Shown here in pieces: positions 1-62,027 of a stretch of 62,027 bases of DNA. The stretch is taken from contig NZ_FXTM01000009.1 of the NCBI RefSeq assembly GCF_900182585.1, positions 1 to 62,027 on the forward strand, in the 5' to 3' direction. A program made the position numbers and the translations under genes. This stretch comes from Balnearium lithotrophicum. GTDB taxonomy: Bacteria > Aquificota > Aquificia > Desulfurobacteriales > Desulfurobacteriaceae. Numbering within the stretch: the stretch's first letter is position 1; each line of letters begins with the position of its first letter. Below the pieces are notes generated by a model. That model saw only the letters and a program-made list of their open reading frames with translations. It was not told the origin of the DNA and made no database searches.

Positions 1-302
1 ATCTGAGGTTGTCTTACTCTGTGGGGTCTTTTGTTTCTGTCTTTGAGGCCTTCTAAACCGTACTTTTTGTATCTATTTTTCCATTTGTAGAAGGTGGTTG
101 GACTTATTCCGAAGTATCTGCAGGTTAGTCTTGCATTTTGGTGTTTTTCGTAATGTTGAATCCATTTAAGTCTTTTTCTCACGTTTGGGTCTTTTGTTAG
201 GTCGAGTTTTGTTTTTATTTTCGTTCCTCTTTTGATTGTTTTTTTGAAGGGTGTATTTGATATGTGCAGGGATGTTCCTTTGAATTTCTTTAATTGTTTC
301 AT
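1..302 (-). CDS. IS481-family transposase, N-terminal part
   Basis: Partial gene running off the window start. It starts at ATG 302 behind AGGAGGT, as in the complete copy, and reads open to base 1. It covers the N-terminal helix-turn-helix half (residues 1-100, including the [18 protein letters not shown] segment) and none of the DDE catalytic core. Only single-base differences from the complete copy at 9991-11058 are visible, for example Thr for Ala in the early GTSLHIS segment. Whether the rest is intact cannot be seen. Confidence 0.85.
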   Translation of the reverse strand, partial: MKQLKKFKGTSLHISNTPFKKTIKRGTKIKTKLDLTKDPNVRKRLKWIQHYEKHQNARLTCRYFGISPTTFYKWKNRYKKYGLEGLKDRNKRPHRVRQPQ

Positions 303-373
303 TGGTGGACACCTCCTTTTGTTGGAGTTCAAATCTTATTTTAGGGTGTCCACCTTCTTTCTGAACTTCAATA
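1..373 (-). mobile_element. IS481-like element, copy 1 (cut by window start)
   Basis: This is the 5' third of the same element that is complete at 10008-11129. It holds the outer end (reading inward TTGAAGTTCAG), the GGTGGACACC inverted repeat and the first 100 or so codons of the transposase. The element end is at about 371-373; the outermost bases read TATTGAAG here but TGTTGAAG in two other copies. It lies only about 20 bases upstream of the porin promoter, and the transposase points away from the porin. Confidence 0.9.
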
Positions 374-391
374 CTCCCCAAAATTGGAAAT

Positions 392-420
392 TTAATATTG
401 ATTAAGTCAATTTGTATAAT
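392..420 (+). promoter_or_regulatory. Predicted promoter of the porin gene
   Basis: A perfect -10 (TATAAT, 415-420) lies 17 bases after a weak -35 (TTAATA, 392-397). It is followed after about 35 bases by AAGGAGG and the ATG at 456. The IS copy 1 end lies 19 bases upstream of the -35. Confidence 0.6.
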
Positions 421-455
421 CCGCTTTCACAATATAATTAAACAAGGAGGATTCC

Positions 456-1657
456 ATGAGGAGGTCCCTCTTACTGGCAAGCATTTTTCTTTTCTTCAGG
501 CACTACCCTCTGCTGGAGCTCCTCTTTCACAGGAGGAGATACTCCAGAAAATTGAGAACTTAGAAAAGAAGGTTCAGGAGCTCGAAAGGGAAAACAGAGA
601 GCTTAAAAGGCTTTTAACGGAAAGAGGAGGGGTTGTTCCTTTAAGAAAGAAAACAGAAAAGGTGAAGGTAGGAGGAAGGGTTCTCTTTAGGTTTTCCCAG
701 TCTGAGGACTTGAAGGAGGGACAGAAGACATTATTTGGAGACCCGGGAAACGGATTTACAGTGAGAAAAGCCAGGTTAAACGTTAAGGGAAAACTTAACG
801 ATGGATTCTCTTACGGGATTCAGATAAGGGCAGACAGGGGTAGTAAGGTTGAACTCTGGGATGCCTACGTAAAGTACCGTCTTTCTAACTTTCCCGTTTC
901 GATAAAGGCTGGTCAGTTTAAAATTCCGGTCTCGATGTCCTACCTAAAGAGTGGAACGGAGCTCTGGATTCCCGAAAGGCCCGTTGCAGTAAACCAGATT
1001 GCTCCGGTTTGGAGGGATGTTGGAGTATCCGTTACGTACAAACTTCCGTTTAACGGGACGAAGTTAACTGCAGGCATCTTCAACGGAGAGGGTTGGACCA
1101 ACAAGGATAAAATCTACAACAAGGACAAAAATTACCTGTACACAGTAGCCCTCGATACGGTAGCGTTAAACAGTGAAAACCTCTTCTGGAGACTAAGAGT
1201 AGGCGGAACTTTTGGTACCGACAGTGAAAGTAAAGGTTATAAAAAGTCTTACGGTGTAGCTTCCTTAAAGAGACACCTCTTAGACGTGGAGACAAATCTG
1301 ACACTTAAACCCTACAGACTTTCTCTTGAGGCTGGATATCTCTACGACAATCCATCTGATGCAAAGGATAGCAACGGAAAAGATGTTTCAATTGGAAATG
1401 CTAAGGGTTACTACCTCCAGTTTAACTGGGGAGCTCCCGTATTTTCAAAACTCCACTTAGTTGGAAGATACTCGTACGTTGACCCTAACGACGACGTAGA
1501 TGACAACCGTGATGTTGACTACACAACGTTAGGTTTCTACTACCTGTTGGATGGTTGGCAGGCTGCTCTAAGGTCGTCCTACACGTGGGCTAACGAGCGA
1601 CACGGTGAGGAAGTTGACAACGACCTGTTTGTGACGGAATTCCAGCTTCTATTCTAA
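456..1657 (+). CDS. Outer-membrane porin, phosphate-selective porin O/P-like, with a frameshift in the signal peptide
   Basis: Predicted beta-barrel porin of about 400 residues after correction. The C-terminal part is rich in alternating aromatic strands and ends in Leu-Leu-Phe. Behind the signal peptide is a short coiled coil (EEILQKIENLEKKVQELE), as in several thermophile porins. The only good ribosome site (AAGGAGG) precedes ATG 456, which encodes MRRSLLLASIF, a clear signal-peptide start. That frame runs on and stops near residue 36, while the barrel is in another frame. Adding one base in the T-rich tract 484-493 joins them as ...LASIFSFLQALPSAGA-PLS, a complete signal peptide. The long open frame itself begins at a TTG (398) with no ribosome site and would lack a signal. 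So the frame break is real in this sequence, but may be a sequencing error, a mutation or phase variation. Confidence 0.75.
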
Positions 1658-1680
1658 GGGGGAGGCTCCCCCTTTAAAAT
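1656..1680 (+). terminator. Terminator after the porin gene
   Basis: AAGGGGGA (1656-1663), a 3-base loop, then TCCCCCTT (1667-1674) and a short T/A stretch. The stem starts in the porin stop codon and reaches the dnaB stop codon, so it probably serves both convergent genes. Confidence 0.75.
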
Positions 1681-3122
1681 TCAAACAGTTCGTCATCGTC
1701 AAAGGAAAAGTCCCCAAGGTCCGTAAAAGGTTCCTCATCGGAAAAGGAGGGTACGGCCTCCTCAGAGCTCTCAGGAAGAGAGGTTTCAACCTTAACTGCT
1801 TCAGGTTCCTCGTTTTCAAATCTTGTCAAGTCCTTTATAAAGGCGAGTCTGACAGTTCCTATAGGACCATTCCTCTGCTTAGCAATTATTATCTCGGCAA
1901 TTCCCTGTTCCTCTGGGTCGGGGTTCTTCTTGTAAACTTCCGGCCTGTGAATAAAGAGGACTATGTCTGCATCCTGCTCCAAACTTCCACTCTCCCTTAG
2001 GTCTGAAAGCTGAGGCCTTTTGTCTGCCCTGTGCTCGACCTGACGGGAGAGCTGGGAAAGGGCAATTACAGGAACGTTTAACTCCTTTGCAAGTCCCTTC
2101 AAGGAGCGGGATATTTCTGAAACCTCCTGTTGGCGACTCTCGGTTCTCTTAACTCCCTTCATCAGCTGAAGGTAGTCAACTATTATGAGGTCTAATCCCT
2201 TCTCTGCTAAGAGCCTCCTTGCCTTTGCCCTCATTTCAAGGATTGATATTCCCGGAGTATCGTCTATAAAAATGGGAGCCTGTGAAATTTTATCCGCAGA
2301 CTTCAGGAGGAGGTCAATCTCCTGTGGCTTTAGGAAACCGCTCCTTATCTTGTGAAGGGGAATCTTGGCATCCTGAGCCATGAGCCTTGTTATAAGCTGC
2401 TCCTTCGACATTTCTAAGGAGAAAAATGCAACGGTTTTCCCCTCCCTTACGGCAACGTTGTAGGCGATGGAGAGGGCAAACGCCGTCTTTCCCATAGAGG
2501 GGCGGGCAGCTAAAATTATGAGGTCTGACTGCTGCAGTCCAGAAGTCATCTGGTCTAACTGGAAAAAGCCCGTCGGGAGTCCCGTGACTACTTCCCTTCT
2601 ACTTGCGAGTTCCTCTATCTGGCTGATTATCTCAGGTATTACATCACCCACGTGAACTAAGGAGTTTGTAACCCTGTCCTCAGAAAGGGAGAAGACCTCC
2701 TTCTCAAGTGTTTCTATGAGAAGCTCCGGGTCAGGGGTCTCCTCAACGAGTTCGTTTATTCTCTTTCCGACTCTGACAATCCTACGAAGGAGGGATTTAT
2801 CCTTAACAATTTTGCACGCTGACTCAAACTTTTCATAGTTCTCAAGGGCATACTCAATCAGGAGAAGGAGGTAGTTTTCCCCTCCTACCTTTTCAAGCAG
2901 ACCCCTCTTTTCAAGTTCGTCCTTAAATGAAATCTCGTTGAGTTGTGATTCAGTGTAACCCTCCGCAATTAGGTCTCTTACGAACCTAAAGAGATTTCGG
3001 TGCTCCTCCTTGAAAAAGTCCTCAGGGTTAAGTAGCTCAACCCCTCTAAATGAATACGAGGGTTGAACAATCATCGTTCCTAAAACCGAGTACTCAGCTT
3101 CAAGGTCGAAGAGTTTGCTCAC
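1674..3122 (-). CDS. dnaB: Replicative DNA helicase DnaB
   Basis: Hexameric 5'-3' helicase that unwinds DNA at the replication fork. The N-terminal primase-interaction domain is at about 1-110. The RecA-like core follows, with Walker A ARPSMGKTA (206-214), Walker B DLIIVDYLQL (311-320) and the DLRESGSLEQDAD motif (374-386). Length (482 residues) is normal and there is no intein. The last 45 residues are an unusually acidic tail rich in Glu, Asp and Phe. Start is GTG 3122, overlapping the trpE stop by four bases (GTGA), so the two genes are probably translationally coupled. Confidence 0.97.
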   Translation of the reverse strand: MSKLFDLEAEYSVLGTMIVQPSYSFRGVELLNPEDFFKEEHRNLFRFVRDLIAEGYTESQLNEISFKDELEKRGLLEKVGGENYLLLLIEYALENYEKFESACKIVKDKSLLRRIVRVGKRINELVEETPDPELLIETLEKEVFSLSEDRVTNSLVHVGDVIPEIISQIEELASRREVVTGLPTGFFQLDQMTSGLQQSDLIILAARPSMGKTAFALSIAYNVAVREGKTVAFFSLEMSKEQLITRLMAQDAKIPLHKIRSGFLKPQEIDLLLKSADKISQAPIFIDDTPGISILEMRAKARRLLAEKGLDLIIVDYLQLMKGVKRTESRQQEVSEISRSLKGLAKELNVPVIALSQLSRQVEHRADKRPQLSDLRESGSLEQDADIVLFIHRPEVYKKNPDPEEQGIAEIIIAKQRNGPIGTVRLAFIKDLTRFENEEPEAVKVETSLPESSEEAVPSFSDEEPFTDLGDFSFDDDELFEF

Positions 3123-4594
3123 TCAAGTCCTCCCTCTGCCAGTTCAACTGCTCTAAATAGGGCCCTGGCCTTGTTCAACGTCTCCTTTGCCTCAAGTTCT
3201 GGAACTGAATCTGCAACGATTCCAGCTCCGGCCTGAACGTAAACCTTGTTCCTCCTAACAACGGCAGTCCTTATTGCAATTGCAGTGTCCATATTTCCAT
3301 CAAACGAGAAGTAGCCAACTGCCCCTGCATAAACTCCCCTCTCTGAGGGTTCTATCTCATCAATTATTTCCATTGCCCTCACCTTTGGAGCTCCAGAAAC
3401 AGTTCCGGCGGGAAAACAGGCCTTCAAAACATCAAAGGCATCCCTATCCTTCATCAACTTTCCTACTACGTTTGAAACTATGTGCATGACGTGTGAGTAC
3501 CTCTCAATCACCATAAGGTCTGTGACCTTAACGCTTCCCGTCTCCGCTACCCTTCCAACGTCGTTCCTTGCAAGGTCAACCAACATTATGTGTTCTGCCC
3601 TCTCCTTTTCGTCTGAAAGGAGCTCCTTCTCTAACTCCTTATCCTCCTGAGGAGTTCTTCCCCTTCTCCTCGTTCCGGCTATTGGCCTCGTTTCAATCGT
3701 TTTGTCCTCAACTCTAACCAAAACCTCGGGAGAGGCTCCAACAATCTGAAAGTTGCTGTAGTCCAAATAGTACATGTAGGGAGAAGGGTTAATGTGGCGG
3801 AGAGCTCTGTAAAGGCTTAAAGGGTCGGCGTAAAAGGGCTTTTCAAACCTCCTTGAGAGGACAACCTGGATTATATCGCCGTTCCTTATGTACTCCTTAG
3901 CCCTTTTTACCATCGTCTTAAATTCCTCGTCTGAAACGTTCACTTTCCAGTCTGAGGTGGATTTTACAGGCTCAGTTTTTGGAAACTCCTGAGGTTTCTT
4001 TAAACTCCTCTCGATGGCTTCCAACTTCGAAAGAGCTCTCCTGTACTCGTTTTCAACCTCACCCTTTTCCGTGAAAACGAAAGAAACGGCAGTTATGAGG
4101 TGGTTTACGTTGTCAAATATGAGGAGGGCCTCCGGCAGAGTAAATATCATATCGTAAAGGTAGGAGTCCTCCTTATCGCTTCTAACGTTAACCCTTGGTT
4201 CAAAGAACTTTACAGCATCGTAGGCCAGGTAGCCGAAGAAACCACCCCAAAGCTTTGGAAGGTTCTCGGTTTTGTAGGTTTTAATGGAGTTGAACACGCC
4301 TCTAAGGAGCTCCAAGGGGTCCTCATGTTTAACAACTTCTATTCTTCCGAGCCTGTTAATTTCTCCAAACTTTCCCTTGCTCTTAACGGTAATGTAGTTT
4401 CCCAAACCGATTATCGAGAATCGCCCCCACTTCTCTCCACCCTCAACGCTTTCAAGGAGCATAAAGGCACCTAATCTTTTCAACTTTAAAAAGGCAGATA
4501 GGGGTGTTTCAAGGTCAGCCAAGAAACTCTTTGAAATAGGGAATAAATTAAATCCCTCTTTAGAAAGTTCTTCAATCTCTTTAACTTCCAACAT
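3119..4594 (-). CDS. trpE: Anthranilate synthase component I
   Basis: First enzyme of tryptophan synthesis, making anthranilate from chorismate with the TrpG amidotransferase, which is not in this window. The N-terminal domain carries the LLES motif (47-50) that binds tryptophan for feedback inhibition. The chorismate-binding domain shows RPIAGTRRRG (303-312), EHIMLVDLARNDVGRV (334-349) and FPAGTVSGAPK (394-404). Length 491 is typical. It is upstream of and overlaps dnaB. No leader peptide or attenuator is visible in the 85-base gap to queA. The trpC gene is 4 kb away in a different operon, so the trp genes are scattered. Confidence 0.96.
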   Translation of the reverse strand: MLEVKEIEELSKEGFNLFPISKSFLADLETPLSAFLKLKRLGAFMLLESVEGGEKWGRFSIIGLGNYITVKSKGKFGEINRLGRIEVVKHEDPLELLRGVFNSIKTYKTENLPKLWGGFFGYLAYDAVKFFEPRVNVRSDKEDSYLYDMIFTLPEALLIFDNVNHLITAVSFVFTEKGEVENEYRRALSKLEAIERSLKKPQEFPKTEPVKSTSDWKVNVSDEEFKTMVKRAKEYIRNGDIIQVVLSRRFEKPFYADPLSLYRALRHINPSPYMYYLDYSNFQIVGASPEVLVRVEDKTIETRPIAGTRRRGRTPQEDKELEKELLSDEKERAEHIMLVDLARNDVGRVAETGSVKVTDLMVIERYSHVMHIVSNVVGKLMKDRDAFDVLKACFPAGTVSGAPKVRAMEIIDEIEPSERGVYAGAVGYFSFDGNMDTAIAIRTAVVRRNKVYVQAGAGIVADSVPELEAKETLNKARALFRAVELAEGGLE

Positions 4595-4679
4595 ACAGCT
4601 TCTCCAATTTGAGATTTGTAAAAGGAACTTATACCATTTTCATTACTATATTACTCAAGAACAAAATCTCGGAGTAAGT

Positions 4680-5711
4680 GTGAAGGTAAGTGAGTTTGAT
4701 TACGAACTTCCAAAAGAGCTAATTGCGAAGTTTCCCGCAGAGCCGAGGGACTCTTCAAGATTAATGGTTCTCCACAGAAAAACAGGAGAAATTAAGCACA
4801 GGGTATTTAGGGATATTATAAACTACCTTGAAGAGGGAGACCTTTTAGTCATTAACGATACAAAGGTTATTCCTGCAAGGCTTTTTGGAAGGCTTGATAC
4901 AGGTGGTAAGGTGGAGCTCCTTTTAATCCGCCAAATAGAACCAGACCTGTGGGAAGTTATGGCAAGGCCTGCAAGGAAGTTGAAGGAGGGAAAGAGATTA
5001 ATTTTTGATGATGAACTCTCAGGAGTTGTAAGGGGATACTCAGGAGAGGGAAAGAGACTGGTTGAATTTGAACTTGTTGGAGATAAGACCTTTATGGAAA
5101 AACTTGAGGAGATTGGCCACGTTCCACTGCCTCCCTACATAGAGAGAGAGGAGAGAAGAGAAGACAGGGAAAAGTATCAGACGGTTTTTGCTAAGAGGGA
5201 GGGAGCCGTTGCTGCTCCTACTGCAGGTTTGCACTTTACGAAGGAGCTCTTAGAGAAACTCAAAGAAAAGGGAATTATAATTAAACCTGTTACGCTTCAC
5301 GTTGGTCCTGGAACCTTTAAGCCTGTTAAGGTTGAAAATGTAGAGGAACACAGGATGGACTACGAAACATACTTTGTTCCAGAGGAGACTGCCAAAGCTG
5401 TAGAGGAGACTAAGAGGAAGGGAAAGAGGGTTATCGCAGTTGGAACGACCGTTGTCAGAACACTTGAAAGTGCCTCTGATGAGTTTGGAAATGTGAAACC
5501 TGGTGAAGGAGTGACAAACCTGTTTATATATCCAGGATACAAATTTAAGGTTATAGATGCCCTAATAACGAACTTTCACCTACCAAGGTCAACTCTTTTA
5601 ATGTTAGTAAGTGCATTCGCAGGAAAGGAGAAAGTGTTAAATGCTTACAGGGAAGCTGTTAAAGAAGGTTATCGCTTTTACAGTTACGGTGACGCTATGT
5701 TTATCGTTTAA
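4680..5711 (+). CDS. queA: S-adenosylmethionine:tRNA ribosyltransferase-isomerase
   Basis: Transfers and isomerises the ribose of SAM onto 7-aminomethyl-7-deazaguanine in tRNA, forming epoxyqueuosine. The whole QueA family pattern is present: N-terminal FDYELPKELIAKFP, LVINDTKVIPARLFG (about 57-71), AAPTAGLHFT (about 179-188) and C-terminal ITNFHLPRSTLLMLVSAF. Length 343 is typical. Start is GTG 4680 with GGAG five bases ahead. It heads a tightly packed run: queA, DUF3108, Nudix, glmU, trpC and a redoxin-like gene. Its last 71 bases also encode the start of the next gene in another frame. Confidence 0.96.
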   Translation: MKVSEFDYELPKELIAKFPAEPRDSSRLMVLHRKTGEIKHRVFRDIINYLEEGDLLVINDTKVIPARLFGRLDTGGKVELLLIRQIEPDLWEVMARPARKLKEGKRLIFDDELSGVVRGYSGEGKRLVEFELVGDKTFMEKLEEIGHVPLPPYIEREERREDREKYQTVFAKREGAVAAPTAGLHFTKELLEKLKEKGIIIKPVTLHVGPGTFKPVKVENVEEHRMDYETYFVPEETAKAVEETKRKGKRVIAVGTTVVRTLESASDEFGNVKPGEGVTNLFIYPGYKFKVIDALITNFHLPRSTLLMLVSAFAGKEKVLNAYREAVKEGYRFYSYGDAMFIV

Positions 5712-6534
5712 GGCGTACAGTTCAAATTATAAACCTGAAATTGTTATCTCAAAAGAACCTTCAAACTACGACTTTGACGGAGAGGTTTTAAAGTATCGTC
5801 TCTACTGGACAATATTTCACGTTGCAGATTCTGAATCGAAAGTTGAGAGGATAGGTGAAGGAAGGCTTAAAATTTGGGGAAGGGCTTCCACTGCGGGAAT
5901 TGCATCGTGGTTTCAGAGGATATCAGATGAAGGGTACTCAATCTGGAACGAAAAAACATTATGTCCAGAAAGAACCTACATATTTCAAAAGGAGGGGGAC
6001 TACGAGAGGAACAGGGTTTACACCTACGATTTGAGAAGAAAAATTGTAAAGTACGAAAAGATTCACCCCAAGAAGAAGAAAGTTCAGATAAAGTTTATAA
6101 AAATTCCCTTTCTTCCCTTTGAGGACATAGTAACGGCAACTTTCTTTTTCAGAAAGTACGGGATATTTAAGGTTGGAAAAACAACAGTTTTTCCTCTTTT
6201 TGCAGGAGGGAGGTTTCAGAACGTAAGCTTCAAAGTTGTAGATAAGAGAAAGATAGATACACTGTTTGGGAAGATAGAAGCCTACAAGGTTATTCCATCA
6301 AACAACCTGTCACCTGAGGGAGCCTTCAAGAGAAAGGGAAAGGTGGTTTTCTGGTTCTCTGCCGATGAGAGGCACATTCCGATAAAGGTTGTTGCTGAAG
6401 TTGCAATAGGGAGTGTAAGTGCTGTTTTAGTAAAGGCAAAGGGAAAGAACTTTGACTTAGAGAAGGAGATGGAGAAAAAAAAGAGAGAGAATTTAATTGA
6501 AAAGTTAATGAGTGGAGAATTTGGAGGTGAGTGA
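5641..6534 (+). CDS. Exported DUF3108-type protein
   Basis: Putative periplasmic or envelope protein of 297 residues. The first 28 residues (MLTGKLLKKVIAFTVTVTLC...) form a signal peptide with a basic start and hydrophobic core. The rest is beta-rich with repeated basic and aromatic strands, resembling DUF3108 proteins, whose function is not known. The start lies 71 bases inside queA, so the signal peptide is encoded entirely within the 3' end of queA in another frame. AAGGAG lies at the right distance upstream of ATG 5641, and no later start would keep the signal. The C-terminus is a charged helix. Family assignment is moderate; export is well supported. Confidence 0.8.
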   Translation: MLTGKLLKKVIAFTVTVTLCLSFKAYSSNYKPEIVISKEPSNYDFDGEVLKYRLYWTIFHVADSESKVERIGEGRLKIWGRASTAGIASWFQRISDEGYSIWNEKTLCPERTYIFQKEGDYERNRVYTYDLRRKIVKYEKIHPKKKKVQIKFIKIPFLPFEDIVTATFFFRKYGIFKVGKTTVFPLFAGGRFQNVSFKVVDKRKIDTLFGKIEAYKVIPSNNLSPEGAFKRKGKVVFWFSADERHIPIKVVAEVAIGSVSAVLVKAKGKNFDLEKEMEKKKRENLIEKLMSGEFGGE

Positions 6535-6974
6535 TGCCATTTCAACCTAAAACTCCTTACTTGGCAGTCGATGGAATTATAAATATTCAGAGTGAAGATG
6601 GAAAATTTGAGGGTATCGTTCTAATAGAGAGGAAGTATCCTCCGGTTGGTTTGGCCCTCCCCGGCGGGTTTGTTGAAGTTGGGGAGAGTGTAGAGAGAGC
6701 TCTCTTGAGGGAGATGAAGGAGGAAACGGGACTTGATGTTGTAGCATTGAGGCAGTTTAGAGTTTACTCCGACCCTGAAAGGGACCCTAGGTTCCACGTG
6801 GTTTCCGTTGTATTTGAGTGTGTTGCGAGGGGTATTCCAAGGGGTAGTGACGATGCAAAGGTAGCGAGGATTTACAGGTACGATGAAGTTCCACTTGATA
6901 AGTTGGTCTTTGACCATTCAGAAATCCTAAGGGATTACCTTTCAGACAAAAGTGCGGTGTTTAGGGGGATTTAA
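6534..6974 (+). CDS. Nudix hydrolase
   Basis: Hydrolyses a nucleoside diphosphate linked to another group; the substrate cannot be read from sequence. The Nudix box is complete (GFVEVGESVERALLREMKEE, about 45-64, then TGLD). A preceding PG matches the ADP-ribose pyrophosphatase-like group (PPVGLALPGGF). Start ATG 6534 shares one base with the preceding stop (TGATG) and has GGAGGT just upstream; an in-frame GTG three bases earlier is less likely. The stop again overlaps glmU by one base. Confidence 0.9.
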   Translation: MPFQPKTPYLAVDGIINIQSEDGKFEGIVLIERKYPPVGLALPGGFVEVGESVERALLREMKEETGLDVVALRQFRVYSDPERDPRFHVVSVVFECVARGIPRGSDDAKVARIYRYDEVPLDKLVFDHSEILRDYLSDKSAVFRGI

Positions 6975-8380
6975 TGGATTTCAAAGTTGTAATCCTTGCA
7001 GCTGGAAAGGGAACCAGATTTAAATCGAAGTTCCCAAAGGTTCTCCATAGGATACTTGGAAAACCGATGCTCTGGTACGTTTTGAGGTCTGCATTAGAAT
7101 CTGGAGCCTCCGAAGTAGTTGTTGTTACAGGTCATAGGAGAGAGTTGGTTGAGGATTTTATAAGGAGCGAGTTCCCTAACGTCAAAGTGGCCGTTCAGGA
7201 AAAACAGTTAGGCACTGGACATGCAGTTCTCTCAACGTACGAGTACTTAAAGGATTACGGTGGAAAATTGGTCGTCTTGAACGGGGATATGCCTCTAATT
7301 AAAAGTGAAGACATAAGGAGAATGGCGGAAACTAACGGAGATATGGCCGTTTTAACTGCTGTGACCGAAAATCCTAAGGGCTATGGGAGAATTATTGAGG
7401 AAAATGGAGAGGTGGTAAGAATTGTTGAAGAGAAGGATGCAAGTGAGGAAGAGAGGAAAATAAGAAAAGTAAACACCGGTGTTTACTCCTTTGATTCTAA
7501 GAAGCTTTTTGAGGCTCTAAGGGAGGTAAGGAACGAAAATTCTCAGAGAGAGTACTACTTAACAGATGTTCTTGAGATTTTTAAGAAAAAGGGTTACAAA
7601 GTTGTTGAAGTTGTAACCGATAACTTCTCCTCCGTCATGGGGGTAAACAACAGGTACGAGCTTTCAGTTGCAGAGAGGGAGATTCAGAGGAGAATTGTTA
7701 AGGAGCTCCAGCTGTCGGGAGTAACCATCCACAATCCAGAAACTGCCTACATTGAGCCAGATGTTGAAGTAGGTAGGGATACAGAAATATTTGCTCCCGT
7801 CTTTATAAGGGGAAGGACCAAAATAGGAAACAACTGTTACATAGGAGCATTCTCCGATATAGGGGATTCAGAAATAGGTGATGAGGTTACAGTTGAGAGC
7901 CACTGCTGGATGAGGGGAGCTCTTTTAAGGAAGGGAGCAAGTGTTGGGCCATTTGCAAAGCTCAGACCAGGAACTGTTTTGGATGAAGGGGCAAAGATTG
8001 GAACTTTTGTTGAGACAAAAAAGGCTCACCTTGAAAGGGGAGCAAAGGCCAACCACCTGACCTACTTAGGTGACTGTAGAGTAGGAGAGAACACAAATAT
8101 TGGAGCTGGAACGATTACCTGTAACTACGATGGATTTAAAAAGTGGTTTACGGATATTGGTAAGAACGTTTTCGTTGGGAGCAATACGATTTTTATAGCT
8201 CCTGTAAAAGTGGGGGACTGGTCAATTACGGCTGCAGGTTCTGTTATTAACAGGGACGTTCCTGAAAATTCACTGGCGGTGGCAAGGGCTAAACAGGTTA
8301 ACTACCCTGGCAAGGCTGAAAGGATAAGGGAAAAACTCAAAAAGAGGGCTGAAGATGAACATTCTTCAAAGGATAGTTGA
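6974..8380 (+). CDS. glmU: Bifunctional GlmU: GlcN-1-P acetyltransferase / UDP-GlcNAc pyrophosphorylase
   Basis: Makes UDP-N-acetylglucosamine for peptidoglycan and lipopolysaccharide. The N-terminal nucleotidyltransferase has LAAGKGTRFKSKFPKVLH (8-25), NGDMP and the EEKDAS segment. The C-terminal half (from about residue 250) is a left-handed beta-helix of hexapeptides, with the NHLTYLGD and GAGTITCNYDG active-site signatures. Length 468 is normal. Its last 26 bases overlap the start of trpC. Confidence 0.97.
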   Translation: MDFKVVILAAGKGTRFKSKFPKVLHRILGKPMLWYVLRSALESGASEVVVVTGHRRELVEDFIRSEFPNVKVAVQEKQLGTGHAVLSTYEYLKDYGGKLVVLNGDMPLIKSEDIRRMAETNGDMAVLTAVTENPKGYGRIIEENGEVVRIVEEKDASEEERKIRKVNTGVYSFDSKKLFEALREVRNENSQREYYLTDVLEIFKKKGYKVVEVVTDNFSSVMGVNNRYELSVAEREIQRRIVKELQLSGVTIHNPETAYIEPDVEVGRDTEIFAPVFIRGRTKIGNNCYIGAFSDIGDSEIGDEVTVESHCWMRGALLRKGASVGPFAKLRPGTVLDEGAKIGTFVETKKAHLERGAKANHLTYLGDCRVGENTNIGAGTITCNYDGFKKWFTDIGKNVFVGSNTIFIAPVKVGDWSITAAGSVINRDVPENSLAVARAKQVNYPGKAERIREKLKKRAEDEHSSKDS

Positions 8381-9131
8381 GTACAAAAAGAGGGAGATTG
8401 AAGAGGTAAAAAAGAATTTCAACATACCCGTCCTTATAGACGAGGCTGAAAGGAGAGAAGTTCCCTTCAATTTTAAGGAGGCCCTTTCGAAAGAGGGAAT
8501 TAACATAATTGCCGAAGTTAAAAAAGCTTCACCCTCAAAGGGAGTTATAAGGGAAGATTTCAACCCTGTTGAGATAGCAAAGGCCTACGAGAGAGGAGGA
8601 GCTGCTGCTGTATCTGTTTTGACTGACAAGGAATTCTTTCAAGGTTCTCCAAGGTATTTGGTTGAGGTTGCAGAAAGTGTTAATCTGCCTGTCTTGAGGA
8701 AGGATTTCATAGTAGATGAATTTCAAATTTACGGTGCAAAGACTTTAAAGGCATCCTCATTCCTCCTGATTGTTTCAATACTGTCCGATTCTCAACTTAA
8801 GGACTTTATAGAACTTGGTAGGGAACTTGGAATGGAGCCTTTGGTTGAGACCCACGATGAGTGGGAGGTGGAGAGAGCTCTAAAGGCAGGTGCAGAGATA
8901 GTGGGAGTAAACAACAGGGACCTAAAAACGTTCAACGTCTCCCTCTCAACAACACTAAGGCTCCTACCCTTAATAAAGGAAGAGGGGAAGATTGCCGTTT
9001 CCGAGAGTGGAATAAAGGGGAAGGGGGACATAATTAAACTTAAAGAGGCAGGAGTGGATGCCTTCCTCATTGGAGAAACGTTGATGAGAAGTGAAAATCC
9101 TGAGGAGGTTCTAAAAAGTTGGCTTTCTTGA
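8355..9131 (+). CDS. trpC: Indole-3-glycerol phosphate synthase
   Basis: Closes the indole ring in tryptophan synthesis by decarboxylating and cyclising CdRP. A single (beta/alpha)8 barrel of 258 residues. Signatures seen are IIAEVKKASPSKG (about 50-62), the catalytic Lys in LRKDFIVDEFQ, GVNNRDL (about 194-200) and AVSESGI. It is not fused to TrpF. Starts at ATG 8355 inside glmU, and ends 13 bases inside the next gene, so expression follows the queA-glmU operon rather than trpE. Confidence 0.96.
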   Translation: MNILQRIVEYKKREIEEVKKNFNIPVLIDEAERREVPFNFKEALSKEGINIIAEVKKASPSKGVIREDFNPVEIAKAYERGGAAAVSVLTDKEFFQGSPRYLVEVAESVNLPVLRKDFIVDEFQIYGAKTLKASSFLLIVSILSDSQLKDFIELGRELGMEPLVETHDEWEVERALKAGAEIVGVNNRDLKTFNVSLSTTLRLLPLIKEEGKIAVSESGIKGKGDIIKLKEAGVDAFLIGETLMRSENPEEVLKSWLS

Positions 9132-9736
9132 GAATCCTATTGCTCTGTTTCCTTTTTACCTCAAATGCCTTTGCAGACTGGTACATTTTGATTCCCAAAA
9201 AGAGACCTGTTCGGAAGCAGATTCCCAAGAATGTTCCTATTCCTAAATTAAAAGGAGAAAAGATCCAACCAAAACCATACTCTATAGAGATAAACAAAAT
9301 TTTAGCTCCCGACTTTTCTATACCAGTCAAGAATAGGAAAATCTCCAAAGAGGAGTTTAATGGAAACAATATCATTGTAGTTTTTGTTGATAGTCTCTTT
9401 TCTCCATTTACAGAAGCATTAGCATCCAAAGTTGAAAAACTTAATTTGAAAAGGACAAAATTTATTATTATCAGTGTCAATGATTCAGACTTTGCTTTTG
9501 TAGAAACTTTTAAGAAATTACTTCACATCAAGAAGACGATAGTAAGTGCAGATAGCTATGTTTTTAAACAGTTTAAGAGTAAAATTAAGGAAATTTCTGT
9601 TCCATCAATGCTAATAATTGATAAATATGGCTTTATAAGATACTTCTCTCCTCATATAGAAGGGGAGAACACGGAAAAATTAGTTTTAGAGCTTAACGAA
9701 CTTTTGAAGTCATTAAACAAGGAAAAAAAAGGATAA
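9119..9736 (+). CDS. Exported redoxin/TlpA-like protein without the catalytic cysteines
   Basis: A signal peptide (residues 1-19, ending SNAFA) is followed by a thioredoxin-like domain. The redoxin entry motif APDFSIP (63-69), a strand-turn NNIIVVFVDSLFSPF (83-97) and the cis-proline VPS (161-163) before an LIIDKYGFIRYFS strand match TlpA/ResA-like folds. At the place of CxxC (about 93-97) the sequence is LFSPF, so it cannot do thiol-disulfide exchange by the usual mechanism. Start TTG 9119 has GAGGAGGT upstream and overlaps trpC by 13 bases. It could be a chaperone or binding protein; the function is unknown. Its base use is more AT-rich than its neighbours. Confidence 0.7.
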   Translation: MAFLRILLLCFLFTSNAFADWYILIPKKRPVRKQIPKNVPIPKLKGEKIQPKPYSIEINKILAPDFSIPVKNRKISKEEFNGNNIIVVFVDSLFSPFTEALASKVEKLNLKRTKFIIISVNDSDFAFVETFKKLLHIKKTIVSADSYVFKQFKSKIKEISVPSMLIIDKYGFIRYFSPHIEGENTEKLVLELNELLKSLNKEKKG

Positions 9737-9752
9737 GCGGCAGGGAGCCGCT
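9722..9752 (-). terminator. Rho-independent terminator of rpmB
   Basis: Read on the minus strand: AGCGGC, loop TCCCT, GCCGCT (9736-9752), followed four bases later by an eight-T run. It follows the L28 stop codon directly and lies between two convergent genes. Confidence 0.85.
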
Positions 9753-9941
9753 CTAAATTGCTTTTTGAACTTTTCCGGCTTTAAGACACTTAGTACACAC
9801 CCAGATTCTCTTCTTCTCTCCATTAACTACAGCCTTTACCTTTTGAAGGTTTGCCTTCTGCTTTTTGCTTGAAACCCTGTGAGAGTGGCTAACCTGATTA
9901 ATAAAGATACTTGTCTTTCCACATATAGCACATCTTGCCAT
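9753..9941 (-). CDS. rpmB: Ribosomal protein bL28
   Basis: Small basic protein of the 50S subunit, 62 residues. The start MARCAICGK, the VSHSHR segment and a C-terminal IWVCTKCLKAGK give the four-cysteine zinc-binding form of L28 (CxxC at 4-7 and 49-52). Start ATG 9941 has GGAGGTT upstream. It is a single gene with its own promoter and terminator; the IS copy sits just upstream of that promoter. Confidence 0.97.
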   Translation of the reverse strand: MARCAICGKTSIFINQVSHSHRVSSKKQKANLQKVKAVVNGEKKRIWVCTKCLKAGKVQKAI

Positions 9942-9973
9942 TTAAAACCTCCTATATTAAAAATGCATCGGCT

Positions 9974-10002
9974 AATTTATCACTAAGTTTTCAAAGTTTC
10001 AA
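9974..10002 (-). promoter_or_regulatory. Predicted rpmB promoter next to the IS end
   Basis: Minus strand: TTGAAA (10002-9997), 17-base spacer, TAAATT (9979-9974), then GGAGG and the L28 start. The -35 is only five bases from the IS end at 10008, and the transposase stop codon (9991-9993) lies inside the promoter spacer. Confidence 0.5.
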
Positions 10003-11058
10003 CACATTGTTCTCGTTCAATACATGGTGGACACCCTGGAGTTTTTTAATATATTCCTCAAACTTCTCTACTGGAGTCTTATAACCAAGACCTTGATGAG
10101 GCCTAACGAAGTTGTAAAAGCTTAGATACCTAAATAGTTTCCTGTTCATTTCATCAACTGTCGGCTCAGTCCCTTCTATCATCCACAGTTCCTTCTCCAC
10201 CGTCTGTATGAACCTTTCAACATGTGCATTGGTCTTGGGAGACCTCGGATAGCTGAAGTAGTGTTCTATTCCCCTCTCCTTAAGGTAATCCTCTAACTCT
10301 CCTATAAACTCACTTCCGTTGTCAGTTTGAACCTTTTCTATTTTGAAGGGAAGAAACTTTTCAAGTTCTTGAAAGAATCGTTTCCCACTCCTGCTGCTTT
10401 TTGTAGAATAAATCTTTGCAAAGCCTATTCTGGTGAATTTATCTATAGCTGTGAATTGGTAGAAGGTTTTTCCGCACCAGTAGAGGTATTTGACGTCTAT
10501 GAGGACTGTTCCGGGTTTATCGGCTCTAAGTCCTCTTCTGGTGCGGTTCTTTTTCCCTACTTGTTTTCTTTTCTTAAAGTTCCATGTGAGTTTTCTGGTT
10601 CTTTCTATCAGATTGTTTCTCTTTAAAACTCTGTAGATGGTTGAAGGAGAGACTTTTATGTCGAGGTACTTTTCTATAAAGACTGATATTTTTTCTTTGC
10701 TCCAGGTAGGGAATTTTTCCCTCACTGTGATTATGAGAAGTTCAAGTTCTGGTTCTATCTGAGGTTGTCTTACTCTGTGGGGTCTTTTGTTTCTGTCTTT
10801 GAGGCCTTCTAAACCGTACTTTTTGTATCTATTTTTCCATTTGTAGAAGGTAGTTGGACTTATTCCGAAGTATCTGCAGGTTAGTCTTGCATTTTGGTGT
10901 TTTTCGTAATGTTGAATCCATTTAAGTCTTTTTCTCACGTTTGGGTCTTTTGTTAGGTCGAGTTTTGTTTTTATTTTCGTTCCTCTTTTGATTGTTTTTC
11001 TGAAGGGTGTATTTGATATGTGCAGGGATGCTCCTTTGAATTTCTTTAATTGTTTCAT
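9991..11058 (-). CDS. IS481-family transposase (complete)
   Basis: Single-ORF DDE transposase of 355 residues. An N-terminal helix-turn-helix (about 35-100, [15 protein letters not shown]) is followed by an rve integrase core. The acidic residues are in [16 protein letters not shown] and NAHVERF. Start ATG 11058 follows AGGAGGT; an in-frame TTG ten codons earlier lies in the RNA hairpin and is less likely. The stop is not inside the element: the last codons after LNEN (NVLKL-stop) come from flanking DNA beyond the end at 10008, and the copy at 40 kb ends differently (KGLTN-stop). Confidence 0.93.
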   Translation of the reverse strand: MKQLKKFKGASLHISNTPFRKTIKRGTKIKTKLDLTKDPNVRKRLKWIQHYEKHQNARLTCRYFGISPTTFYKWKNRYKKYGLEGLKDRNKRPHRVRQPQIEPELELLIITVREKFPTWSKEKISVFIEKYLDIKVSPSTIYRVLKRNNLIERTRKLTWNFKKRKQVGKKNRTRRGLRADKPGTVLIDVKYLYWCGKTFYQFTAIDKFTRIGFAKIYSTKSSRSGKRFFQELEKFLPFKIEKVQTDNGSEFIGELEDYLKERGIEHYFSYPRSPKTNAHVERFIQTVEKELWMIEGTEPTVDEMNRKLFRYLSFYNFVRPHQGLGYKTPVEKFEEYIKKLQGVHHVLNENNVLKL

Positions 11059-11129
11059 TGGTGGACACCTCCTTTTGTTGGAGTTCAAATCTTATTTTAG
11101 GGTGTCCACCTTCTTTCTGAACTTCAACA
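10008..11129 (-). mobile_element. IS481-like insertion sequence, complete copy 2 (about 1.12 kb)
   Basis: The ends are imperfect inverted repeats. The transposase-start end reads TGTT-GAA-GTTCA (from 11129 inward), the other end TGTT-CTC-GTTCA (from 10008 inward), and both are followed by GGTGGACACCC. A third copy of GGTGGACACC in inverted orientation lies just before the start codon. I see no clear target-site duplication (flanks CAACACA and GAAATTG). The element separates rpmB from the hydrogenase promoter region. Three other, partial copies are in the window. Confidence 0.9.
11060..11110 (-). promoter_or_regulatory. Hairpin over the transposase ribosome-binding site
   Basis: A perfect 10-base inverted repeat, GGTGGACACC (11060-11069 on the plus strand) and GGTGTCCACC (11101-11110), flanks the transposase leader. 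In RNA entering from outside the element the second arm would cover the end of AGGAGGT up to the ATG. The same pair is at 61333-61342 and 61374-61383. Confidence 0.65.
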
Positions 11130-11265
11130 GAAATTGTTAAAACAATAAAGTCAATCGTAAGGTCCAAGTATCCTATTCATTGTACTGCATGATAAAGAAA
11201 TGCACTAAGTCTTCAAATCACTACTTAGTTTCTATTACTAACATAAAGAATATTTTATATATAGA

Positions 11266-11294
11266 TTGCTTAATCATATAAGATTTTGCTTAAT
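11266..11294 (+). promoter_or_regulatory. Direct repeats upstream of the hydrogenase promoter
   Basis: TTGCTTAAT occurs at 11266-11274 and again at 11286-11294, exactly 20 bases apart (two helical turns). The second is ten bases upstream of the -35. This spacing suits binding of an activator, but the protein is unknown. The surrounding 11130-11300 is very AT-rich with no ORF. Confidence 0.4.
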
Positions 11295-11304
11295 TTATAA
11301 AAAT

Positions 11305-11333
11305 TTGACTAAATAAAACTGTTTTTTTATACT
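11305..11333 (+). promoter_or_regulatory. Promoter of the hydrogenase operon
   Basis: TTGACT (11305-11310), 17-base spacer, TATACT (11328-11333): near-consensus sigma-70 promoter. AAGGGGG (11350-11356) and the GTG start at 11364 follow. No other comparable promoter is evident before 20839, so one transcript may cover both hydrogenases. Confidence 0.75.
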
Positions 11334-11363
11334 TCCACATATATCTCTTAAAGGGGGATAGAA

Positions 11364-12453
11364 GTGGAATTTCACTTGGATAAAGCAAAGATACTTTCCA
11401 AAGCAGACCTAAAGGAGTTTTTAGAAGGACTTAAAAACTTCGGAACCTTAATTGCCCCAAAGAGAAAGGGTGAAAAATTCGTATTCGATAGAGTTGAGAA
11501 CGTTGATGAAGTGGAATTAAACTATACGAGAACCATCCTCCCGCCAAAGAAATTTCTCCTTCCTTACAGAAGGGAGAGATTTTCCTACAACCTGGAAACT
11601 TTGGAGTTTGAAAATCCCCCTTTCACCGAGAACCAAGTTATCTTCGGCATTCACTCATGCGACCTCCATGGAATAACGATTCTTGACTCAATCTACCTAA
11701 AGGAAAATCCAGACCCCAAATATTTGGACGTTAGAAGAAAAACAATTTTAATCGGAGTTTCGTGTAAACCTGATGAATACTGCTTCTGTTTATCAACGGG
11801 AACGGCGTTTCCCGATGGTGCTAACTGGGACCTGTTTCTAACTGATATTGGAAATGACTATTTCATTACGGTAGGAAGTCCTAAAGGGGATGAAGTATTA
11901 ATCTCCCTTAAACACCTACTTAGAGAAATTACTCAAGAGGACTTGAACCTCTATAAAAAAACCTCATCACGAAAAAAAAACGCTCTTTAGTGATACTCCA
12001 GAACTGAGCAGAATCTCCCAAGTGATAGAACTTGAGTACGAGTCACAAGTTTGGGAGGAGGAAGCGAAAAGGTGTCTCGGATGTGGAACCTGCACCAACG
12101 TATGTCCAACTTGTTTCTGTTACTCCTCTGTCGATATCCCAAGTATCGATGGAAGAACTGTCTCAAGGATTGAGTTCACAACCTCATGTCAGTATCCATA
12201 CTACTCCTTAGTAGCCGGTGGACACTACTTCAAGCCAAAACGTTCAGATAGGTTTAAGCACAGGTACTACCACAAGTTTGTAGGTTACCCATACCAAGTA
12301 GGTAAATTCGGCTGTGTGGGGTGTGGAAGGTGCTCTGCTGAGTGTCCAGCAAAAATCAGCATAGTCCAAACACTTAAAAAGTTAAAGGGAGAGGGTAATG
12401 AAGAAGGAGTTCGAAAAGTTACTGACGAAACCATTACCACAAGACCCGTTTAA
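11364..12453 (+). CDS. hydB: Group 3b hydrogenase beta subunit (iron-sulfur), split by a frameshift in an A9 run
   Basis: Electron-transfer subunit of a soluble NAD(P)-linked [NiFe] hydrogenase. The first ORF (11364-11990) gives the N-terminal domain with IFGIHSCDLHG. The second (from about 11980) gives two 4Fe-4S sites (CLGCGTCTNVCP and CVGCGRCSAECP). They are in different frames and meet at nine A (11972-11980). Removing one A joins them without loss (RKKTLFSDTPELSRI...) into 362 residues, close to the family length of about 367. The first ORF alone would have no clusters. Start GTG 11364 has AAGGGGG upstream. The A9 run may permit transcriptional slippage, or be a sequencing error or mutation. 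It overlaps the gamma gene by 56 bases. Confidence 0.85.
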
Positions 12454-13276
12454 ACCACAAAAGGTTCTTATAACTGACGTTGAAGATTTGGCTCCAGACC
12501 ACAAGAAATTTTCCTTTGTATTTACAGATGATGAACTCAATGAAAAGTGGAATCACACTCCCGGACAGTTCGTAATGATTACAGTTCCAAAAGCCGGAGA
12601 AATCCCAATATCTATCTGTTCCTCTCCCACGAGGAAAGGAACTATCGAACTAACAGTACGGAAGGTAGGAAGGAAAACAGAAGTTTTACACAGAATGAGA
12701 CCCGGGGATTTCGCTGCAATAAGGGGTCCCTATGGAAACGGTTTTCCAGTGGAAATAATGCAGGGACATAACGTTCTAATTATTGCAGGAGGATTGGGAA
12801 TAGCTCCTCTCCGTTCACTCATTTGGTACATCTTGGACAGGAGACAGCTTTTTAAAGAAGTTTACATCCTCTACGGAACGAGAAACTTTGAATCTGTCCT
12901 TTATAAGGAAGAACTCAGGAGATTAAGAGAAAGAAAGGACGTTAAATGTATCTACATCCTTGACAGAATTGAAAATGAGGAAGATAGGAGATGGACCGAG
13001 AGGGAGGGGCTTTTAACAGAGGTCATTTCTGAAGTTAAACTAAATCCGGAGGAAACCTACGTTGCAGTCTGCGGACCTCCTGTAGCCTATCGGTTTATAG
13101 GGAAGGAACTTCTCAAAAACGGATATCCGGAAAGTCAAATATTTGTTTCCCTTGAGAGGAAAATGGAGTGTGGAATAGGTAAGTGCGGTCACTGCCAAAT
13201 CGGATACAAGTTCGCCTGTATTGATGGTCCCGTTTTTCCCCTTTGGGATACAAAAAATCTCCCGGAGATGATCTGA
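12398..13276 (+). CDS. hydG: Group 3b hydrogenase gamma subunit (FAD/NAD(P) reductase)
   Basis: Diaphorase subunit that passes electrons between the iron-sulfur chain and NAD(P). The FAD-binding domain (1-110) shows PGQFVMITVP and PISICSSP. The NAD-binding domain (115-240) shows IAGGLGIAPLRSLIWY and VAVCGPP. A C-terminal 2Fe-2S binding loop follows: C-GIGKCGHC near 255-265 with a last Cys in FACIDGP. Length 292 matches the family. Starts at ATG 12398, 56 bases inside the beta gene, and its stop shares one base with the delta start (TGATG). Confidence 0.95.
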   Translation: MKKEFEKLLTKPLPQDPFKPQKVLITDVEDLAPDHKKFSFVFTDDELNEKWNHTPGQFVMITVPKAGEIPISICSSPTRKGTIELTVRKVGRKTEVLHRMRPGDFAAIRGPYGNGFPVEIMQGHNVLIIAGGLGIAPLRSLIWYILDRRQLFKEVYILYGTRNFESVLYKEELRRLRERKDVKCIYILDRIENEEDRRWTEREGLLTEVISEVKLNPEETYVAVCGPPVAYRFIGKELLKNGYPESQIFVSLERKMECGIGKCGHCQIGYKFACIDGPVFPLWDTKNLPEMI

Positions 13277-14038
13277 TGGTAAGGGTAGGAATATTAGGAC
13301 TAACAGGTTGTTCAGGGTGTCAGTGTGAAATCCTCAACTGTGAGGATGCAATTATCAGTTTGTTAGGTAGGGTTGATTTTTCATTTTTCCCCCTTGCGAA
13401 AGACAGCAATTCTATTAAAAACCTTGACATCCTTTTTGTTGAAGGCTCTGTATCATCCGAGTTAGATGAAGAATTGGTAAAGAAGGGAAGGGAAAATTCA
13501 AAACTCCTTGTTGCTATAGGAAGTTGTGCCTGCTACGGAGGAGTTCAGGCCCAGAGAAACGATGAGGTATCCCTTGAGGAAATGATAAGGGAGGTCTACG
13601 GAGAAAAAGGTGTTCCAATAAAGGTATTTAAGGCAAAACCTCTTAGGGAAGTAGTGAAGGTGGATTATGAACTTCCTGGATGTCCACTCGATAAAAAACA
13701 GTTTATCTATGCAGTTTCCTTCCTGCTTAACGGTATAAGGCCCTAAGATTCCCGTCTGCCATGAGTGTAAGCTTTCAGAAAATGACTGTTTATTGCTTAA
13801 AGGAATTCCCTGTTTAGGACCGGTTACTCAGGCTGGATGTGGGGCTCCCTGCACAGAGAGAAGAGTCGGTTGCCAGGGATGTCGGGGAAGCTGTGATTTC
13901 CCAAACCTTGCCGAGATGCTTTCCCTTCTTGAAGAGTGTGGATTAAAGGAAAAGGATGCCATCAACTTTTCTAAGGTTTTTGGTGGAGTAGATGTTCAGA
14001 GGGAACTTTCAAAACTCAACAGGAGAGCAGTGAAATGA
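13276..14038 (+). CDS. hydD: Group 3b hydrogenase delta (small) subunit, split by a +1 frameshift at CCC-TAA
   Basis: Small subunit that carries the 4Fe-4S clusters next to the Ni-Fe site. The first part has GCSGCQCEIL (11-20), GSCACYGG and LPGCPLD, which bind the proximal cluster. It ends at TAA 13744-13746 after GIRP. The remainder lies in the +1 frame: KIPVCHECK, then many cysteines (CLGPVTQAGCGAPC, CQGCRGSC) for the other clusters. Skipping one base at CCC-T joins them to 253 residues, near the usual 260. Start is ATG 13276; an ORF start 33 bases earlier has no ribosome site. CCC-TAA is a plausible +1 slippery stop, yet an extra C from mutation or sequencing would look the same. Confidence 0.85.
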
Positions 14039-15342
14039 GAAAGGAAGTAAACATAAATCACCTAACGAGAGTTGAAGGTCACGGAGCTGTCAGCATTGTT
14101 TTCGAAAATGATAGATTGAAGGAGATAAAGCTGAGATTTACAGAAGGACCAAGGTTTTTTGAGTACATTACGAGGGAAAGGTTATTCACCGAAGTTCCAA
14201 AGATTGTTTCAAGAATATGTGGAATATGCTACGTATCTCACCGATTGGCCTCCTGTTTTGCAATCGAGGATGCCTTTAAGGCAGGTATTCCTGACGAAAT
14301 AAAACTTCTTCGGGAACTCCTCACAGTAGGGGAATTCCTGGAAAGCCACGCTCTACACCTTTATTTCCTTGTCCTTCCAGATTTTATGGGGTACGGTTCA
14401 ACTTTGGAAATGGCCAACGACTATCCCAACGTGGTTAAGAGGGGATTTTTCATAAAGGACGTTGGAAACAGAATAATGAAGATAATAGGAGGAAAAACGG
14501 TCCACGGGGAGAATATCGTTCCTGGGGGATTTGAATCAATACCTAAAAAGGAGGAACTTGAAGAAATTAGAGAGCTTCTCTACAGGGTGATTCCGGAGAT
14601 AGAAGCAACTATCTCCTTATTTGATTCTTTCAACTATGAAAAAACTAACAAAGAACACTCTTTAAGACTGTGCATAGACTCTGAGAAATTTTCCCTTATT
14701 GGGGACAAACTGTTCCTTTCCGATGGAACTCTTTTTACAAAGAGGGAGTACGAAATTTTTGTTGAGGAAAAGGTATCGGATTACAGTACTGCTAAGTACT
14801 CCACAATAAAGGGAAAACCTTATCTCATAGGTCCACTATCAAGGGTAAATCACTACATTGAGAAGTTTTCAGGAGAGGTAAAGAAGAGAATACAAACTCT
14901 CAAAAACAGATTTCCCACCGACAATACGCTACTTGCAAACCTATCGAGAGCTATTGAGATGTTGGAACTCTCCTATCAGGGTTTGGATATAGTTGAGGAT
15001 TTGCTCAAAAGCTACCCATTTACAGGAAAGGTAAAGCTCCATCCAAAAAAGGGAACGGGCTACGGAGTAAAGGAGGCTCCTCGAGGAACCCTTTACCACA
15101 GGTACACGTTTGACGAAGAGGGAAGGTGCATCGGTGCCAACATCATAACTCCAACAGCTCAACTTCAGTCGGTGATAGAGAAGGATTTGAAGGAACTCAT
15201 AGAACTCTATCCAGAACTTAATGACAGTGAACTTAAAAAGAAAGCAGAAATCCTTGTAAGGGCCTACGACCCGTGAATTGCCTGTGCTGTCCACCAGTTT
15301 GGTGGAGAAGAACAGATGGTTGAGGTGGTGAGGTATGGTTAA
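14035..15342 (+). CDS. hydA: Group 3b [NiFeSe] hydrogenase alpha (large) subunit with in-frame UGA, predicted selenocysteine
   Basis: Catalytic subunit that binds the nickel-iron centre. LTRVEGHG (10-17) and the first cysteine motif ICGICYVSH (61-69) are normal. The C-terminal motif should be DPCxxCxxH; here it reads DP-TGA-IACAVH, with TGA 15274-15276 exactly at the first cysteine. The frame stays open for 21 more codons to TAA 15340. That tail begins at the usual protease site (after His) and the full length is 435, close to the family's 428. The next gene starts at 15335, eight bases before this true stop. A hairpin 3' of the TGA fits a bacterial SECIS. Selenocysteine at residue 414 is the best reading; a nonsense mutation of TGC or TGT is the alternative. 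selA/B/C/D are not in the window. Confidence 0.88.
15287..15315 (+). promoter_or_regulatory. Candidate bacterial SECIS element in the hydrogenase alpha mRNA
   Basis: Stem CCACCA (15291-15296) and TGGTGG (15300-15305), loop GUU (15297-15299). Four more pairs (CUGU 15287-15290 with ACAG 15312-15315) are possible across a one-sided bulge. The loop G is 20 bases beyond the UGA and is the first loop base. Known bacterial SECIS elements have a G in the first two loop bases about 16-37 bases after the UGA. Confidence 0.7.
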
Positions 15343-15817
15343 GACATCTCTTGTGAACGAATGTAAGCTCTTTTCAACTTTTAACGAAAAAGAGAAGGAA
15401 GTACTATCGGAGTTTCTTAATGAGGTCTCTTTTAAAAAGGGAGAAGCCCTCTTTGAAGAGGGCAGTGGAGCAGATGAATTTTTCTTCATAAGGAAAGGGA
15501 AGATAGGTCTATACCGAAACGATAACTTTGGAAATCTAACAAAGGTAGCTGAAGTTCACGGAGGAGTTCCTTTAGGGGAGTGTGCCTTCTTCCTTGGAAC
15601 ACCACACTCACTTAGAGCTATAGCAGAAGATGATGTTAGGGCTCTCTCGCTTTCAAGAGAGAAGTACGAACTTCTAAAGAGTAACTATCCCCAACTTGCA
15701 ATAAAGTTAATTGAAATCATTAATGGAATTGTTTCTGAAAGGCTTAAAGAGGAGGATAAGAAGTTTGCAGATATATTCTGCTTTTTTAGGGTTGGAGGAC
15801 AAGGATGGAGAAGATAG
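15335..15817 (+). CDS. Cyclic-nucleotide-binding-domain protein
   Basis: Single cNMP-binding-like beta-roll of 160 residues. Its phosphate-binding cassette looks degenerate (VPLGECAFFLGTPHSLRAIAEDD, residues about 82-104). There is no DNA-binding domain, so it is not a CRP-type transcription factor by itself. Such proteins are often found within group 3b hydrogenase operons; their role is not established. ATG 15335 overlaps the read-through end of hydA, and its own end overlaps the membrane subunit by 13 bases, so it is cotranslated with the operon. Confidence 0.85.
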   Translation: MVKTSLVNECKLFSTFNEKEKEVLSEFLNEVSFKKGEALFEEGSGADEFFFIRKGKIGLYRNDNFGNLTKVAEVHGGVPLGECAFFLGTPHSLRAIAEDDVRALSLSREKYELLKSNYPQLAIKLIEIINGIVSERLKEEDKKFADIFCFFRVGGQGWRR

Positions 15818-17661
15818 TTGGAATGTTAATAGTTGTTCCTTGGATTCTATCTGTTTTAGTTTTTCTCTCATCCAACCACAGGTTGAGACAATTTATAACC
15901 TTTTTGTCCCTTCCTCTACTTACAGGCCTATCGTACATCGTATGGAATTCTCACCTTCCCATTTTTATTGAAACACCTGATTGGATGGAAACAGCAGTCA
16001 CTGTATTTGATTATCTACTACTCGGTTATTTTCTACTCCAGGGAGTAAGATTTAAAAATTTCTTAGTCTTTATTCTTGTCATATTCCAAGTATTCCTACT
16101 TACGTGGGCTCTTCTAATACTGCCCCATTCAGAAACACCTTCAATCTATGTTGATAAGCTGACAGTCTTCTTCTACTTTTTGGTTTCAATTGTCGGTTCA
16201 ATCATCTGTATATACGCAACAAAGTATATGGAACAGGAGGACTTAAGTAGGGAAAATAGGTTTGTATCAGTGCTTCTCTGGTTTTTAGGGGTTATGAACT
16301 TTATAGTCTCTGTTAATAACATCGAATGGTTCTTTGCACTGTTTGAAACAACAACTCTCGCTTCCTACGTCTTAATCAGGTTTAGATGGGATGAAGTATC
16401 CATTAAAAATGCTCTTAGAGCTCTCTGGATGAACCAGATTGGAGGAGTAGCCATCCTCCTCTCCATACTTTTTGCAGTCAAATACTATGGAACGTTTTTC
16501 TTTACAGATTTCCTTAAGTTAGGAATTCCTACTGCTTCTATGATTCCCTTTGGATTTCTCTCAATTTCTGCCCTTGTAAAGGGAGCTCAAATGCCCTTTC
16601 ACAGGTGGCTGTTGGGAGCTATGGTAGCTCCAACTCCCGTTAGTGCAATTCTCCACTCAGCCACAATGGTGAAGGTTGCTCCCTATCTGATACTCAGACT
16701 CTCACCTGTAATAAAGGGGACCCTCCTTGCCAAACTTCTCATTGTGACGACGGGATTTGTATTTGTAGCGGCCGGCCTTCTGGCTCTAACTCAGGAAAAT
16801 TTTAAGAGGATTCTTGCCTACTCAACAATTTCCCTGTTGGGCCTCATGATGCTAACTGCAAGTATTGGAAGCCCCGTTGCTGTTACAGCATCCCTCCTTT
16901 TGATTCTTTTCCACGGAATAGTAAAAGCCCTTCTCTTTTTGGAAGCTGGAATTATGGAGAAGGAGTTTAATGCAAAGTACATAGAGGATATGAGGAGGCT
17001 TGTAGAGAGAGCTCCTATCACCGTTCTTTTTATTGTGCTTGGTTTTATGAATATGACACTTGTTCCGTATGGAATATTTGTAGCAAAGTGGATAACGCTT
17101 GAGGAAGCCTGTAATTTCCTCTACCACGGGGCGTACATAGCGTCTGTTATCCTCATAACTGTTGGAGGGGTTATCTTAACTGTCCTTTACTTTAAAGTTA
17201 TAGGTGTAATTTCAAGGAAAAGAGGTGAGTTTGTAAGCTTTAAATTGGAGAAGCTTCCGCTAACGTATCTTTTAACTACAAGCACCTATTTAACACTTGC
17301 CATCTTGGGTTCAATCTTCATAGCTCACCTCAGTACAGACTTTATATCCCCAATAGTAAAGGAGATTACACATGAAATTCCTATGATAGAAGCAAAAGGC
17401 CTCACCCTCACTACTCCCTACTCAAAATTATTCGGCTGGCAGATTGTTGGAGCAATACTTTTACTGATAATTGTTCCTCTACTGGCCTACTTCATTCACT
17501 TTAGAGCAGACAAAATATACGAGTATACATGTGGGGAAAACCTCCAGTTAAGAATTGGAACCTATGATTTTGTATGTATCTCAAAACTTGAGCCATTTGT
17601 AGAAACAATATCTATTGCCTTTTTCATCCTCACTCTCATTTTAGGAGGAGGACTGGTATGA
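15805..17661 (+). CDS. echA: Ech-type hydrogenase membrane subunit A (proton-pumping, NuoL-like)
   Basis: Large antiporter-like membrane subunit of a group 4 hydrogenase, 618 residues with about 14-16 membrane segments. The proton_antipo_M domain (about 120-420) holds the conserved FETTTLASYVLIRF, KGAQMPFHRWLLGAMVAPTPVSAILHSATM (split here for length as KGAQMPFHRWLLGAM and APTPVSAILHSATM) and the HGIVKALLFLEAG segment with its membrane lysine. It would move protons or Na+ during electron transfer between ferredoxin and H2. Start ATG 15805 overlaps the preceding gene; its stop overlaps echB by four bases (ATGA). Confidence 0.93.
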   Translation: MEKIVGMLIVVPWILSVLVFLSSNHRLRQFITFLSLPLLTGLSYIVWNSHLPIFIETPDWMETAVTVFDYLLLGYFLLQGVRFKNFLVFILVIFQVFLLTWALLILPHSETPSIYVDKLTVFFYFLVSIVGSIICIYATKYMEQEDLSRENRFVSVLLWFLGVMNFIVSVNNIEWFFALFETTTLASYVLIRFRWDEVSIKNALRALWMNQIGGVAILLSILFAVKYYGTFFFTDFLKLGIPTASMIPFGFLSISALVKGAQMPFHRWLLGAMVAPTPVSAILHSATMVKVAPYLILRLSPVIKGTLLAKLLIVTTGFVFVAAGLLALTQENFKRILAYSTISLLGLMMLTASIGSPVAVTASLLLILFHGIVKALLFLEAGIMEKEFNAKYIEDMRRLVERAPITVLFIVLGFMNMTLVPYGIFVAKWITLEEACNFLYHGAYIASVILITVGGVILTVLYFKVIGVISRKRGEFVSFKLEKLPLTYLLTTSTYLTLAILGSIFIAHLSTDFISPIVKEITHEIPMIEAKGLTLTTPYSKLFGWQIVGAILLLIIVPLLAYFIHFRADKIYEYTCGENLQLRIGTYDFVCISKLEPFVETISIAFFILTLILGGGLV

Positions 17662-18503
17662 CAAATTTATTTTCGATAATAGCTACCCTTCTTTCTCCTA
17701 TTGTAGGAGGATTTGTGTACGGAATAGAAAGGGTTTTAAGGGCAAGGATGCAAAATAGAATTGGGCCTCCTCTTCTTCAGCCTTTTTACGATTTCCTCAA
17801 GCTGATGGATAAAAGACCTGTGATTATTCACTCGTTCCACGCATTCATGGGAATCATGTACTTGATAGGAACGTGGTTTTCCCTCTACGTCCTATTGGCA
17901 GGTGGCGATATACTAATAGCAATATTCTTTCACGTTCTTTCTCTTGCCTTTTTGGTTCTTGGAGGTTTTAGCGTAAGGTCTCCCTACTCCGTAGTTGGGA
18001 GTATCAGAAAGCTGACCCATATGCTTGCTTACGAACCAATATTCGTACTTACCGCTGCAGGACTGTACCTTGTAACAGGGACCTTCCAGATTTCAGAAAT
18101 GTTAAAATCTCCATTCATTCCCCTTCTTTATTTACCTTTGGTCTTTGTAGCATTCATCCTTTCCATCCCAGCTGTACTTGAGAAATCCCCCTTTGATGTT
18201 GCGGAAGCCCATCAAGAAATAATAGGTGGATCCGAAATTGAGTACTCAGGAAAGTTCTACGAGGCCGTTTATACTGGAAAGTGGCTTGAGTACGTTTACG
18301 TGTTCTTCTTTATTTTCCTGTTCTCAGGAAATCACTACTGGCTTGGACTTCTTCTTGTTTTACTGTCGTTTCTTTTAGTAAACCTTATAGATAACTCAAC
18401 AATGAGGGTTAATTTCAGGCAAATGGTTTCGTTTCATTGGTACATACTAATTCCTCTTGTTGCAACCAACGTAATGCTCTTAGCTCTCTGGAGGATTCAA
18501 TGA
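17658..18503 (+). CDS. echB: Ech-type hydrogenase membrane subunit B (NuoH-like)
   Basis: Membrane anchor for the peripheral arm, 281 residues and about eight membrane segments. It shows the NuoH/HyfC family signatures GIERVLRARMQNRIGPPLLQP (abbreviated: GIERVLRARMQNRIGPP), KSPFDVAEAHQEIIGGSEIEYSG in part (FDVAEAHQEI, EIEYSG), and a C-terminal NSTMRV segment. It overlaps echA (17658) and echC (18500) by four bases each, as expected for a co-translated complex. Confidence 0.94.
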   Translation: MTNLFSIIATLLSPIVGGFVYGIERVLRARMQNRIGPPLLQPFYDFLKLMDKRPVIIHSFHAFMGIMYLIGTWFSLYVLLAGGDILIAIFFHVLSLAFLVLGGFSVRSPYSVVGSIRKLTHMLAYEPIFVLTAAGLYLVTGTFQISEMLKSPFIPLLYLPLVFVAFILSIPAVLEKSPFDVAEAHQEIIGGSEIEYSGKFYEAVYTGKWLEYVYVFFFIFLFSGNHYWLGLLLVLLSFLLVNLIDNSTMRVNFRQMVSFHWYILIPLVATNVMLLALWRIQ

Positions 18504-19057
18504 ACTTAAAAGTTTTCAGGAAAAAGTCCCCATGGATACTTCACTACAACACAGGAAGCTGTAACGGTTGTGACATTGAGATTCTTGCCTGCTTAGCTCC
18601 AAAGTACGATATCGAAAGGTTTGGAGCCCTTAACAGAGGGAACCCTAAACAGGCAGACATATTTCTCGTAACTGGTCCTGTGACAAAGAGAGCAAGGGAA
18701 AGATTGATAAGGCTGTTCATGGAAATTCCTGAGCCAAAAGTTGTAGTAGCAGTTGGAGCTTGTGCCTGTACCGGAGGTGTATTCAGGGGAATGTACAACG
18801 TTGAAAACGGTGTAGATAAAGTTATTCCCGTTGATGTTTACGTTCCGGGATGTGCTGCCAGGCCTGAGATGATAATAGATGGTATTGTGAAGGCCTTAGA
18901 AATCTTAGAAAAGAAAAATAAAGAGATTGAGTTTCCACGTAAATGTAAGTGTTCAAAAGGTCTTGAAGGTGCTGAGTATCTCTTAGGAAAGCAGCTCAAC
19001 AGAAGAAAGCTTGTCTTGGATGGATTGAGGAGGTGCAATGAAGATAGAGGAGATTAA
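18500..19057 (+). CDS. echC: Ech-type hydrogenase small subunit C (NuoB-like)
   Basis: Carries the proximal 4Fe-4S cluster of the group 4 enzyme. The cysteine pattern is NTGSCNGCDIEILAC (20-34), VGACACTGG (about 86-94) and VPGCAARPE (about 120-128). 185 residues from ATG 18500, which overlaps the echB stop (ATGA) and follows GGAG; an ORF start 63 bases earlier is inside echB without a ribosome site. The C-terminal 45 residues are basic. It ends 20 bases inside echD. Confidence 0.94.
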   Translation: MNLKVFRKKSPWILHYNTGSCNGCDIEILACLAPKYDIERFGALNRGNPKQADIFLVTGPVTKRARERLIRLFMEIPEPKVVVAVGACACTGGVFRGMYNVENGVDKVIPVDVYVPGCAARPEMIIDGIVKALEILEKKNKEIEFPRKCKCSKGLEGAEYLLGKQLNRRKLVLDGLRRCNEDRGD

Positions 19058-19382
19058 GTTGCCTTTAAGGGATATAAGGAGGGCCATCAAAGATTTCTAC
19101 GACCCTGAAAAGTGGCACTTTATAACCGTCAATGGAACAGATTTGGGTGGGAAAGTAAAACTTAAATGGTTTTTCGCGAGCTATGAAGACGTTAACAGGT
19201 ATACTGTTTTTGTTTCTGAAGCTGAGTATAACGATGAAGTCCCAACTATAACTTACATAGTTCCCTCAGCCTGGATAGCAGAGTGGGAACTTGCAGACCT
19301 TTTAGGTTTAAACGTTGAAGGAGCAAGGAAGGGATTGTTTTTAGAACCAGATAGTCCTCAAGCACCTTTAAGGAGAGGTTAA
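19038..19382 (+). CDS. echD: Ech-type hydrogenase subunit D (NuoC-like)
   Basis: Short peripheral subunit of 114 residues with the NuoC-type domain: ITVNGTDLGGKVKLKWFF, a Tyr-rich strand, and WIAEWELADLLGLNVEGA near 80-97, then the LEPDSP segment. No metal ligands are expected. It lies between the small and large subunit genes, exactly as in ech operons, and its stop codon directly abuts the echE ATG. Confidence 0.9.
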   Translation: MKIEEIKLPLRDIRRAIKDFYDPEKWHFITVNGTDLGGKVKLKWFFASYEDVNRYTVFVSEAEYNDEVPTITYIVPSAWIAEWELADLLGLNVEGARKGLFLEPDSPQAPLRRG

Positions 19383-20465
19383 ATGGGAAACAGAATAACC
19401 ATACCATTTGGAAGTCAGCACATAGCTCTACCAGAACCTATAAGATTTGTTTTTCAAACAAGAAACGAAAAAATAGTAGATGTTGATGTTGATGTGGGAT
19501 ACGTTCACAGGGGAATAGAAAAGGCCTGTATGACCAAGTTCAAGTACATGCAGGTCGGATACGTAGTTGCAAGAGTCTGCGGACTCTGTGCTATTTCCCA
19601 TACGTTAGGATACGTTACTTCTATTGAAAAACTAATGGGGATTGAGGTTCCTAAAAGGGCTCTCTACCTCAGACTAATTGTAAGCGAACTTGACAGAATA
19701 CACTCTCATCTTTTTGCAATGGGACACACTGTCGAAGCTGCGGGGTATGAAAATCTCTTTATGAAAACCTTTAGAGAGAGAGAATTGATAATGGAGCTCC
19801 TTGAGCTCCTGACGGGAAATAGAGTCCAGTTTGACTATGCAGCGCTCGGCGGAGTTAACAGAGATTTAAGTTCTGAGGTTGAAAAAGAACTTAAAGAAAA
19901 GCTGATTCTCTTAAAGGAAAAATGTTGTGAATTAAGAGACATTTTTGAAAATGATTACACTCTAAAGTATAGATGGAAAGGAACGGGAGTTGTTACACCT
20001 CAAATGGCAAAGGAGCTCAACGTAGTTGGGCCTCCTGCAAGGGCTTCTGGACTGAAAATTGATATGAGGGAAACAGGATACCTTCCTTTCAAAGAGGTCG
20101 GATTACGAGTTATAACGAGAACTGAGGGAGATATCTATGCCAGAAACTTAGTTAGAGCAGATGAAGTTTTAAACTCAATTGAAATGGTTGAAAATGCTTT
20201 AGAGGGACTACCAGAAGGAAATATAAAGGTTTCTGTAAAGGGCTTACCTAAGGGTGAAATGTTTGTTAGGGTGGAAGCTCCAAGGGGAGAGCTCTTTTAC
20301 TATATCAAAGCAAGTAAGAAACTGGTACTTGATAGATTAAGAATAAAGGTTCCTACATTTTCAAACATTCCAGTAATGAAGGAACTTTTTGTTGGAATGG
20401 ACTACTCAGACGTTCCAGCAACAGTCATAAGCTTTGACCCCTGTTTATCATGTACTGCAAGGTAG
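19383..20465 (+). CDS. echE: Ech-type hydrogenase large subunit E (NuoD-like, [NiFe])
   Basis: Nickel-iron catalytic subunit, 360 residues. The N-terminal motif is RVCGLCAISHT (about 64-74). The C-terminal motif DPCLSCTAR has all four cysteines in total and is the very end of the protein, so there is no C-terminal extension to be cut by a maturation protease. This contrasts with the 3b alpha subunit upstream, where the equivalent first cysteine is a TGA. Family context (echABCD before it, ferredoxin after it) is clear. Confidence 0.95.
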   Translation: MGNRITIPFGSQHIALPEPIRFVFQTRNEKIVDVDVDVGYVHRGIEKACMTKFKYMQVGYVVARVCGLCAISHTLGYVTSIEKLMGIEVPKRALYLRLIVSELDRIHSHLFAMGHTVEAAGYENLFMKTFRERELIMELLELLTGNRVQFDYAALGGVNRDLSSEVEKELKEKLILLKEKCCELRDIFENDYTLKYRWKGTGVVTPQMAKELNVVGPPARASGLKIDMRETGYLPFKEVGLRVITRTEGDIYARNLVRADEVLNSIEMVENALEGLPEGNIKVSVKGLPKGEMFVRVEAPRGELFYYIKASKKLVLDRLRIKVPTFSNIPVMKELFVGMDYSDVPATVISFDPCLSCTAR

Positions 20466-20476
20466 GAGGAGAAAGA

Positions 20477-20839
20477 ATGAAGGAAATGTTTATAGAATCA
20501 ATCAAAAACCTATTTAAGAAGCCTGCAACTGTTAAATATCCTGAAGAACCCTCTCCACCTCCTCCAAATTACAGAGGCCTTATAGTGTATAAGGAGGAAC
20601 TGTGTATATTCTGTACAAGATGTGAAATGGTCTGTCCTCCTGGTTCCATAAAATTTACCTCCAGTTCAGATGGTTCAAAGAAATTCCACTATAATCCCTA
20701 CCTGTGTATATACTGTGGAGAGTGTGTCAGAGCTTGTCCTAAACAGGGTTGTCTCACACAAATCGAGGATGTAGCTCCTCCAGCCACACACGAAGAGGTT
20801 CCAAATTGGGACAAAATAGAGGGAATATCTAAAAGTTAA
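20477..20839 (+). CDS. echF: Ech-type hydrogenase ferredoxin subunit F (2x 4Fe-4S)
   Basis: Polyferredoxin-type subunit that exchanges electrons with soluble ferredoxin. Two motifs are seen: CIFCTRCEMVCP and CIYCGECVRACP. About 120 residues from ATG 20477, chosen because AGGAGG ends about eight bases before it; the ORF otherwise extends 27 bases into echE. It is the last gene of the hydrogenase operon; dus is convergent 20 bases beyond. No terminator hairpin is obvious. Confidence 0.93.
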   Translation: MKEMFIESIKNLFKKPATVKYPEEPSPPPPNYRGLIVYKEELCIFCTRCEMVCPPGSIKFTSSSDGSKKFHYNPYLCIYCGECVRACPKQGCLTQIEDVAPPATHEEVPNWDKIEGISKS

Positions 20840-20858
20840 CTAATTTCCTCCTTACAGA

Positions 20859-21803
20859 TTAAGTTGTATTCCCTCTTCTAACTTCTTCCAAATTCTCAAT
20901 AAGCTCCTTGCAGGTTTTACTTCTCATGATTCTATTATTGATTTTCGCCTTCCCTTTTATTCCCTTAAATATTTGGCTTATCTGGGCTTTTATAACTTTA
21001 CATGCTTTTTCTCTTTCAAAGAACTCCCACATTAAGAAGAGCTCCTTAAGTATAAAGTCAACCCGTTCTGAAATACTTGCTGTGTAACTTTTCTTTTCCT
21101 TATACTCTTTAAAAATCCAGGGATTTGAAACTGCTGCTCTACCTATCATTACTCCATTACATCCAGTTTCTTCAAACTTCTCATCAACCTCCCTCCAACT
21201 TCTTACATCGCCGCTTCCTATTACTGGAATATTTCCGGCCAATCTCTTCAAATCCTTAACTCTGTTCCAGTCTGCCTTTCCAGAAAATCCCTGTTTTGCA
21301 GTTCTTGGATGAAGAGCAATCGCCGATACTCCTGCCTTTAGGAGCTCTTCAGCAATCTCTTCCAGATTATCCTCGTAAAAACCAAGTCTTATTTTTGCAG
21401 TTACAGGAGTACCGTAGGGTTTAAGGGCTCTTACCGTTTCTTCAACGATTCTTCCCATCTCCCTTGGAAACTGAAGCAGATATCCTGCCGCCTTTGCCTT
21501 TAAGACCTTTTTTACAGAGCAGCCAAAGTTTATGTCTATTGCATTGGGTTTGTACTTCTTCACAACCTTTACTGCCGCCTCTGAAATCTCCTCAGGATTC
21601 CTGCCGTAAAGTTGAAGGTGGATAGGTCTTTCCTCTTCTGTAAAGTAGAGGAGCTCCCTCTCCTCCCTTCCGTAGATTAGCCCAGTTGCATTTATGAGCT
21701 CAGAGTAGACTCTATCTGTTCCAAGCTCTCTGCACAATCTCCTAAATGCAGAATGGGTATAACCAGCCATAGGAGCAAGAATTACTTCTCTTTTTATTTC
21801 CAT
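20859..21803 (-). CDS. dus: tRNA-dihydrouridine synthase
   Basis: FMN enzyme that reduces uridine in the tRNA D-loop; most like DusB by signatures. Seen are LAPMAGYTHSAFR (9-21), the catalytic-cysteine loop DINFGCSVKKVLKAKAG (Ser where most family members have Pro after the Cys), TAKIRLG, HPRTAKQGF, IGSGDV and GVMIGRAAVSNPWIF. 314 residues, full length. It is transcribed alone, convergent with the hydrogenase operon. Confidence 0.94.
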   Translation of the reverse strand: MEIKREVILAPMAGYTHSAFRRLCRELGTDRVYSELINATGLIYGREERELLYFTEEERPIHLQLYGRNPEEISEAAVKVVKKYKPNAIDINFGCSVKKVLKAKAAGYLLQFPREMGRIVEETVRALKPYGTPVTAKIRLGFYEDNLEEIAEELLKAGVSAIALHPRTAKQGFSGKADWNRVKDLKRLAGNIPVIGSGDVRSWREVDEKFEETGCNGVMIGRAAVSNPWIFKEYKEKKSYTASISERVDFILKELFLMWEFFEREKACKVIKAQISQIFKGIKGKAKINNRIMRSKTCKELIENLEEVRRGNTT

Positions 21804-21874
21804 GGTCTAAACCTCAGTTTTAATTCTTTGCCATGATACAATAAACTAAACGGTTTAACGGTTAGGAGGTAAAT

Positions 21875-22216
21875 ATGAACGTTTCAAATTTAGCCAGGGA
21901 AGAAATACCTTTCATCTTAGGTTATGCTGCAGTTAAATTTAACGGTGATTTAATAGATTCCTTCGGCGAAGAAACACAAAAAATTTTGGACAACATAAAA
22001 AATATTGTTAAAGAGTATCTAACAATATACAAGAACTTAGGAGAATACTCCATAGGAATGCCAAAAGAAATACTTATGAGCACAACAGAAATATTTATTT
22101 TAGTTAGAATTTTCTACAATGAGGAAATTTTCCAAGTTGCAATTCTTCAAAGTGATGCAAATCTTGGCTTTACACGTTATAAACTACACGAGTACATTCA
22201 AAAATTAACTAAATAA
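21875..22216 (+). CDS. Roadblock/LC7-like protein (1)
   Basis: 113 residues, not recognised by a strong signature. The predicted pattern helix, two strands (YAAVKFNGDLIDSFG), helix, two strands (EIFILVRIF, FQVAILQSDANLGFTRY), helix matches the roadblock/LC7 fold. The NLGFTRYKLHEYIQKL end resembles the last helix of that family. Start ATG 21875 with AGGAGGT. It is followed after 17 bases by the metallo-beta-lactamase-fold gene. The function of these small proteins is usually to bind or activate a small GTPase; one lies 2.4 kb away. Confidence 0.55.
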   Translation: MNVSNLAREEIPFILGYAAVKFNGDLIDSFGEETQKILDNIKNIVKEYLTIYKNLGEYSIGMPKEILMSTTEIFILVRIFYNEEIFQVAILQSDANLGFTRYKLHEYIQKLTK

Positions 22217-22233
22217 TCCAATCTGAGGTTGTC

Positions 22234-23055
22234 ATGGGACTAAAAATTGAAGAATTAAAGGGCGGAAATATTGATTTAAATAAACCAGTTGTTCTTTATG
22301 AAGATGAGAACCACAGAGTGGCTTGGGTTGGAAGTTCTGAGGATTTTATATTTAGGTGCAATGCTTACCTAATTTCATCAGGGGACAAGAACGTCCTGTT
22401 AGACCCAGGAGGAATCCAGCACTTTCCTCAGGTTAAGGATAGGGTTTCACAGCTTATAGATCCTAAAGAGGTTACCCATATTGTTGCTCATCACCAGGAC
22501 CCTGACGTTGCAGGGTCTACTCCTAAGTGGTTGGAGATTAATCCGGAAATAACAATCGTAACTACTCCAAGGACTAAAGTTCTTCTTCCCTACTACGGTT
22601 TTGATAGAAACAAAGTTAAATGGTTGGACGTTAGCGTTTTGGATGATACGATGCTTGAGCTTGGAGATGGAAGTACTTTAATCTTCCTTACAGCTCCATT
22701 CCTTCACTTTCCTGATGCATTTGTTACTTACGATTCAAAATCTAAACTGCTGTTTTCTGGGGACATTTTCGCTGCAATCCAACAGAAGTGGGAGCTTATC
22801 GTTTCTAATTTTGAAAGGCACAAGACAGAAATGATGTACTTCCACGTCTACTATATGGCTTCGAATAAGGCACTAAAGTACTTCGTCGATAAAATCAAGC
22901 CCTTCCCAATTGAAGCTATAGTTCCACAGCACGGTTCTATAATACCAAAGGAGTTTGTGAAGGATGCCCTTGAATTTTTAGAAAACTTGAAGTGTGGAAT
23001 TGACCTCCTCTATGAGGAGTCTCCAATTCAGATAGTTTTAAGCGATTTAATTTAG
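22234..23055 (+). CDS. Oxygen-binding di-iron protein (ODP), metallo-beta-lactamase fold
   Basis: 273 residues of the flavodiiron-like lactamase fold without the flavodoxin domain. Metal ligands visible are HHQDPD (86-91, the variant of the HxExDH motif found in ODPs), H158 in FLHFPD, D177 in SGD and H233 in PQHGS. ODPs bind O2 at a di-iron site and act as sensors in some bacteria; catalysis is less likely without a flavodoxin domain. It lies between two roadblock-like genes on the same strand, which suggests a sensor in a GTPase circuit. Start ATG 22234. Confidence 0.85.
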   Translation: MGLKIEELKGGNIDLNKPVVLYEDENHRVAWVGSSEDFIFRCNAYLISSGDKNVLLDPGGIQHFPQVKDRVSQLIDPKEVTHIVAHHQDPDVAGSTPKWLEINPEITIVTTPRTKVLLPYYGFDRNKVKWLDVSVLDDTMLELGDGSTLIFLTAPFLHFPDAFVTYDSKSKLLFSGDIFAAIQQKWELIVSNFERHKTEMMYFHVYYMASNKALKYFVDKIKPFPIEAIVPQHGSIIPKEFVKDALEFLENLKCGIDLLYEESPIQIVLSDLI

Positions 23056-23066
23056 ATGGAGGAGCC

Positions 23067-23447
23067 ATGGCAAGCAAAAAGGAGATGTTGGAGCAGGTTT
23101 TATCAGATTTGTCAGATTCTCTTGGAAGTGACCTTCTTGGAGCTCTTATTGCTACTCCTGACGGTCAGGTTGTAGTTTCCCTTTTGATGAAAGGTGACTT
23201 GAATGCCCAGAAACTTGCAGCTATGGCAGCTGCTGTTGTCGGTACGTCAGATAGACTTTCAAAACTTGTTGAGGCAGGAGACTTTCAGGATGTTCTCGTT
23301 CGCTGCGAGAGGGAAAACATTATGGCAAGAAGAACTGGAAGGAGAGCAATTTTAGTTACAGTTGTCAAGAAGGATGCAAATATAGGACTCCTTAATATAG
23401 AAATCGAGGATGCAGCAAGCAGGATTATCTCAATTTTGGGAAGTTAG
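23067..23447 (+). CDS. Roadblock/LC7 domain protein (2), MglB-like
   Basis: 126 residues. A clear roadblock pattern: leading helix, LIATPDGQVVVS strands, KLAAMAAAVVGTSDRLSKL helix, then RRAILVTVVKKDANIGLLNIEIEDAASRI. Related proteins (MglB) are GTPase-activating partners of MglA-type GTPases. ATG 23067 follows GGAGG. The 3' end overlaps the convergent gene by 18 bases. Confidence 0.88.
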   Translation: MASKKEMLEQVLSDLSDSLGSDLLGALIATPDGQVVVSLLMKGDLNAQKLAAMAAAVVGTSDRLSKLVEAGDFQDVLVRCERENIMARRTGRRAILVTVVKKDANIGLLNIEIEDAASRIISILGS

Positions 23448-24125
23448 AAGTTTTCGGAGCTCCCCAATAATGAAAGGTTCATTTAACTTAAAGTCGGGGA
23501 GCTCTTTCGAGTCTATTATCAATGCTATAAAGTTTTCTCCACTGTAAACTATGAGGAGAAAATATTTAGAGAAAGTCTCAACTATTTCCCCTTCGCTACA
23601 GTTTTTATAGGCTAACGTTTCCTTTATCAAATCTACAATAGAAACTTTAATTTCTGAATTATTCGACTCGTTAGTGATAATATACTTTATACTTTTTTGG
23701 TCAAAGAATTCGCTACTTACTCGCAGAATTTCCCTTTCTATCTCCGATGTAGTTCCTTTATCTTCTCTCAATATGTTTTCTTCAGTTTGAATTGTCTCAG
23801 AGAAATCACCAATGTCAGTAGAAAGTTCCTCTCCTGGAAGTTCAAATTTGTCAGATAAAAGAGAGAACAGCTCCATCTGCCCAATTTGACACCTTCCCTT
23901 TTCAACCTTTAACGGCATCAAATCTACAGATTTTATTTCGTTTTCCCTATCAAAGATGAACTTCAGTCCCTCTATCCCTTCCAAAATCCCATCATTTTCA
24001 ACTACCACATCTATAATATTCTCTCCCTTTATCGAAACTTCCCCTTTCCAGTCTTTACCTTTAACTAAAAGAGTTTTCTTTGTATGAACTGAAAGAAGAC
24101 CAAAGAGAACTTCCTGAAAGGTCAA
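23430..24125 (-). CDS. Uncharacterised protein, possible DUF4388-like N-terminus
   Basis: 231 residues, not firmly recognised. The first 60 residues (FQEVLFGLLSVHTKKTLLVKG then WKGEVSIKGENIIDVVVEN) read like the DUF4388/PATAN domain, which occurs with gliding and pilus-regulating GTPase systems. The middle (90-135) is acidic and probably disordered. The C-terminal 90 residues may be another small alpha/beta domain. Start TTG 24125 overlaps the preceding gene by four bases (TTGA) after GAGGTAAA. Third gene of a GTPase set. Confidence 0.5.
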   Translation of the reverse strand: MTFQEVLFGLLSVHTKKTLLVKGKDWKGEVSIKGENIIDVVVENDGILEGIEGLKFIFDRENEIKSVDLMPLKVEKGRCQIGQMELFSLLSDKFELPGEELSTDIGDFSETIQTEENILREDKGTTSEIEREILRVSSEFFDQKSIKYIITNESNNSEIKVSIVDLIKETLAYKNCSEGEIVETFSKYFLLIVYSGENFIALIIDSKELPDFKLNEPFIIGELRKLLTSQN

Positions 24126-24595
24126 TGTTTACCTCGTCCTAAAATTTTGTCAATATCCTGTGATATTTTAAAAACCCAACTGCGAAGTTTCTTTAAACCT
24201 TTATCTATTGAAAAGTGAGGGGATAGTTCGGGGTCAACAATATAAACAACAAAGAAGTCCAGCTTTTTTGAGAATCCTTTAACTACAAAAACAATCTCTC
24301 TTGTATCCATCTGATAAATTAGCACCCTCGGCGGTTCAAAATTGGCTATTTTAAGTCCCGGATGAGATTTTTCATGAAATTTAAGAGCACTTTGAAAAAG
24401 TTTCTGGGCATAGGGTAACAATCTCTCCACATTATAGTTATCGTTCCTCTTTTTTAAAAAAATTTTAAGGCCATCCGTTCCGACAATAGCGGTTGATATC
24501 CAAGCAGTGTTCTCTACCTCTTCTGACCTTTTTTCAAAGAGTTCTCTTAAATTCCTTACCTCCTGTTCCTCCTTCCTTCTAAAAAGCCCAAACAT
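24122..24595 (-). CDS. Roadblock-like partner (3) of the small GTPase
   Basis: 157 residues. TAWISTAIVGTDGLKIFLKKR followed by a helix and EIVFVVKG... FVVYIVD strands resemble the roadblock fold with a longer N-terminal charged helix; recognition is tentative. It begins directly after the GTPase stop codon and overlaps the next gene, so the three minus-strand genes form one unit. Gene order GTPase, roadblock, DUF4388-like is consistent with a GTPase and its regulators. Confidence 0.5.
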   Translation of the reverse strand: MFGLFRRKEEQEVRNLRELFEKRSEEVENTAWISTAIVGTDGLKIFLKKRNDNYNVERLLPYAQKLFQSALKFHEKSHPGLKIANFEPPRVLIYQMDTREIVFVVKGFSKKLDFFVVYIVDPELSPHFSIDKGLKKLRSWVFKISQDIDKILGRGKH

Positions 24596-25093
24596 TTAAA
24601 TCTCTCCTGAAAGTTCTTCTAAAAATTTTTTAACCTCTTCCTGCTGGGTCGGGTCAATAACTTTAATTGGAACTCCTAAGAGGGAAAATGTCTCCTTTTT
24701 AGAGGATGTAAGCTTCTCAGGGTATGTTACCAAAAGCCTTTTAAAGGCAATTTTAAAGGATTCAAACTGGCTAAAAAAGTCAATATATAGAGATGCATCC
24801 CTAAGCGTTGCTGTTGATGGTACTAAGAAGAGAATACCGTCAAATTTGCTCCCGACTGTTTCCCAAATAAAATCAAACTTTTCTTGCCCAGGAAGACCGA
24901 TAAAAACTATTTCTTTTCCCTTTATCTTAACACTGTTTATTTCGACTCCAACGGTAGTTGTCGTGGGGAGCGCCTCTAACGATTCTATGTCTATTTCATT
25001 TTCCTCTGTCCCAACAAATTCTTCAGGATTCACGTTTTTTATAAACGATGTTTTCCCTGCATTGTAAGGACCACAGACAATAACCTTTTTCAC
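24596..25093 (-). CDS. Small GTPase, COG2229/CvnD-like
   Basis: 165 residues. G1 GPYNAGKTS (8-16), G2 threonines TTTTVG (44-49), and G3 GLPGQEKFDFIWE (66-78), the form seen in the MglA-related GTPases that pair with roadblock proteins. The NKxD G4 motif is not clear (VTYPEK at about 122-127), so nucleotide specificity is uncertain. Eight bases downstream of the radical SAM gene, and probably the end of a long minus-strand transcript starting at carB. Confidence 0.85.
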   Translation of the reverse strand: MKKVIVCGPYNAGKTSFIKNVNPEEFVGTEENEIDIESLEALPTTTTVGVEINSVKIKGKEIVFIGLPGQEKFDFIWETVGSKFDGILFLVPSTATLRDASLYIDFFSQFESFKIAFKRLLVTYPEKLTSSKKETFSLLGVPIKVIDPTQQEEVKKFLEELSGEI

Positions 25094-25101
25094 AACACCC
25101 C

Positions 25102-25956
25102 CTAAACAGCAAGTCTAAGTTTTAGTTTCTTCGCATAATTATAAACAACACTGTATTCTTCTTCTGTTATTCTTCTACATATCTCAGGAAAATCGCACGC
25201 TCTGTAGTAGGGGTAGTACTGGTCCATAATGTTGACGTAAGTTTCCCTTCCTAAGTTATCGGCAATCCAGTTCAAAATCTCTAAACTGTCATTAGTCCAG
25301 TTTGGCATTACAAGGTGCCTTATCATTACTCCTTTCTCTGCTATTCCATACTCGTTTACTTTAAGGTGACCCACTTGATTAAACATTTCGATTACCGCTT
25401 CCCTTACAACGTCTGGATAGTCAGGGACTACTAAGTACTTTTTTGAAAACTCATAGCTGAAGGTTTTAATATCGGGCATGTAGATATCAACCAATCCTCT
25501 AATTTCCCTAAGGACTTCAACGCTTTCGTAACCTCCACAGTTGTAGACTATTGGAACATTTAGTCCCTTTGTCTTTGCTATTTCAACAGCTTCAAAGATT
25601 TGAGTCACCTGATGAGTAGGGGTTACAAGGTTAATATTGTGGCATCCCCTTTTTTGAAGGTAGAGCATTATCTCTGAGAGCTCTTCAACAGTAATGTAAT
25701 CTCCCTCCATAAGGTGAGAAATCTGGTAGTTCTGACAGAATACACACCCTAAGTTACACCCCGTAAAGAATATCGTTCCAGAACCTCCCCAACCAACCAG
25801 TACAGGCTCCTCTCCAAAGTGAGGGCCAAAGGAGGAGACCATGGGTTTATCCGTCACCCGGCAGTAACCAACATCGCCCTTACTTCTCTCTGCCAAACAG
25901 TTTCTTGGACACAACCTGCAGGGAGATATAAACTCCTTCAACCTCTCAACTGCCAC
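25102..25956 (-). CDS. Radical SAM protein, PflA-like (COG1313)
   Basis: About 284 residues. An N-terminal CRLCPRNC and CR cluster-binding region is followed by the radical SAM loop CNLGCVFCQNYQIS, then a barrel with VTPTHQVTQIFEA, YNCGGYES and DIYMPDIKTFS. These proteins resemble pyruvate formate-lyase activating enzymes; the target glycyl radical enzyme or other substrate is unknown. The start is placed at GTG 25956, right after the truD-like stop with GGAG ahead; the open frame extends 58 codons further into truD but without support. Confidence 0.88.
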   Translation of the reverse strand: MAVERLKEFISPCRLCPRNCLAERSKGDVGYCRVTDKPMVSSFGPHFGEEPVLVGWGGSGTIFFTGCNLGCVFCQNYQISHLMEGDYITVEELSEIMLYLQKRGCHNINLVTPTHQVTQIFEAVEIAKTKGLNVPIVYNCGGYESVEVLREIRGLVDIYMPDIKTFSYEFSKKYLVVPDYPDVVREAVIEMFNQVGHLKVNEYGIAEKGVMIRHLVMPNWTNDSLEILNWIADNLGRETYVNIMDQYYPYYRACDFPEICRRITEEEYSVVYNYAKKLKLRLAV

Positions 25957-25958
25957 AT

Positions 25959-26837
25959 TTACTCCACAATGGCGTGTTTTAAAAGCATCGTTGCAAAGGC
26001 TCCCTTTGGAAGGAAGAAGAATAGATAGTTCCCTATCCTCTTGGTTTCCCTTGGGATAACATACGTCATTCTGTAGTCTCCCTTTATTCCAAGCTTCTTT
26101 AGGAGCTCCAAGATTTCCTCCAATTTCCACCCTTCCCTTTCCAAAACTCTCCTGTAGTAAATTTCTGAGTTAAGGAGCTTCTTTTTATAACCTAAAATCG
26201 TCCAGAACTTTGGAAGTTTCTCCACTTTCAACTCGTCTGGTATAAAGAATTTCTCTCCGCTTTCCCTTACGTAGTAACCAGAAAATTTCTCCTTTAAAAA
26301 CTCCTCTAAGGATTTGTTCCAAAGATAAGATAAGTAGGAATCTATTAGGAAATTTTGAGACCATGATAACCTTTTCTTAGGTTTTTCAATTAATTTTTCT
26401 AAAATTTCCTTCCCTCTCTCCCAATTCTTAGAAGTTCTCTGGATATCGTAGTAGTTTATAAAGGCCGAGATTTCCTTAATTTTGAGATTTTTCACGTTAA
26501 TGGCAAACTTGTTTCCCTTTAACTGACCAATTTTTACCTTCTTTTTCACTCTACCTAAAAACTTTAATTTAAACCAAGAGGTTTCATCTAAATGCTCCTC
26601 GTAGTAGTCACCCAAAAATTTTTCGGCTGAAACCTTTTGAAAAGTCAGAGCAAACCTATCCTTCATTCCGGCATAAGACAAATTAAATTTCTTGCATACC
26701 TCCCTTGTTGTAAGGTTTCTCTTTGCCAAAAGATAAAGGAAAAAATTTCCAGAACTTTCCATTTCAAATTCTGAAACTTCCCTTACTATAAAGTCCTCCG
26801 GCTTTTCCCTTTTCCAGGTGAACTCAACCTCTTTCAA
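25959..26837 (-). CDS. Divergent TruD-family tRNA pseudouridine synthase (paralog 1)
   Basis: 292 residues. TruD motifs present: FIVREV, AGMKDRFALTFQ with the catalytic Asp (about residue 59), GNKFAINVKN, and the C-terminal LPKGAFATMLL. The usual NYFGxQRFG motif is replaced by NYYDIQRTSKNWERG, and the insertion domain is short, so RNA specificity may differ from the second TruD at 34339-35505. Its start overlaps folC by 14 bases. Truncation is not indicated, since both ends are in place. Confidence 0.82.
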   Translation of the reverse strand: MKEVEFTWKREKPEDFIVREVSEFEMESSGNFFLYLLAKRNLTTREVCKKFNLSYAGMKDRFALTFQKVSAEKFLGDYYEEHLDETSWFKLKFLGRVKKKVKIGQLKGNKFAINVKNLKIKEISAFINYYDIQRTSKNWERGKEILEKLIEKPKKRLSWSQNFLIDSYLSYLWNKSLEEFLKEKFSGYYVRESGEKFFIPDELKVEKLPKFWTILGYKKKLLNSEIYYRRVLEREGWKLEEILELLKKLGIKGDYRMTYVIPRETKRIGNYLFFFLPKGAFATMLLKHAIVE

Positions 26838-28041
26838 TAAGGCCTCCTAAGTAGAAGGAACCTGTTATCACAGACGGCTTCTTTATCTCTTTTATCCTTA
26901 TTTTTCCCTTTACTATCCTTGGCCTCAGGCCTTTCCCTTCTGCAATTCTGACCAGTTCATCAATCGCCATTCCCCTCTCGTTTTCAATCTCAAGGAGGTG
27001 GAGCTCCCCCTTAGAAACTCTCAGGTAATCTCCAATAATGGAGAGGTTCTTCTCCTGTTCCTTATCCCTTAGTCCTGAGTAGTAAACATCACCGAAAATT
27101 TTCAGCTCAATCAGGTTTTTTACGAGTTTTGAGAGAGCTCCCTCATTGTGAGCAACATCAAATACAACCGGAGGATTAAAGTTCAAAACCTCAAATCTCC
27201 CGGGAAGCTTAACTCTAAACTCTTTAGGTATGAGGAAGTGCCTATTAAAAAACTTTTCTACAAAAATTTGCGAAGTCCTGATTGCTACGGATGCATTTAT
27301 CGATTGGAATTCTCCAATCAGTGAGGTTTTTACAGGTAACGTTCCCATGTAGAAAAAGGAAGTTCCGTCAAGGTTAACTGAAACTTCATCTGCCCAAAAA
27401 TCCCTACCGTAAATGTAGAGCTCCCCCTTAAATTTCCTTCTAACAACTTCCAAAACGTCTCTATTATCCGTTCCAACAACTCCAAACTCAGCACCTCTGA
27501 AAATCTCTGATTTCTCTTCAGATATTTCCCTTACCGTTGAACCTAAGTAGTTTGTATGGTCTAAAGAAACGTTTGTTAAAACGGCTACCTGGTGCTTCAG
27601 GACGTTCGTTGCATCTAACCTCCCTCCAAGTCCAACCTCAAAAACAGCTGCATCTACCCTTTTTTTTTCAAATATCTTAAGGGCAAGCAGAAGGGAGGAT
27701 TCAAAGTAGGTCAACTGGAATCTCTCCACTACGGGTTTAATCTCTAAAAATACCCCGTTTAACTCCTCATCTGAGACTTCTTTCAAGTTTATCTTTATTC
27801 TCTCGTTAAAACGGAGAAGGTGAGGGGAGGAGAAGAGACCAACCTTAAGACCGTTTCTAACGAGCGCTTCTACTATCAGGTGAGAGGTTGAACCCTTACC
27901 GTTTGTTCCCCCTACAATGATACTCGGATACTCCTTTCTCCCTGATAATTCAACTGCCCCTTTTATTCTGTCAAGTCCGGGTCTCCAGACAAATTCCTTA
28001 CCTTCAAAGAATCTCTCAAACAGAGTCAATCTGAACTCCAA
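26824..28041 (-). CDS. folC: Folylpolyglutamate / dihydrofolate synthase
   Basis: Adds glutamate to folates in one-carbon metabolism. Mur-ligase-like: VGGTNGKGSTSHL (P-loop, about 42-54), the SSPHL and EVGLGGRLDATN motifs, and SLDHTNYLGST. The C-terminal half has FDVAHNEGAL. Length 405 is normal for a bacterial FolC. It is part of the carB-to-GTPase run on the minus strand. Confidence 0.95.
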   Translation of the reverse strand: MEFRLTLFERFFEGKEFVWRPGLDRIKGAVELSGRKEYPSIIVGGTNGKGSTSHLIVEALVRNGLKVGLFSSPHLLRFNERIKINLKEVSDEELNGVFLEIKPVVERFQLTYFESSLLLALKIFEKKRVDAAVFEVGLGGRLDATNVLKHQVAVLTNVSLDHTNYLGSTVREISEEKSEIFRGAEFGVVGTDNRDVLEVVRRKFKGELYIYGRDFWADEVSVNLDGTSFFYMGTLPVKTSLIGEFQSINASVAIRTSQIFVEKFFNRHFLIPKEFRVKLPGRFEVLNFNPPVVFDVAHNEGALSKLVKNLIELKIFGDVYYSGLRDKEQEKNLSIIGDYLRVSKGELHLLEIENERGMAIDELVRIAEGKGLRPRIVKGKIRIKEIKKPSVITGSFYLGGLIERG

Positions 28042-28061
28042 AAGGGAGGAAAAAACCTCCC

Positions 28062-28610
28062 TTAGTTGTCCTCCTTCTTGTTGGACGTTCTATCGGTTAT
28101 CAGCTTCTTTAGTTTTGATGAGATGTCCTCCTCCTTCTCCTGAGACTTTTCCTCTGTTAGCTCCCCCTCTTTTATCAAGCCCTTCGACTTGAGAAACTCA
28201 AAAACTTCCTTTCCAAAGGAGACCGGCCTTCCCTGAGGGTCTATAAAGATGTGCTGAGTAAATCCAACAGCTAAAACAACGTCCTCCCTGAGAACTCTGT
28301 AGTCAAACCTTATTCCCCTCGTTCCAATGTTCGTTATTGCCGTTTCAAGGGTTATAAGGTCGTCGTAAACAACGGGAGCAACGTACCTACAGGCAGCCTC
28401 AACAACGGGCATTAAAATTTGCCTCTGTTGAAGCACCTGTCTGTACTCCATTCCTAAAGCCCTAAAGAGCTCCGTTCTTCCCCTCTCAAAGAGCTCAAAA
28501 AACCTTGAGTAGTACATAACTCCGTAGGCATCAACCTCCGCCATAGATACTCTGTACTGCATACTCCCCACTATAACCTGTGGTTGTTGATTTTCCTTCT
28601 TTTCTTCCAT
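28062..28610 (-). CDS. Acyl-CoA thioesterase, YbgC-like hotdog fold
   Basis: Hotdog-fold thioesterase of 182 residues. The motif VDAYGVMYYSRFFELFERGRTELF is in the YbgC/4HBT position (here: VDAYGVMYY and FERGRTELF, about 26-48), with Asp and Tyr near the active site. The substrate is not readable; YbgC relatives act on acyl-CoAs in envelope metabolism. A charged 40-residue C-terminal tail is unusual for the family. Start ATG 28610 shares one base with the carB stop. Confidence 0.88.
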   Translation of the reverse strand: MEEKKENQQPQVIVGSMQYRVSMAEVDAYGVMYYSRFFELFERGRTELFRALGMEYRQVLQQRQILMPVVEAACRYVAPVVYDDLITLETAITNIGTRGIRFDYRVLREDVVLAVGFTQHIFIDPQGRPVSFGKEVFEFLKSKGLIKEGELTEEKSQEKEEDISSKLKKLITDRTSNKKEDN

Positions 28611-31600
28611 TAGTCTCCTCCGTAGTACTCCTGAATAGGTTTAACGTCCAAGCTGGCCTTCCTCATTGCCTCAATTGCCATAACAGCTGCCTGAGCCCCT
28701 CTAACCGTTGTGTAGTAGGGAATCTTGTAGTTTACTGCAAGTCTCCTTATACTGTAGGCATCCCTCTTGGACTTTGTTCCTGTTGGTGTGTTTATTATCA
28801 GGCATATTTCGTTGTTCTTTATCAGGTCTCCGATATTTGGCCTTCTTCCCTCCTGAATCTTATACACAAGCTCAACGGGAATGCCCTTTTCCTTTAAGAA
28901 ATTGTAGGTTCCTTCAGTTGAGACAATTTTGAATCCCATATCCGAAAGCTTTTTGGCTATTCCAAAAATTTTGGGTTTGTCCTTATCCTTGACACTTATA
29001 AAGACCTTTCCGCAGGAAGGTTCTAAGGGAAGTCTCGAACCTGATGCGAGCTGAGCCTTGTAGAAGGCAATTCCTAAGTTCCTGTCTATTCCCATAACCT
29101 CACCGGTTGATTTCATCTCAGGTCCCAAAACGGGGTCAACTTCGGGGAACCTGTCAAAAGGAAATACTGCCTCCTTTACCGAGTAGTAGGAGGGTTCAAC
29201 TTCCCTGATTCCTAAATCCTTCAGTTTTTTACCCATTGATACCTTTGTTGCAATTTTCGCAAGAGGAATTCCGGTTGCCTTACTAACAAATGGAACGGTT
29301 CTTGAAGCTCTCGGGTTAACTTCAATGATGTATATCTCGTTGTCCTTAACGGCAAACTGAATGTTTATGAGCCCCTTAACCTTTAGTTCAAGAGCTATCT
29401 TCCTTGTAATCTCCTTAATCCTTTCAACTATTTCCCTCGAAACTGAAAACGTCGGGAGAACACAGGCACTATCCCCTGAATGGATACCCGCCTCCTCTAT
29501 GTGCTCCATTACTCCACCGATAATAACGCTCTCTCCATCTGCAACGGCATCAACGTCAAACTCAACTGCATCCTCCAAAAACTTATCGATTAGGACCGGC
29601 TTTTCCTCGGAAACTTCGACTGCTTCTGCCATGTACTGGCGGAGCTCCGTCATGTTGTAAACGATTCTCATAGCCCTTCCACCCAAAACGTAGGAAGGCC
29701 TCATAAGAACCGGAAAGCCTATTTCCTCAGCAATTTTTTCAGCCTCCTCTAAGGAGCGGGCAATCCCTGAGGGGGGCTGCTTCAGGTCGAGTCTGTTGAG
29801 GAGCTCCCTGAACCTCTCCCTATCCTCAGCTATATCTATGCTCTCTGAGGAGGTTCCTAAAATCCTTACTCCAGCTCTTTCAAGAGGAACGGACAGCTTT
29901 AATGGAGTCTGCCCTCCAAACTGAACCATCACACCCAAAGGCTTTTCCCTTTCAACTATGTTCATCGCATCCTCGAATGTTAGAGGCTCAAAGAAGAGTT
30001 TGTCCGAGGTATCGTAGTCCGTTGATACCGTTTCCGGGTTGCAGTTAACCATGTGAGCTTCGTATCCGAGCTCCCTCAGTGCCCAAACCGCATGAACACA
30101 GCAGTAGTCAAACTCTATTCCCTGTCCTATTCTGTTTGGTCCTGAACCAAAGACCGTTACCTTCTTTTTTTCACTCGGATTTGCCTCACACTCCCTTCCA
30201 TCGTAGGAGGAGAAGTAGTACGGAGTATAGGCTTCAAATTCTCCTGCACAGGTATCAACAGTCTTATAAACAACGGGAGAAATTTTCTTTCTCCTCTCCC
30301 TAACTCTCTCTTCGGAAGTTTTAAGAAGGGTTGCAATCTCCCTATCTGAGAATCCCCATTTTTTAGCCCAGAAGAGAACATCATCCGGAATGTTCTCTAT
30401 CGAGTACTTTTTGACCTCTTTTTCAAGTTCAACCAACTGCTTTATGTTGTTCAGAAACCACCTGTCAATCCTTGAAAGCTCGTAAATTCTGTCTAAATCC
30501 CAATTCCTTCTAAAGGCCTCTGCTATGTACCAAACCCTGTCTGGAGTCGGAACTGCTATTTTTGTCTCAAGTTCCTCCTCCGTTACACTTTCAACACCCT
30601 TTAAGGTTAGTCCGTACCTACCGGTCTCCAGTGAGCGAATTGCCTTGTTGAGGGCTTCCTTGAAAGTTCTTCCTATCGCCATAACCTCGCCAACTGACTT
30701 CATCCTCGTAGTTAAAACCGGGTCGGCCTCCGGAAACTTTTCAAAAGCCCACCTTGGAAACTTGACAACGCAGTAGTCGATAGACGGTTCAAAAGAGGCT
30801 GGAGTTTTTTTCGTTATGTCGTTAGGGAGCTCGTCCAACGTATAGCCCACTGCCAACTTTGCTGCAATCTTAGCAATCGGAAATCCCGTTGCCTTTGAAG
30901 CCAAAGCAGATGAGCGGGAAACCCTTGGATTCATCTCTATAACGATAACCCTTCCATTTTCAGGATTAACTGCAAACTGAACGTTTGAACCACCCGTTTC
31001 TACGCCGATTTCCCTTATTATTGAAATTGCAGCATCCCTTAAAATCTGGTACTCCTTGTCCGTTAAAGTCTGTGCGGGAGCTACAGTTATAGAATCTCCA
31101 GTGTGAACCCCCATAGGGTCAAAATTCTCAATGGAACAGATTATTACAACGTTGTCGTTTAGGTCTCTCATTACCTCAAGTTCGTACTCCTTCCAACCGA
31201 TAACACTCTCCTCTATTAAGACCTCACTAATAGGGGATGCATCAAGGCCTTTTCTAACAATCTCCTTGAATTCCTCCCTGTTGTAGGCAACTCCTCCACC
31301 CTCTCCCCCTAACGTAAATGCTGGCCTTATTATTGCAGGAAGGCCAACGTAGTCAAGAACCTCCATTGCCTCCTCTAAGGAGTGTGCCAGACCACTCCTT
31401 GGAACTTCAAGGCCTATCCTTAACATAGCCTCCTTAAAGAGCTCCCTGTCCTCTGCCTTTTTTATTGCCTCTACATTTGCACCTATGAGTTCAACACCGT
31501 ACTTTTCTAAGATTCCGGTTTCGTGGAGCTCCACGGCCAGGTTGAGTGCCGTCTGCCCCCCTACCGTCGGTAAAAGGGCATCAGGCCTCTCTTTCTTTAT

Positions 31601-31831
31601 TATCTTTTCAAGAACTTCCGTTGTTAATGGCTCAATGTAGGTTCTGTCTGCGATGTCAGGGTCTGTCATTATGGTGGCAGGGTTTGAGTTTACAAGAACG
31701 ACCTCGTAACCTTCCTCTTTAAGGGCTTTACAGGCCTGAGTTCCTGAGTAGTCAAACTCTGCTGCTTGACCAATCTTTATTGGTCCAGAACCGATTATCA
31801 GGATTTTTTTCAAGTCCTCTCTCTTTGGCAA
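28610..31831 (-). CDS. carB: Carbamoyl-phosphate synthase large subunit
   Basis: Makes carbamoyl phosphate for pyrimidines and arginine with CarA, which is not in the window. 1073 residues with two homologous ATP-grasp halves (1-540 and 541-930). Each begins with a GSGPIKIGQ or GSGPNRIGQ loop and contains a glycine-rich ATP-binding stretch. A C-terminal MGS-like regulatory domain (about 935-1073) has the [14 protein letters not shown] segment. Start TTG 31831 after GGAGG. No frame problems seen. Confidence 0.97.
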
Positions 31832-31888
31832 GGAAGCCTCCGGGAAAATTTTGATGTAATTTTAACTGAAATTATTTAAGGAGATACC

Positions 31889-32407
31889 ATGAGAATAGCT
31901 ATAACCGGAACGCCGGGAACAGGAAAGACAACTGTATCAAGGATTCTCTCCAAAAAACTCTCCTACCCTGTTTACAGTCTAAGTGAACTTGTAAAGAGGG
32001 AGAAACTCTACTCAGAATTTGATGAAAGGAGAAATTCCTACGTAGTTGATATTGAAAAATTGAAGGGATTTTTCAAAGGCAAGGAAAATTTCATAGCTGA
32101 GGGGCTTGTTTCCCACTATATTCCAGTTGACCTAATCGTCGTTCTCAGGGCAAAACCTGAAACAATCAGGGAGAGGTTGAAGGAGAGAAACTACAGTAAG
32201 GAGAAGGTGGAGGAAAACGTTGAGGCTGAAAGAATAGGATTTATAGCAACCGAGGTTTTTGAAGGTTCAGGAAAAGCCCGCGTGGTTCAGATTGACACAA
32301 CAAGGAGAACTCCGGAAGAAGTGGCAGGACTCATAGGGAGAGCTCTAAAAGGGGAGGAGGTATTTGACGATGTCGACTGGCTGGAGGACGAGGAAGGAGG
32401 CAATTAA
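31889..32407 (+). CDS. AK6/Fap7-like adenylate kinase (archaeal type)
   Basis: 172-residue P-loop NMP kinase: ITGTPGTGKTTVSR (4-17), a short lid-like stretch, and IAEGLVSHYIPVDLIVVLRAKPETIRERL in part (EGLVSHY, VVLRAKP). This form is the archaeal and eukaryotic AK6/Fap7 group, tied there to ribosome assembly, and is uncommon in bacteria. Sequence alone cannot show its role; the partner rsmB gene overlaps by 38 bases, so a link to rRNA maturation is tempting but inferred. Acidic C-terminus (DDVDWLEDEE). Confidence 0.82.
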   Translation: MRIAITGTPGTGKTTVSRILSKKLSYPVYSLSELVKREKLYSEFDERRNSYVVDIEKLKGFFKGKENFIAEGLVSHYIPVDLIVVLRAKPETIRERLKERNYSKEKVEENVEAERIGFIATEVFEGSGKARVVQIDTTRRTPEEVAGLIGRALKGEEVFDDVDWLEDEEGGN

Positions 32408-33689
32408 AGTTCTCTGTGCCTTTGAAGTTGATAAAAGGCTCAGGGAGCACTTAGAGCCTGTTCTCGTCAAATTCCCAAATCAGGACAGAGCATTCATAAA
32501 GGAAACTGTTTCGGGAACTGTCAGGTATTTAAAGCTTCTTGACTTCTCAATAGAGAGGGCAACGGAGAAAAGACTTGGGAAACAGTCATGTATAGTTAGG
32601 AATGGACTGAGATTAATAGCCTACCAGCTCTTCTTCACAGGCGTTCCTGCATATGCTGCTGTGAACGAGGTTGTTGAGGCAGTGAAGAGACTTTCGGGGA
32701 AAAAGAGTGCAGGTTTTGTCAACGCAGTTTCAAAGAAGCTCATAGGATTTGACTACAAAAGGGAAGTTGAAAGGATAGGGGACTTTTACGAGAGAATCTC
32801 TACCCTCTACTCCTTTGAAACGTGGATGGTTAAGAGGTGGCACAAATTTTACGGTGATGAGCTCATACCACTTTTAGATTCCTTAAACAGGGTTGCTCCG
32901 CTGTACGTAAGGGTTAACCTCTTAAAAATATCAGTGGAGGATTTTTTGGGCCTCTTAAAGGACAAGGGTATTGAGTCGGAGCTCCACCCCAAAATACCCC
33001 ACATGGTCAGAATCAAGGGAAGAGTTCCCGTTGAGGAGATTCCCGGATACAGGGAGGGGTTATTCTATGTTCAGGACCCAGCCTCCTACCTATCGGCACT
33101 CCTCTTGGAACCCAAACCGGGAGAGTTAGTCTTGGACGTTGGAGCTGCTCCAGGAGGGAAAACTACGGCAATAGCTTCTCTTACAGGCAACAGAGCAAAA
33201 ATTATTGCCGTTGATGTAAGTAGAAAGAGAATGGAACTTCTCCTTGAAAATTGCCGCCGATTAGGAGTTAAAAATGTTGAGACTGTCATTACAGACATTT
33301 CATCGGACAGGAATTTCATTAAAAAGTATGCCGGCAAATTTGATAGAATTTTAGTGGATGCTCCCTGCAGTGCTACCGGTGTAATAAGGCGACATCCTGA
33401 AGGGAAGTGGAACAAGAGCTTAGAATTAATTAAGCGCAATCAAAAAATTCAAAGGAAACTTTTATCCTCTTCTAAGGAACTTTTAAAGGAAGGAGGAAGG
33501 TTAGTTTACAGTGTTTGTTCCTTGGAGAGGGAAGAAGGAGAGGAAAATACAGATTTTGCACTCTCCTTAGGATTTCGCAAAGGGGAATTAATTAATTCTA
33601 GAGTCGGAATGAAAATAGGAAGAGGTGAGCTAAGGGTTTTTCCCCACAGGGATGGATTAGATGGATTTTACTATTCACTACTATCATAG
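32370..33689 (+). CDS. rsmB: 16S rRNA cytosine-C5 methyltransferase RsmB/NOP2 family
   Basis: N-terminal NusB-like RNA-binding domain (about 1-140), then a SAM methyltransferase domain. The motifs are DVGAAPGGKTTAIAS and the two catalytic cysteines in DAPCSATGVIRR and YSVCSLEREE. 440 residues, near the usual length. Start ATG 32370 sits inside the kinase gene, with GGGGAGGAGG upstream; the in-frame TTG two codons earlier is less likely. Confidence 0.93.
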   Translation: MSTGWRTRKEAIKVLCAFEVDKRLREHLEPVLVKFPNQDRAFIKETVSGTVRYLKLLDFSIERATEKRLGKQSCIVRNGLRLIAYQLFFTGVPAYAAVNEVVEAVKRLSGKKSAGFVNAVSKKLIGFDYKREVERIGDFYERISTLYSFETWMVKRWHKFYGDELIPLLDSLNRVAPLYVRVNLLKISVEDFLGLLKDKGIESELHPKIPHMVRIKGRVPVEEIPGYREGLFYVQDPASYLSALLLEPKPGELVLDVGAAPGGKTTAIASLTGNRAKIIAVDVSRKRMELLLENCRRLGVKNVETVITDISSDRNFIKKYAGKFDRILVDAPCSATGVIRRHPEGKWNKSLELIKRNQKIQRKLLSSSKELLKEGGRLVYSVCSLEREEGEENTDFALSLGFRKGELINSRVGMKIGRGELRVFPHRDGLDGFYYSLLS

Positions 33690-33698
33690 GGAGGTGTT

Positions 33699-34349
33699 AT
33701 GTCAGAAGTTGAGAATTTGGAGCTTAAAAGAGAGGTAATGCTGAAATTAATTAATGCTCTACTTGAAGGGGAGGATTTAAACAAAATAGCTGAAATCGTT
33801 AGTCTTGATCCTAATCTCTCCGTTAAACTTCTTAAATTTATAAATTCTCCCTATTTTGGTTTGAAAAAGGAAATAAAATCTATAATACAGGCTATCGCTT
33901 ATTTAGGTTATAAAAACTTAAGGGATTATATATTTCTTCTACTAACCTCTTCCATTTTAAAAAATGCCTCTAAAGAGGAAATAAAAAGAGTAATTAAATT
34001 TGCCTATCTAATGAGGGAACTGGCAAAAAGACTTATGCCAGAGTATGAAGATGAAGCATTTATGGTGGGGATTTTGGACAGCGTTTATCAAGAAATAGGT
34101 GATGAAATAAAGGAAATCTTAGAAAAGGCAGGAGTTTCGGAGTATGTAATTAACGGTGTTTTAAGGGAAGACAGCAAACTGGGAAAATTAAAAGTATTAG
34201 CTAAAAAGGTACTTAAACTCTGCGATAAGGTCACAGAAGAAAGGGGAGAAGAAGTTATTGAAGGCCTCCCAGAATTAGCAAAAAAGGATATTGTAGAAAG
34301 TTGTCTTATAGCTGAGGAAGACGCAGAATCAATTTTATCTATCCTTTAA
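33699..34349 (+). CDS. HDOD-domain protein
   Basis: 216 residues, one HDOD domain. The N-terminal LIN-L-EGEDLNKIAEIVSLDPNLSVKLLKFINSPYFGL region is typical (key pattern: DPNLSVKLLKFINSPYFG). HDOD proteins lack the HD catalytic pair and act in signalling, often with pili or flagella. No other output domain is attached. ATG 33699 has GGGAGGTG upstream; the 3' end overlaps the convergent truD by 11 bases. Confidence 0.85.
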   Translation: MSEVENLELKREVMLKLINALLEGEDLNKIAEIVSLDPNLSVKLLKFINSPYFGLKKEIKSIIQAIAYLGYKNLRDYIFLLLTSSILKNASKEEIKRVIKFAYLMRELAKRLMPEYEDEAFMVGILDSVYQEIGDEIKEILEKAGVSEYVINGVLREDSKLGKLKVLAKKVLKLCDKVTEERGEEVIEGLPELAKKDIVESCLIAEEDAESILSIL

Positions 34350-35505
34350 GCAGAAACCTCAGAAGGACTGTTGCGTATGAGCCGGGGGGGAGGGAAAACC
34401 TTACTTTTATTCTATTTTTTGTTTTCTCTAAAATCTTAAAGTCCTTTAGAAAAACAGCAGCTTTCCTCAGTCCATCTGTCATTACAACCATTCCCCCAAC
34501 TTCTCTGTCAAACCATTCCTCTTTTACACCATACTTCCTTAAAACTCTCATCATTGCTCTTCTTAAAGTTTTATCCTTTACTTTAAATTCCTTTCCTGTG
34601 TAGGGGATTTGAAGCTCTTTTAGATACTCTACATCGGGAACCTCAATCCAATAGCTCAACTTCCAGTTATTTATAAATGGAATTCTTATAAAAGGATACT
34701 TTTCTTCAATGTACTCCCTCAGATACTCGTTCCACAGGAAGCTCTGATAGGCGAAGTTGAACATTAGTCTTACATTTTTCGGAAGAATTCTGAAGGCCTT
34801 TTCTGCTGAAAGCCCCCTCATTAATCCCCTTATCAGGTCCTTTTCATACTCCTCCAACGTTGGAGAAAGGGTTTTGTACAGTTTCCTCCAGTCCCCCCAG
34901 TACTCAACAGATGACTTTCCAAAAAAGTAGGACTTGAGAGCTCCCTCGAAATCCCCCCTTAGTAAGTACCTTAAGACAAAATCATCCCTACTCTTTACAC
35001 TTCCAAACCTCTGTTCTCCAAAATAGTTTGGAAAACCATACCTTTTAACAATATCGTAGTTTCTGTAAAACCTCTCCCTCAGGTTCTTCTCAAAGTTTCT
35101 AACTGTAATCGTGAATCTATTCTCCCTTAAATCACCAAGTTTTAGAGGTCTTTCTACCTTTCCTAAGGGTTTAATGCAAAATCCGTACTCCTTTTCCCAG
35201 TTAAGATTTTTAACCTCTTTCCATCTTCCGTTAAATCGAAAACAGCGTTCGTCAATTTCATAGTTCGTAGGAATTGTTAAGTACTGCGTTGTAACTGCAA
35301 ATCTGTCCTTTAAACCGGCAAACCCTATCTCCTTTAAAGGAATTTTTAGAAATCTGGAAATGACCCTTAAAGTCTCAAGAGTTGAAACGTTCCTCTTTTT
35401 TAGCTCGACAAGGTAAAAATTTCCCTCTTTCTTTAGCTCTAAAGCAGGAATCTCCTCAACTATAAAGTCCTCAGGAGTCCTCTTAATCCTCGTGTAGAGC
35501 TTCAA
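34339..35505 (-). CDS. truD: tRNA pseudouridine synthase TruD (paralog 2)
   Basis: 388 residues, the standard-looking TruD. It has the complete set: FIVEE, GFAGLKDRFAVTTQ with the catalytic Asp (about residue 71), ENRFTITVRN, NYFGEQRFGS and LPPGSYATVLLRFLLKG. It makes pseudouridine 13 in certain tRNAs. It is the second TruD within 8 kb and keeps the motifs that paralog 1 has lost. Confidence 0.94.
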   Translation of the reverse strand: MKLYTRIKRTPEDFIVEEIPALELKKEGNFYLVELKKRNVSTLETLRVISRFLKIPLKEIGFAGLKDRFAVTTQYLTIPTNYEIDERCFRFNGRWKEVKNLNWEKEYGFCIKPLGKVERPLKLGDLRENRFTITVRNFEKNLRERFYRNYDIVKRYGFPNYFGEQRFGSVKSRDDFVLRYLLRGDFEGALKSYFFGKSSVEYWGDWRKLYKTLSPTLEEYEKDLIRGLMRGLSAEKAFRILPKNVRLMFNFAYQSFLWNEYLREYIEEKYPFIRIPFINNWKLSYWIEVPDVEYLKELQIPYTGKEFKVKDKTLRRAMMRVLRKYGVKEEWFDREVGGMVVMTDGLRKAAVFLKDFKILEKTKNRIKVRFSLPPGSYATVLLRFLLKG

Positions 35506-35513
35506 ACTTCCTC

Positions 35514-36008
35514 CTATGTAGAGCTTAAAACAAACTCAACTGCCTTTAGGAAGTTATCAAAGGGGGGAGCTCCAACCTTTACAGCCAACCTGCATCCCGC
35601 TCTAAATCCCATCTCAACATCAGAATCTTTATCCCCTATTACTACACTCTCACTCACACTCACTCCAAAATCCTTGGCTGCTTTTTCAACTAAGAGAGTT
35701 TTTGGTTTTCTACAGTTACACTTCTCGTTAGGTTTATGGGGACAGAAGTAAAATCCGTCAATCTGAACATCGTAAGGCTTTAGGAGCTCCTGAAGCCTCC
35801 CATTTACAGCCCAGAAATCCTCCTCCTTAAAGTATCCCCTTCCTATTCCTGATTGGTTGGAAATCACAATCAGTAAAAACCCCTTTTCCTTTAAAAGCTT
35901 TAAACCCTCAGGAACTCCTTCCAATAGTTCTACCTTTTCAGGTTCGTGGATGTATCCAGGGTCGTAAATTAACGTATTGTCCCTGTCTAAGAAGGCTGCC
36001 CTTTTCAA
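35514..36008 (-). CDS. gmhB: HAD phosphatase, heptose 1,7-bisphosphate 7-phosphatase-like
   Basis: 164 residues of the HAD histidinol/heptose phosphatase group. DRDNTL (8-13) holds the nucleophile Asp, followed by ISNQSGIGRGYF, the zinc-binding CPHKPNEKCNC (about 88-98) and VIGDKDSDVEMG. It probably dephosphorylates D-glycero-D-manno-heptose-1,7-bisphosphate for lipopolysaccharide. It shares a four-base overlap with comM upstream. Confidence 0.9.
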   Translation of the reverse strand: MKRAAFLDRDNTLIYDPGYIHEPEKVELLEGVPEGLKLLKEKGFLLIVISNQSGIGRGYFKEEDFWAVNGRLQELLKPYDVQIDGFYFCPHKPNEKCNCRKPKTLLVEKAAKDFGVSVSESVVIGDKDSDVEMGFRAGCRLAVKVGAPPFDNFLKAVEFVLSST

Positions 36009-37513
36009 GAGAAACTCCTGAAGCTGAGAGCTTCAGCTACGTGGTGGGTTTCAATCTCTTCCTTTCCTTCAAGGTCTGCAATAGTTCTTGACACCTTTAA
36101 AACTCTGTCAAAGCTCCTTGCAGAAAGGCCTAAAGCCTTAACAGCCCTTAAAAGAACTCCCTCAGCCTCATCTGTTAAAGAACAGAACTTCTTAACTTCC
36201 TTTTTTCCCATTTGACCGTTGAAGTTTATAGAGCTTTCCTGAAATCTCCTCCTCTGGATTTCCCAAGCCTTGATTACTCTATCCCTTACCGACTTTGAAG
36301 ATTCTCCCTTTGTCTTTGACTTTAAATCCTCAGTTTTAACCGGAGGAACGGAGACGTAAAGGTCAATCCTGTCAAGTATCGGCCCTGAAATCTTAGTCCT
36401 GTACCTCTTTATCTGGTTTGGAGAACAGGTACAGTAGTGTTTTTCATCGGAAAACCCATAGTAACCGCAAGGGCAGGGATTGAGAGCTCCAACAAACAGA
36501 AAGTCTGCAGGAAACGTAGCAGAACCTGAAGCCCTTGAAACGGTTACAATTTTATCCTCTAAAGGCTGTCTCAATGCTTCAAGAACACTCCTTTTAAACT
36601 CAGGAAGTTCATCCATGAAGAGAACTCCGTTGTGGGCTAAGCTTACCTCCCCAGGCTTTACGTTTTTTCCTCCTCCTATTATTGAAACGTCTGAGGCGGA
36701 CGTGTGTGGAGCTCTAAATGGCCTGTTTAAAACGGGAACTTGGTCTATTAAACCGGCAACGGAGTAGATTCTACTTGACTCTATTATTTCGTCCTCTGTC
36801 ATAGGGGGAAGAATCGTAGGAATTCTCCTTGCAAGCATTGTCTTTCCAGAACCGGGAGGCCCTACCATTAAAAGGTTGTGCCTTCCGGCCGCAGCAATTT
36901 CAAGAGCTCTCCTTGCCTGATACTGACCTACAACGTCAGATAGGTCAACGTTGTAACTAAATTCAAGGAGAATGGAGCTCCTTTCAGGTGGCGTTATTTC
37001 CAAATCCCCGTTTATAAACGAAACGGCTTCAAAGAGAGTTTTAACTGGATAAACTGAAATTCCTTCAATTAGCAGGGCTTCTTCCGTATTCTGATATGGA
37101 AGAATTAACCCTTTTAACCCCCTTTCCTTTACAAGAACAGCCGCCGAGAGAATTCCCTTGACAGGCTGGAGCTCCCCGTTTAATCCCAGCTCCCCTGCAA
37201 TCAAGTAATCATTTAAATTCTCAGGATTTACAAGACCTGATGATGCCAGAATTCCCAAAGCTATCGGTAAATCGTAGAGAGTCCCTTCTTTTTTTATATC
37301 TGCAGGGGCAAGGTTAATAACAATCTTTTTTGTAGGAAAGGGATACCCCGAATTTACAATAGCAGACTTAACTCTTTCCCTACTCTCCTTAACTGCTGAA
37401 TCTGGAAGACCTACGATTACAGTTCCTGGAAGTCCACGGGAGGAGTCAACTTCAACCTTAACTAAGGTTGCATCTATTCCGATAGTCGTATAGCTGTAAA
37501 CAAAAGAAACCAT
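36005..37513 (-). CDS. comM: YifB/ComM family Mg-chelatase-like AAA ATPase
   Basis: 502 residues. An N-terminal Lon-like domain (1-170) and a AAA core with GPPGSGKTMLARRIP (about 218-232), GVLFMDELPEF and GALNPCPCGYYG zinc-like cysteines (about 330-350). ComM is a branch-migration helicase in natural transformation. No frameshift is visible. The pairing with gmhB downstream has no obvious functional meaning. Confidence 0.94.
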   Translation of the reverse strand: MVSFVYSYTTIGIDATLVKVEVDSSRGLPGTVIVGLPDSAVKESRERVKSAIVNSGYPFPTKKIVINLAPADIKKEGTLYDLPIALGILASSGLVNPENLNDYLIAGELGLNGELQPVKGILSAAVLVKERGLKGLILPYQNTEEALLIEGISVYPVKTLFEAVSFINGDLEITPPERSSILLEFSYNVDLSDVVGQYQARRALEIAAAGRHNLLMVGPPGSGKTMLARRIPTILPPMTEDEIIESSRIYSVAGLIDQVPVLNRPFRAPHTSASDVSIIGGGKNVKPGEVSLAHNGVLFMDELPEFKRSVLEALRQPLEDKIVTVSRASGSATFPADFLFVGALNPCPCGYYGFSDEKHYCTCSPNQIKRYRTKISGPILDRIDLYVSVPPVKTEDLKSKTKGESSKSVRDRVIKAWEIQRRRFQESSINFNGQMGKKEVKKFCSLTDEAEGVLLRAVKALGLSARSFDRVLKVSRTIADLEGKEEIETHHVAEALSFRSFS

Positions 37514-37547
37514 TAAGTTAGTTTCCTGAAATGTTATTATTTTTAAA

Positions 37548-37624
37548 TGGTCGGGGCGACCCGACTTGAACGGGCGACCTCTGGCCCCCCATGCCAGCGC
37601 GCTACCAGGCTACGCCACGCCCCG
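37548..37624 (-). tRNA. tRNA-Pro (anticodon GGG)
   Basis: 77 bases on the minus strand. The acceptor CGGGGCG pairs with CGCCCCG, followed by A and an encoded CCA. The anticodon stem CTGGC/GCCAG has loop ATGGGGG, so the anticodon is GGG. This tRNA reads CCC and CCT, the codon pair relevant to the +1 shift in the hydrogenase delta gene. Confidence 0.96.
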
Positions 37625-37667
37625 ACGCTACGGAAAATATATGTCCAACTTCTCCTAAAAACAAGGT

Positions 37668-37698
37668 TCAAAAATAAAAAGGGGGCAAAAGCCCCCTT
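37668..37698 (-). terminator. Terminator of the second porin gene
   Basis: Minus strand: AAGGGGGC, loop TTTT, GCCCCCTT, then a T-rich tail (37668-37678). The 8-base GC-rich stem is just after the porin stop. Confidence 0.9.
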
Positions 37699-37720
37699 CA
37701 TTGATTTCAACTGAATTAGC

Positions 37721-39169
37721 TTAGAACTTGAGGTCAGCCTGAGCCCATACGTGGTGCTCAGCTTCATCGCCTCCTGCAACAGCTTCCATAGCATCGTCTG
37801 GGTCAAAGTAGTCGTAACCTACGCTGAGACAGAGGTTTTTGCTGTACTTGTACTTAGCCTCAAGGTCAGCTTCCCATCCAATGTCGTCGCCGTAGTTTTT
37901 CACTTTTTGCCAAGTATTGCCACTTTTCTGATATTCTACAACATCTTCAGCAGCTTGGAAATAGTGAATATCAAGTCCAAGAGCTAACTTATCAAGAGGT
38001 TTAGCATGGAGTTTTAAGTAAAGGTCTTCTACACCAGCAACGTTAAAGTACTTATCCTGACCTTTTACAGTTATTTTCATTGTTGGAGAGGCCACATGAA
38101 GAAGACCTGCTCCATTAAACTGGTAGAACGGAGTATTTACCCAAACAGTGTCAGCATGTCCTAACCACTTGTGAGCTGTTGGAAGAACTGACCAGAATGC
38201 ATCAAGGTCATCATCATTTGGATTGTCATCACCAGAGTAATAGTCATATCCTAAGAATACACTTGGCGTCCAAGCAACTTGGTCAAAGTCAGCTCCAGCT
38301 CCTACGCTGAACATATAACCACCAAAATCTGGTTTCCCAGCACTACCACTCTGATAAGCACCTTCCAAGTTTACTTTAATCTTTGCAAAATCCGTATCAA
38401 ATGCAGGAGTTACACGTCCATAAATTGTGTTTACATCTGCATCAACACCAAGAGCAGGGGTTGTTGGATTAACGTAAATATCTGTTAACTCGTAAGTTCC
38501 GCCAACTCCAAATGGCTTGAACTTACCCTGCCATGTAGCAACGTAGAGGTCAATGTCTGGTTCATCCTCAACTGTTGGAGTAGCCCAAGCTCCTAATTTG
38601 GCATCATCTTTAAGCTTTCCATAGAAGAACCCAGCAAGTCCGTAGTCTCCTGCTACGTAACCCACTAAAATACCGTCAAGACTTCTTCCAGCTTGAGACC
38701 AGCCAACAGCACCTACGAGCCTTTGATTACCGAGGTTAACTTCTTGACGACCGAGCTTGACAATTACATTGTCAATTCCAAATGGATTGGAAAGAAGCAT
38801 ATATGCTTCGTGCATATTAACAGTATTAGTTGTGCCACTTACTCCGTCTGACTCTGTTATTTTTTCTCCAAGAGCAAGTCCTTGACCGTTCTCTCCCCAG
38901 TAACCTACAGCCTGTGGTGTAAATACTGCAGTTACACCATCGGAAAGTTCAGCCTTAATTTTTAACCTTGCTCTGTAAGAACCAACAAGCTCTGCACCTT
39001 TTCCTGTTCCTACTTCCTGGCCCCACCATTCAAGTCTTTCTCTTAACTGTCCACCGATTGTTACTTTAGTGCTGCCCATATCCATATCGGCAGCCTTAAC
39101 TGTAGCAGCAGGAGCCATTAGTGCTGCTGCAAGACCCATTAAGGTCACTGCTTTCAATGCCTTTCTCAT
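37721..39169 (-). CDS. Outer-membrane porin, alginate-export-domain-like
   Basis: 482 residues with an N-terminal signal peptide (MRKALKAVTLMGLAAALM... cleavage after VKA, about residue 26). The mature protein is a likely beta-barrel: ITIGGQLRERLEWWGQEV style opening, many alternating aromatic strands, acidic loops with Gly-Asp repeats, and a final aromatic residue (DLKF). The N-terminal barrel part resembles alginate-export-type porins; the transported solute is unknown. It has a promoter and terminator of its own. An intact N-terminus here contrasts with the frameshifted first porin. Confidence 0.82.
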   Translation of the reverse strand: MRKALKAVTLMGLAAALMAPAATVKAADMDMGSTKVTIGGQLRERLEWWGQEVGTGKGAELVGSYRARLKIKAELSDGVTAVFTPQAVGYWGENGQGLALGEKITESDGVSGTTNTVNMHEAYMLLSNPFGIDNVIVKLGRQEVNLGNQRLVGAVGWSQAGRSLDGILVGYVAGDYGLAGFFYGKLKDDAKLGAWATPTVEDEPDIDLYVATWQGKFKPFGVGGTYELTDIYVNPTTPALGVDADVNTIYGRVTPAFDTDFAKIKVNLEGAYQSGSAGKPDFGGYMFSVGAGADFDQVAWTPSVFLGYDYYSGDDNPNDDDLDAFWSVLPTAHKWLGHADTVWVNTPFYQFNGAGLLHVASPTMKITVKGQDKYFNVAGVEDLYLKLHAKPLDKLALGLDIHYFQAAEDVVEYQKSGNTWQKVKNYGDDIGWEADLEAKYKYSKNLCLSVGYDYFDPDDAMEAVAGGDEAEHHVWAQADLKF

Positions 39170-39227
39170 TAGGACCTCCCCATTAAAGTTTTTCCAAGAT
39201 AGTTGTTTCCTTTATCTTCAAGCTCAA

Positions 39228-39257
39228 AATTTAGCATTTTAAAATATCCCATGTCAA
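39228..39257 (-). promoter_or_regulatory. Predicted promoter of the second porin
   Basis: Minus strand: a perfect TTGACA (39257-39252), 18-base spacer, TAAATT (39233-39228). It lies about 60 bases upstream of the ATG at 39169. The 5' leader is AT-rich; nothing else is seen in 39170-39355. Confidence 0.6.
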
Positions 39258-39356
39258 GCTTTCCTTTACGTTTCAATCTCTTAGGTTTGCAAACTTGCAA
39301 AAACAAGCTAAATTTCAGCTTTGACTTGAAATATATCAAAATTAGAAACAGTAGGA

Positions 39357-39380
39357 AAGTCCACCGTACATTGAACTAGT
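39357..39380 (+). repeat. Degenerate IS right-end remnant
   Basis: The stretch from 39357 resembles the IS right end (GTCCACC then CATTGAAC; 17 of 21 aligned positions equal to the copy ends), just before the truncated copy begins. Weak but suggestive of an older element or a tandem arrangement. Confidence 0.4.
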
Positions 39381-40005
39381 GCAGTTTTAAAGAGAAACAA
39401 TCTGATAGAAAGAACCAGAAAACTCACATGGAACTTTAAGAAAAGAAAACAAGTAGGGAAAAAGAACCGCACCAGAAGAGGACTTAGAGCCGATAAACCC
39501 GGAACAGTCCTCATAGACGTCAAATACCTCTACTGGTGCGGAAAAACCTTCTACCAATTCACAGCTATAGATAAATTCACCAGAATAGGCTTTGCAAAGA
39601 TTTATTCTACAAAAAGCAGCAGGAGTGGGAAACGATTCTTTCAAGAACTTGAAAAGTTTCTTCCCTTCAAAATAGAAAAGGTTCAAACTGACAACGGAAG
39701 TGAGTTTATAGGAGAGTTAGAGGATTACCTTAAGGAGAGGGGAATAGAACACTACTTCAGCTATCCGAGGTCTCCCAAGACCAATTCCCACGTTGAAAGG
39801 TTCATACAGACGGTGGAGAAGGAACTGTGGATGATAGAAGGAACTGAGCCGAAAGTTGATGAGATGAACAGGAAGTTATTTAGGTATCTGAACTTTTACA
39901 ACTTCGTTAGGCCTCATCAAGGTCTTGGTTATAAGACTCCAGTAGAGAAGTTTGAGGAATATATTAAAAAACTCCAGGGTGTCCACCATGTATTGAACGA
40001 GAACA
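39381..40005 (+). mobile_element. IS481-like element, 5'-truncated copy 3
   Basis: Nearly identical to the complete copy from codon about 160 to the right end (GAGAACA, 40005). The first 500 or so bases, including the left inverted repeat and start codon, are missing. The break is at 39383. It has a few substitutions, such as NSHVERF for NAHVERF. Confidence 0.9.
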
Positions 40006-40022
40006 AGGGGTTGACAAATTAA
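39381..40022 (+). pseudogene. IS481-family transposase, C-terminal half
   Basis: The frame is open from 39375 (just after a TGA at 39372) to 40022. It covers the whole DDE core ([21 protein letters not shown]), without a start codon, promoter or DNA-binding domain, so it cannot be made as a normal transposase. ATG 39813 would give a 69-residue tail only. After LNEN the last codons (KGLTN-stop) are flanking DNA, differing from those of copy 2. Confidence 0.88.
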
Positions 40023-40063
40023 AAATGATAACTATTATTAATAAAATGATAACTATTATTAAT
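40022..40063 (+). repeat. 21-base perfect tandem duplication
   Basis: AAAATGATAACTATTATTAA plus T occurs twice end to end, starting 17 bases beyond the IS right end. AT-rich, non-coding. Confidence 0.9.
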
Positions 40064-40105
40064 AACAGACACCCCCTATCCCCCTCCCTCCTCCCCATAA
40101 GTCTT

Positions 40106-40137
40106 AAGGGGCGCCTCGAAGGCGCCCTTCTTTTTAT
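40106..40137 (+). terminator. Plus-strand terminator, orphan
   Basis: GGCGCCT, loop CGA, AGGCGCC (one bulged G), with CTTCTTTTT following. It faces the same way as the truncated transposase and precedes mnmA by 40 bases. It has no intact gene of its own upstream, so it may be left from a gene lost when the IS region rearranged. Confidence 0.8.
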
Positions 40138-40172
40138 AAAATTCTACCGAACTTAACATCAAGGAATTTAAG

Positions 40173-41204
40173 ATGAAAAAAGTTATTTTGGGTTTCAGTG
40201 GCGGAATAGACAGTTTCTATACTGCCTACATACTAAAGGAATCAGGCTACAATGTTTTGCCTGTTTTCCTAAAACTTCTTCCAAATTCAAATGTAGAAGA
40301 GGCAAAGAAAAGTGCAGAACTTCTAAATCTCCCTTTAAAAGTAGTTGACCTCCAGAAGGAATTTAGAAAAGAGGTTATAGACTACTTTATATCCTATTAT
40401 AAAAAGGGATTAACCCCTAATCCTTGTACTGTGTGCAATCAGAAGATAAAGCTTAAGTACCTTTACCGACTGTTGGAGGAAACAAATTCGAATTTTGTAT
40501 CAACAGGTCACTATGCAAAAGTAACATACGTCAGGAAATTTAAAAGACACCTAATAAAAAGAGGAAAGGATAGAAGAAAGGAGCAATCCTACTTTTTAGC
40601 ACTCGTTGAACAGAAAATTTTTGAAAAACTTCTACTACCTCTTGGAGACTATACGAAAGAAGAAGTTATTGAAAAAGCCAAAGAGTTAGGTTTCCCCTTT
40701 GAGGGGGAAAGTCAAGATGTATGTTTTATTGACTCAAACTATGTAGATTTCTTAAAACCTTATATAAAAGAGAAGGAAGGAAAGTTTGTCCTTGAGGATG
40801 GAACAGTTGTAGGAAAACACACCGGTTTTTTTAAGTTTACAGTTGGGCAGAGAAGGGGGTTGGGAATTTCTTATAAGTATCCCCTCTACGTTTTGGAGCT
40901 CCGCCCCGAGGAAAACATCGTAGTTGTAGGTCCTAAGGATAGAGTTTTAAAGAATGAGATTTTTATCTGGAAGGTCAACTGGCATATTGATTTCCAAAGG
41001 ATTAGGAAGGTTCCTCTATTCGTTCAGATAAGGTACAGGTCAAAACCTACGAGAGTTTCTTCAATAGAGTATTTCAAAAATGGAATTTATCGTGTAAAAT
41101 TAGCCGCGAAAGTTGAGGCTCCTGCTCCGGGGCAGGTGTGTGCCTTTTATACAAACGACCTGCTCTTGGGGGGAGGAGAAATCACAAAGGAAGGAGTAGG
41201 GTGA
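40173..41204 (+). CDS. mnmA: tRNA-specific 2-thiouridylase MnmA
   Basis: Adds sulfur to U34 of Lys, Glu and Gln tRNAs. PP-loop ATPase motif FSGGIDSFYTA (8-18), first catalytic Cys in TPNPCTVCNQKIK (near 85), STGHYAK, second Cys in ESQDVCFI (about 185), and the FTVGQRRGLGI loop. Length 343 is slightly short for the family. Followed by atp genes with a TGATG overlap, so it may head the ATPase operon transcript. Confidence 0.95.
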   Translation: MKKVILGFSGGIDSFYTAYILKESGYNVLPVFLKLLPNSNVEEAKKSAELLNLPLKVVDLQKEFRKEVIDYFISYYKKGLTPNPCTVCNQKIKLKYLYRLLEETNSNFVSTGHYAKVTYVRKFKRHLIKRGKDRRKEQSYFLALVEQKIFEKLLLPLGDYTKEEVIEKAKELGFPFEGESQDVCFIDSNYVDFLKPYIKEKEGKFVLEDGTVVGKHTGFFKFTVGQRRGLGISYKYPLYVLELRPEENIVVVGPKDRVLKNEIFIWKVNWHIDFQRIRKVPLFVQIRYRSKPTRVSSIEYFKNGIYRVKLAAKVEAPAPGQVCAFYTNDLLLGGGEITKEGVG

Positions 41205-41641
41205 TGGCGGAGAGCATTGTAGCAATAGATTGGACTCTAATAGTCCAAGCCGTTAACTTTCTTATTTTTATGGTTCTAATCAATAAATTCCTCTTTCAAC
41301 CTCTCCTAAAGCTTATGGAGGAGAGAGAAGGGGAACTCAGCGGAATCTACTCCGAAGCCGAAGCCCTCAAGAAAAAGGCAGAATCAATTCTAAAAGAGGT
41401 TGATGAGGTTTTAGAGAAGGCGAAGGAAGAGGCTAAGAAGTTAATCGATTCTGCAGTGAAGGAAGCCCGTCAGGAGAGGGAAAAGATAATTTCAATGGCT
41501 CAAGAGGAAGCAACTGCAAAAATTGAGTCTGCAAAGAAGGAAATCTGGGAGTCCTTTGAAAGGGAAAAGGAAAAGATTGAGGCTGAAGCTGATAAAATCG
41601 CCGAGGAAATTGTTAAGAAAATCATTGGCAGGGTTGCCTAA
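41204..41641 (+). CDS. atpF: F-type ATPase b-type subunit (first)
   Basis: Peripheral stalk subunit of 145 residues. One N-terminal membrane segment (about 9-28, TLIVQAVNFLIFMVLINKF), then a long charged coiled coil rich in Glu, Lys and Ala. ATG 41204 overlaps the mnmA stop (TGATG) after AAGGAG; the open frame extends upstream only as an out-of-frame shadow of mnmA. Two b-type genes in tandem are typical of Aquificota and of phototrophs with b and b'; I cannot tell which is b and which b'. Confidence 0.93.
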   Translation: MAESIVAIDWTLIVQAVNFLIFMVLINKFLFQPLLKLMEEREGELSGIYSEAEALKKKAESILKEVDEVLEKAKEEAKKLIDSAVKEARQEREKIISMAQEEATAKIESAKKEIWESFEREKEKIEAEADKIAEEIVKKIIGRVA

Positions 41642-41650
41642 GGGGGTAAC

Positions 41651-42124
41651 ATGGAACACGGTGGACATCTGCTTTTTTGGAAAACGGTAAACCTCATAAT
41701 TCTCTTTGCTCTTCTCTACTGGTTTCTCAAGAAACCGGTTTCAAACTTCCTATCGAACGGAATTGACTCTGTAGTGAGCAGGTTTGATAGGGCTAAAAAG
41801 GAAAAGGAAGAGGCCTTAAAGCTATTGAAGGAAGCTGAGAAAAAATCTGAAGAGGTTAAGGCCGAGGCTGAAAGGATACTGGCCTACTCAAGGGAAGTTG
41901 CTCAAAGAGAAAAGGAACAGATAATTTCTGAGGCCAAGGAGACTGCAGAGAGAATAGTAAAGATGGCGGATGAGGAGATAGAGAAGGAACTCTACAAAGC
42001 TAAAGAGGAACTTAAGAAAGTTGCAGCTCAAAAGGCAGTTGAAATTGCAGAATCCAAGCTTAAAGGGGCAATTACACCTGAAGTGAATAAAAAACTTATA
42101 GAAACAAGCCTTGAAAAGCTTTAG
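41651..42124 (+). CDS. atpF: F-type ATPase b-type subunit (second)
   Basis: 157 residues with a membrane helix near the N-terminus (about 8-26, LLFWKTVNLIILFALLYWF) and a coiled-coil stalk. It pairs with the first b-type subunit to form a heterodimeric stalk. It starts with ATG 41651 after GGGGG, ten bases beyond the first b gene. Confidence 0.93.
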   Translation: MEHGGHLLFWKTVNLIILFALLYWFLKKPVSNFLSNGIDSVVSRFDRAKKEKEEALKLLKEAEKKSEEVKAEAERILAYSREVAQREKEQIISEAKETAERIVKMADEEIEKELYKAKEELKKVAAQKAVEIAESKLKGAITPEVNKKLIETSLEKL

Positions 42125-42135
42125 GAGGGGTCAAG

Positions 42136-42669
42136 TTGAGATTGGAAGTGAGAATTGCCAGAAGGTACGCTAAAGCCCTTTCAGAGGTTCTTACTGACGA
42201 TAAGATTGAAAAGGTTTTAGAAGAGCTAAAAACCCTCCTCTCTCTCTTTGACGACAAAGCCATCAGGTACTTTAAGAGTCCAATTATTCCTACAGAAAAG
42301 AAGAGAGAACTCCTTTCAAACGTTCTCCAAAAAGTAGAAGTAACTGAGGAACTGAAAAAGGTTCTAAACTTAATGGCAGAAAGGGACAGGCTTGGACTCT
42401 TAAAGGAGTTTTCTGAGGAGTTTGAAAAGTTTGCAGATGCAAGGTTAGGAGTCGTTAAAGCTGAAATAACGAGTGCAACAGAGTTGGACAGTGAGGTTTT
42501 AGAGAAAATCAAGGCAAAGATAGAGGAAATCTTTAAGAAGAAGGCTGAAGTAACCGTAAAGATTGACCCCTCCTTAATAGGTGGCTTTATAGTAAGGGTA
42601 GCTGACAAGGTTTTAGATGCATCTGTTAAGACGCAGCTTGAGAACCTTAAGAAGGCTATAGCAGATTAA
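42136..42669 (+). CDS. atpH: F-type ATPase delta subunit
   Basis: 177-residue delta/OSCP subunit that holds the stalk to F1. RIARRYAKAL at the start, LLSLFDDK and the typical conserved C-terminal IDPSLIGGFIVRVADKVLDASVKTQL (key part: PSLIGGFIV). Start TTG 42136 after AGGAGGGG. Encoded between b and alpha, as usual. Confidence 0.94.
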   Translation: MRLEVRIARRYAKALSEVLTDDKIEKVLEELKTLLSLFDDKAIRYFKSPIIPTEKKRELLSNVLQKVEVTEELKKVLNLMAERDRLGLLKEFSEEFEKFADARLGVVKAEITSATELDSEVLEKIKAKIEEIFKKKAEVTVKIDPSLIGGFIVRVADKVLDASVKTQLENLKKAIAD

Positions 42670-42696
42670 CATAAAAAACGATAGCGAGGTGCAGAG

Positions 42697-44205
42697 ATGC
42701 AGATTAGAGCAGAGGAGATATCTGAACTAATAAGAAAGCAGATTGAGGAGTTTGAGGCATCTGTAAACTTGGATGAGACCGGTATTGTTATCAAGGTTGG
42801 AGACGGAGTTGCAAGGGTCTACGGACTTGAAAACGTCGAGTACGGAGAAGTTGTAGAGTTTGAGGACGGAACCGAGGGAGTTGCCTTCAACCTCGAAGAG
42901 GACAACGTAGGTGTTGTTCTCTTGGGAGAAGGAAAAGGGATTGTTGAAGGCGGTAAGGCAAAGAGAACAGGAAGAATCCTTGATATGCCCGTTGGCGATG
43001 GCCTCATTGGAAGGGTCTTAGACCCCCTTGGAAATCCCATTGATGGTAAGGGAGATATTGAATTTGTAGAGAGAAGAGCTGTTGAGCGTATTGCTCCAGG
43101 TATTGTAACTAGAAAGCCCGTTCACGAACCTCTTCAAACGGGAATTAAAGCGATAGATGCCCTCATTCCAATTGGAAGGGGACAGAGGGAATTAATCATT
43201 GGTGATAGGCAAACTGGTAAAACAACAATTGCAATAGATACGATTTTGAACCAGAAGAGGGAAAACGTTATCTGTGTTTACTGTGCCGTAGGTCAGAAGC
43301 GTTCAACTGTTGCTCAAACGGTTCAACTTCTAAAAGAACTTGGGGCTATGGACTACACAATCGTTATTTCTGCTACAGCTTCCGACCCTGCTTCACTTCA
43401 GTACTTAGCACCCTACGCTGCATGTACAGTTGCCGAGTATTTCAGGGATACAGGAAGGGCTGCTTTAATCATCTATGACGACCTCTCAAAACAGGCTGTT
43501 GCTTACCGTGAAATGTCACTCCTCTTGAGACGTCCTCCTGGACGTGAAGCTTATCCTGGTGACGTTTTCTACCTTCACTCAAGGCTTCTTGAAAGGGCTG
43601 CCAAGCTTAACGATGAGCTTGGAGCAGGTTCATTAACAGCTCTACCAATAGTTGAGACTAAGGCTGGAGATATCTCTGCTTACATTCCAACAAACGTTAT
43701 CTCAATTACAGACGGACAGATTTTCCTCGAAACTGACCTTTTCTACAAAGGTCAAAGGCCAGCTATCAACGTAGGTCTTTCCGTTTCAAGGGTTGGTGGT
43801 GCAGCTCAGATTAAGGCCATGAAGCAGGTTGCAGGAAAGTTAAGACTTGAGCTTGCCCGTTATAGGGAACTTGAGGCATTTGCTCAGTTTGCATCAGACC
43901 TTGACCCTGCAACAAGGGCTCAGCTTGAGAGGGGAAGGAGGATGATGGAGCTCCTAAAACAACCCCCTCACAAGCCAATTCCTGTTGAAAAGCAGATTGT
44001 TGCATTTTTTGCAGCAATTAATGGTTACCTTGATGACATTCCTGTTGAGGCTGTTAACAAGTTTGAATGGGAACTGTACGCCTTTATGGATGCAAAGTAC
44101 TCTGATGTTCTTCAAGGAATCTTAGAGAAGAAGCAACTTGACGACGAGTTAACCGAAAAGCTCCACAAAGCAATCAAGGAGTTTAAGGCTACGTTTACAG
44201 CCTAA
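42697..44205 (+). CDS. atpA: F-type ATPase alpha subunit
   Basis: 502-residue non-catalytic nucleotide-binding subunit of F1. The P-loop [13 protein letters not shown] (about 170-182), [17 protein letters not shown], and the family signature near [17 protein letters not shown] (about 367-383) are all present. ATG 42697 after GAGGTG. Full length, no frame problems. Confidence 0.98.
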
Positions 44206-44219
44206 TAGCGAGGTAAAAA

Positions 44220-46534
<2,315 letters not shown>

Positions 46535-46546
46535 GGGAGAAGATAG

Positions 46547-46972
46547 ATGGCTGCCAAAAAGGGACTGCCTACAGTAATGGATTTTAAACTTGCCTCCTCA
46601 ACAGGTAAACATTACGAGGCAAAGGCTAAAGAGGTATACGTCGAAACGGACGATGGGGACTTAGGAGTTCTTCCCGGACATCAACCTGAGTTCTACTCAA
46701 TAGGTGCTGGGTTTGTTGTCTGTAAAACAGAATCCGGAGAAGAGATTAAAAAGTTAGTTTACAACGGTTTTGTTCAGATTGAGCCTGATGCTGTAAGAAT
46801 AGGTGCTCAGGAAATTTACGAAACCGGAGAAGTAGATATTGAGGCAGTTGAAAAGGAAATAGGAGAGTTGAAGGAAAGGCTCATTAGTTTGAGTGAAGAG
46901 GAGACAGAACAGAGAAGCCAGATAGAACGTGAAATAAGAAGAAAGGAAACTCTCTTAAGGAAAGCCCGCTAA
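46547..46972 (+). CDS. atpC: F-type ATPase epsilon subunit
   Basis: 141-residue regulator of F1. The beta-sandwich (about 10-95) contains GDLGVLPGHQPEFYSIGAG in part (LGVLPGHQP, YSIGAG), and the C-terminal helix hairpin is rich in Glu and Arg. This ends the operon; the a and c subunit genes are not here, as in other Aquificota where they sit elsewhere. The stop codon is in the loop of the terminator hairpin. Confidence 0.95.
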   Translation: MAAKKGLPTVMDFKLASSTGKHYEAKAKEVYVETDDGDLGVLPGHQPEFYSIGAGFVVCKTESGEEIKKLVYNGFVQIEPDAVRIGAQEIYETGEVDIEAVEKEIGELKERLISLSEEETEQRSQIEREIRRKETLLRKAR

Positions 46973-46990
46973 GGGCTTTCCTCTTTCTTA
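46958..46990 (+). terminator. Terminator of the ATPase operon
   Basis: AGGAAAGCCC (46958-46967), loop GCTAA, GGGCTTTCCT (46973-46982), then CTTTCTTATT. A ten-base stem with the atpC stop codon in the loop. Confidence 0.9.
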
Positions 46991-47302
46991 TTCCCTTCTA
47001 AACTTATACCAGATTACTGCCCCTCCCACCAAACCTCCAACTAAAAAGGCTAAGGATGTCAGTAAAATCCAATTTGCCTTAGATTGTGGAAGTCTGTTTT
47101 CAACCTTAGGTATCTGGTGAGGTGCCAAACCTGGATATATCTCATAGACCTTTCCCGTATTTGTCTTTATCTTTACAACCTCAACTACCTTTCCATTAAC
47201 TTGCTTATAGGATATCCAGGCCTCAACAGGCTTTTCTTCAGAAAAACCTTGGTTAAAAATTAGTAGAATAAACAATACTAGAGTTACAAAGATTTTTCTC
47301 AT
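46988..47302 (-). CDS. Small exported or membrane protein of unknown function
   Basis: About 104 residues. The N-terminal hydrophobic segment (MRKIFVTLVLFILLIFNQGFS) is a signal peptide or anchor. A short soluble part (KPVEAWISYKQVNGKVVEVVKIK) follows, then a C-terminal membrane helix (WILLTSLAFLVGGLVGGAVIWY) and a basic tail. No family is recognised. The start is placed at the ATG following GGTGGTGAA; the ORF continues nine codons further upstream. It is convergent with atpC and divergent from the permease gene. Confidence 0.6.
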   Translation of the reverse strand: MRKIFVTLVLFILLIFNQGFSEEKPVEAWISYKQVNGKVVEVVKIKTNTGKVYEIYPGLAPHQIPKVENRLPQSKANWILLTSLAFLVGGLVGGAVIWYKFRRE

Positions 47303-47337
47303 TTCACCACCCTTAAAAAATTTTATCATGAGGGATT

Positions 47338-48663
47338 ATGGAAGGAAAAAAGCTTTCCCTTTGGCAGGCCGTTGCAATGGCGGTCGGAACCATGATAGGA
47401 GCAAGTATATTTTCAATTTTTGGCTATGGAGTAAAAATAGCCGGAAATGGACTTCCCATTGCCTTCTTTATTAGTGGTATCTACGCTCTAATGGTAGCTT
47501 ACTCCTATGCCCACTTAGGTCGTAAGTATGTTTCAAATGCCGGCCCTATAGCCTTTATTCAAAAAGCTTTTGGAAATACCGTTTGGGTTGGAGCTCTCTC
47601 CATTTTAATGTGGTTCAGTTACGTAGTTGCCATCTCGCTTTTTGCAATAAGTTTCGCTGGATACCTTTTACCACTAATTCACTTGAACTATCCAACTCTA
47701 CACACTGTGACTGAGGTCTTCGTCGTAGCTTTTTTTGGAGCTCTATCCTACTTTGGAGGTTCAAGGGCTGTAGGAAAGTTGGAGTTCTGGATAGTTTCAC
47801 TGAAGTTAACGATACTCCTACTTTTCATAGTAGCAGGTTTGAAGGTCCTTCACATAGATTACCTTAAACCTCAGATATCACAGAGTTATCTAAAGGGAAT
47901 ACTTAACGCCTCTGTTATTTTCTTTCTGTCCTACATGGGTTTTGGCCTTGTAACAAACATAAGTGAGAATTTGGAAAATCCCTGGAAAAACGTTCCAAGG
48001 GCTATCTTCATAAGCATATTTATTGTAATGTTTGTCTACGTTGGAGTTTCCGTATCGGCAATCGGAGCTCTACCAACTGAAGAGCTAATTAAGTACGCCG
48101 AGAATGCCCTTGCAGTTGCTGCAGAACCGATGTTGGGCAAGTTTGGCTTTGTTCTCTTGAGCCTGGGAGCTCTCATAAGCATATCATCCGCTCTCAACGC
48201 TACTATATACACTGGAGCAAACGCCTCTTACGCCCTAATGAGGGATGGATACATTCCCGTTCCCCACTACTTAGTTGAAAGAAAGTGGTTAGGAGAGCAC
48301 TTAGGATTGTACATTACAAGTAGCTTGGGTCTCCTCTTCGCTCTGCTTTTCAATGTAACCTCTGTGGCATCCATCGTAAGCATAGTAACGTCCGTTCTCT
48401 ACATAGGCGTTATACTCTCCCACCTTAAACTGTGGGAGAATGTTGGTGGAAGAAGAGGTTTAATCTTTTTCAATCTTATCGTTATAACGTTTGTAGTTTT
48501 TCAAATACTCACTTTCCAGTTTAAGAGCAGTAAACTAACCTTCTATACAACCATTCTCCTCTTTCTTACCTCCTTCCTTTTAGAGCTGTTCTACTATGGA
48601 AAGAGGAGGAGAGTCTCTCCTTTCATAAGGACGAAAAAGCTGTTGCACAGTTCAGCAGGTTGA
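47338..48663 (+). CDS. APC-superfamily amino acid permease
   Basis: 441 residues with about 12 membrane segments. The opening AVAMAVGTMIGASIFSIFGYG is the family signature of APC transporters (helix 1), and the FISGIYALMVAYSYAHLG segment (helix 2) and SSALNATIYTGANASYALMRDG (helix 8 region) follow. The substrate is not readable. ATG 47338 with a short leader; C-terminal tail is basic. It is followed by a tRNA. Confidence 0.88.
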   Translation: MEGKKLSLWQAVAMAVGTMIGASIFSIFGYGVKIAGNGLPIAFFISGIYALMVAYSYAHLGRKYVSNAGPIAFIQKAFGNTVWVGALSILMWFSYVVAISLFAISFAGYLLPLIHLNYPTLHTVTEVFVVAFFGALSYFGGSRAVGKLEFWIVSLKLTILLLFIVAGLKVLHIDYLKPQISQSYLKGILNASVIFFLSYMGFGLVTNISENLENPWKNVPRAIFISIFIVMFVYVGVSVSAIGALPTEELIKYAENALAVAAEPMLGKFGFVLLSLGALISISSALNATIYTGANASYALMRDGYIPVPHYLVERKWLGEHLGLYITSSLGLLFALLFNVTSVASIVSIVTSVLYIGVILSHLKLWENVGGRRGLIFFNLIVITFVVFQILTFQFKSSKLTFYTTILLFLTSFLLELFYYGKRRRVSPFIRTKKLLHSSAG

Positions 48664-48681
48664 CTATTTTTAATTAAAAAA

Positions 48682-48757
48682 GCGGGCGTAGCTCAGGTGG
48701 TAGAGCATCAGCTTCCCAAGCTGAGGGTCGCGGGTTCGAGTCCCGTCGCCCGCTCCA
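48682..48757 (+). tRNA. tRNA-Gly (anticodon CCC)
   Basis: 76 bases: acceptor GCGGGCG with CGCCCGC, D-arm TAGCTCAGGTGGTAGA, anticodon stem TCAGC/GCTGA with loop TTCCCAA, so the anticodon is CCC. T-arm GGTTCGAGTCC and an encoded CCA. It starts 18 bases after the permease stop. Confidence 0.96.
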
Positions 48758-48772
48758 TCAACGGAAAGTAAA

Positions 48773-49507
48773 TTGGAGTTAGAAAGGGAAAGAAAAATAG
48801 ATGTTATATTCCTGCTGTTATCCCTAACCATCCACCTGTTGGTTCTCTCCTACATTTCCCTTCATGAGGTATTTTCGGGTAGAGTTTATCAAGTTGTTAG
48901 TTCCGTTCCACTTTCATTCGATACGGACGTTGATTCACAGTTAATAGGCCTAAAGTCGGTAAGGGGTAGTAGAAATGGAGGGACAGAACTAAGAAAACCT
49001 TCCATTTCAAGGGGAGAGGTCTCAAAACAGAGGAAAAGGAGAGGCGGAAACCCCATAGTTTCGAAAAGAAAAACGGGAGCTACAAAGTCATCATCAAACT
49101 TCTCCTACGGAGGGAGCTCCTACTACCGGAGAGTTACCCTTTTAGGTAAGGGGGAGGGAAATAGCCTTTTGAAACTCTCGGCTGATATTTTAGAAGGTTC
49201 TAAAAGTAATCCCGCCATAAAAGCCTCCTCCATTGCTCCCTATCTTATCTATGTAAGGGATTCAATTATGAAAAACTGGAAAGTTCCTTACTATGGGAAG
49301 AGGAAGAAGGGTGAAAGAACAACAGTTGTTCTAACCCTAAGGAGGGACGGAACAGTAGATGAACTTTTAATTAAGGAAATTTCGCCCGACATCACCTTTA
49401 ACAGGTCTGCCGTATCTGCCATATACTCCGTTGGCAGATTTAAGCCCTTCCCTAAAGGGATAAAACAGGAAAAAATTAGGTTGAAGGTGAGCTTTGAGAT
49501 TAAGTAA
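48773..49507 (+). CDS. TonB-like envelope protein
   Basis: 244 residues. One N-terminal membrane helix (about 12-30), a basic, Ser/Gly-rich linker in place of the usual Pro-rich segment, and a C-terminal TonB domain (about 155-244: WKVPYYGKRKKGERTTVVLTL, DGTVDELLI, NRSAVSAIYSVGRFKPFPKG). It may transmit inner-membrane energy to an outer-membrane receptor, though exbB/exbD are not seen here. Start TTG 48773, only 15 bases beyond the tRNA; assignment is good, start is less sure. Confidence 0.75.
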   Translation: MELERERKIDVIFLLLSLTIHLLVLSYISLHEVFSGRVYQVVSSVPLSFDTDVDSQLIGLKSVRGSRNGGTELRKPSISRGEVSKQRKRRGGNPIVSKRKTGATKSSSNFSYGGSSYYRRVTLLGKGEGNSLLKLSADILEGSKSNPAIKASSIAPYLIYVRDSIMKNWKVPYYGKRKKGERTTVVLTLRRDGTVDELLIKEISPDITFNRSAVSAIYSVGRFKPFPKGIKQEKIRLKVSFEIK

Positions 49508-50111
49508 CCCAGAGTTCCTCTTTAGAGTTTCCTCTTTATGGGTGAGGACCCTTAGAATTGAAAAAATATTCCTCTCGGAACCCAAATTTCCGTCAATTGT
49601 TGCCTTCTGGCACGGAAGAATGTTTCTATTACCCTTTGCCCTTAAGGAGTATTCAGATAAGGTTGCTATTTTAATAAGTAGACACAGGGACGGAGAACTC
49701 ATTTCAAACATAGTTGGGAAAATGGGATTTAAAACAATTAGAGGTTCTACAGGTGTAGGAAAGGGGGGAGAGAGAGCTTTTCTGAGGATGGTTGACTGGC
49801 TTGAGAAAGGAGGAGTAGTTGCTATAACTCCAGACGGTCCAAGAGGACCGGTAGAGGTTGTTAAGAGAGGAATAGCAAAACTTTCAATGAAAACAGGAGT
49901 TCCTATCTATCCTCTAACCTTTTCCTCAAGTAGAAAAATTCACCTTAACTCCTGGGATAGGTTCTTAATTCCTCTACCTTTTTCAAGGTGTAAGGTTGTT
50001 TTAGGGAAACCCATACTTCCCGAGAAATTTAAAGATGAAGAGAGTTTGAGAAAAGAAGTAGAATTAAAGCTTCGAAGTTTAATCCGAAAGGTGGATAGGG
50101 GTGAACTATGA
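49494..50111 (+). CDS. DUF374-type lysophospholipid/lipid A acyltransferase
   Basis: 205 residues. HGRMFLLPFAL and ISRHRDGELI hold the acyltransferase-like His-Asp pair (H61... and HRDGE), with the STGVGKGGERAFLRM and TPDGPRGPVEVVKRG motifs of DUF374 proteins. Related proteins transfer acyl chains in the envelope. Start TTG 49494 lies 14 bases inside the TonB-like gene, and its stop overlaps the next gene by four bases. Confidence 0.85.
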   Translation: MRLSNPEFLFRVSSLWVRTLRIEKIFLSEPKFPSIVAFWHGRMFLLPFALKEYSDKVAILISRHRDGELISNIVGKMGFKTIRGSTGVGKGGERAFLRMVDWLEKGGVVAITPDGPRGPVEVVKRGIAKLSMKTGVPIYPLTFSSSRKIHLNSWDRFLIPLPFSRCKVVLGKPILPEKFKDEESLRKEVELKLRSLIRKVDRGEL

Positions 50112-50875
50112 GTAATGTAATCGCAGTTATCTCGGATTACGGACTTAAGGACCATTACGTTGGAACGGTTCACGGTGTTATCTATCAGAACAATCCGGAA
50201 GCTAAAGTAATAGACATTACCCACTTTGTCCGCCCATTTGACGTTGTTGATGGAGCTCTAAAATTGAAGTGGTCCTACAAATACTACCCAATCGGGACCG
50301 TTTTCCTGTGCTTGGTTGACCCAAACCCTAAGGATGAACTGATAATCGTCACGACCGAAAAGTACTTCGTCGTCTGTCCAAACAACGGAATAGGTAGCTT
50401 AATGTTTGAGGAAGAACCGGCAGGGAGTGTCTATAGAATAACGGCAGAGCACTACTTTATCAGTGGCCTTGGAAACTTCAGGGGTAGGAATCAGTTAGCC
50501 CCCATTGCCGCTGAGCTTGCAAGGTTACAGTCTCCAATTTACTTAGGGGAGGAGGTTGAAATTGGTAAACTCAAGAGGTTTAGGTTGCCCGACCCTCAAA
50601 GATTGGGAGAAAATATGTATGAAACCCTTGTCCTTGACGTTGATTACTTTGGGAACCTAATTCTCAATTTCAGATACCAAGGTTCTCTGCCGAAGGAGGT
50701 CGAAATAAACGGGGTCAAGATAACAAACTCCTCCGAAACGTTTAGGGGAGAAAGGAAGGGAGAATTGTTCGTTTCTGTTAATCCTGAAAACTACCTTCAA
50801 GTAGTTGCATACATGGGAAATGCCTCAAAACTTTTGAATGCCACGAGGGGAACAAAGGTAAAAATCTCCTTTTAG
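50108..50875 (+). CDS. SAM hydroxide adenosyltransferase / SAM hydrolase (DUF62 family)
   Basis: 255 residues. Seen are ISDYGLKDHYVGTVHGVI (8-25), DITHFVRPFDV, PIGTVFLCLVDP, the N-GIGSL region and the FHNRNQLAP-like segment RNQLAPIAAELA. This family splits SAM into adenosine and methionine, in some cases the relative of fluorinase; role in the cell is poorly known. It overlaps the acyltransferase by four bases and is followed after ten bases by mnmG. Confidence 0.88.
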   Translation: MSNVIAVISDYGLKDHYVGTVHGVIYQNNPEAKVIDITHFVRPFDVVDGALKLKWSYKYYPIGTVFLCLVDPNPKDELIIVTTEKYFVVCPNNGIGSLMFEEEPAGSVYRITAEHYFISGLGNFRGRNQLAPIAAELARLQSPIYLGEEVEIGKLKRFRLPDPQRLGENMYETLVLDVDYFGNLILNFRYQGSLPKEVEINGVKITNSSETFRGERKGELFVSVNPENYLQVVAYMGNASKLLNATRGTKVKISF

Positions 50876-50885
50876 GGAAGGATAA

Positions 50886-52781
50886 ATGTGGGACGAGGTT
50901 TTTGACGTTATTGTTGTTGGAGCCGGACACGCAGGATGTGAGGCAGCCTTAGCAGCAGCAAGAATGGGATGCAAAACTGCTCTCTTCACAGTTAACGTTG
51001 ACAGAATTGCTGAGATGTCCTGTAACCCTGCCATTGGAGGAATTGCAAAGGGAACAGTTGTGAGGGAGATTGATGCCCTTGGTGGGGAAATGGCAAGAAA
51101 CATAGATGAAACGGGAATTCAGTTTCGGATTCTCAATAAGAAGAAGGGACCTGCCGTTAGAGCTCCAAGGGCTCAGGCCGACAAGGAGGCCTACAGAAAG
51201 AGAATGAGGCAGGTAATTGAGGAAACCGATAACTTAGAGGTTATCCAGCAAATAGTTGATGATATATTAGTTGAAGATGGAAAGGTAAAGGGAGTAGTTA
51301 CCCATATAGGAGCAAGGTACGGAGCAAAGGCCGTTGTTGTAACGGCTGGGACATTTTTGAGGGGAAAAATCTTTATAGGCTTTCAGGAGTTTGAAGGGGG
51401 GAGAATGTGGGAGCCCCCTGCAAACAAGCTTTCAGAGTTTTACGAGAGAAACGGCTTCAGGGTAAGTAGGCTTAAAACGGGAACTCCGACAAGAATAGAT
51501 GGGAGGACTATAGACTTTTCAAAGATGGAGAAGCAGGACGGTGATGAACCTCCTCCTTTCTTCTCCTACTGGACTGAACCAAGGGAAATTGAGCAGATTC
51601 CCTGCTGGCTAACCTACACAACCCCTGAAACCCATAGAATAATAAGGGAAAACCTACATCGCTCTCCAATGTATGGAGAGTGTAAGCTTATAAGTGGTGT
51701 TGGTGTCAGGTACTGTCCATCAATTGAGGACAAGATTGTCAAGTTTCCAGAGAAGGAGAGACACCACGTTTTTGTTGAACCTGAAGGAAGGGACACAGTT
51801 GAGTTCTACCCAAATGGAACGTCAACGAGCCTTCCCTACGATGTTCAGGTTCAGATAATCCGCTCAATTCCAGGGCTTGAAAGTGCAGAAATCATTAGAC
51901 CTGCCTATGCCATAGAGTACGACTTTATAGACCCTACCCACCTCTACCCTACACTTGAGACAAAGCTGATTAAAGGGCTCTTTAACGCAGGTCAGGTAAA
52001 CGGAACGACAGGCTACGAGGAGGCAGCCGGACAAGGTATAGTTGCAGGAATAAATGCTGCTCTCTATGCATTGGGCAAAGATGAAAGGTTCGTTTTAGGA
52101 AGGGATGAGGCATACATAGGGGTTATGATTGATGACCTTGTAAATAAGGGAGTGAGGGAACCCTACAGGCTCTTTACGTCGAGAGCTGAGTACAGACTCC
52201 TTTTAAGGTACGACAATGCAGACTACAGGCTTGCAAAGTACGGCTACAAATTCGGACTTTTAACGAGGGAACAGTACGAAAGGGTAGAGAAAAAGTACGA
52301 AACTGTGAAGGTGTTTATTGAGAAGCTCAAAGAGGTAAAGCTAAAACCTCATGAGGTAAATCCAGTTTTAGAAAGGAACGGTTCAACACCAATTAGTGAG
52401 AGTAAGAGTGCTTATGAGCTTTTAAGAAGGCCGGAAGTAAAATTTGAAGATATCGTCAGGCTTATTCCGTTTGAACTATCTGTTGATGATAAAAAGCTCC
52501 TAAAGGAAATTCTTGAGGAAGTGAAGATTGAAATCAAGTATGAGGGTTACATAAAAAGGCAGTTAGAAGAGGTTAGGAAGTTTAGAAAATTGGAGAACAT
52601 AAAAATTCCAGAGGATTTTGACTACGACGTGGTTCCCATCTCTGTTGAGGAGAGACAGAAACTAAAGGAATTTAAACCGTTAACGTTAGGACAGGCTGCA
52701 AGGTTGGAAGGAATAAGGCCTGCCTCAATTCCCATCCTGGCAGTCTACATAGAGAAGTGGAAGAGGGGAGAGTTACGTTGA
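50886..52781 (+). CDS. mnmG: tRNA uridine-5-carboxymethylaminomethyl modification enzyme MnmG
   Basis: FAD-dependent partner of MnmE that modifies U34 of tRNAs. [18 protein letters not shown] (10-27) binds [21 protein letters not shown]-like RLKTGTPTR and [18 protein letters not shown] are present. 631 residues, normal length. ATG 50886. It overlaps rsmG by four bases (TTGA). Confidence 0.97.
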
Positions 52782-53398
52782 GCAGGTTAAGGGAGCTCTG
52801 CCAGCTAAACGGAATCGAAATCTCTGATGAGGACGTTAAAAAGTTTGACATTTACAGGGAGCTCCTTAAAAAGTGGGGAAGGAGAATCAATATAACCTCA
52901 ATTCTCAGTGACGATGAGATAGAGGAAAAACACTTTTTTGACTCTCTTTTAGGAATGAAGGCCTTTGAATTGGCAGGGCTACAAATTCACGGTAAAAGGT
53001 TCTGCGATGTGGGCTCCGGCGGAGGATTTCCCGGAGTTCCTCTCTCTATAGTAGTAAAGGATTCTCAATTTACCTTGGTCGAGCCAAGAAAAAAGAGGTG
53101 TGTTTTCTTAGAGGAGGTTGTTAGAAGGCTAAAACTGAAAAATGTAGAGGTTCTATGTTCAAGGATAGAGGACATCAATCACGAGTTTGATTTCCTCTTA
53201 ATGAGGGCAGTAGAGGACCCGAAAAGTGCCGTTAAACTCACAAAACACCTCTTAGAGAGGGGAGCTATCCTCTGTATCTACAGGGGCAAGGAGAAATTTA
53301 GTGAAGAAATCCCTGGATACTATGTTAAAGAGATAATAGTAGAATCTAAAGGAATAAATTTTTTAAGGAGGTTCCTATTTATTAAAAAACAGAGTTAA
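52778..53398 (+). CDS. rsmG: 16S rRNA (guanine-N7)-methyltransferase RsmG
   Basis: About 206 residues. [40 protein letters not shown] (SAM motif) and LRRFLFIKK at the end place it in the GidB/RsmG family. The usual pairing with mnmG is kept. Start is TTG 52778, overlapping the mnmG stop, with GGGGAG upstream; the GTG 21 bases earlier is the alternative. Its end overlaps the convergent AMMECR1 gene by four bases. Confidence 0.94.
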
Positions 53399-53997
53399 AT
53401 TTTCTCCTCAACAACTTCGCCGTAAGGCTCTAACTCCGTAAATATCTGCCCCTGAAACTTGAAGAACTTACACCTTGGGTCCAACCAGCAGTTTGGAGGA
53501 AGCCCTGCCTTCATGCAGGTTTGAGACAGAAACTCTGTTTCGTTCCATCCCCACTCAACAGGAACCTGCGGAAGTAAAAGTCCACTTGCAAATCCACACC
53601 TAACAATTAGTCCGTCCCTTCCTACCTTTATCCTGTTTGGAAGTTCCTCAGGTGGTGCATCTATTGGTTCAGGAGGCGTTAGTACGGTTACCTCAAAAAC
53701 TAAATTTGGTAGCTCCTCAGGTCTAACAGGGTAGAACCTCGGGTCTCTTGTAGCTGCCGATATAGCGGCATCTATAGTAGCCAAAACCAGGGGCATTACC
53801 GGTTCTGGGTAACCTATGCATCCGCGAAGTTCCTTTCCGGGAAATGTCTTTATCGTAACGAAAACTCCCCTGTTTTCGAAGAGCTCCGGTGGGGTATTTT
53901 CAGGTGGAGCTATCTTAACTCCACTCTTTAGGTACTCTTCAACGGCAGCCCTTGAAAGTTTAACTAAGAAACTTCCCTTTTCTATATCCAAAAGCAT
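53395..53997 (-). CDS. AMMECR1-domain protein
   Basis: 200 residues with the LRGCIGYPEPVMPL motif (near 58-71), DPRFYPVRPEELPNL and KVGRDGLIVRCG, typical of AMMECR1. The family pairs with MEMO and a radical SAM protein in the AmmeMemoRadiSam set, but no MEMO is here and the two radical SAM genes nearby are of other types. ATG 53997 after GGAGGGAG. Confidence 0.9.
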   Translation of the reverse strand: MLLDIEKGSFLVKLSRAAVEEYLKSGVKIAPPENTPPELFENRGVFVTIKTFPGKELRGCIGYPEPVMPLVLATIDAAISAATRDPRFYPVRPEELPNLVFEVTVLTPPEPIDAPPEELPNRIKVGRDGLIVRCGFASGLLLPQVPVEWGWNETEFLSQTCMKAGLPPNCWLDPRCKFFKFQGQIFTELEPYGEVVEEKI

Positions 53998-54020
53998 CTC
54001 TCCCTCCTCATTAAATTAAT

Positions 54021-54395
54021 TTAAAACCTAAAGATAAATTTAAAAAGAGCCATTCCTAAGAGTGTTGCAGATAAACAGAGAAAAACGTTTAAAAGGATGT
54101 TAATTAGAGCGGTAAACCACATTCCTTCCTGAATCAAGACTGTTGTTTCGTAACTGAACGTTGAAAAGGTTGTGAGAGCTCCCAAGAATCCTGTTATAAA
54201 AAAAGCCTTCCACTCTGGGGCTATGAGGTTTTCAAATAAGAGAACCAATAAGCCAATGAGAAAACTTCCTAAAACGTTAACTGTAAGTGTTCCAACGGGA
54301 AATGTTGTTCCTGCCAACTTCTGGGCAAATCCTGATATAAAGAACCTTGAGAGAGCTCCAAAAAAACCGCCAAGTCCTACGTAGAGCCACGTCAA
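54021..54395 (-). CDS. crcB: Fluoride ion channel CrcB/Fluc
   Basis: 124-residue four-helix membrane channel. GGFFGALSRFF (9-19), PVGTLTVNVLGSFLIGL, and TGFLGALTTFSTFSYET (the Phe/Thr signature) are present. It exports fluoride as a dual-topology dimer. TTG start 54395 after AGAGGTG, just beyond the stop of the preceding gene. No fluoride riboswitch is visible ahead. Confidence 0.95.
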   Translation of the reverse strand: MTWLYVGLGGFFGALSRFFISGFAQKLAGTTFPVGTLTVNVLGSFLIGLLVLLFENLIAPEWKAFFITGFLGALTTFSTFSYETTVLIQEGMWFTALINILLNVFLCLSATLLGMALFKFIFRF

Positions 54396-54396
54396 T

Positions 54397-55542
54397 TTAC
54401 ACCTCTATCTCCTCAAGTAGTCTTTCTGTTACTACGTTTAAAACCCTATTCCTCGTTTCGTCAAAGTCGATATTTTCAACTACGGGAATGTTCTTCTCTT
54501 TAGCCTTTTCGTACAAAAACTCCTGTATTTTTCTTATTGCCTTAAAATTTTTAAGGTACTTCTTGCTCGTTCTCTGGGAGCTCTTTTCCCTTGATTTAAA
54601 CCTCCCCTTATGTATCTCCTCGTCTAAAGTTGACAGAATGATGTGAACTATGTGAGCTTTGTCCTTAAACTTCTCTGCAAATCCAGGGATGAGGTGAATT
54701 CCTTCAACTATAAGGCTGACGTTTTCCTTGATAGCCCTGTTTATTATTGCATTAACTCCAGTTAGAACCTTCTCCGATTGGTCTAAAAAGCCGTAGATAA
54801 TTCTCTCTTCCTTTTTAGTTTTAGGAAGCTGAGGAAGAAACTCACCTGCCTCGTAGGACGAAACGTGAATTGAAGGAACTAAGTCCTTAGAGACCATTTT
54901 TCTCATAACTTCCCTTATTGAATCTGTTGAGGCAGTCCTGTTTATCTCTAAAACTCCCGAAAGTTCCGAGGCAAGCTTTGACTTTCCTACTCCAGTAGCT
55001 CCACCAATGAGGATAATTATAGGCTTTTCCAACTTCTTTGCCTTTCTCCAAAGTAAATATCTCTTTGAGAACTCCTCTCCCAACTTTTTCTTTAAGAGTT
55101 CTGCTGTAATTGAGCGGAGCTCCGAACGGGTAACCTTGTACTTTCCCCTCTTTTTTAGTGTATCGTGAACCTCCTTTGCTATTTTAAAAGCCTCGTTTAC
55201 ATCAACCCCTGCAGACATTATTGAACCTGCAAGGATTCCCCTTGAGAATGGAACGAACGTCTTTCCACACTCCTCGCAGACTAAAACCTGTCTTTCCCTG
55301 ACTAAGAGTTTGTACTTGTTAGCAACTTTCTTTCCAAACTTTCTCTTTAAAACGGAATAAACTAACTCAACCAATTCATTGATTGAAATTGTTCCCTTGA
55401 ACTTCGAGGCAACAGAGTCTGCAACCTTGTAGGCATCCTCAACAGAGAGTCCCGTTTTTATGAGGGAGCGAACGAGAACCCCCTTTGAAAAAGGATACTT
55501 TTCCCCAGAATCATCAACTACAAATCTCTTCTTCTTTGCCAT
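54397..55542 (-). CDS. pgk2: 2-phosphoglycerate kinase with two ATP-cone domains (archaeal type)
   Basis: 381 residues. Two ATP-cone-like repeats (about 1-90 and 90-165: FSKGVLVRSLIKTGL and FSRGILAGSIMSAGV) precede a P-loop kinase with GGATGVGKSKLASELS (about 179-194) and the TASTDSIREVMR motif. Family members make 2,3-bisphosphoglycerate, precursor of cyclic 2,3-diphosphoglycerate, a thermoprotectant in methanogens. No cyclase gene is in the window. The gene starts 25 bases inside mltG, and the crcB start follows. Transfer from archaea is likely but inferred. Confidence 0.85.
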   Translation of the reverse strand: MAKKKRFVVDDSGEKYPFSKGVLVRSLIKTGLSVEDAYKVADSVASKFKGTISINELVELVYSVLKRKFGKKVANKYKLLVRERQVLVCEECGKTFVPFSRGILAGSIMSAGVDVNEAFKIAKEVHDTLKKRGKYKVTRSELRSITAELLKKKLGEEFSKRYLLWRKAKKLEKPIIILIGGATGVGKSKLASELSGVLEINRTASTDSIREVMRKMVSKDLVPSIHVSSYEAGEFLPQLPKTKKEERIIYGFLDQSEKVLTGVNAIINRAIKENVSLIVEGIHLIPGFAEKFKDKAHIVHIILSTLDEEIHKGRFKSREKSSQRTSKKYLKNFKAIRKIQEFLYEKAKEKNIPVVENIDFDETRNRVLNVVTERLLEEIEV

Positions 55543-56537
55543 TTTCTACGGAACTTCCTTACATTTTTTAAGTGTTGATTATACATCCTTGAAAATACAT
55601 GACCTCCTTCACCGTTTGCAACAAAGTAGAGGTAGTCAACGTTAGCTGGATAGAGTGCTGCTTCAATCGATTCAAGAGAAGGATTACAGATGGGATGAGG
55701 AGGGAGTCCTCCTACAACGTAGGTGTTGAAAGGGGACTTAACCTCCAAATCCTTATAGGTTAAGTTTTTCTTAAAAATACCCTTAAGTTTCAAAGAGTAG
55801 ATAACTGTTGGGTCACACTGAACTTTCATCCTCCTTATTAACCTGTTGTAGATTACTGCGGAAATTAGAGGTTTTTCCTCCGAAATTGAGGTTTCCTTCT
55901 CAACAATCGAGGCAACAGTTAGAACTTTATTTTTATCGATTTCCTTAAGAGCTCTCCTTACCTTTTCAGGAGGAGTGTAGTTCTTCATAAGCTTACTCAG
56001 TTCCTCCTTCATTCTTTTAACCGTTATCTCAATCGCCTGTTTGCAGTCTGAACTTTCGTTTATGTAGTACGTGTCAGGAAACATGTAACCATCAAGGGAC
56101 GGTACTTCTAACTTCCTCAAAAACTCCCTACTTTTTGACAGTTTTAAAACTTCCCCCTTCCTGCAGATTCCGGACTTTGACATTAAAGAATCAAGAATAA
56201 AGACATCGGAACCGGGAGGAACTGTGAACCTCTTCAGACAGGGACTTCCCTTTGTAAGTTCCTCTAAAATTTCAGTTGGACTTTTAACCCCTCTTATCTT
56301 GTAACATCCCGCCCTAATTTGAATTCCTTTTAATCTTCCCCAGTAGTAGAGAAGCTGTGGATGTTCCACAACGTTAAATTCTTTAAGTCTTTCGGTAACC
56401 TCCTTTAGACTCTCTCCCCTATCTACTCTAATTTCCAAATTGACCTTTCTGTTTGAGGAAATTTCCCTATCTATTACTAGGGAGGCGGGAATTAAGAGAA
56501 TGAGAAGAAAAAGCGGAAGGAGAAAGAGTCTCCTCAA
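55518..56537 (-). CDS. mltG: Endolytic murein transglycosylase MltG
   Basis: Membrane enzyme that cuts nascent peptidoglycan strands. An N-terminal membrane helix (1-20), a LysM-like region, and the catalytic domain with IVEKET (the active Glu, near 213), SAVIYNRL, MKVQCDPTVIYSL, SPFNTYVVGGLPPHPI and the final YFVANGEGGHVFS. 339 residues. TTG 56537 overlaps the preceding gene's stop (TTGA). Confidence 0.93.
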   Translation of the reverse strand: MRRLFLLPLFLLILLIPASLVIDREISSNRKVNLEIRVDRGESLKEVTERLKEFNVVEHPQLLYYWGRLKGIQIRAGCYKIRGVKSPTEILEELTKGSPCLKRFTVPPGSDVFILDSLMSKSGICRKGEVLKLSKSREFLRKLEVPSLDGYMFPDTYYINESSDCKQAIEITVKRMKEELSKLMKNYTPPEKVRRALKEIDKNKVLTVASIVEKETSISEEKPLISAVIYNRLIRRMKVQCDPTVIYSLKLKGIFKKNLTYKDLEVKSPFNTYVVGGLPPHPICNPSLESIEAALYPANVDYLYFVANGEGGHVFSRMYNQHLKNVRKFRRKWQRRRDL

Positions 56538-57112
56538 TCGGAGCTCCTCAAAACACAGCTAAGCCTCTGAAGTGCCGTAAAGTTCGAGAGAACTGCTAAG
56601 AGGAACAGTGACTCTTCAACAAATCCTGAAATTAACCCGGCTATCATTAGAATAATTCTCTCCGGTCTCTCCAACAGTCCTATCTTGCAGTCGATTCCAA
56701 GGGACTCTGCCCTTGCCCTTGCATAGCTTGTTGAGAATGAGCCAATTATGGAGAAAAGGGAAGATAGGAGGAGAATCTCACTTCCCGTTCTGTGTCCCAA
56801 GTACAGAAGACCCGCCAGTGGAAAGAAATCCGCATACCTATCCAAGAATGAATCCAAAAAGGCTCCTCTTTTTGTGGTTCTTTCCGTAGTTCTTGCCAGA
56901 ATTCCGTCAAAAACGTCACAGAGTCCGGAAAAAATTAAGGTTATCGTTCCTGTAATTAAGCTTCCTGTCGAAAGAAAATAGCCAGACACTGCTGAGAGGA
57001 GAAATCCGGTAAGGGTTACCGTATTTGGAGAAATTCCTAAATTTCCTAAACCCTTTGCAAAGGGTTTTAGTATTTCCTGGGTCTTTTCCTTTATTCCTGA
57101 AGAGCTTATCAT
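56534..57112 (-). CDS. CDP-alcohol phosphatidyltransferase (PgsA-like)
   Basis: About 192 residues with 5-6 membrane segments. The active-site motif is DVFDGILARTTERTTKRGAF in part (DVFDG-AR, G, then LDSFLDRYAD). It makes a phospholipid from a CDP-activated precursor; whether glycerol phosphate or inositol phosphate is not readable. The start is placed at ATG 57112 (after AGGG), 20 codons shorter than the longest frame. Confidence 0.85.
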   Translation of the reverse strand: MISSSGIKEKTQEILKPFAKGLGNLGISPNTVTLTGFLLSAVSGYFLSTGSLITGTITLIFSGLCDVFDGILARTTERTTKRGAFLDSFLDRYADFFPLAGLLYLGHRTGSEILLLSSLFSIIGSFSTSYARARAESLGIDCKIGLLERPERIILMIAGLISGFVEESLFLLAVLSNFTALQRLSCVLRSSD

Positions 57113-57205
57113 TTTAACCCTAACCGTGTTTTTCCAAATTATAAACCATTTTGCTTTTACCGAATTTTTCATAATTTAATCTGAGATAAACTATTGGAGG
57201 AAGTG

Positions 57206-57586
57206 ATGGAAGAAAAATTATCAAGAGAGGAACTCATTGAAGTTGTAGCAACTCTTTTAGAGGAAGAGGGATTTGAAATCTACGAACCTAAAGCAGAGGG
57301 AGAGGAGTACATTCCAGACATTTTAGCCGTATTTGAAAACGAGGAAGGAGAAAGACAGCAGATTGCAGTTCAGGTTGAGGCCTGTGATACTCTAAAAAGT
57401 GAAGAAGCAGAAAAGAGAGCAAAGGCAATTGCGGAACACTGTAGAAGGTCAGGAGAGGGATTTATACTTGTTGTTCCTATAGAGTGTGAGGATTTAGGAA
57501 ATCAGAAGTTTGAGGAGTGGGGACTTTCCGACGTTGCAGAATTTGTTCCCGTAGGAATAGAGTTTGAGGAGGAGGAAGAGGAGTAG
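57206..57586 (+). CDS. Acidic protein of unknown function, possible nuclease-like fold
   Basis: 126 residues, very acidic, ending in a run of Glu. EEGFEIYEPKAEGEEYIPDILAVFENE followed by QQIAVQVEACDTL looks like the core of a restriction-endonuclease-like fold, with a D...E-x-Q pattern, but this is only a guess. ATG 57206 lies after GGAGGAAG; a TTG 12 bases earlier is less likely. The next gene starts directly at its stop. Confidence 0.55.
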   Translation: MEEKLSREELIEVVATLLEEEGFEIYEPKAEGEEYIPDILAVFENEEGERQQIAVQVEACDTLKSEEAEKRAKAIAEHCRRSGEGFILVVPIECEDLGNQKFEEWGLSDVAEFVPVGIEFEEEEEE

Positions 57587-58516
57587 TTGGAGAGGTATTA
57601 TTCCTTTTCCAGATACCTAAAAGAAACCTTTGGAGAAAAGGTTTTCAGGGTAACGGTTGATGCAGGTTTTACATGTCCAAACAGGGATGGAAGTAAGGGA
57701 ACCGGGGGGTGTATTTACTGTTACTCCGGTTCCGATTACGACGTTGAAAAGAGGAAGAAGAGCGTAGAGAAACAGATAAAGGAGGGAATAGAGAGGGTAA
57801 AGAGAAGGTATGAAGCGGAGAAAATTTTGGTCTACTTTCAAGCCTATACAAACACTTATGCTCCCGTTGAAGTTTTAAAGCCCATCTACGACACAGTAAG
57901 AAAGTTTCACCAGGTAGTTGGAATAATTATCGGAACGAGGCCTGACTGTATTCCTAATGAAACGTTGGAGTTGATTAACAGCTATACAAATGACTATCTT
58001 GTCTGGATAGAGTACGGTCTTGAGAGCTCCCACTTTAAATCCCTCAAGTGGATGAACAGAGGGCATGGAGTTTCAGACTTTATCGATGCCGTTCTGAGGA
58101 CGAGAAAGTTTCCCAAAATTAAGATATGCTCCCACGTTATTTTAGGCCTTCCTACAGAAGAGTACGAGGATATGATGGAAACTGCAGACTTTATTGCCTC
58201 CCTAAGACTTGATGGAGTGAAAATTCACCCCCTCCACGTAATAAAGGGAACTAAGTTGGAGGAAATTTACCTCAACGAGAGATTTGAGCTCCTATCCCTT
58301 AGCGAATACGCTGATTTGGTCGTTGACTTTGTAGAGAGACTCCCAAGAAAAACGGTGGTTCAAAGAATTACAGGAGAGGCTCCTGAGGATATTTTGATTG
58401 GCCCTGAGTGGTGTAACCACAGGGAGAAAAACAGGGTAATAAACCTCATAAGGAAGAGATTTGAGGAGAGGGATACCTATCAAGGGAAAAAATGTAGGTT
58501 TTTGGAGGAACTGTGA
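57587..58516 (+). CDS. Radical SAM protein, TIGR01212/YhcC-like
   Basis: 309 residues. FTCPNRDGSKGTGGCIYC gives the Cys pattern for the 4Fe-4S cluster (C29 then C43, C46), followed by VYFQAYTNTYAP, GTRPDCIPNETLELI and WIEYGLES. Function in the family is not established, some are thought to act on tRNA. Starts at TTG 57587 right after the preceding TAG, GTGA overlap with aroE at the end. Confidence 0.9.
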   Translation: MERYYSFSRYLKETFGEKVFRVTVDAGFTCPNRDGSKGTGGCIYCYSGSDYDVEKRKKSVEKQIKEGIERVKRRYEAEKILVYFQAYTNTYAPVEVLKPIYDTVRKFHQVVGIIIGTRPDCIPNETLELINSYTNDYLVWIEYGLESSHFKSLKWMNRGHGVSDFIDAVLRTRKFPKIKICSHVILGLPTEEYEDMMETADFIASLRLDGVKIHPLHVIKGTKLEEIYLNERFELLSLSEYADLVVDFVERLPRKTVVQRITGEAPEDILIGPEWCNHREKNRVINLIRKRFEERDTYQGKKCRFLEEL

Positions 58517-59361
58517 GGATAACTGGAAAGACAGCCGTTTACGGAATTATAGGATATCCCGTAAAACACTCACTCTCCCCCATTATGCAGACGGCCGCAT
58601 TTGAGGAGTTGGGAATTGATGCAGTTTACGTTCCATTTGAAGTTAAACCTGAAAATTTGAAAAGTGCAGTTGAAGGATTAAAAGCTTTAAACGTTAAAGG
58701 TTTTAACGTAACTGTCCCTCATAAGGAAAAGATAATTGAGAATTTAGACTTTCTCTCTGACGAAGCAGAGGTTATTGGAGCTGTCAATACAGTAAAAAAT
58801 GAGGAAGGAAAATTAACAGGTTACAACACAGATGCCGAGGGTTTCATTCGCTCTCTAAAGGAAGAAGGTGTTGACGTTAAGGGAAAGAGGATTTTGATGT
58901 TTGGGGCAGGAGGAGCTGCAAAGGCAGTTGGATACTCCCTTTTAAGGGAAGGAGTTAAGTTTTTAAATGTTGTAAACAGAAACTTTTCAAGGGCTAAACA
59001 ATTGGGGGATTTACTGGGAAAGTTTGGAAACGTTCTAATCTATCCGCTAAAGGAAGGAACCGTAGAGATTCTCCTTAAAGATGTTGATTTAATAGTAAAT
59101 ACAACATCCGTTGGATTGAAGGATACGGACCCCCACCTCTTTGACTACTCAAAAATTCCAGAAGGAGTGGTTGTTGTTGATATCATCTACAATCCCCCTG
59201 AAACGCCTCTACTAAAAGCGGCAAAGGAGAGAAATTGTAAGGTAATAAATGGACTTGGAATGTTGGTTCATCAAGGAGCAGTGGCCTTTGAGATTTGGAC
59301 TGGGGAAAAATCACCCGTTGAGAAAATGAGGAAGGTCTTAGAAGAGGAGCTCTATGGATAA
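58513..59361 (+). CDS. aroE: Shikimate dehydrogenase
   Basis: NADPH enzyme of the shikimate pathway, 282 residues. GIIGYPVKHSLSPIMQT (12-28), NVTVPHKEKI with the catalytic Lys, GAVNTV, GAGGAAKAVGYSL and VNGLGMLVHQGA-like INGLGMLVHQGA are all present. GTG 58513 overlaps the radical SAM stop. It feeds trpE's substrate chorismate, though the genes are far apart. Confidence 0.96.
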   Translation: MRITGKTAVYGIIGYPVKHSLSPIMQTAAFEELGIDAVYVPFEVKPENLKSAVEGLKALNVKGFNVTVPHKEKIIENLDFLSDEAEVIGAVNTVKNEEGKLTGYNTDAEGFIRSLKEEGVDVKGKRILMFGAGGAAKAVGYSLLREGVKFLNVVNRNFSRAKQLGDLLGKFGNVLIYPLKEGTVEILLKDVDLIVNTTSVGLKDTDPHLFDYSKIPEGVVVVDIIYNPPETPLLKAAKERNCKVINGLGMLVHQGAVAFEIWTGEKSPVEKMRKVLEEELYG

Positions 59362-60625
59362 CCTCTTAAAGGAGTTTGTTAACTCCGAGGTCTGGCACCT
59401 GTACGAGCCCTACGCTATCTCCCTTCTCCTGGGTGGTTTAATAGGAGTTGAAAGGGAGTTTAAAAAACAGAGGGAACACAAGATATTTTTTGGTGGCGTA
59501 AGGACTTTCATTCTCATTTCACTATTGGGGACTCTTTCAGGAGCCCTCTCTCAGCACTTCGGCCTTCCCGTTGTTTTCATTTCGTTATTGGCACTTTCAG
59601 GACTCATAGGAATCTCTCTAATTTTGGAGAGAGCTCCGGGACTCACGTCGGAGATATCGGGTCTTCTAACTTTTCTTATAGGGCTTCTCTGCTCAAATAG
59701 AAACTATCAGTTAGCATCATTCCTATCAATTTCTCTCCTCTTTGTTCTCTCATTTAAGGAGCAGATGCACAAGTTTGTAAAACACCTCACTCTGGAAGAC
59801 CTGTATGCCTTTTTAAAGTTTGCAGCAGTCACGTTTGTTGTTTATCCCTTACTTCCAGATAAAGCTTTTTACGGGGTCAATCCGAGAGAAGTCTGGACAA
59901 TGGTCGTCGTAATTTCAGGAATAGACTTTTTAGGTTACGTTCTAACTAAAATTGCCGGTGAAAGGGGAGTTGTAATAACTGGCTTGATAGGTGGGCTTGT
60001 TTCAAGCACTGCCGTAACTGCAACCTTTTCTCCACTTTCAAAAATTAATCCTCATCTCTTAAGGGAGTATGCCTCTGGAATTGTAGGAGCTTCGTCAATT
60101 ATGTTTCCAAGGATGGTAGTTTTGGCTTCAGTTGTAAACCTCAAATTTGCAAAGTACCTATTAATTCCCTCACTGACGGCATTTATTTTAGGAATAGCTT
60201 ACTCCTACGTTATCTCTAAACATAAAACCCAGAACAGAGCCAACGTTAAGGTTACGAACCCATTTGAACTTTCAACTGCAATTAAGTTCGGCCTCTTTTA
60301 CGCACTTATACTGTTCCTGGCAAGAAATGCTATAAAATACTTTGGAAACTATGGTCTATACGTAGTTGCATCGATTTCCGGTCTTTCTGATGTTGATGCA
60401 ATCACACTTTCAACGGCTAAGCTGTACAGTTCGGGTATAGTTGAAATATTTGCAGGTATCTTTGCCGTTTTGCTTGCTGCTTTCGTTAATACCGTATTTA
60501 AGTGGTTCTTGACAGGATTTATGGGGACTAAGGAGCTCTTTAAACTTACTGCTCCCGGCTTTATACTCCTTGCCGTTGGTGAAGTACTGGGTCTTGTTGG
60601 TCTTATTATGTATTCAAAACCTTGA
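59354..60625 (+). CDS. MgtC/SapB-type membrane protein with DUF4010
   Basis: 423 residues, about 12 membrane segments. The N-terminal domain (1-140) has LLLGGLIGVEREFKKQ and GVRTFILISLLGTLSG as in MgtC/SapB; the C-terminal half fits DUF4010 (GLVSSTAVTATFSPLS, SISGLSDVDAITLS). Transport or signalling role is unknown. It begins eight bases inside aroE. Between it and rpmA (60626-60662) there is only a weak hairpin. Confidence 0.88.
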   Translation: MDNLLKEFVNSEVWHLYEPYAISLLLGGLIGVEREFKKQREHKIFFGGVRTFILISLLGTLSGALSQHFGLPVVFISLLALSGLIGISLILERAPGLTSEISGLLTFLIGLLCSNRNYQLASFLSISLLFVLSFKEQMHKFVKHLTLEDLYAFLKFAAVTFVVYPLLPDKAFYGVNPREVWTMVVVISGIDFLGYVLTKIAGERGVVITGLIGGLVSSTAVTATFSPLSKINPHLLREYASGIVGASSIMFPRMVVLASVVNLKFAKYLLIPSLTAFILGIAYSYVISKHKTQNRANVKVTNPFELSTAIKFGLFYALILFLARNAIKYFGNYGLYVVASISGLSDVDAITLSTAKLYSSGIVEIFAGIFAVLLAAFVNTVFKWFLTGFMGTKELFKLTAPGFILLAVGEVLGLVGLIMYSKP

Positions 60626-60662
60626 GAAGAACGAATCCCCCCGCAGAACGGAGGGATGGAAA

Positions 60663-60917
60663 TTACTGGACAGGATAAACACTTACAAACTTTTTGTTTC
60701 TCCTTGTTTCAAACTTAACTACTCCATCAATAAGAGCAAAAAGGGTGTAATCGCTCCCCATACCTACGTTTTGACCGGGGTGAATAGAAGTTCCTCTCTG
60801 CCTTACGATGATATTTCCAGCTTTAACAATTTGCCCGTCATGCCTTTTAACTCCGAGCCTCTTTCCAATTGAGTCCCTACCGTTTTTGGTAGAACCCATA
60901 CCTTTCTTATGTGCCAT
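60663..60917 (-). CDS. rpmA: Ribosomal protein bL27
   Basis: 84-residue 50S protein. [16 protein letters not shown] at the start and [24 protein letters not shown] in part ([20 protein letters not shown]) are diagnostic. Follows rplU with 13 bases between; the usual obg gene downstream is missing. ATG 60917 has GGAGGTT upstream. Confidence 0.98.
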
Positions 60918-60930
60918 AACAAACCTCCAA

Positions 60931-61239
60931 TTAGCTTACAATTTCGTTTATTTGGAGCTCCGTAAAGTGTTGACGGTGACCGTACTTCCTCTGATAGTGC
61001 TTTTTAGCTTTGTACTTGAAAACGATAATTTTCTTACCCTTTCCGTGTCTCACAACTGTAGCTTTAACCTTTGCTCCCTTTACCTCAGGTCCTACCTTTA
61101 CCTCTCCGTTGTCTCCCCTGACCATGAGAGCTTCAAGTTCAACCTCGGAACCTTCAGGTAGGTTGATTTTCTCAACCTTTAAAACCTGACCAGGTTCCAC
61201 AACGTACTGTTTTCCACCTGTTCTGATTACAGCATACAT
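60931..61239 (-). CDS. rplU: Ribosomal protein bL21
   Basis: 102-residue 50S protein: [12 protein letters not shown] at the start, [23 protein letters not shown] in part, and [14 protein letters not shown] 61239 with GGAGGTAG upstream. The open frame runs on over the IS copy, but that is only a chance extension. Promoter and start lie within 75 bases of the IS end. Confidence 0.98.
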
Positions 61240-61276
61240 ATTACTACCTCCACTAGGGGTTAAAAGTAGGGCATAA

Positions 61277-61304
61277 TTTATAACATTGTAACGGGGTAGG
61301 TCAA
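61277..61304 (-). promoter_or_regulatory. Promoter of rplU-rpmA, next to the IS end
   Basis: Minus strand: TTGACC (61304-61299), 16-base spacer, TATAAA (61282-61277). The IS end (61314) is nine bases upstream of the -35, so the element has left the promoter intact. Confidence 0.65.
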
Positions 61305-61313
61305 CCTTAAGTG

Positions 61314-62027
61314 TGTTGAAGTTCAGAAAGAAGGTGGACACCCTAAAATAAGATTTGAACTCCAACAAAAGGAGGTGTCCACCAATGAAACAATTAAAGA
61401 AATTCAAAGGAACATCCCTGCACATATCAAATACACCCTTCAAAAAAACAATCAAAAGAGGAACGAAAATAAAAACCAAACTCGACCTAACAAAAGACCC
61501 AAACGTGAGAAAAAGACTTAAATGGATTCAACACTACGAAAAACACCAAAATGCAAGACTAACCTGCAGATACTTCGGAATAAGTCCAACTACCTTCTAC
61601 AAATGGAAAAATAGATACAAAAAGTACGGTTTAGAAGGCCTCAAAGACAGAAACAAAAGACCCCACAGAGTAAGACAACCTCAAATAGAACCTGAACTTG
61701 AATTCCTCATAATCACAGTAAGGGAAAAATTCCCTACCTGGAGCAAAGAAAAAATATCAGTCTTTATAGAAAAATACCTCGATATAAAAGTCTCTCCTTC
61801 AACCATCTACAGAGTTTTAAAGAGAAACAATCTGATAGAAAGAACCAGAAAACTCACATGGAACTTTAAGAAAAGAAAACAAATAGGGAAAAAGAACCGC
61901 ACCAGAAAAGGACTTAGAGCCGATAAACCCGGAACAGTCCTCATAGACGTCAAATACCTCTACTGGTGCGGAAAAACCTTCTACCAGTTTTCAGCAATAG
62001 ATAAATTCACCAGAATAGGCTTTGCAA
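61314..62027 (+). mobile_element. IS481-like element, copy 4 (cut by window end)
   Basis: Begins TGTTGAAGTTCAG at 61314, carries the GGTGGACACC pair at 61333-61342 and 61374-61383, and continues to the window edge. Its sequence is almost the same as copy 2. It points away from rplU. Confidence 0.9.
61385..62027 (+). CDS. IS481-family transposase, N-terminal 214 codons (partial)
   Basis: ATG 61385 after AAGGAGG; no stop before the window end. It includes the HTH half and the first catalytic Asp (LIDVKYLYW), with a few substitutions relative to copy 2 (Ile for Val, Lys for Arg in the KKNRTRK segment). Whether the rest is intact cannot be seen. Confidence 0.9.

Follow-up and report, generated by a model that had tools for sequence, protein, structure and literature searches.

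Roadblock proteins regulate small GTPases of the MglA type, MglB being the GAP of MglA (PMC9481161, PMC11016934), and one criterion for the MglA family is an mglB homolog no more than four genes away (PMC4316618). The oxygen-binding di-iron protein (ODP) of Treponema is an O2 sensor for chemotaxis and is coupled to a chemoreceptor homolog (PMC7666581). HmdII, a third protein pertinent here, binds the FeGP cofactor; its role is unsettled, with scaffold and sensor functions both considered (PMC7460606, PMC3087415) and the sensor role proposed in the former. Our literature search returned no paper joining roadblock, hydrogenase and Hmd, and the cluster figure of the bacterial HmdII paper (Watanabe 2019) may already show a roadblock gene.

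In the window, a 62,027-nucleotide stretch of DNA from a heat-loving Desulfurobacteriaceae bacterium (G000), the original prediction had placed a six-gene roadblock, ODP and GTPase cluster, which we followed through an order-level set of 24 genomes, where the close relatives are Thermovibrio or Desulfurobacteriaceae MAGs, and a phylum-level set of 136 Aquificota genomes. All of the evidence is comparative and comes from inside a single family, the Desulfurobacteriaceae; associations are phylogenetically non-independent and, because all cases belong to one family, represent few independent events.

Six genes in two convergent groups

The six open reading frames were confirmed at 21875-25093 (Table 1), and the description of an O2-binding protein flanked by two roadblocks proved literally correct. 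Gaps of 17 bp and 11 bp separate A_113 from ODP and ODP from RB (126 aa); on the minus strand, GTPase, E_157 and D_231 adjoin or overlap one another, and the convergent 3' ends of RB and D_231 overlap by 18 bp. The complete order is dus (−), A_113 (+), ODP (+), RB (+), D_231 (−), E_157 (−), GTPase (−), rSAM (−) and truD (−). All six families were found again as conserved proteins in other genomes and are therefore not chance ORF content.

Table 1. Positions and assignments of the six genes in the window
Gene	Coordinates	Strand	Start	Product	Basis
A_113	21875..22216	+		roadblock-fold protein, always directly upstream of ODP	AF2, Foldseek
ODP	22234..23055	+		oxygen-binding di-iron protein	PF19583, PDB 6qrq/6qnm
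RB	23067..23447	+		roadblock/LC7 protein	PF03259 above cut-off
D_231	23430..24125	−	TTG	fast-evolving protein	weak N-terminal DUF4388 similarity
E_157	24122..24595	−		roadblock-fold protein, Desulfurobacteriaceae only	AF2, Foldseek
GTPase	24596..25093	−	GTG	small Ras/Arf-like GTPase	PF00025, alignment

ODP is a stand-alone metallo-beta-lactamase-type domain of 273 aa without a flavodoxin domain. It matches its Pfam family with an E value of 5e-66 and finds as best PDB match 6qrq, 'Oxygen-binding diiron protein' (E 1e-46); the HxDxD...H...D...H ligand set of the family is present, the presumed ligand positions H87, D89, D91, H158, D177 and H233 aligning with those of the solved ODPs. The protein is predicted to be a di-iron binder of O2, possibly of NO.

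Three of the products can be assigned to the roadblock/LC7 fold (alpha-beta-beta-alpha-beta-beta-beta-alpha), RB by Pfam (E 1e-9) and A_113 and E_157 by AlphaFold2 and Foldseek, which upholds an assumption on which the original prediction depended. The nearest PDB sequences to RB are archaeal roadblock proteins, CvnB5 (3leq) and MglB. RB orthologs are 69-88% identical (G000 against G004: 88% protein identity, dN 0.086, dS ~1.9) and, as judged from these alignments, RB is under strong purifying selection. Neither A_113 nor E_157 has a Pfam family above its cut-off. Their models show a confident roadblock topology (pLDDT 92.4 and 85.6, respectively); A_113 matched roadblock structures in Foldseek at E 3e-6, with MglC (7ct3) and roadblock proteins as the best matches, while E_157 matched roadblock, MglB and Ragulator structures at E 1e-5, and the two together matched MglC, MglB, Ragulator, dynein light chain and archaeal roadblocks. 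Profile comparison with hhalign gave no support for a relation of A_113 or E_157 to RB, E_157 and RB being not detectably related, so that the fold evidence carries the roadblock assignment of these two proteins.

The DUF4388-like character proposed for D_231 holds for the family as a weak similarity and fails in the window copy itself, which has no Pfam match and does not reach the DUF4388 (PF14332) cut-off. Five of 12 family members match DUF4388 (best E 0.0014), D_231 resembles the Aquificota DUF4388 protein weakly in profile comparison, and identity between congeners is 33%. No relation was found between E_157 and D_231, or between E_157 and the Aquificota DUF4388 protein. D and E form a strict pair: E_157 occurs in 13 of the 136 Aquificota genomes, always beside D, and the two are present in exactly the same genomes. 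A weak fourteenth E match (G112), interrupted by seven stops, was discarded.

The GTPase matches the Arf family above its cut-off (E 1e-5) and contains the P-loop GPYNAGKTS and the switch I Thr (TTTTVG), the key residues being invariant in 11 homologs. Its G3 motif, GLPGQ, is of the non-Asp type, with Gly at the position of Thr78 in M. xanthus MglA (PMC3000849). RB lies three genes away, within the neighbourhood limit used for the MglA family. The N/TKxD guanine-specificity motif, G4, is replaced by TYPE in the window; other Desulfurobacteriaceae copies read TYPK, THCD or TFPD, and TKxD is found solely in genus g3. With G4 degenerate, specificity for GTP is doubtful. The GTPase accompanies D and E in 12 of their 13 genomes, and in addition there is a fragment of it in G018. 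The one exception among the 13 is G020, a genome of 99% completeness with E, D, A, ODP and RB in which no member of this GTPase family could be recognised.

A GTPase profile found homologs in 105 of the 136 Aquificota genomes. Among twelve such regions that were read, several contain a roadblock-DUF4388-GTPase operon and others two of the three genes or the GTPase alone. This operon is widespread in Aquificota, and the core of the window cluster is therefore not unique. Since the Aquificota homologs carry NKQD or NKVD at G4 and the Desulfurobacteriaceae copies are degenerate there, the window set is a diverged branch of the widespread module that was rearranged, acquired the additional roadblock E_157 and lost G4.

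The neighbours of RB in other genomes

The plus-strand group is not a single block. A_113 and ODP show perfect co-occurrence and adjacency at 12 loci in 11 genomes, with A_113 directly upstream, and A_113 was detected in no further genome of the 136. RB is not adjacent at seven of these 12 loci; conversely, G010, G015 and G016 have GTPase, E, D and RB without A_113 and ODP. A_113-ODP is a unit separable from the remaining genes.

The usual neighbour of RB is hmdII, not ODP. RB directly follows hmdII at all 12 hmdII loci (8 genomes), and hmd is absent from every other Aquificota genome among the 136, including that of the window. All 8 hmdII genomes fall within the E_157 set (hypergeometric p 0.002, phylogeny ignored), and RB adjoins hmdII or ODP in each of the 13 genomes with D and E. 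In G003, G010, G015 and G016 and at the first copies in G011-G013, RB lies directly after hmd and directly before an FeGP operon composed of hcgA, an hcgBC fusion, hcgD, hcgF, hcgE and hcgG; the G016 contig ends within hcgBC. These genes were assigned in G010 by Pfam (HMD, HcgB, HcgC, DUF34/NIF3, HcgF, ThiF, Fibrillarin_2) and elsewhere by BLAST to G010, and adjacency at the first hmd copy of G014 derives from match coordinates only. The second copies in G011-G014 are likewise followed by RB, with no hcg genes beside them. In M. jannaschii, roadblock-like genes presumably lie close to MJ0715 and MJ1338. The match to TIGR01724 (hmd_rel) identifies the hmd product as HmdII and not Hmd, and the G010 protein agrees at every one of 357 residues with the crystallised bacterial HmdII (6huy), which PMC7460606 assigns to Desulfurobacterium thermolithotrophum.

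Four genomes (G000, G004, G005 and G022) keep GTPase-E-D without hmd, and in these RB sits behind ODP instead. Comparison with the congener G003 illustrates the exchange. Its order is dus (−), A (+), ODP (+), hcgG to hcgA (−), RB (−), hmdII (−), D (−), E (−), GTPase (−), rSAM (−) and truD (−), so that hmdII-RB-hcg occupies exactly the interval between ODP and D; its RB points in the opposite direction to the RB of the window. The place downstream of ODP is taken by the hcg operon in G003, where it is complete, and in G007, and by the ODP-linked RB in G000, G004 and G005. The apparent absence of RB and GTPase from G007 is an assembly break, its contig stopping inside hcg. The hmdII/ODP swap may have run in either direction.

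Recurrence of the gene set, on which the original prediction had staked its case, was confirmed by the neighbourhood search: A-ODP-RB facing D-E-GTPase occurs in G000, G004 and G005 and in a different genus, G022. G020 has E and D together with a divergent ODP-RB operon, and in genus g3 (G011-G014) GTPase, E-D, hmdII-RB and A-ODP are dispersed, yet all retained. RB stands as the link between the two units A-ODP and D-E. The adjacency of RB to hmdII, the widespread Aquificota operon, the lost G4 and the separable A-ODP unit had gone unnoticed in the earlier reading of this DNA.

ODP-linked and hmdII-linked RBs differ by fixed residues at seven positions (39, 76, 81, 98, 102, 113 and 117); 84% of bootstrap trees place the two types on opposite sides of a branch, whose support is modest (81/57). 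On the A+ODP tree the RB-adjacent state requires three changes; the arrangement was therefore gained or lost more than once.

A proposed switch and its alternatives

The data presented above have led us to favor, by a narrow margin over doubt, a model in which the cluster encodes a Desulfurobacteriaceae signalling switch made up of roadblocks and a GTPase, with RB as the adaptor from an interchangeable metal-cofactor gas or redox sensor to the GTPase; we infer the physical coupling, ligand, direction of control and output of the switch. A GTPase circuit fed by a metal-based sensor, as first suggested, remains reasonable. In the window the input would be ODP with its own roadblock partner A_113, and in relatives RB would pair with the FeGP-cofactor protein HmdII in place of ODP. 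The ligand or redox state of ODP would alter a complex of ODP, A_113 and RB; RB, probably a dimer and perhaps mixed with E_157, would then shift the GTPase between nucleotide states, in the way that MglB acts on MglA. D_231 may anchor the GTPase or read it out, and D_231 and E_157 may tune or localise it. More tentatively, HmdII and ODP may be interchangeable gas or redox inputs (H2 or a C1 carrier against O2) to one Ras-like roadblock-GTPase pathway, HmdII being a sensor read by the roadblock adaptor. No consistent target for the output emerged among the genes flanking the GTPase and E-D where these are dispersed. Those neighbours, named by reading their sequences, are RapZ-like, ATP synthase, Fbp-like and Ppx/Ppk-like.

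The separability of A-ODP raises the alternative that two unrelated operons merely converge here, A-ODP being a pair for O2 detoxification or sensing and RB what remains of an hmdII-RB-hcg operon that once went with the GTPase genes and was deleted. The seven A-ODP loci without adjacent RB, the three genomes with GTPase, E, D and RB but no A-ODP, and the exact fit of hmdII-RB-hcg between ODP and D in G003 all agree with such an origin. Against it stand the inverted position of RB 11 bp behind ODP, the strong constraint on RB, the seven fixed residues shared by ODP-linked copies, the recurrence of the same layout in another genus and the divergent ODP-RB pair of G020, and we regard this explanation as rather unlikely. 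Very unlikely, in our estimate, is that the roadblock and GTPase genes encode a maturation or cofactor machine inserting metal or FeGP into HmdII, which here would load ODP with iron. P-loop GTPases such as HypB and UreG do act as metal-insertion factors elsewhere, and in each of the seven FeGP operons that were read RB stands after hmdII and before hcgA; but RB also accompanies the second hmdII copies of G011-G014, which have no hcg genes beside them, four genomes retain the whole set without hmdII, and published FeGP synthesis names only HcgA-G as required (PMC7460606, PMC10100467).

Control of pili or polarity, an output suggested originally, has in its favor the resemblance to MglA/MglB of a roadblock accompanied by a small GTPase with a GxPGQ G3. 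This role was dropped because a separate MglA-like GTPase with an adjacent roadblock is encoded on contig 14; no pilus or motility gene was recognised near any copy read, distribution within the family is patchy and G4 is lost, all of which leaves an MglA/MglB-type polarity or pilus controller highly improbable. The oxygen input had also been connected to a neighbouring hydrogenase operon. A hydrogenase-like operon does exist next door, but it stands beside the cluster in the window only; in the four congeners that were read, another gene lies beyond dus, and the link was dropped for that reason.

If HmdII and ODP do feed one such pathway, this would give a function to HmdII, a long-orphan [Fe]-hydrogenase paralog, and a new way for bacteria to pass gas signals into Ras-like GTPases. 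RB, found behind every hmdII of the phylum set and behind ODP in hmdII-less relatives, is a concrete HmdII partner to test, and D. thermolithotrophum, whose HmdII structure is already solved, is an organism in which this can be done.

Comparison with known systems

Among the nearest counterparts is the uncharacterised Aquificota operon, in which, as in the window, a roadblock, a DUF4388 protein and a small GTPase are encoded together; the window set differs in that RB has moved beside ODP (hmdII in relatives), D is strongly diverged, there is a further roadblock (E_157) and the NKxD of G4 is missing from the GTPase. The MglA-MglB switch of Myxococcus and Thermus likewise combines a small GTPase without the usual G3 Asp and a roadblock partner, whereas the window adds roadblocks A_113 and E_157, the DUF4388-like D_231, a sensor-type protein in the operon and a degenerate G4, in a genome that has a separate MglA-like pair as well. 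In the Streptomyces conservons (CvnA-D) a sensor gene lies beside the roadblock CvnB and the small GTPase CvnD (PMC4316618), as here; no histidine kinase corresponding to CvnA is encoded by the six genes or by those right next to them, and ODP or HmdII would supply the input. The pair TDE2498/TDE2496 of Treponema denticola offers the precedent of a stand-alone ODP acting as O2 sensor beside a signalling partner (PMC7666581), the partner here being the roadblock/GTPase set and not a chemoreceptor. Finally, the G010 gene for the HmdII of D. thermolithotrophum (6huy/6huz) is preceded by the same GTPase-E-D and followed by RB, in contrast to the window genome, from which hmdII is missing.

Related gene arrangements in other genomes

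The operon of relative G020, in which versions of the DUF4388-like protein (D') and of two roadblock proteins (E', RB') accompany the oxygen-binding di-iron protein (ODP) and its roadblock-fold partner A, contains no GTPase of the family found in the window's cluster. In genus g3 (G013, G012), a protein of tandem D-like repeats is encoded ~6-7 kb away from the A-ODP pair. The Aquificota roadblock-DUF4388-GTPase operon is seemingly uncharacterised; in the literature searched, DUF4388 is mentioned by a single paper.

Features located in the window and in other loci
Feature	Location	Strand	Remark
E'-D'-A-ODP-RB' operon	G020, L044:4865-7459	+	five genes, one strand
Two tandem D-like (DUF4388-type) repeats	G013 contig 1:1373632-1374222		
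Two tandem D-like (DUF4388-type) repeats	G012 contig 20:26077-26673		
Roadblock-DUF4388-GTPase operon	Aquificota, L079, L080, L081, L082, L085		
ODP-domain protein, C-terminal GGDEF-like domain	G000 contig 12, L047:6582-8285	+	567 aa; YGGEEF
MglA-like GTPase, adjoining roadblock	G000 contig 14, L045:1373-2441	-	separate from cluster
Complex-I-like/group 4 [NiFe]-hydrogenase-like operon	window 15805-20839	+	

Other loci of the window's genome

The large-subunit homolog of the hydrogenase-like operon retains the cysteine motifs RVCGLC and DPCLSC. Encoded apart from the cluster, the ODP/GGDEF-like protein is, from its domains, a candidate O2-responsive diguanylate cyclase; ODP proteins of similar length recur within the order. 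The MglA-like GTPase/roadblock pair is adjoined by 2-oxoacid oxidoreductase-like genes, and gene order in this region is identical at L070.
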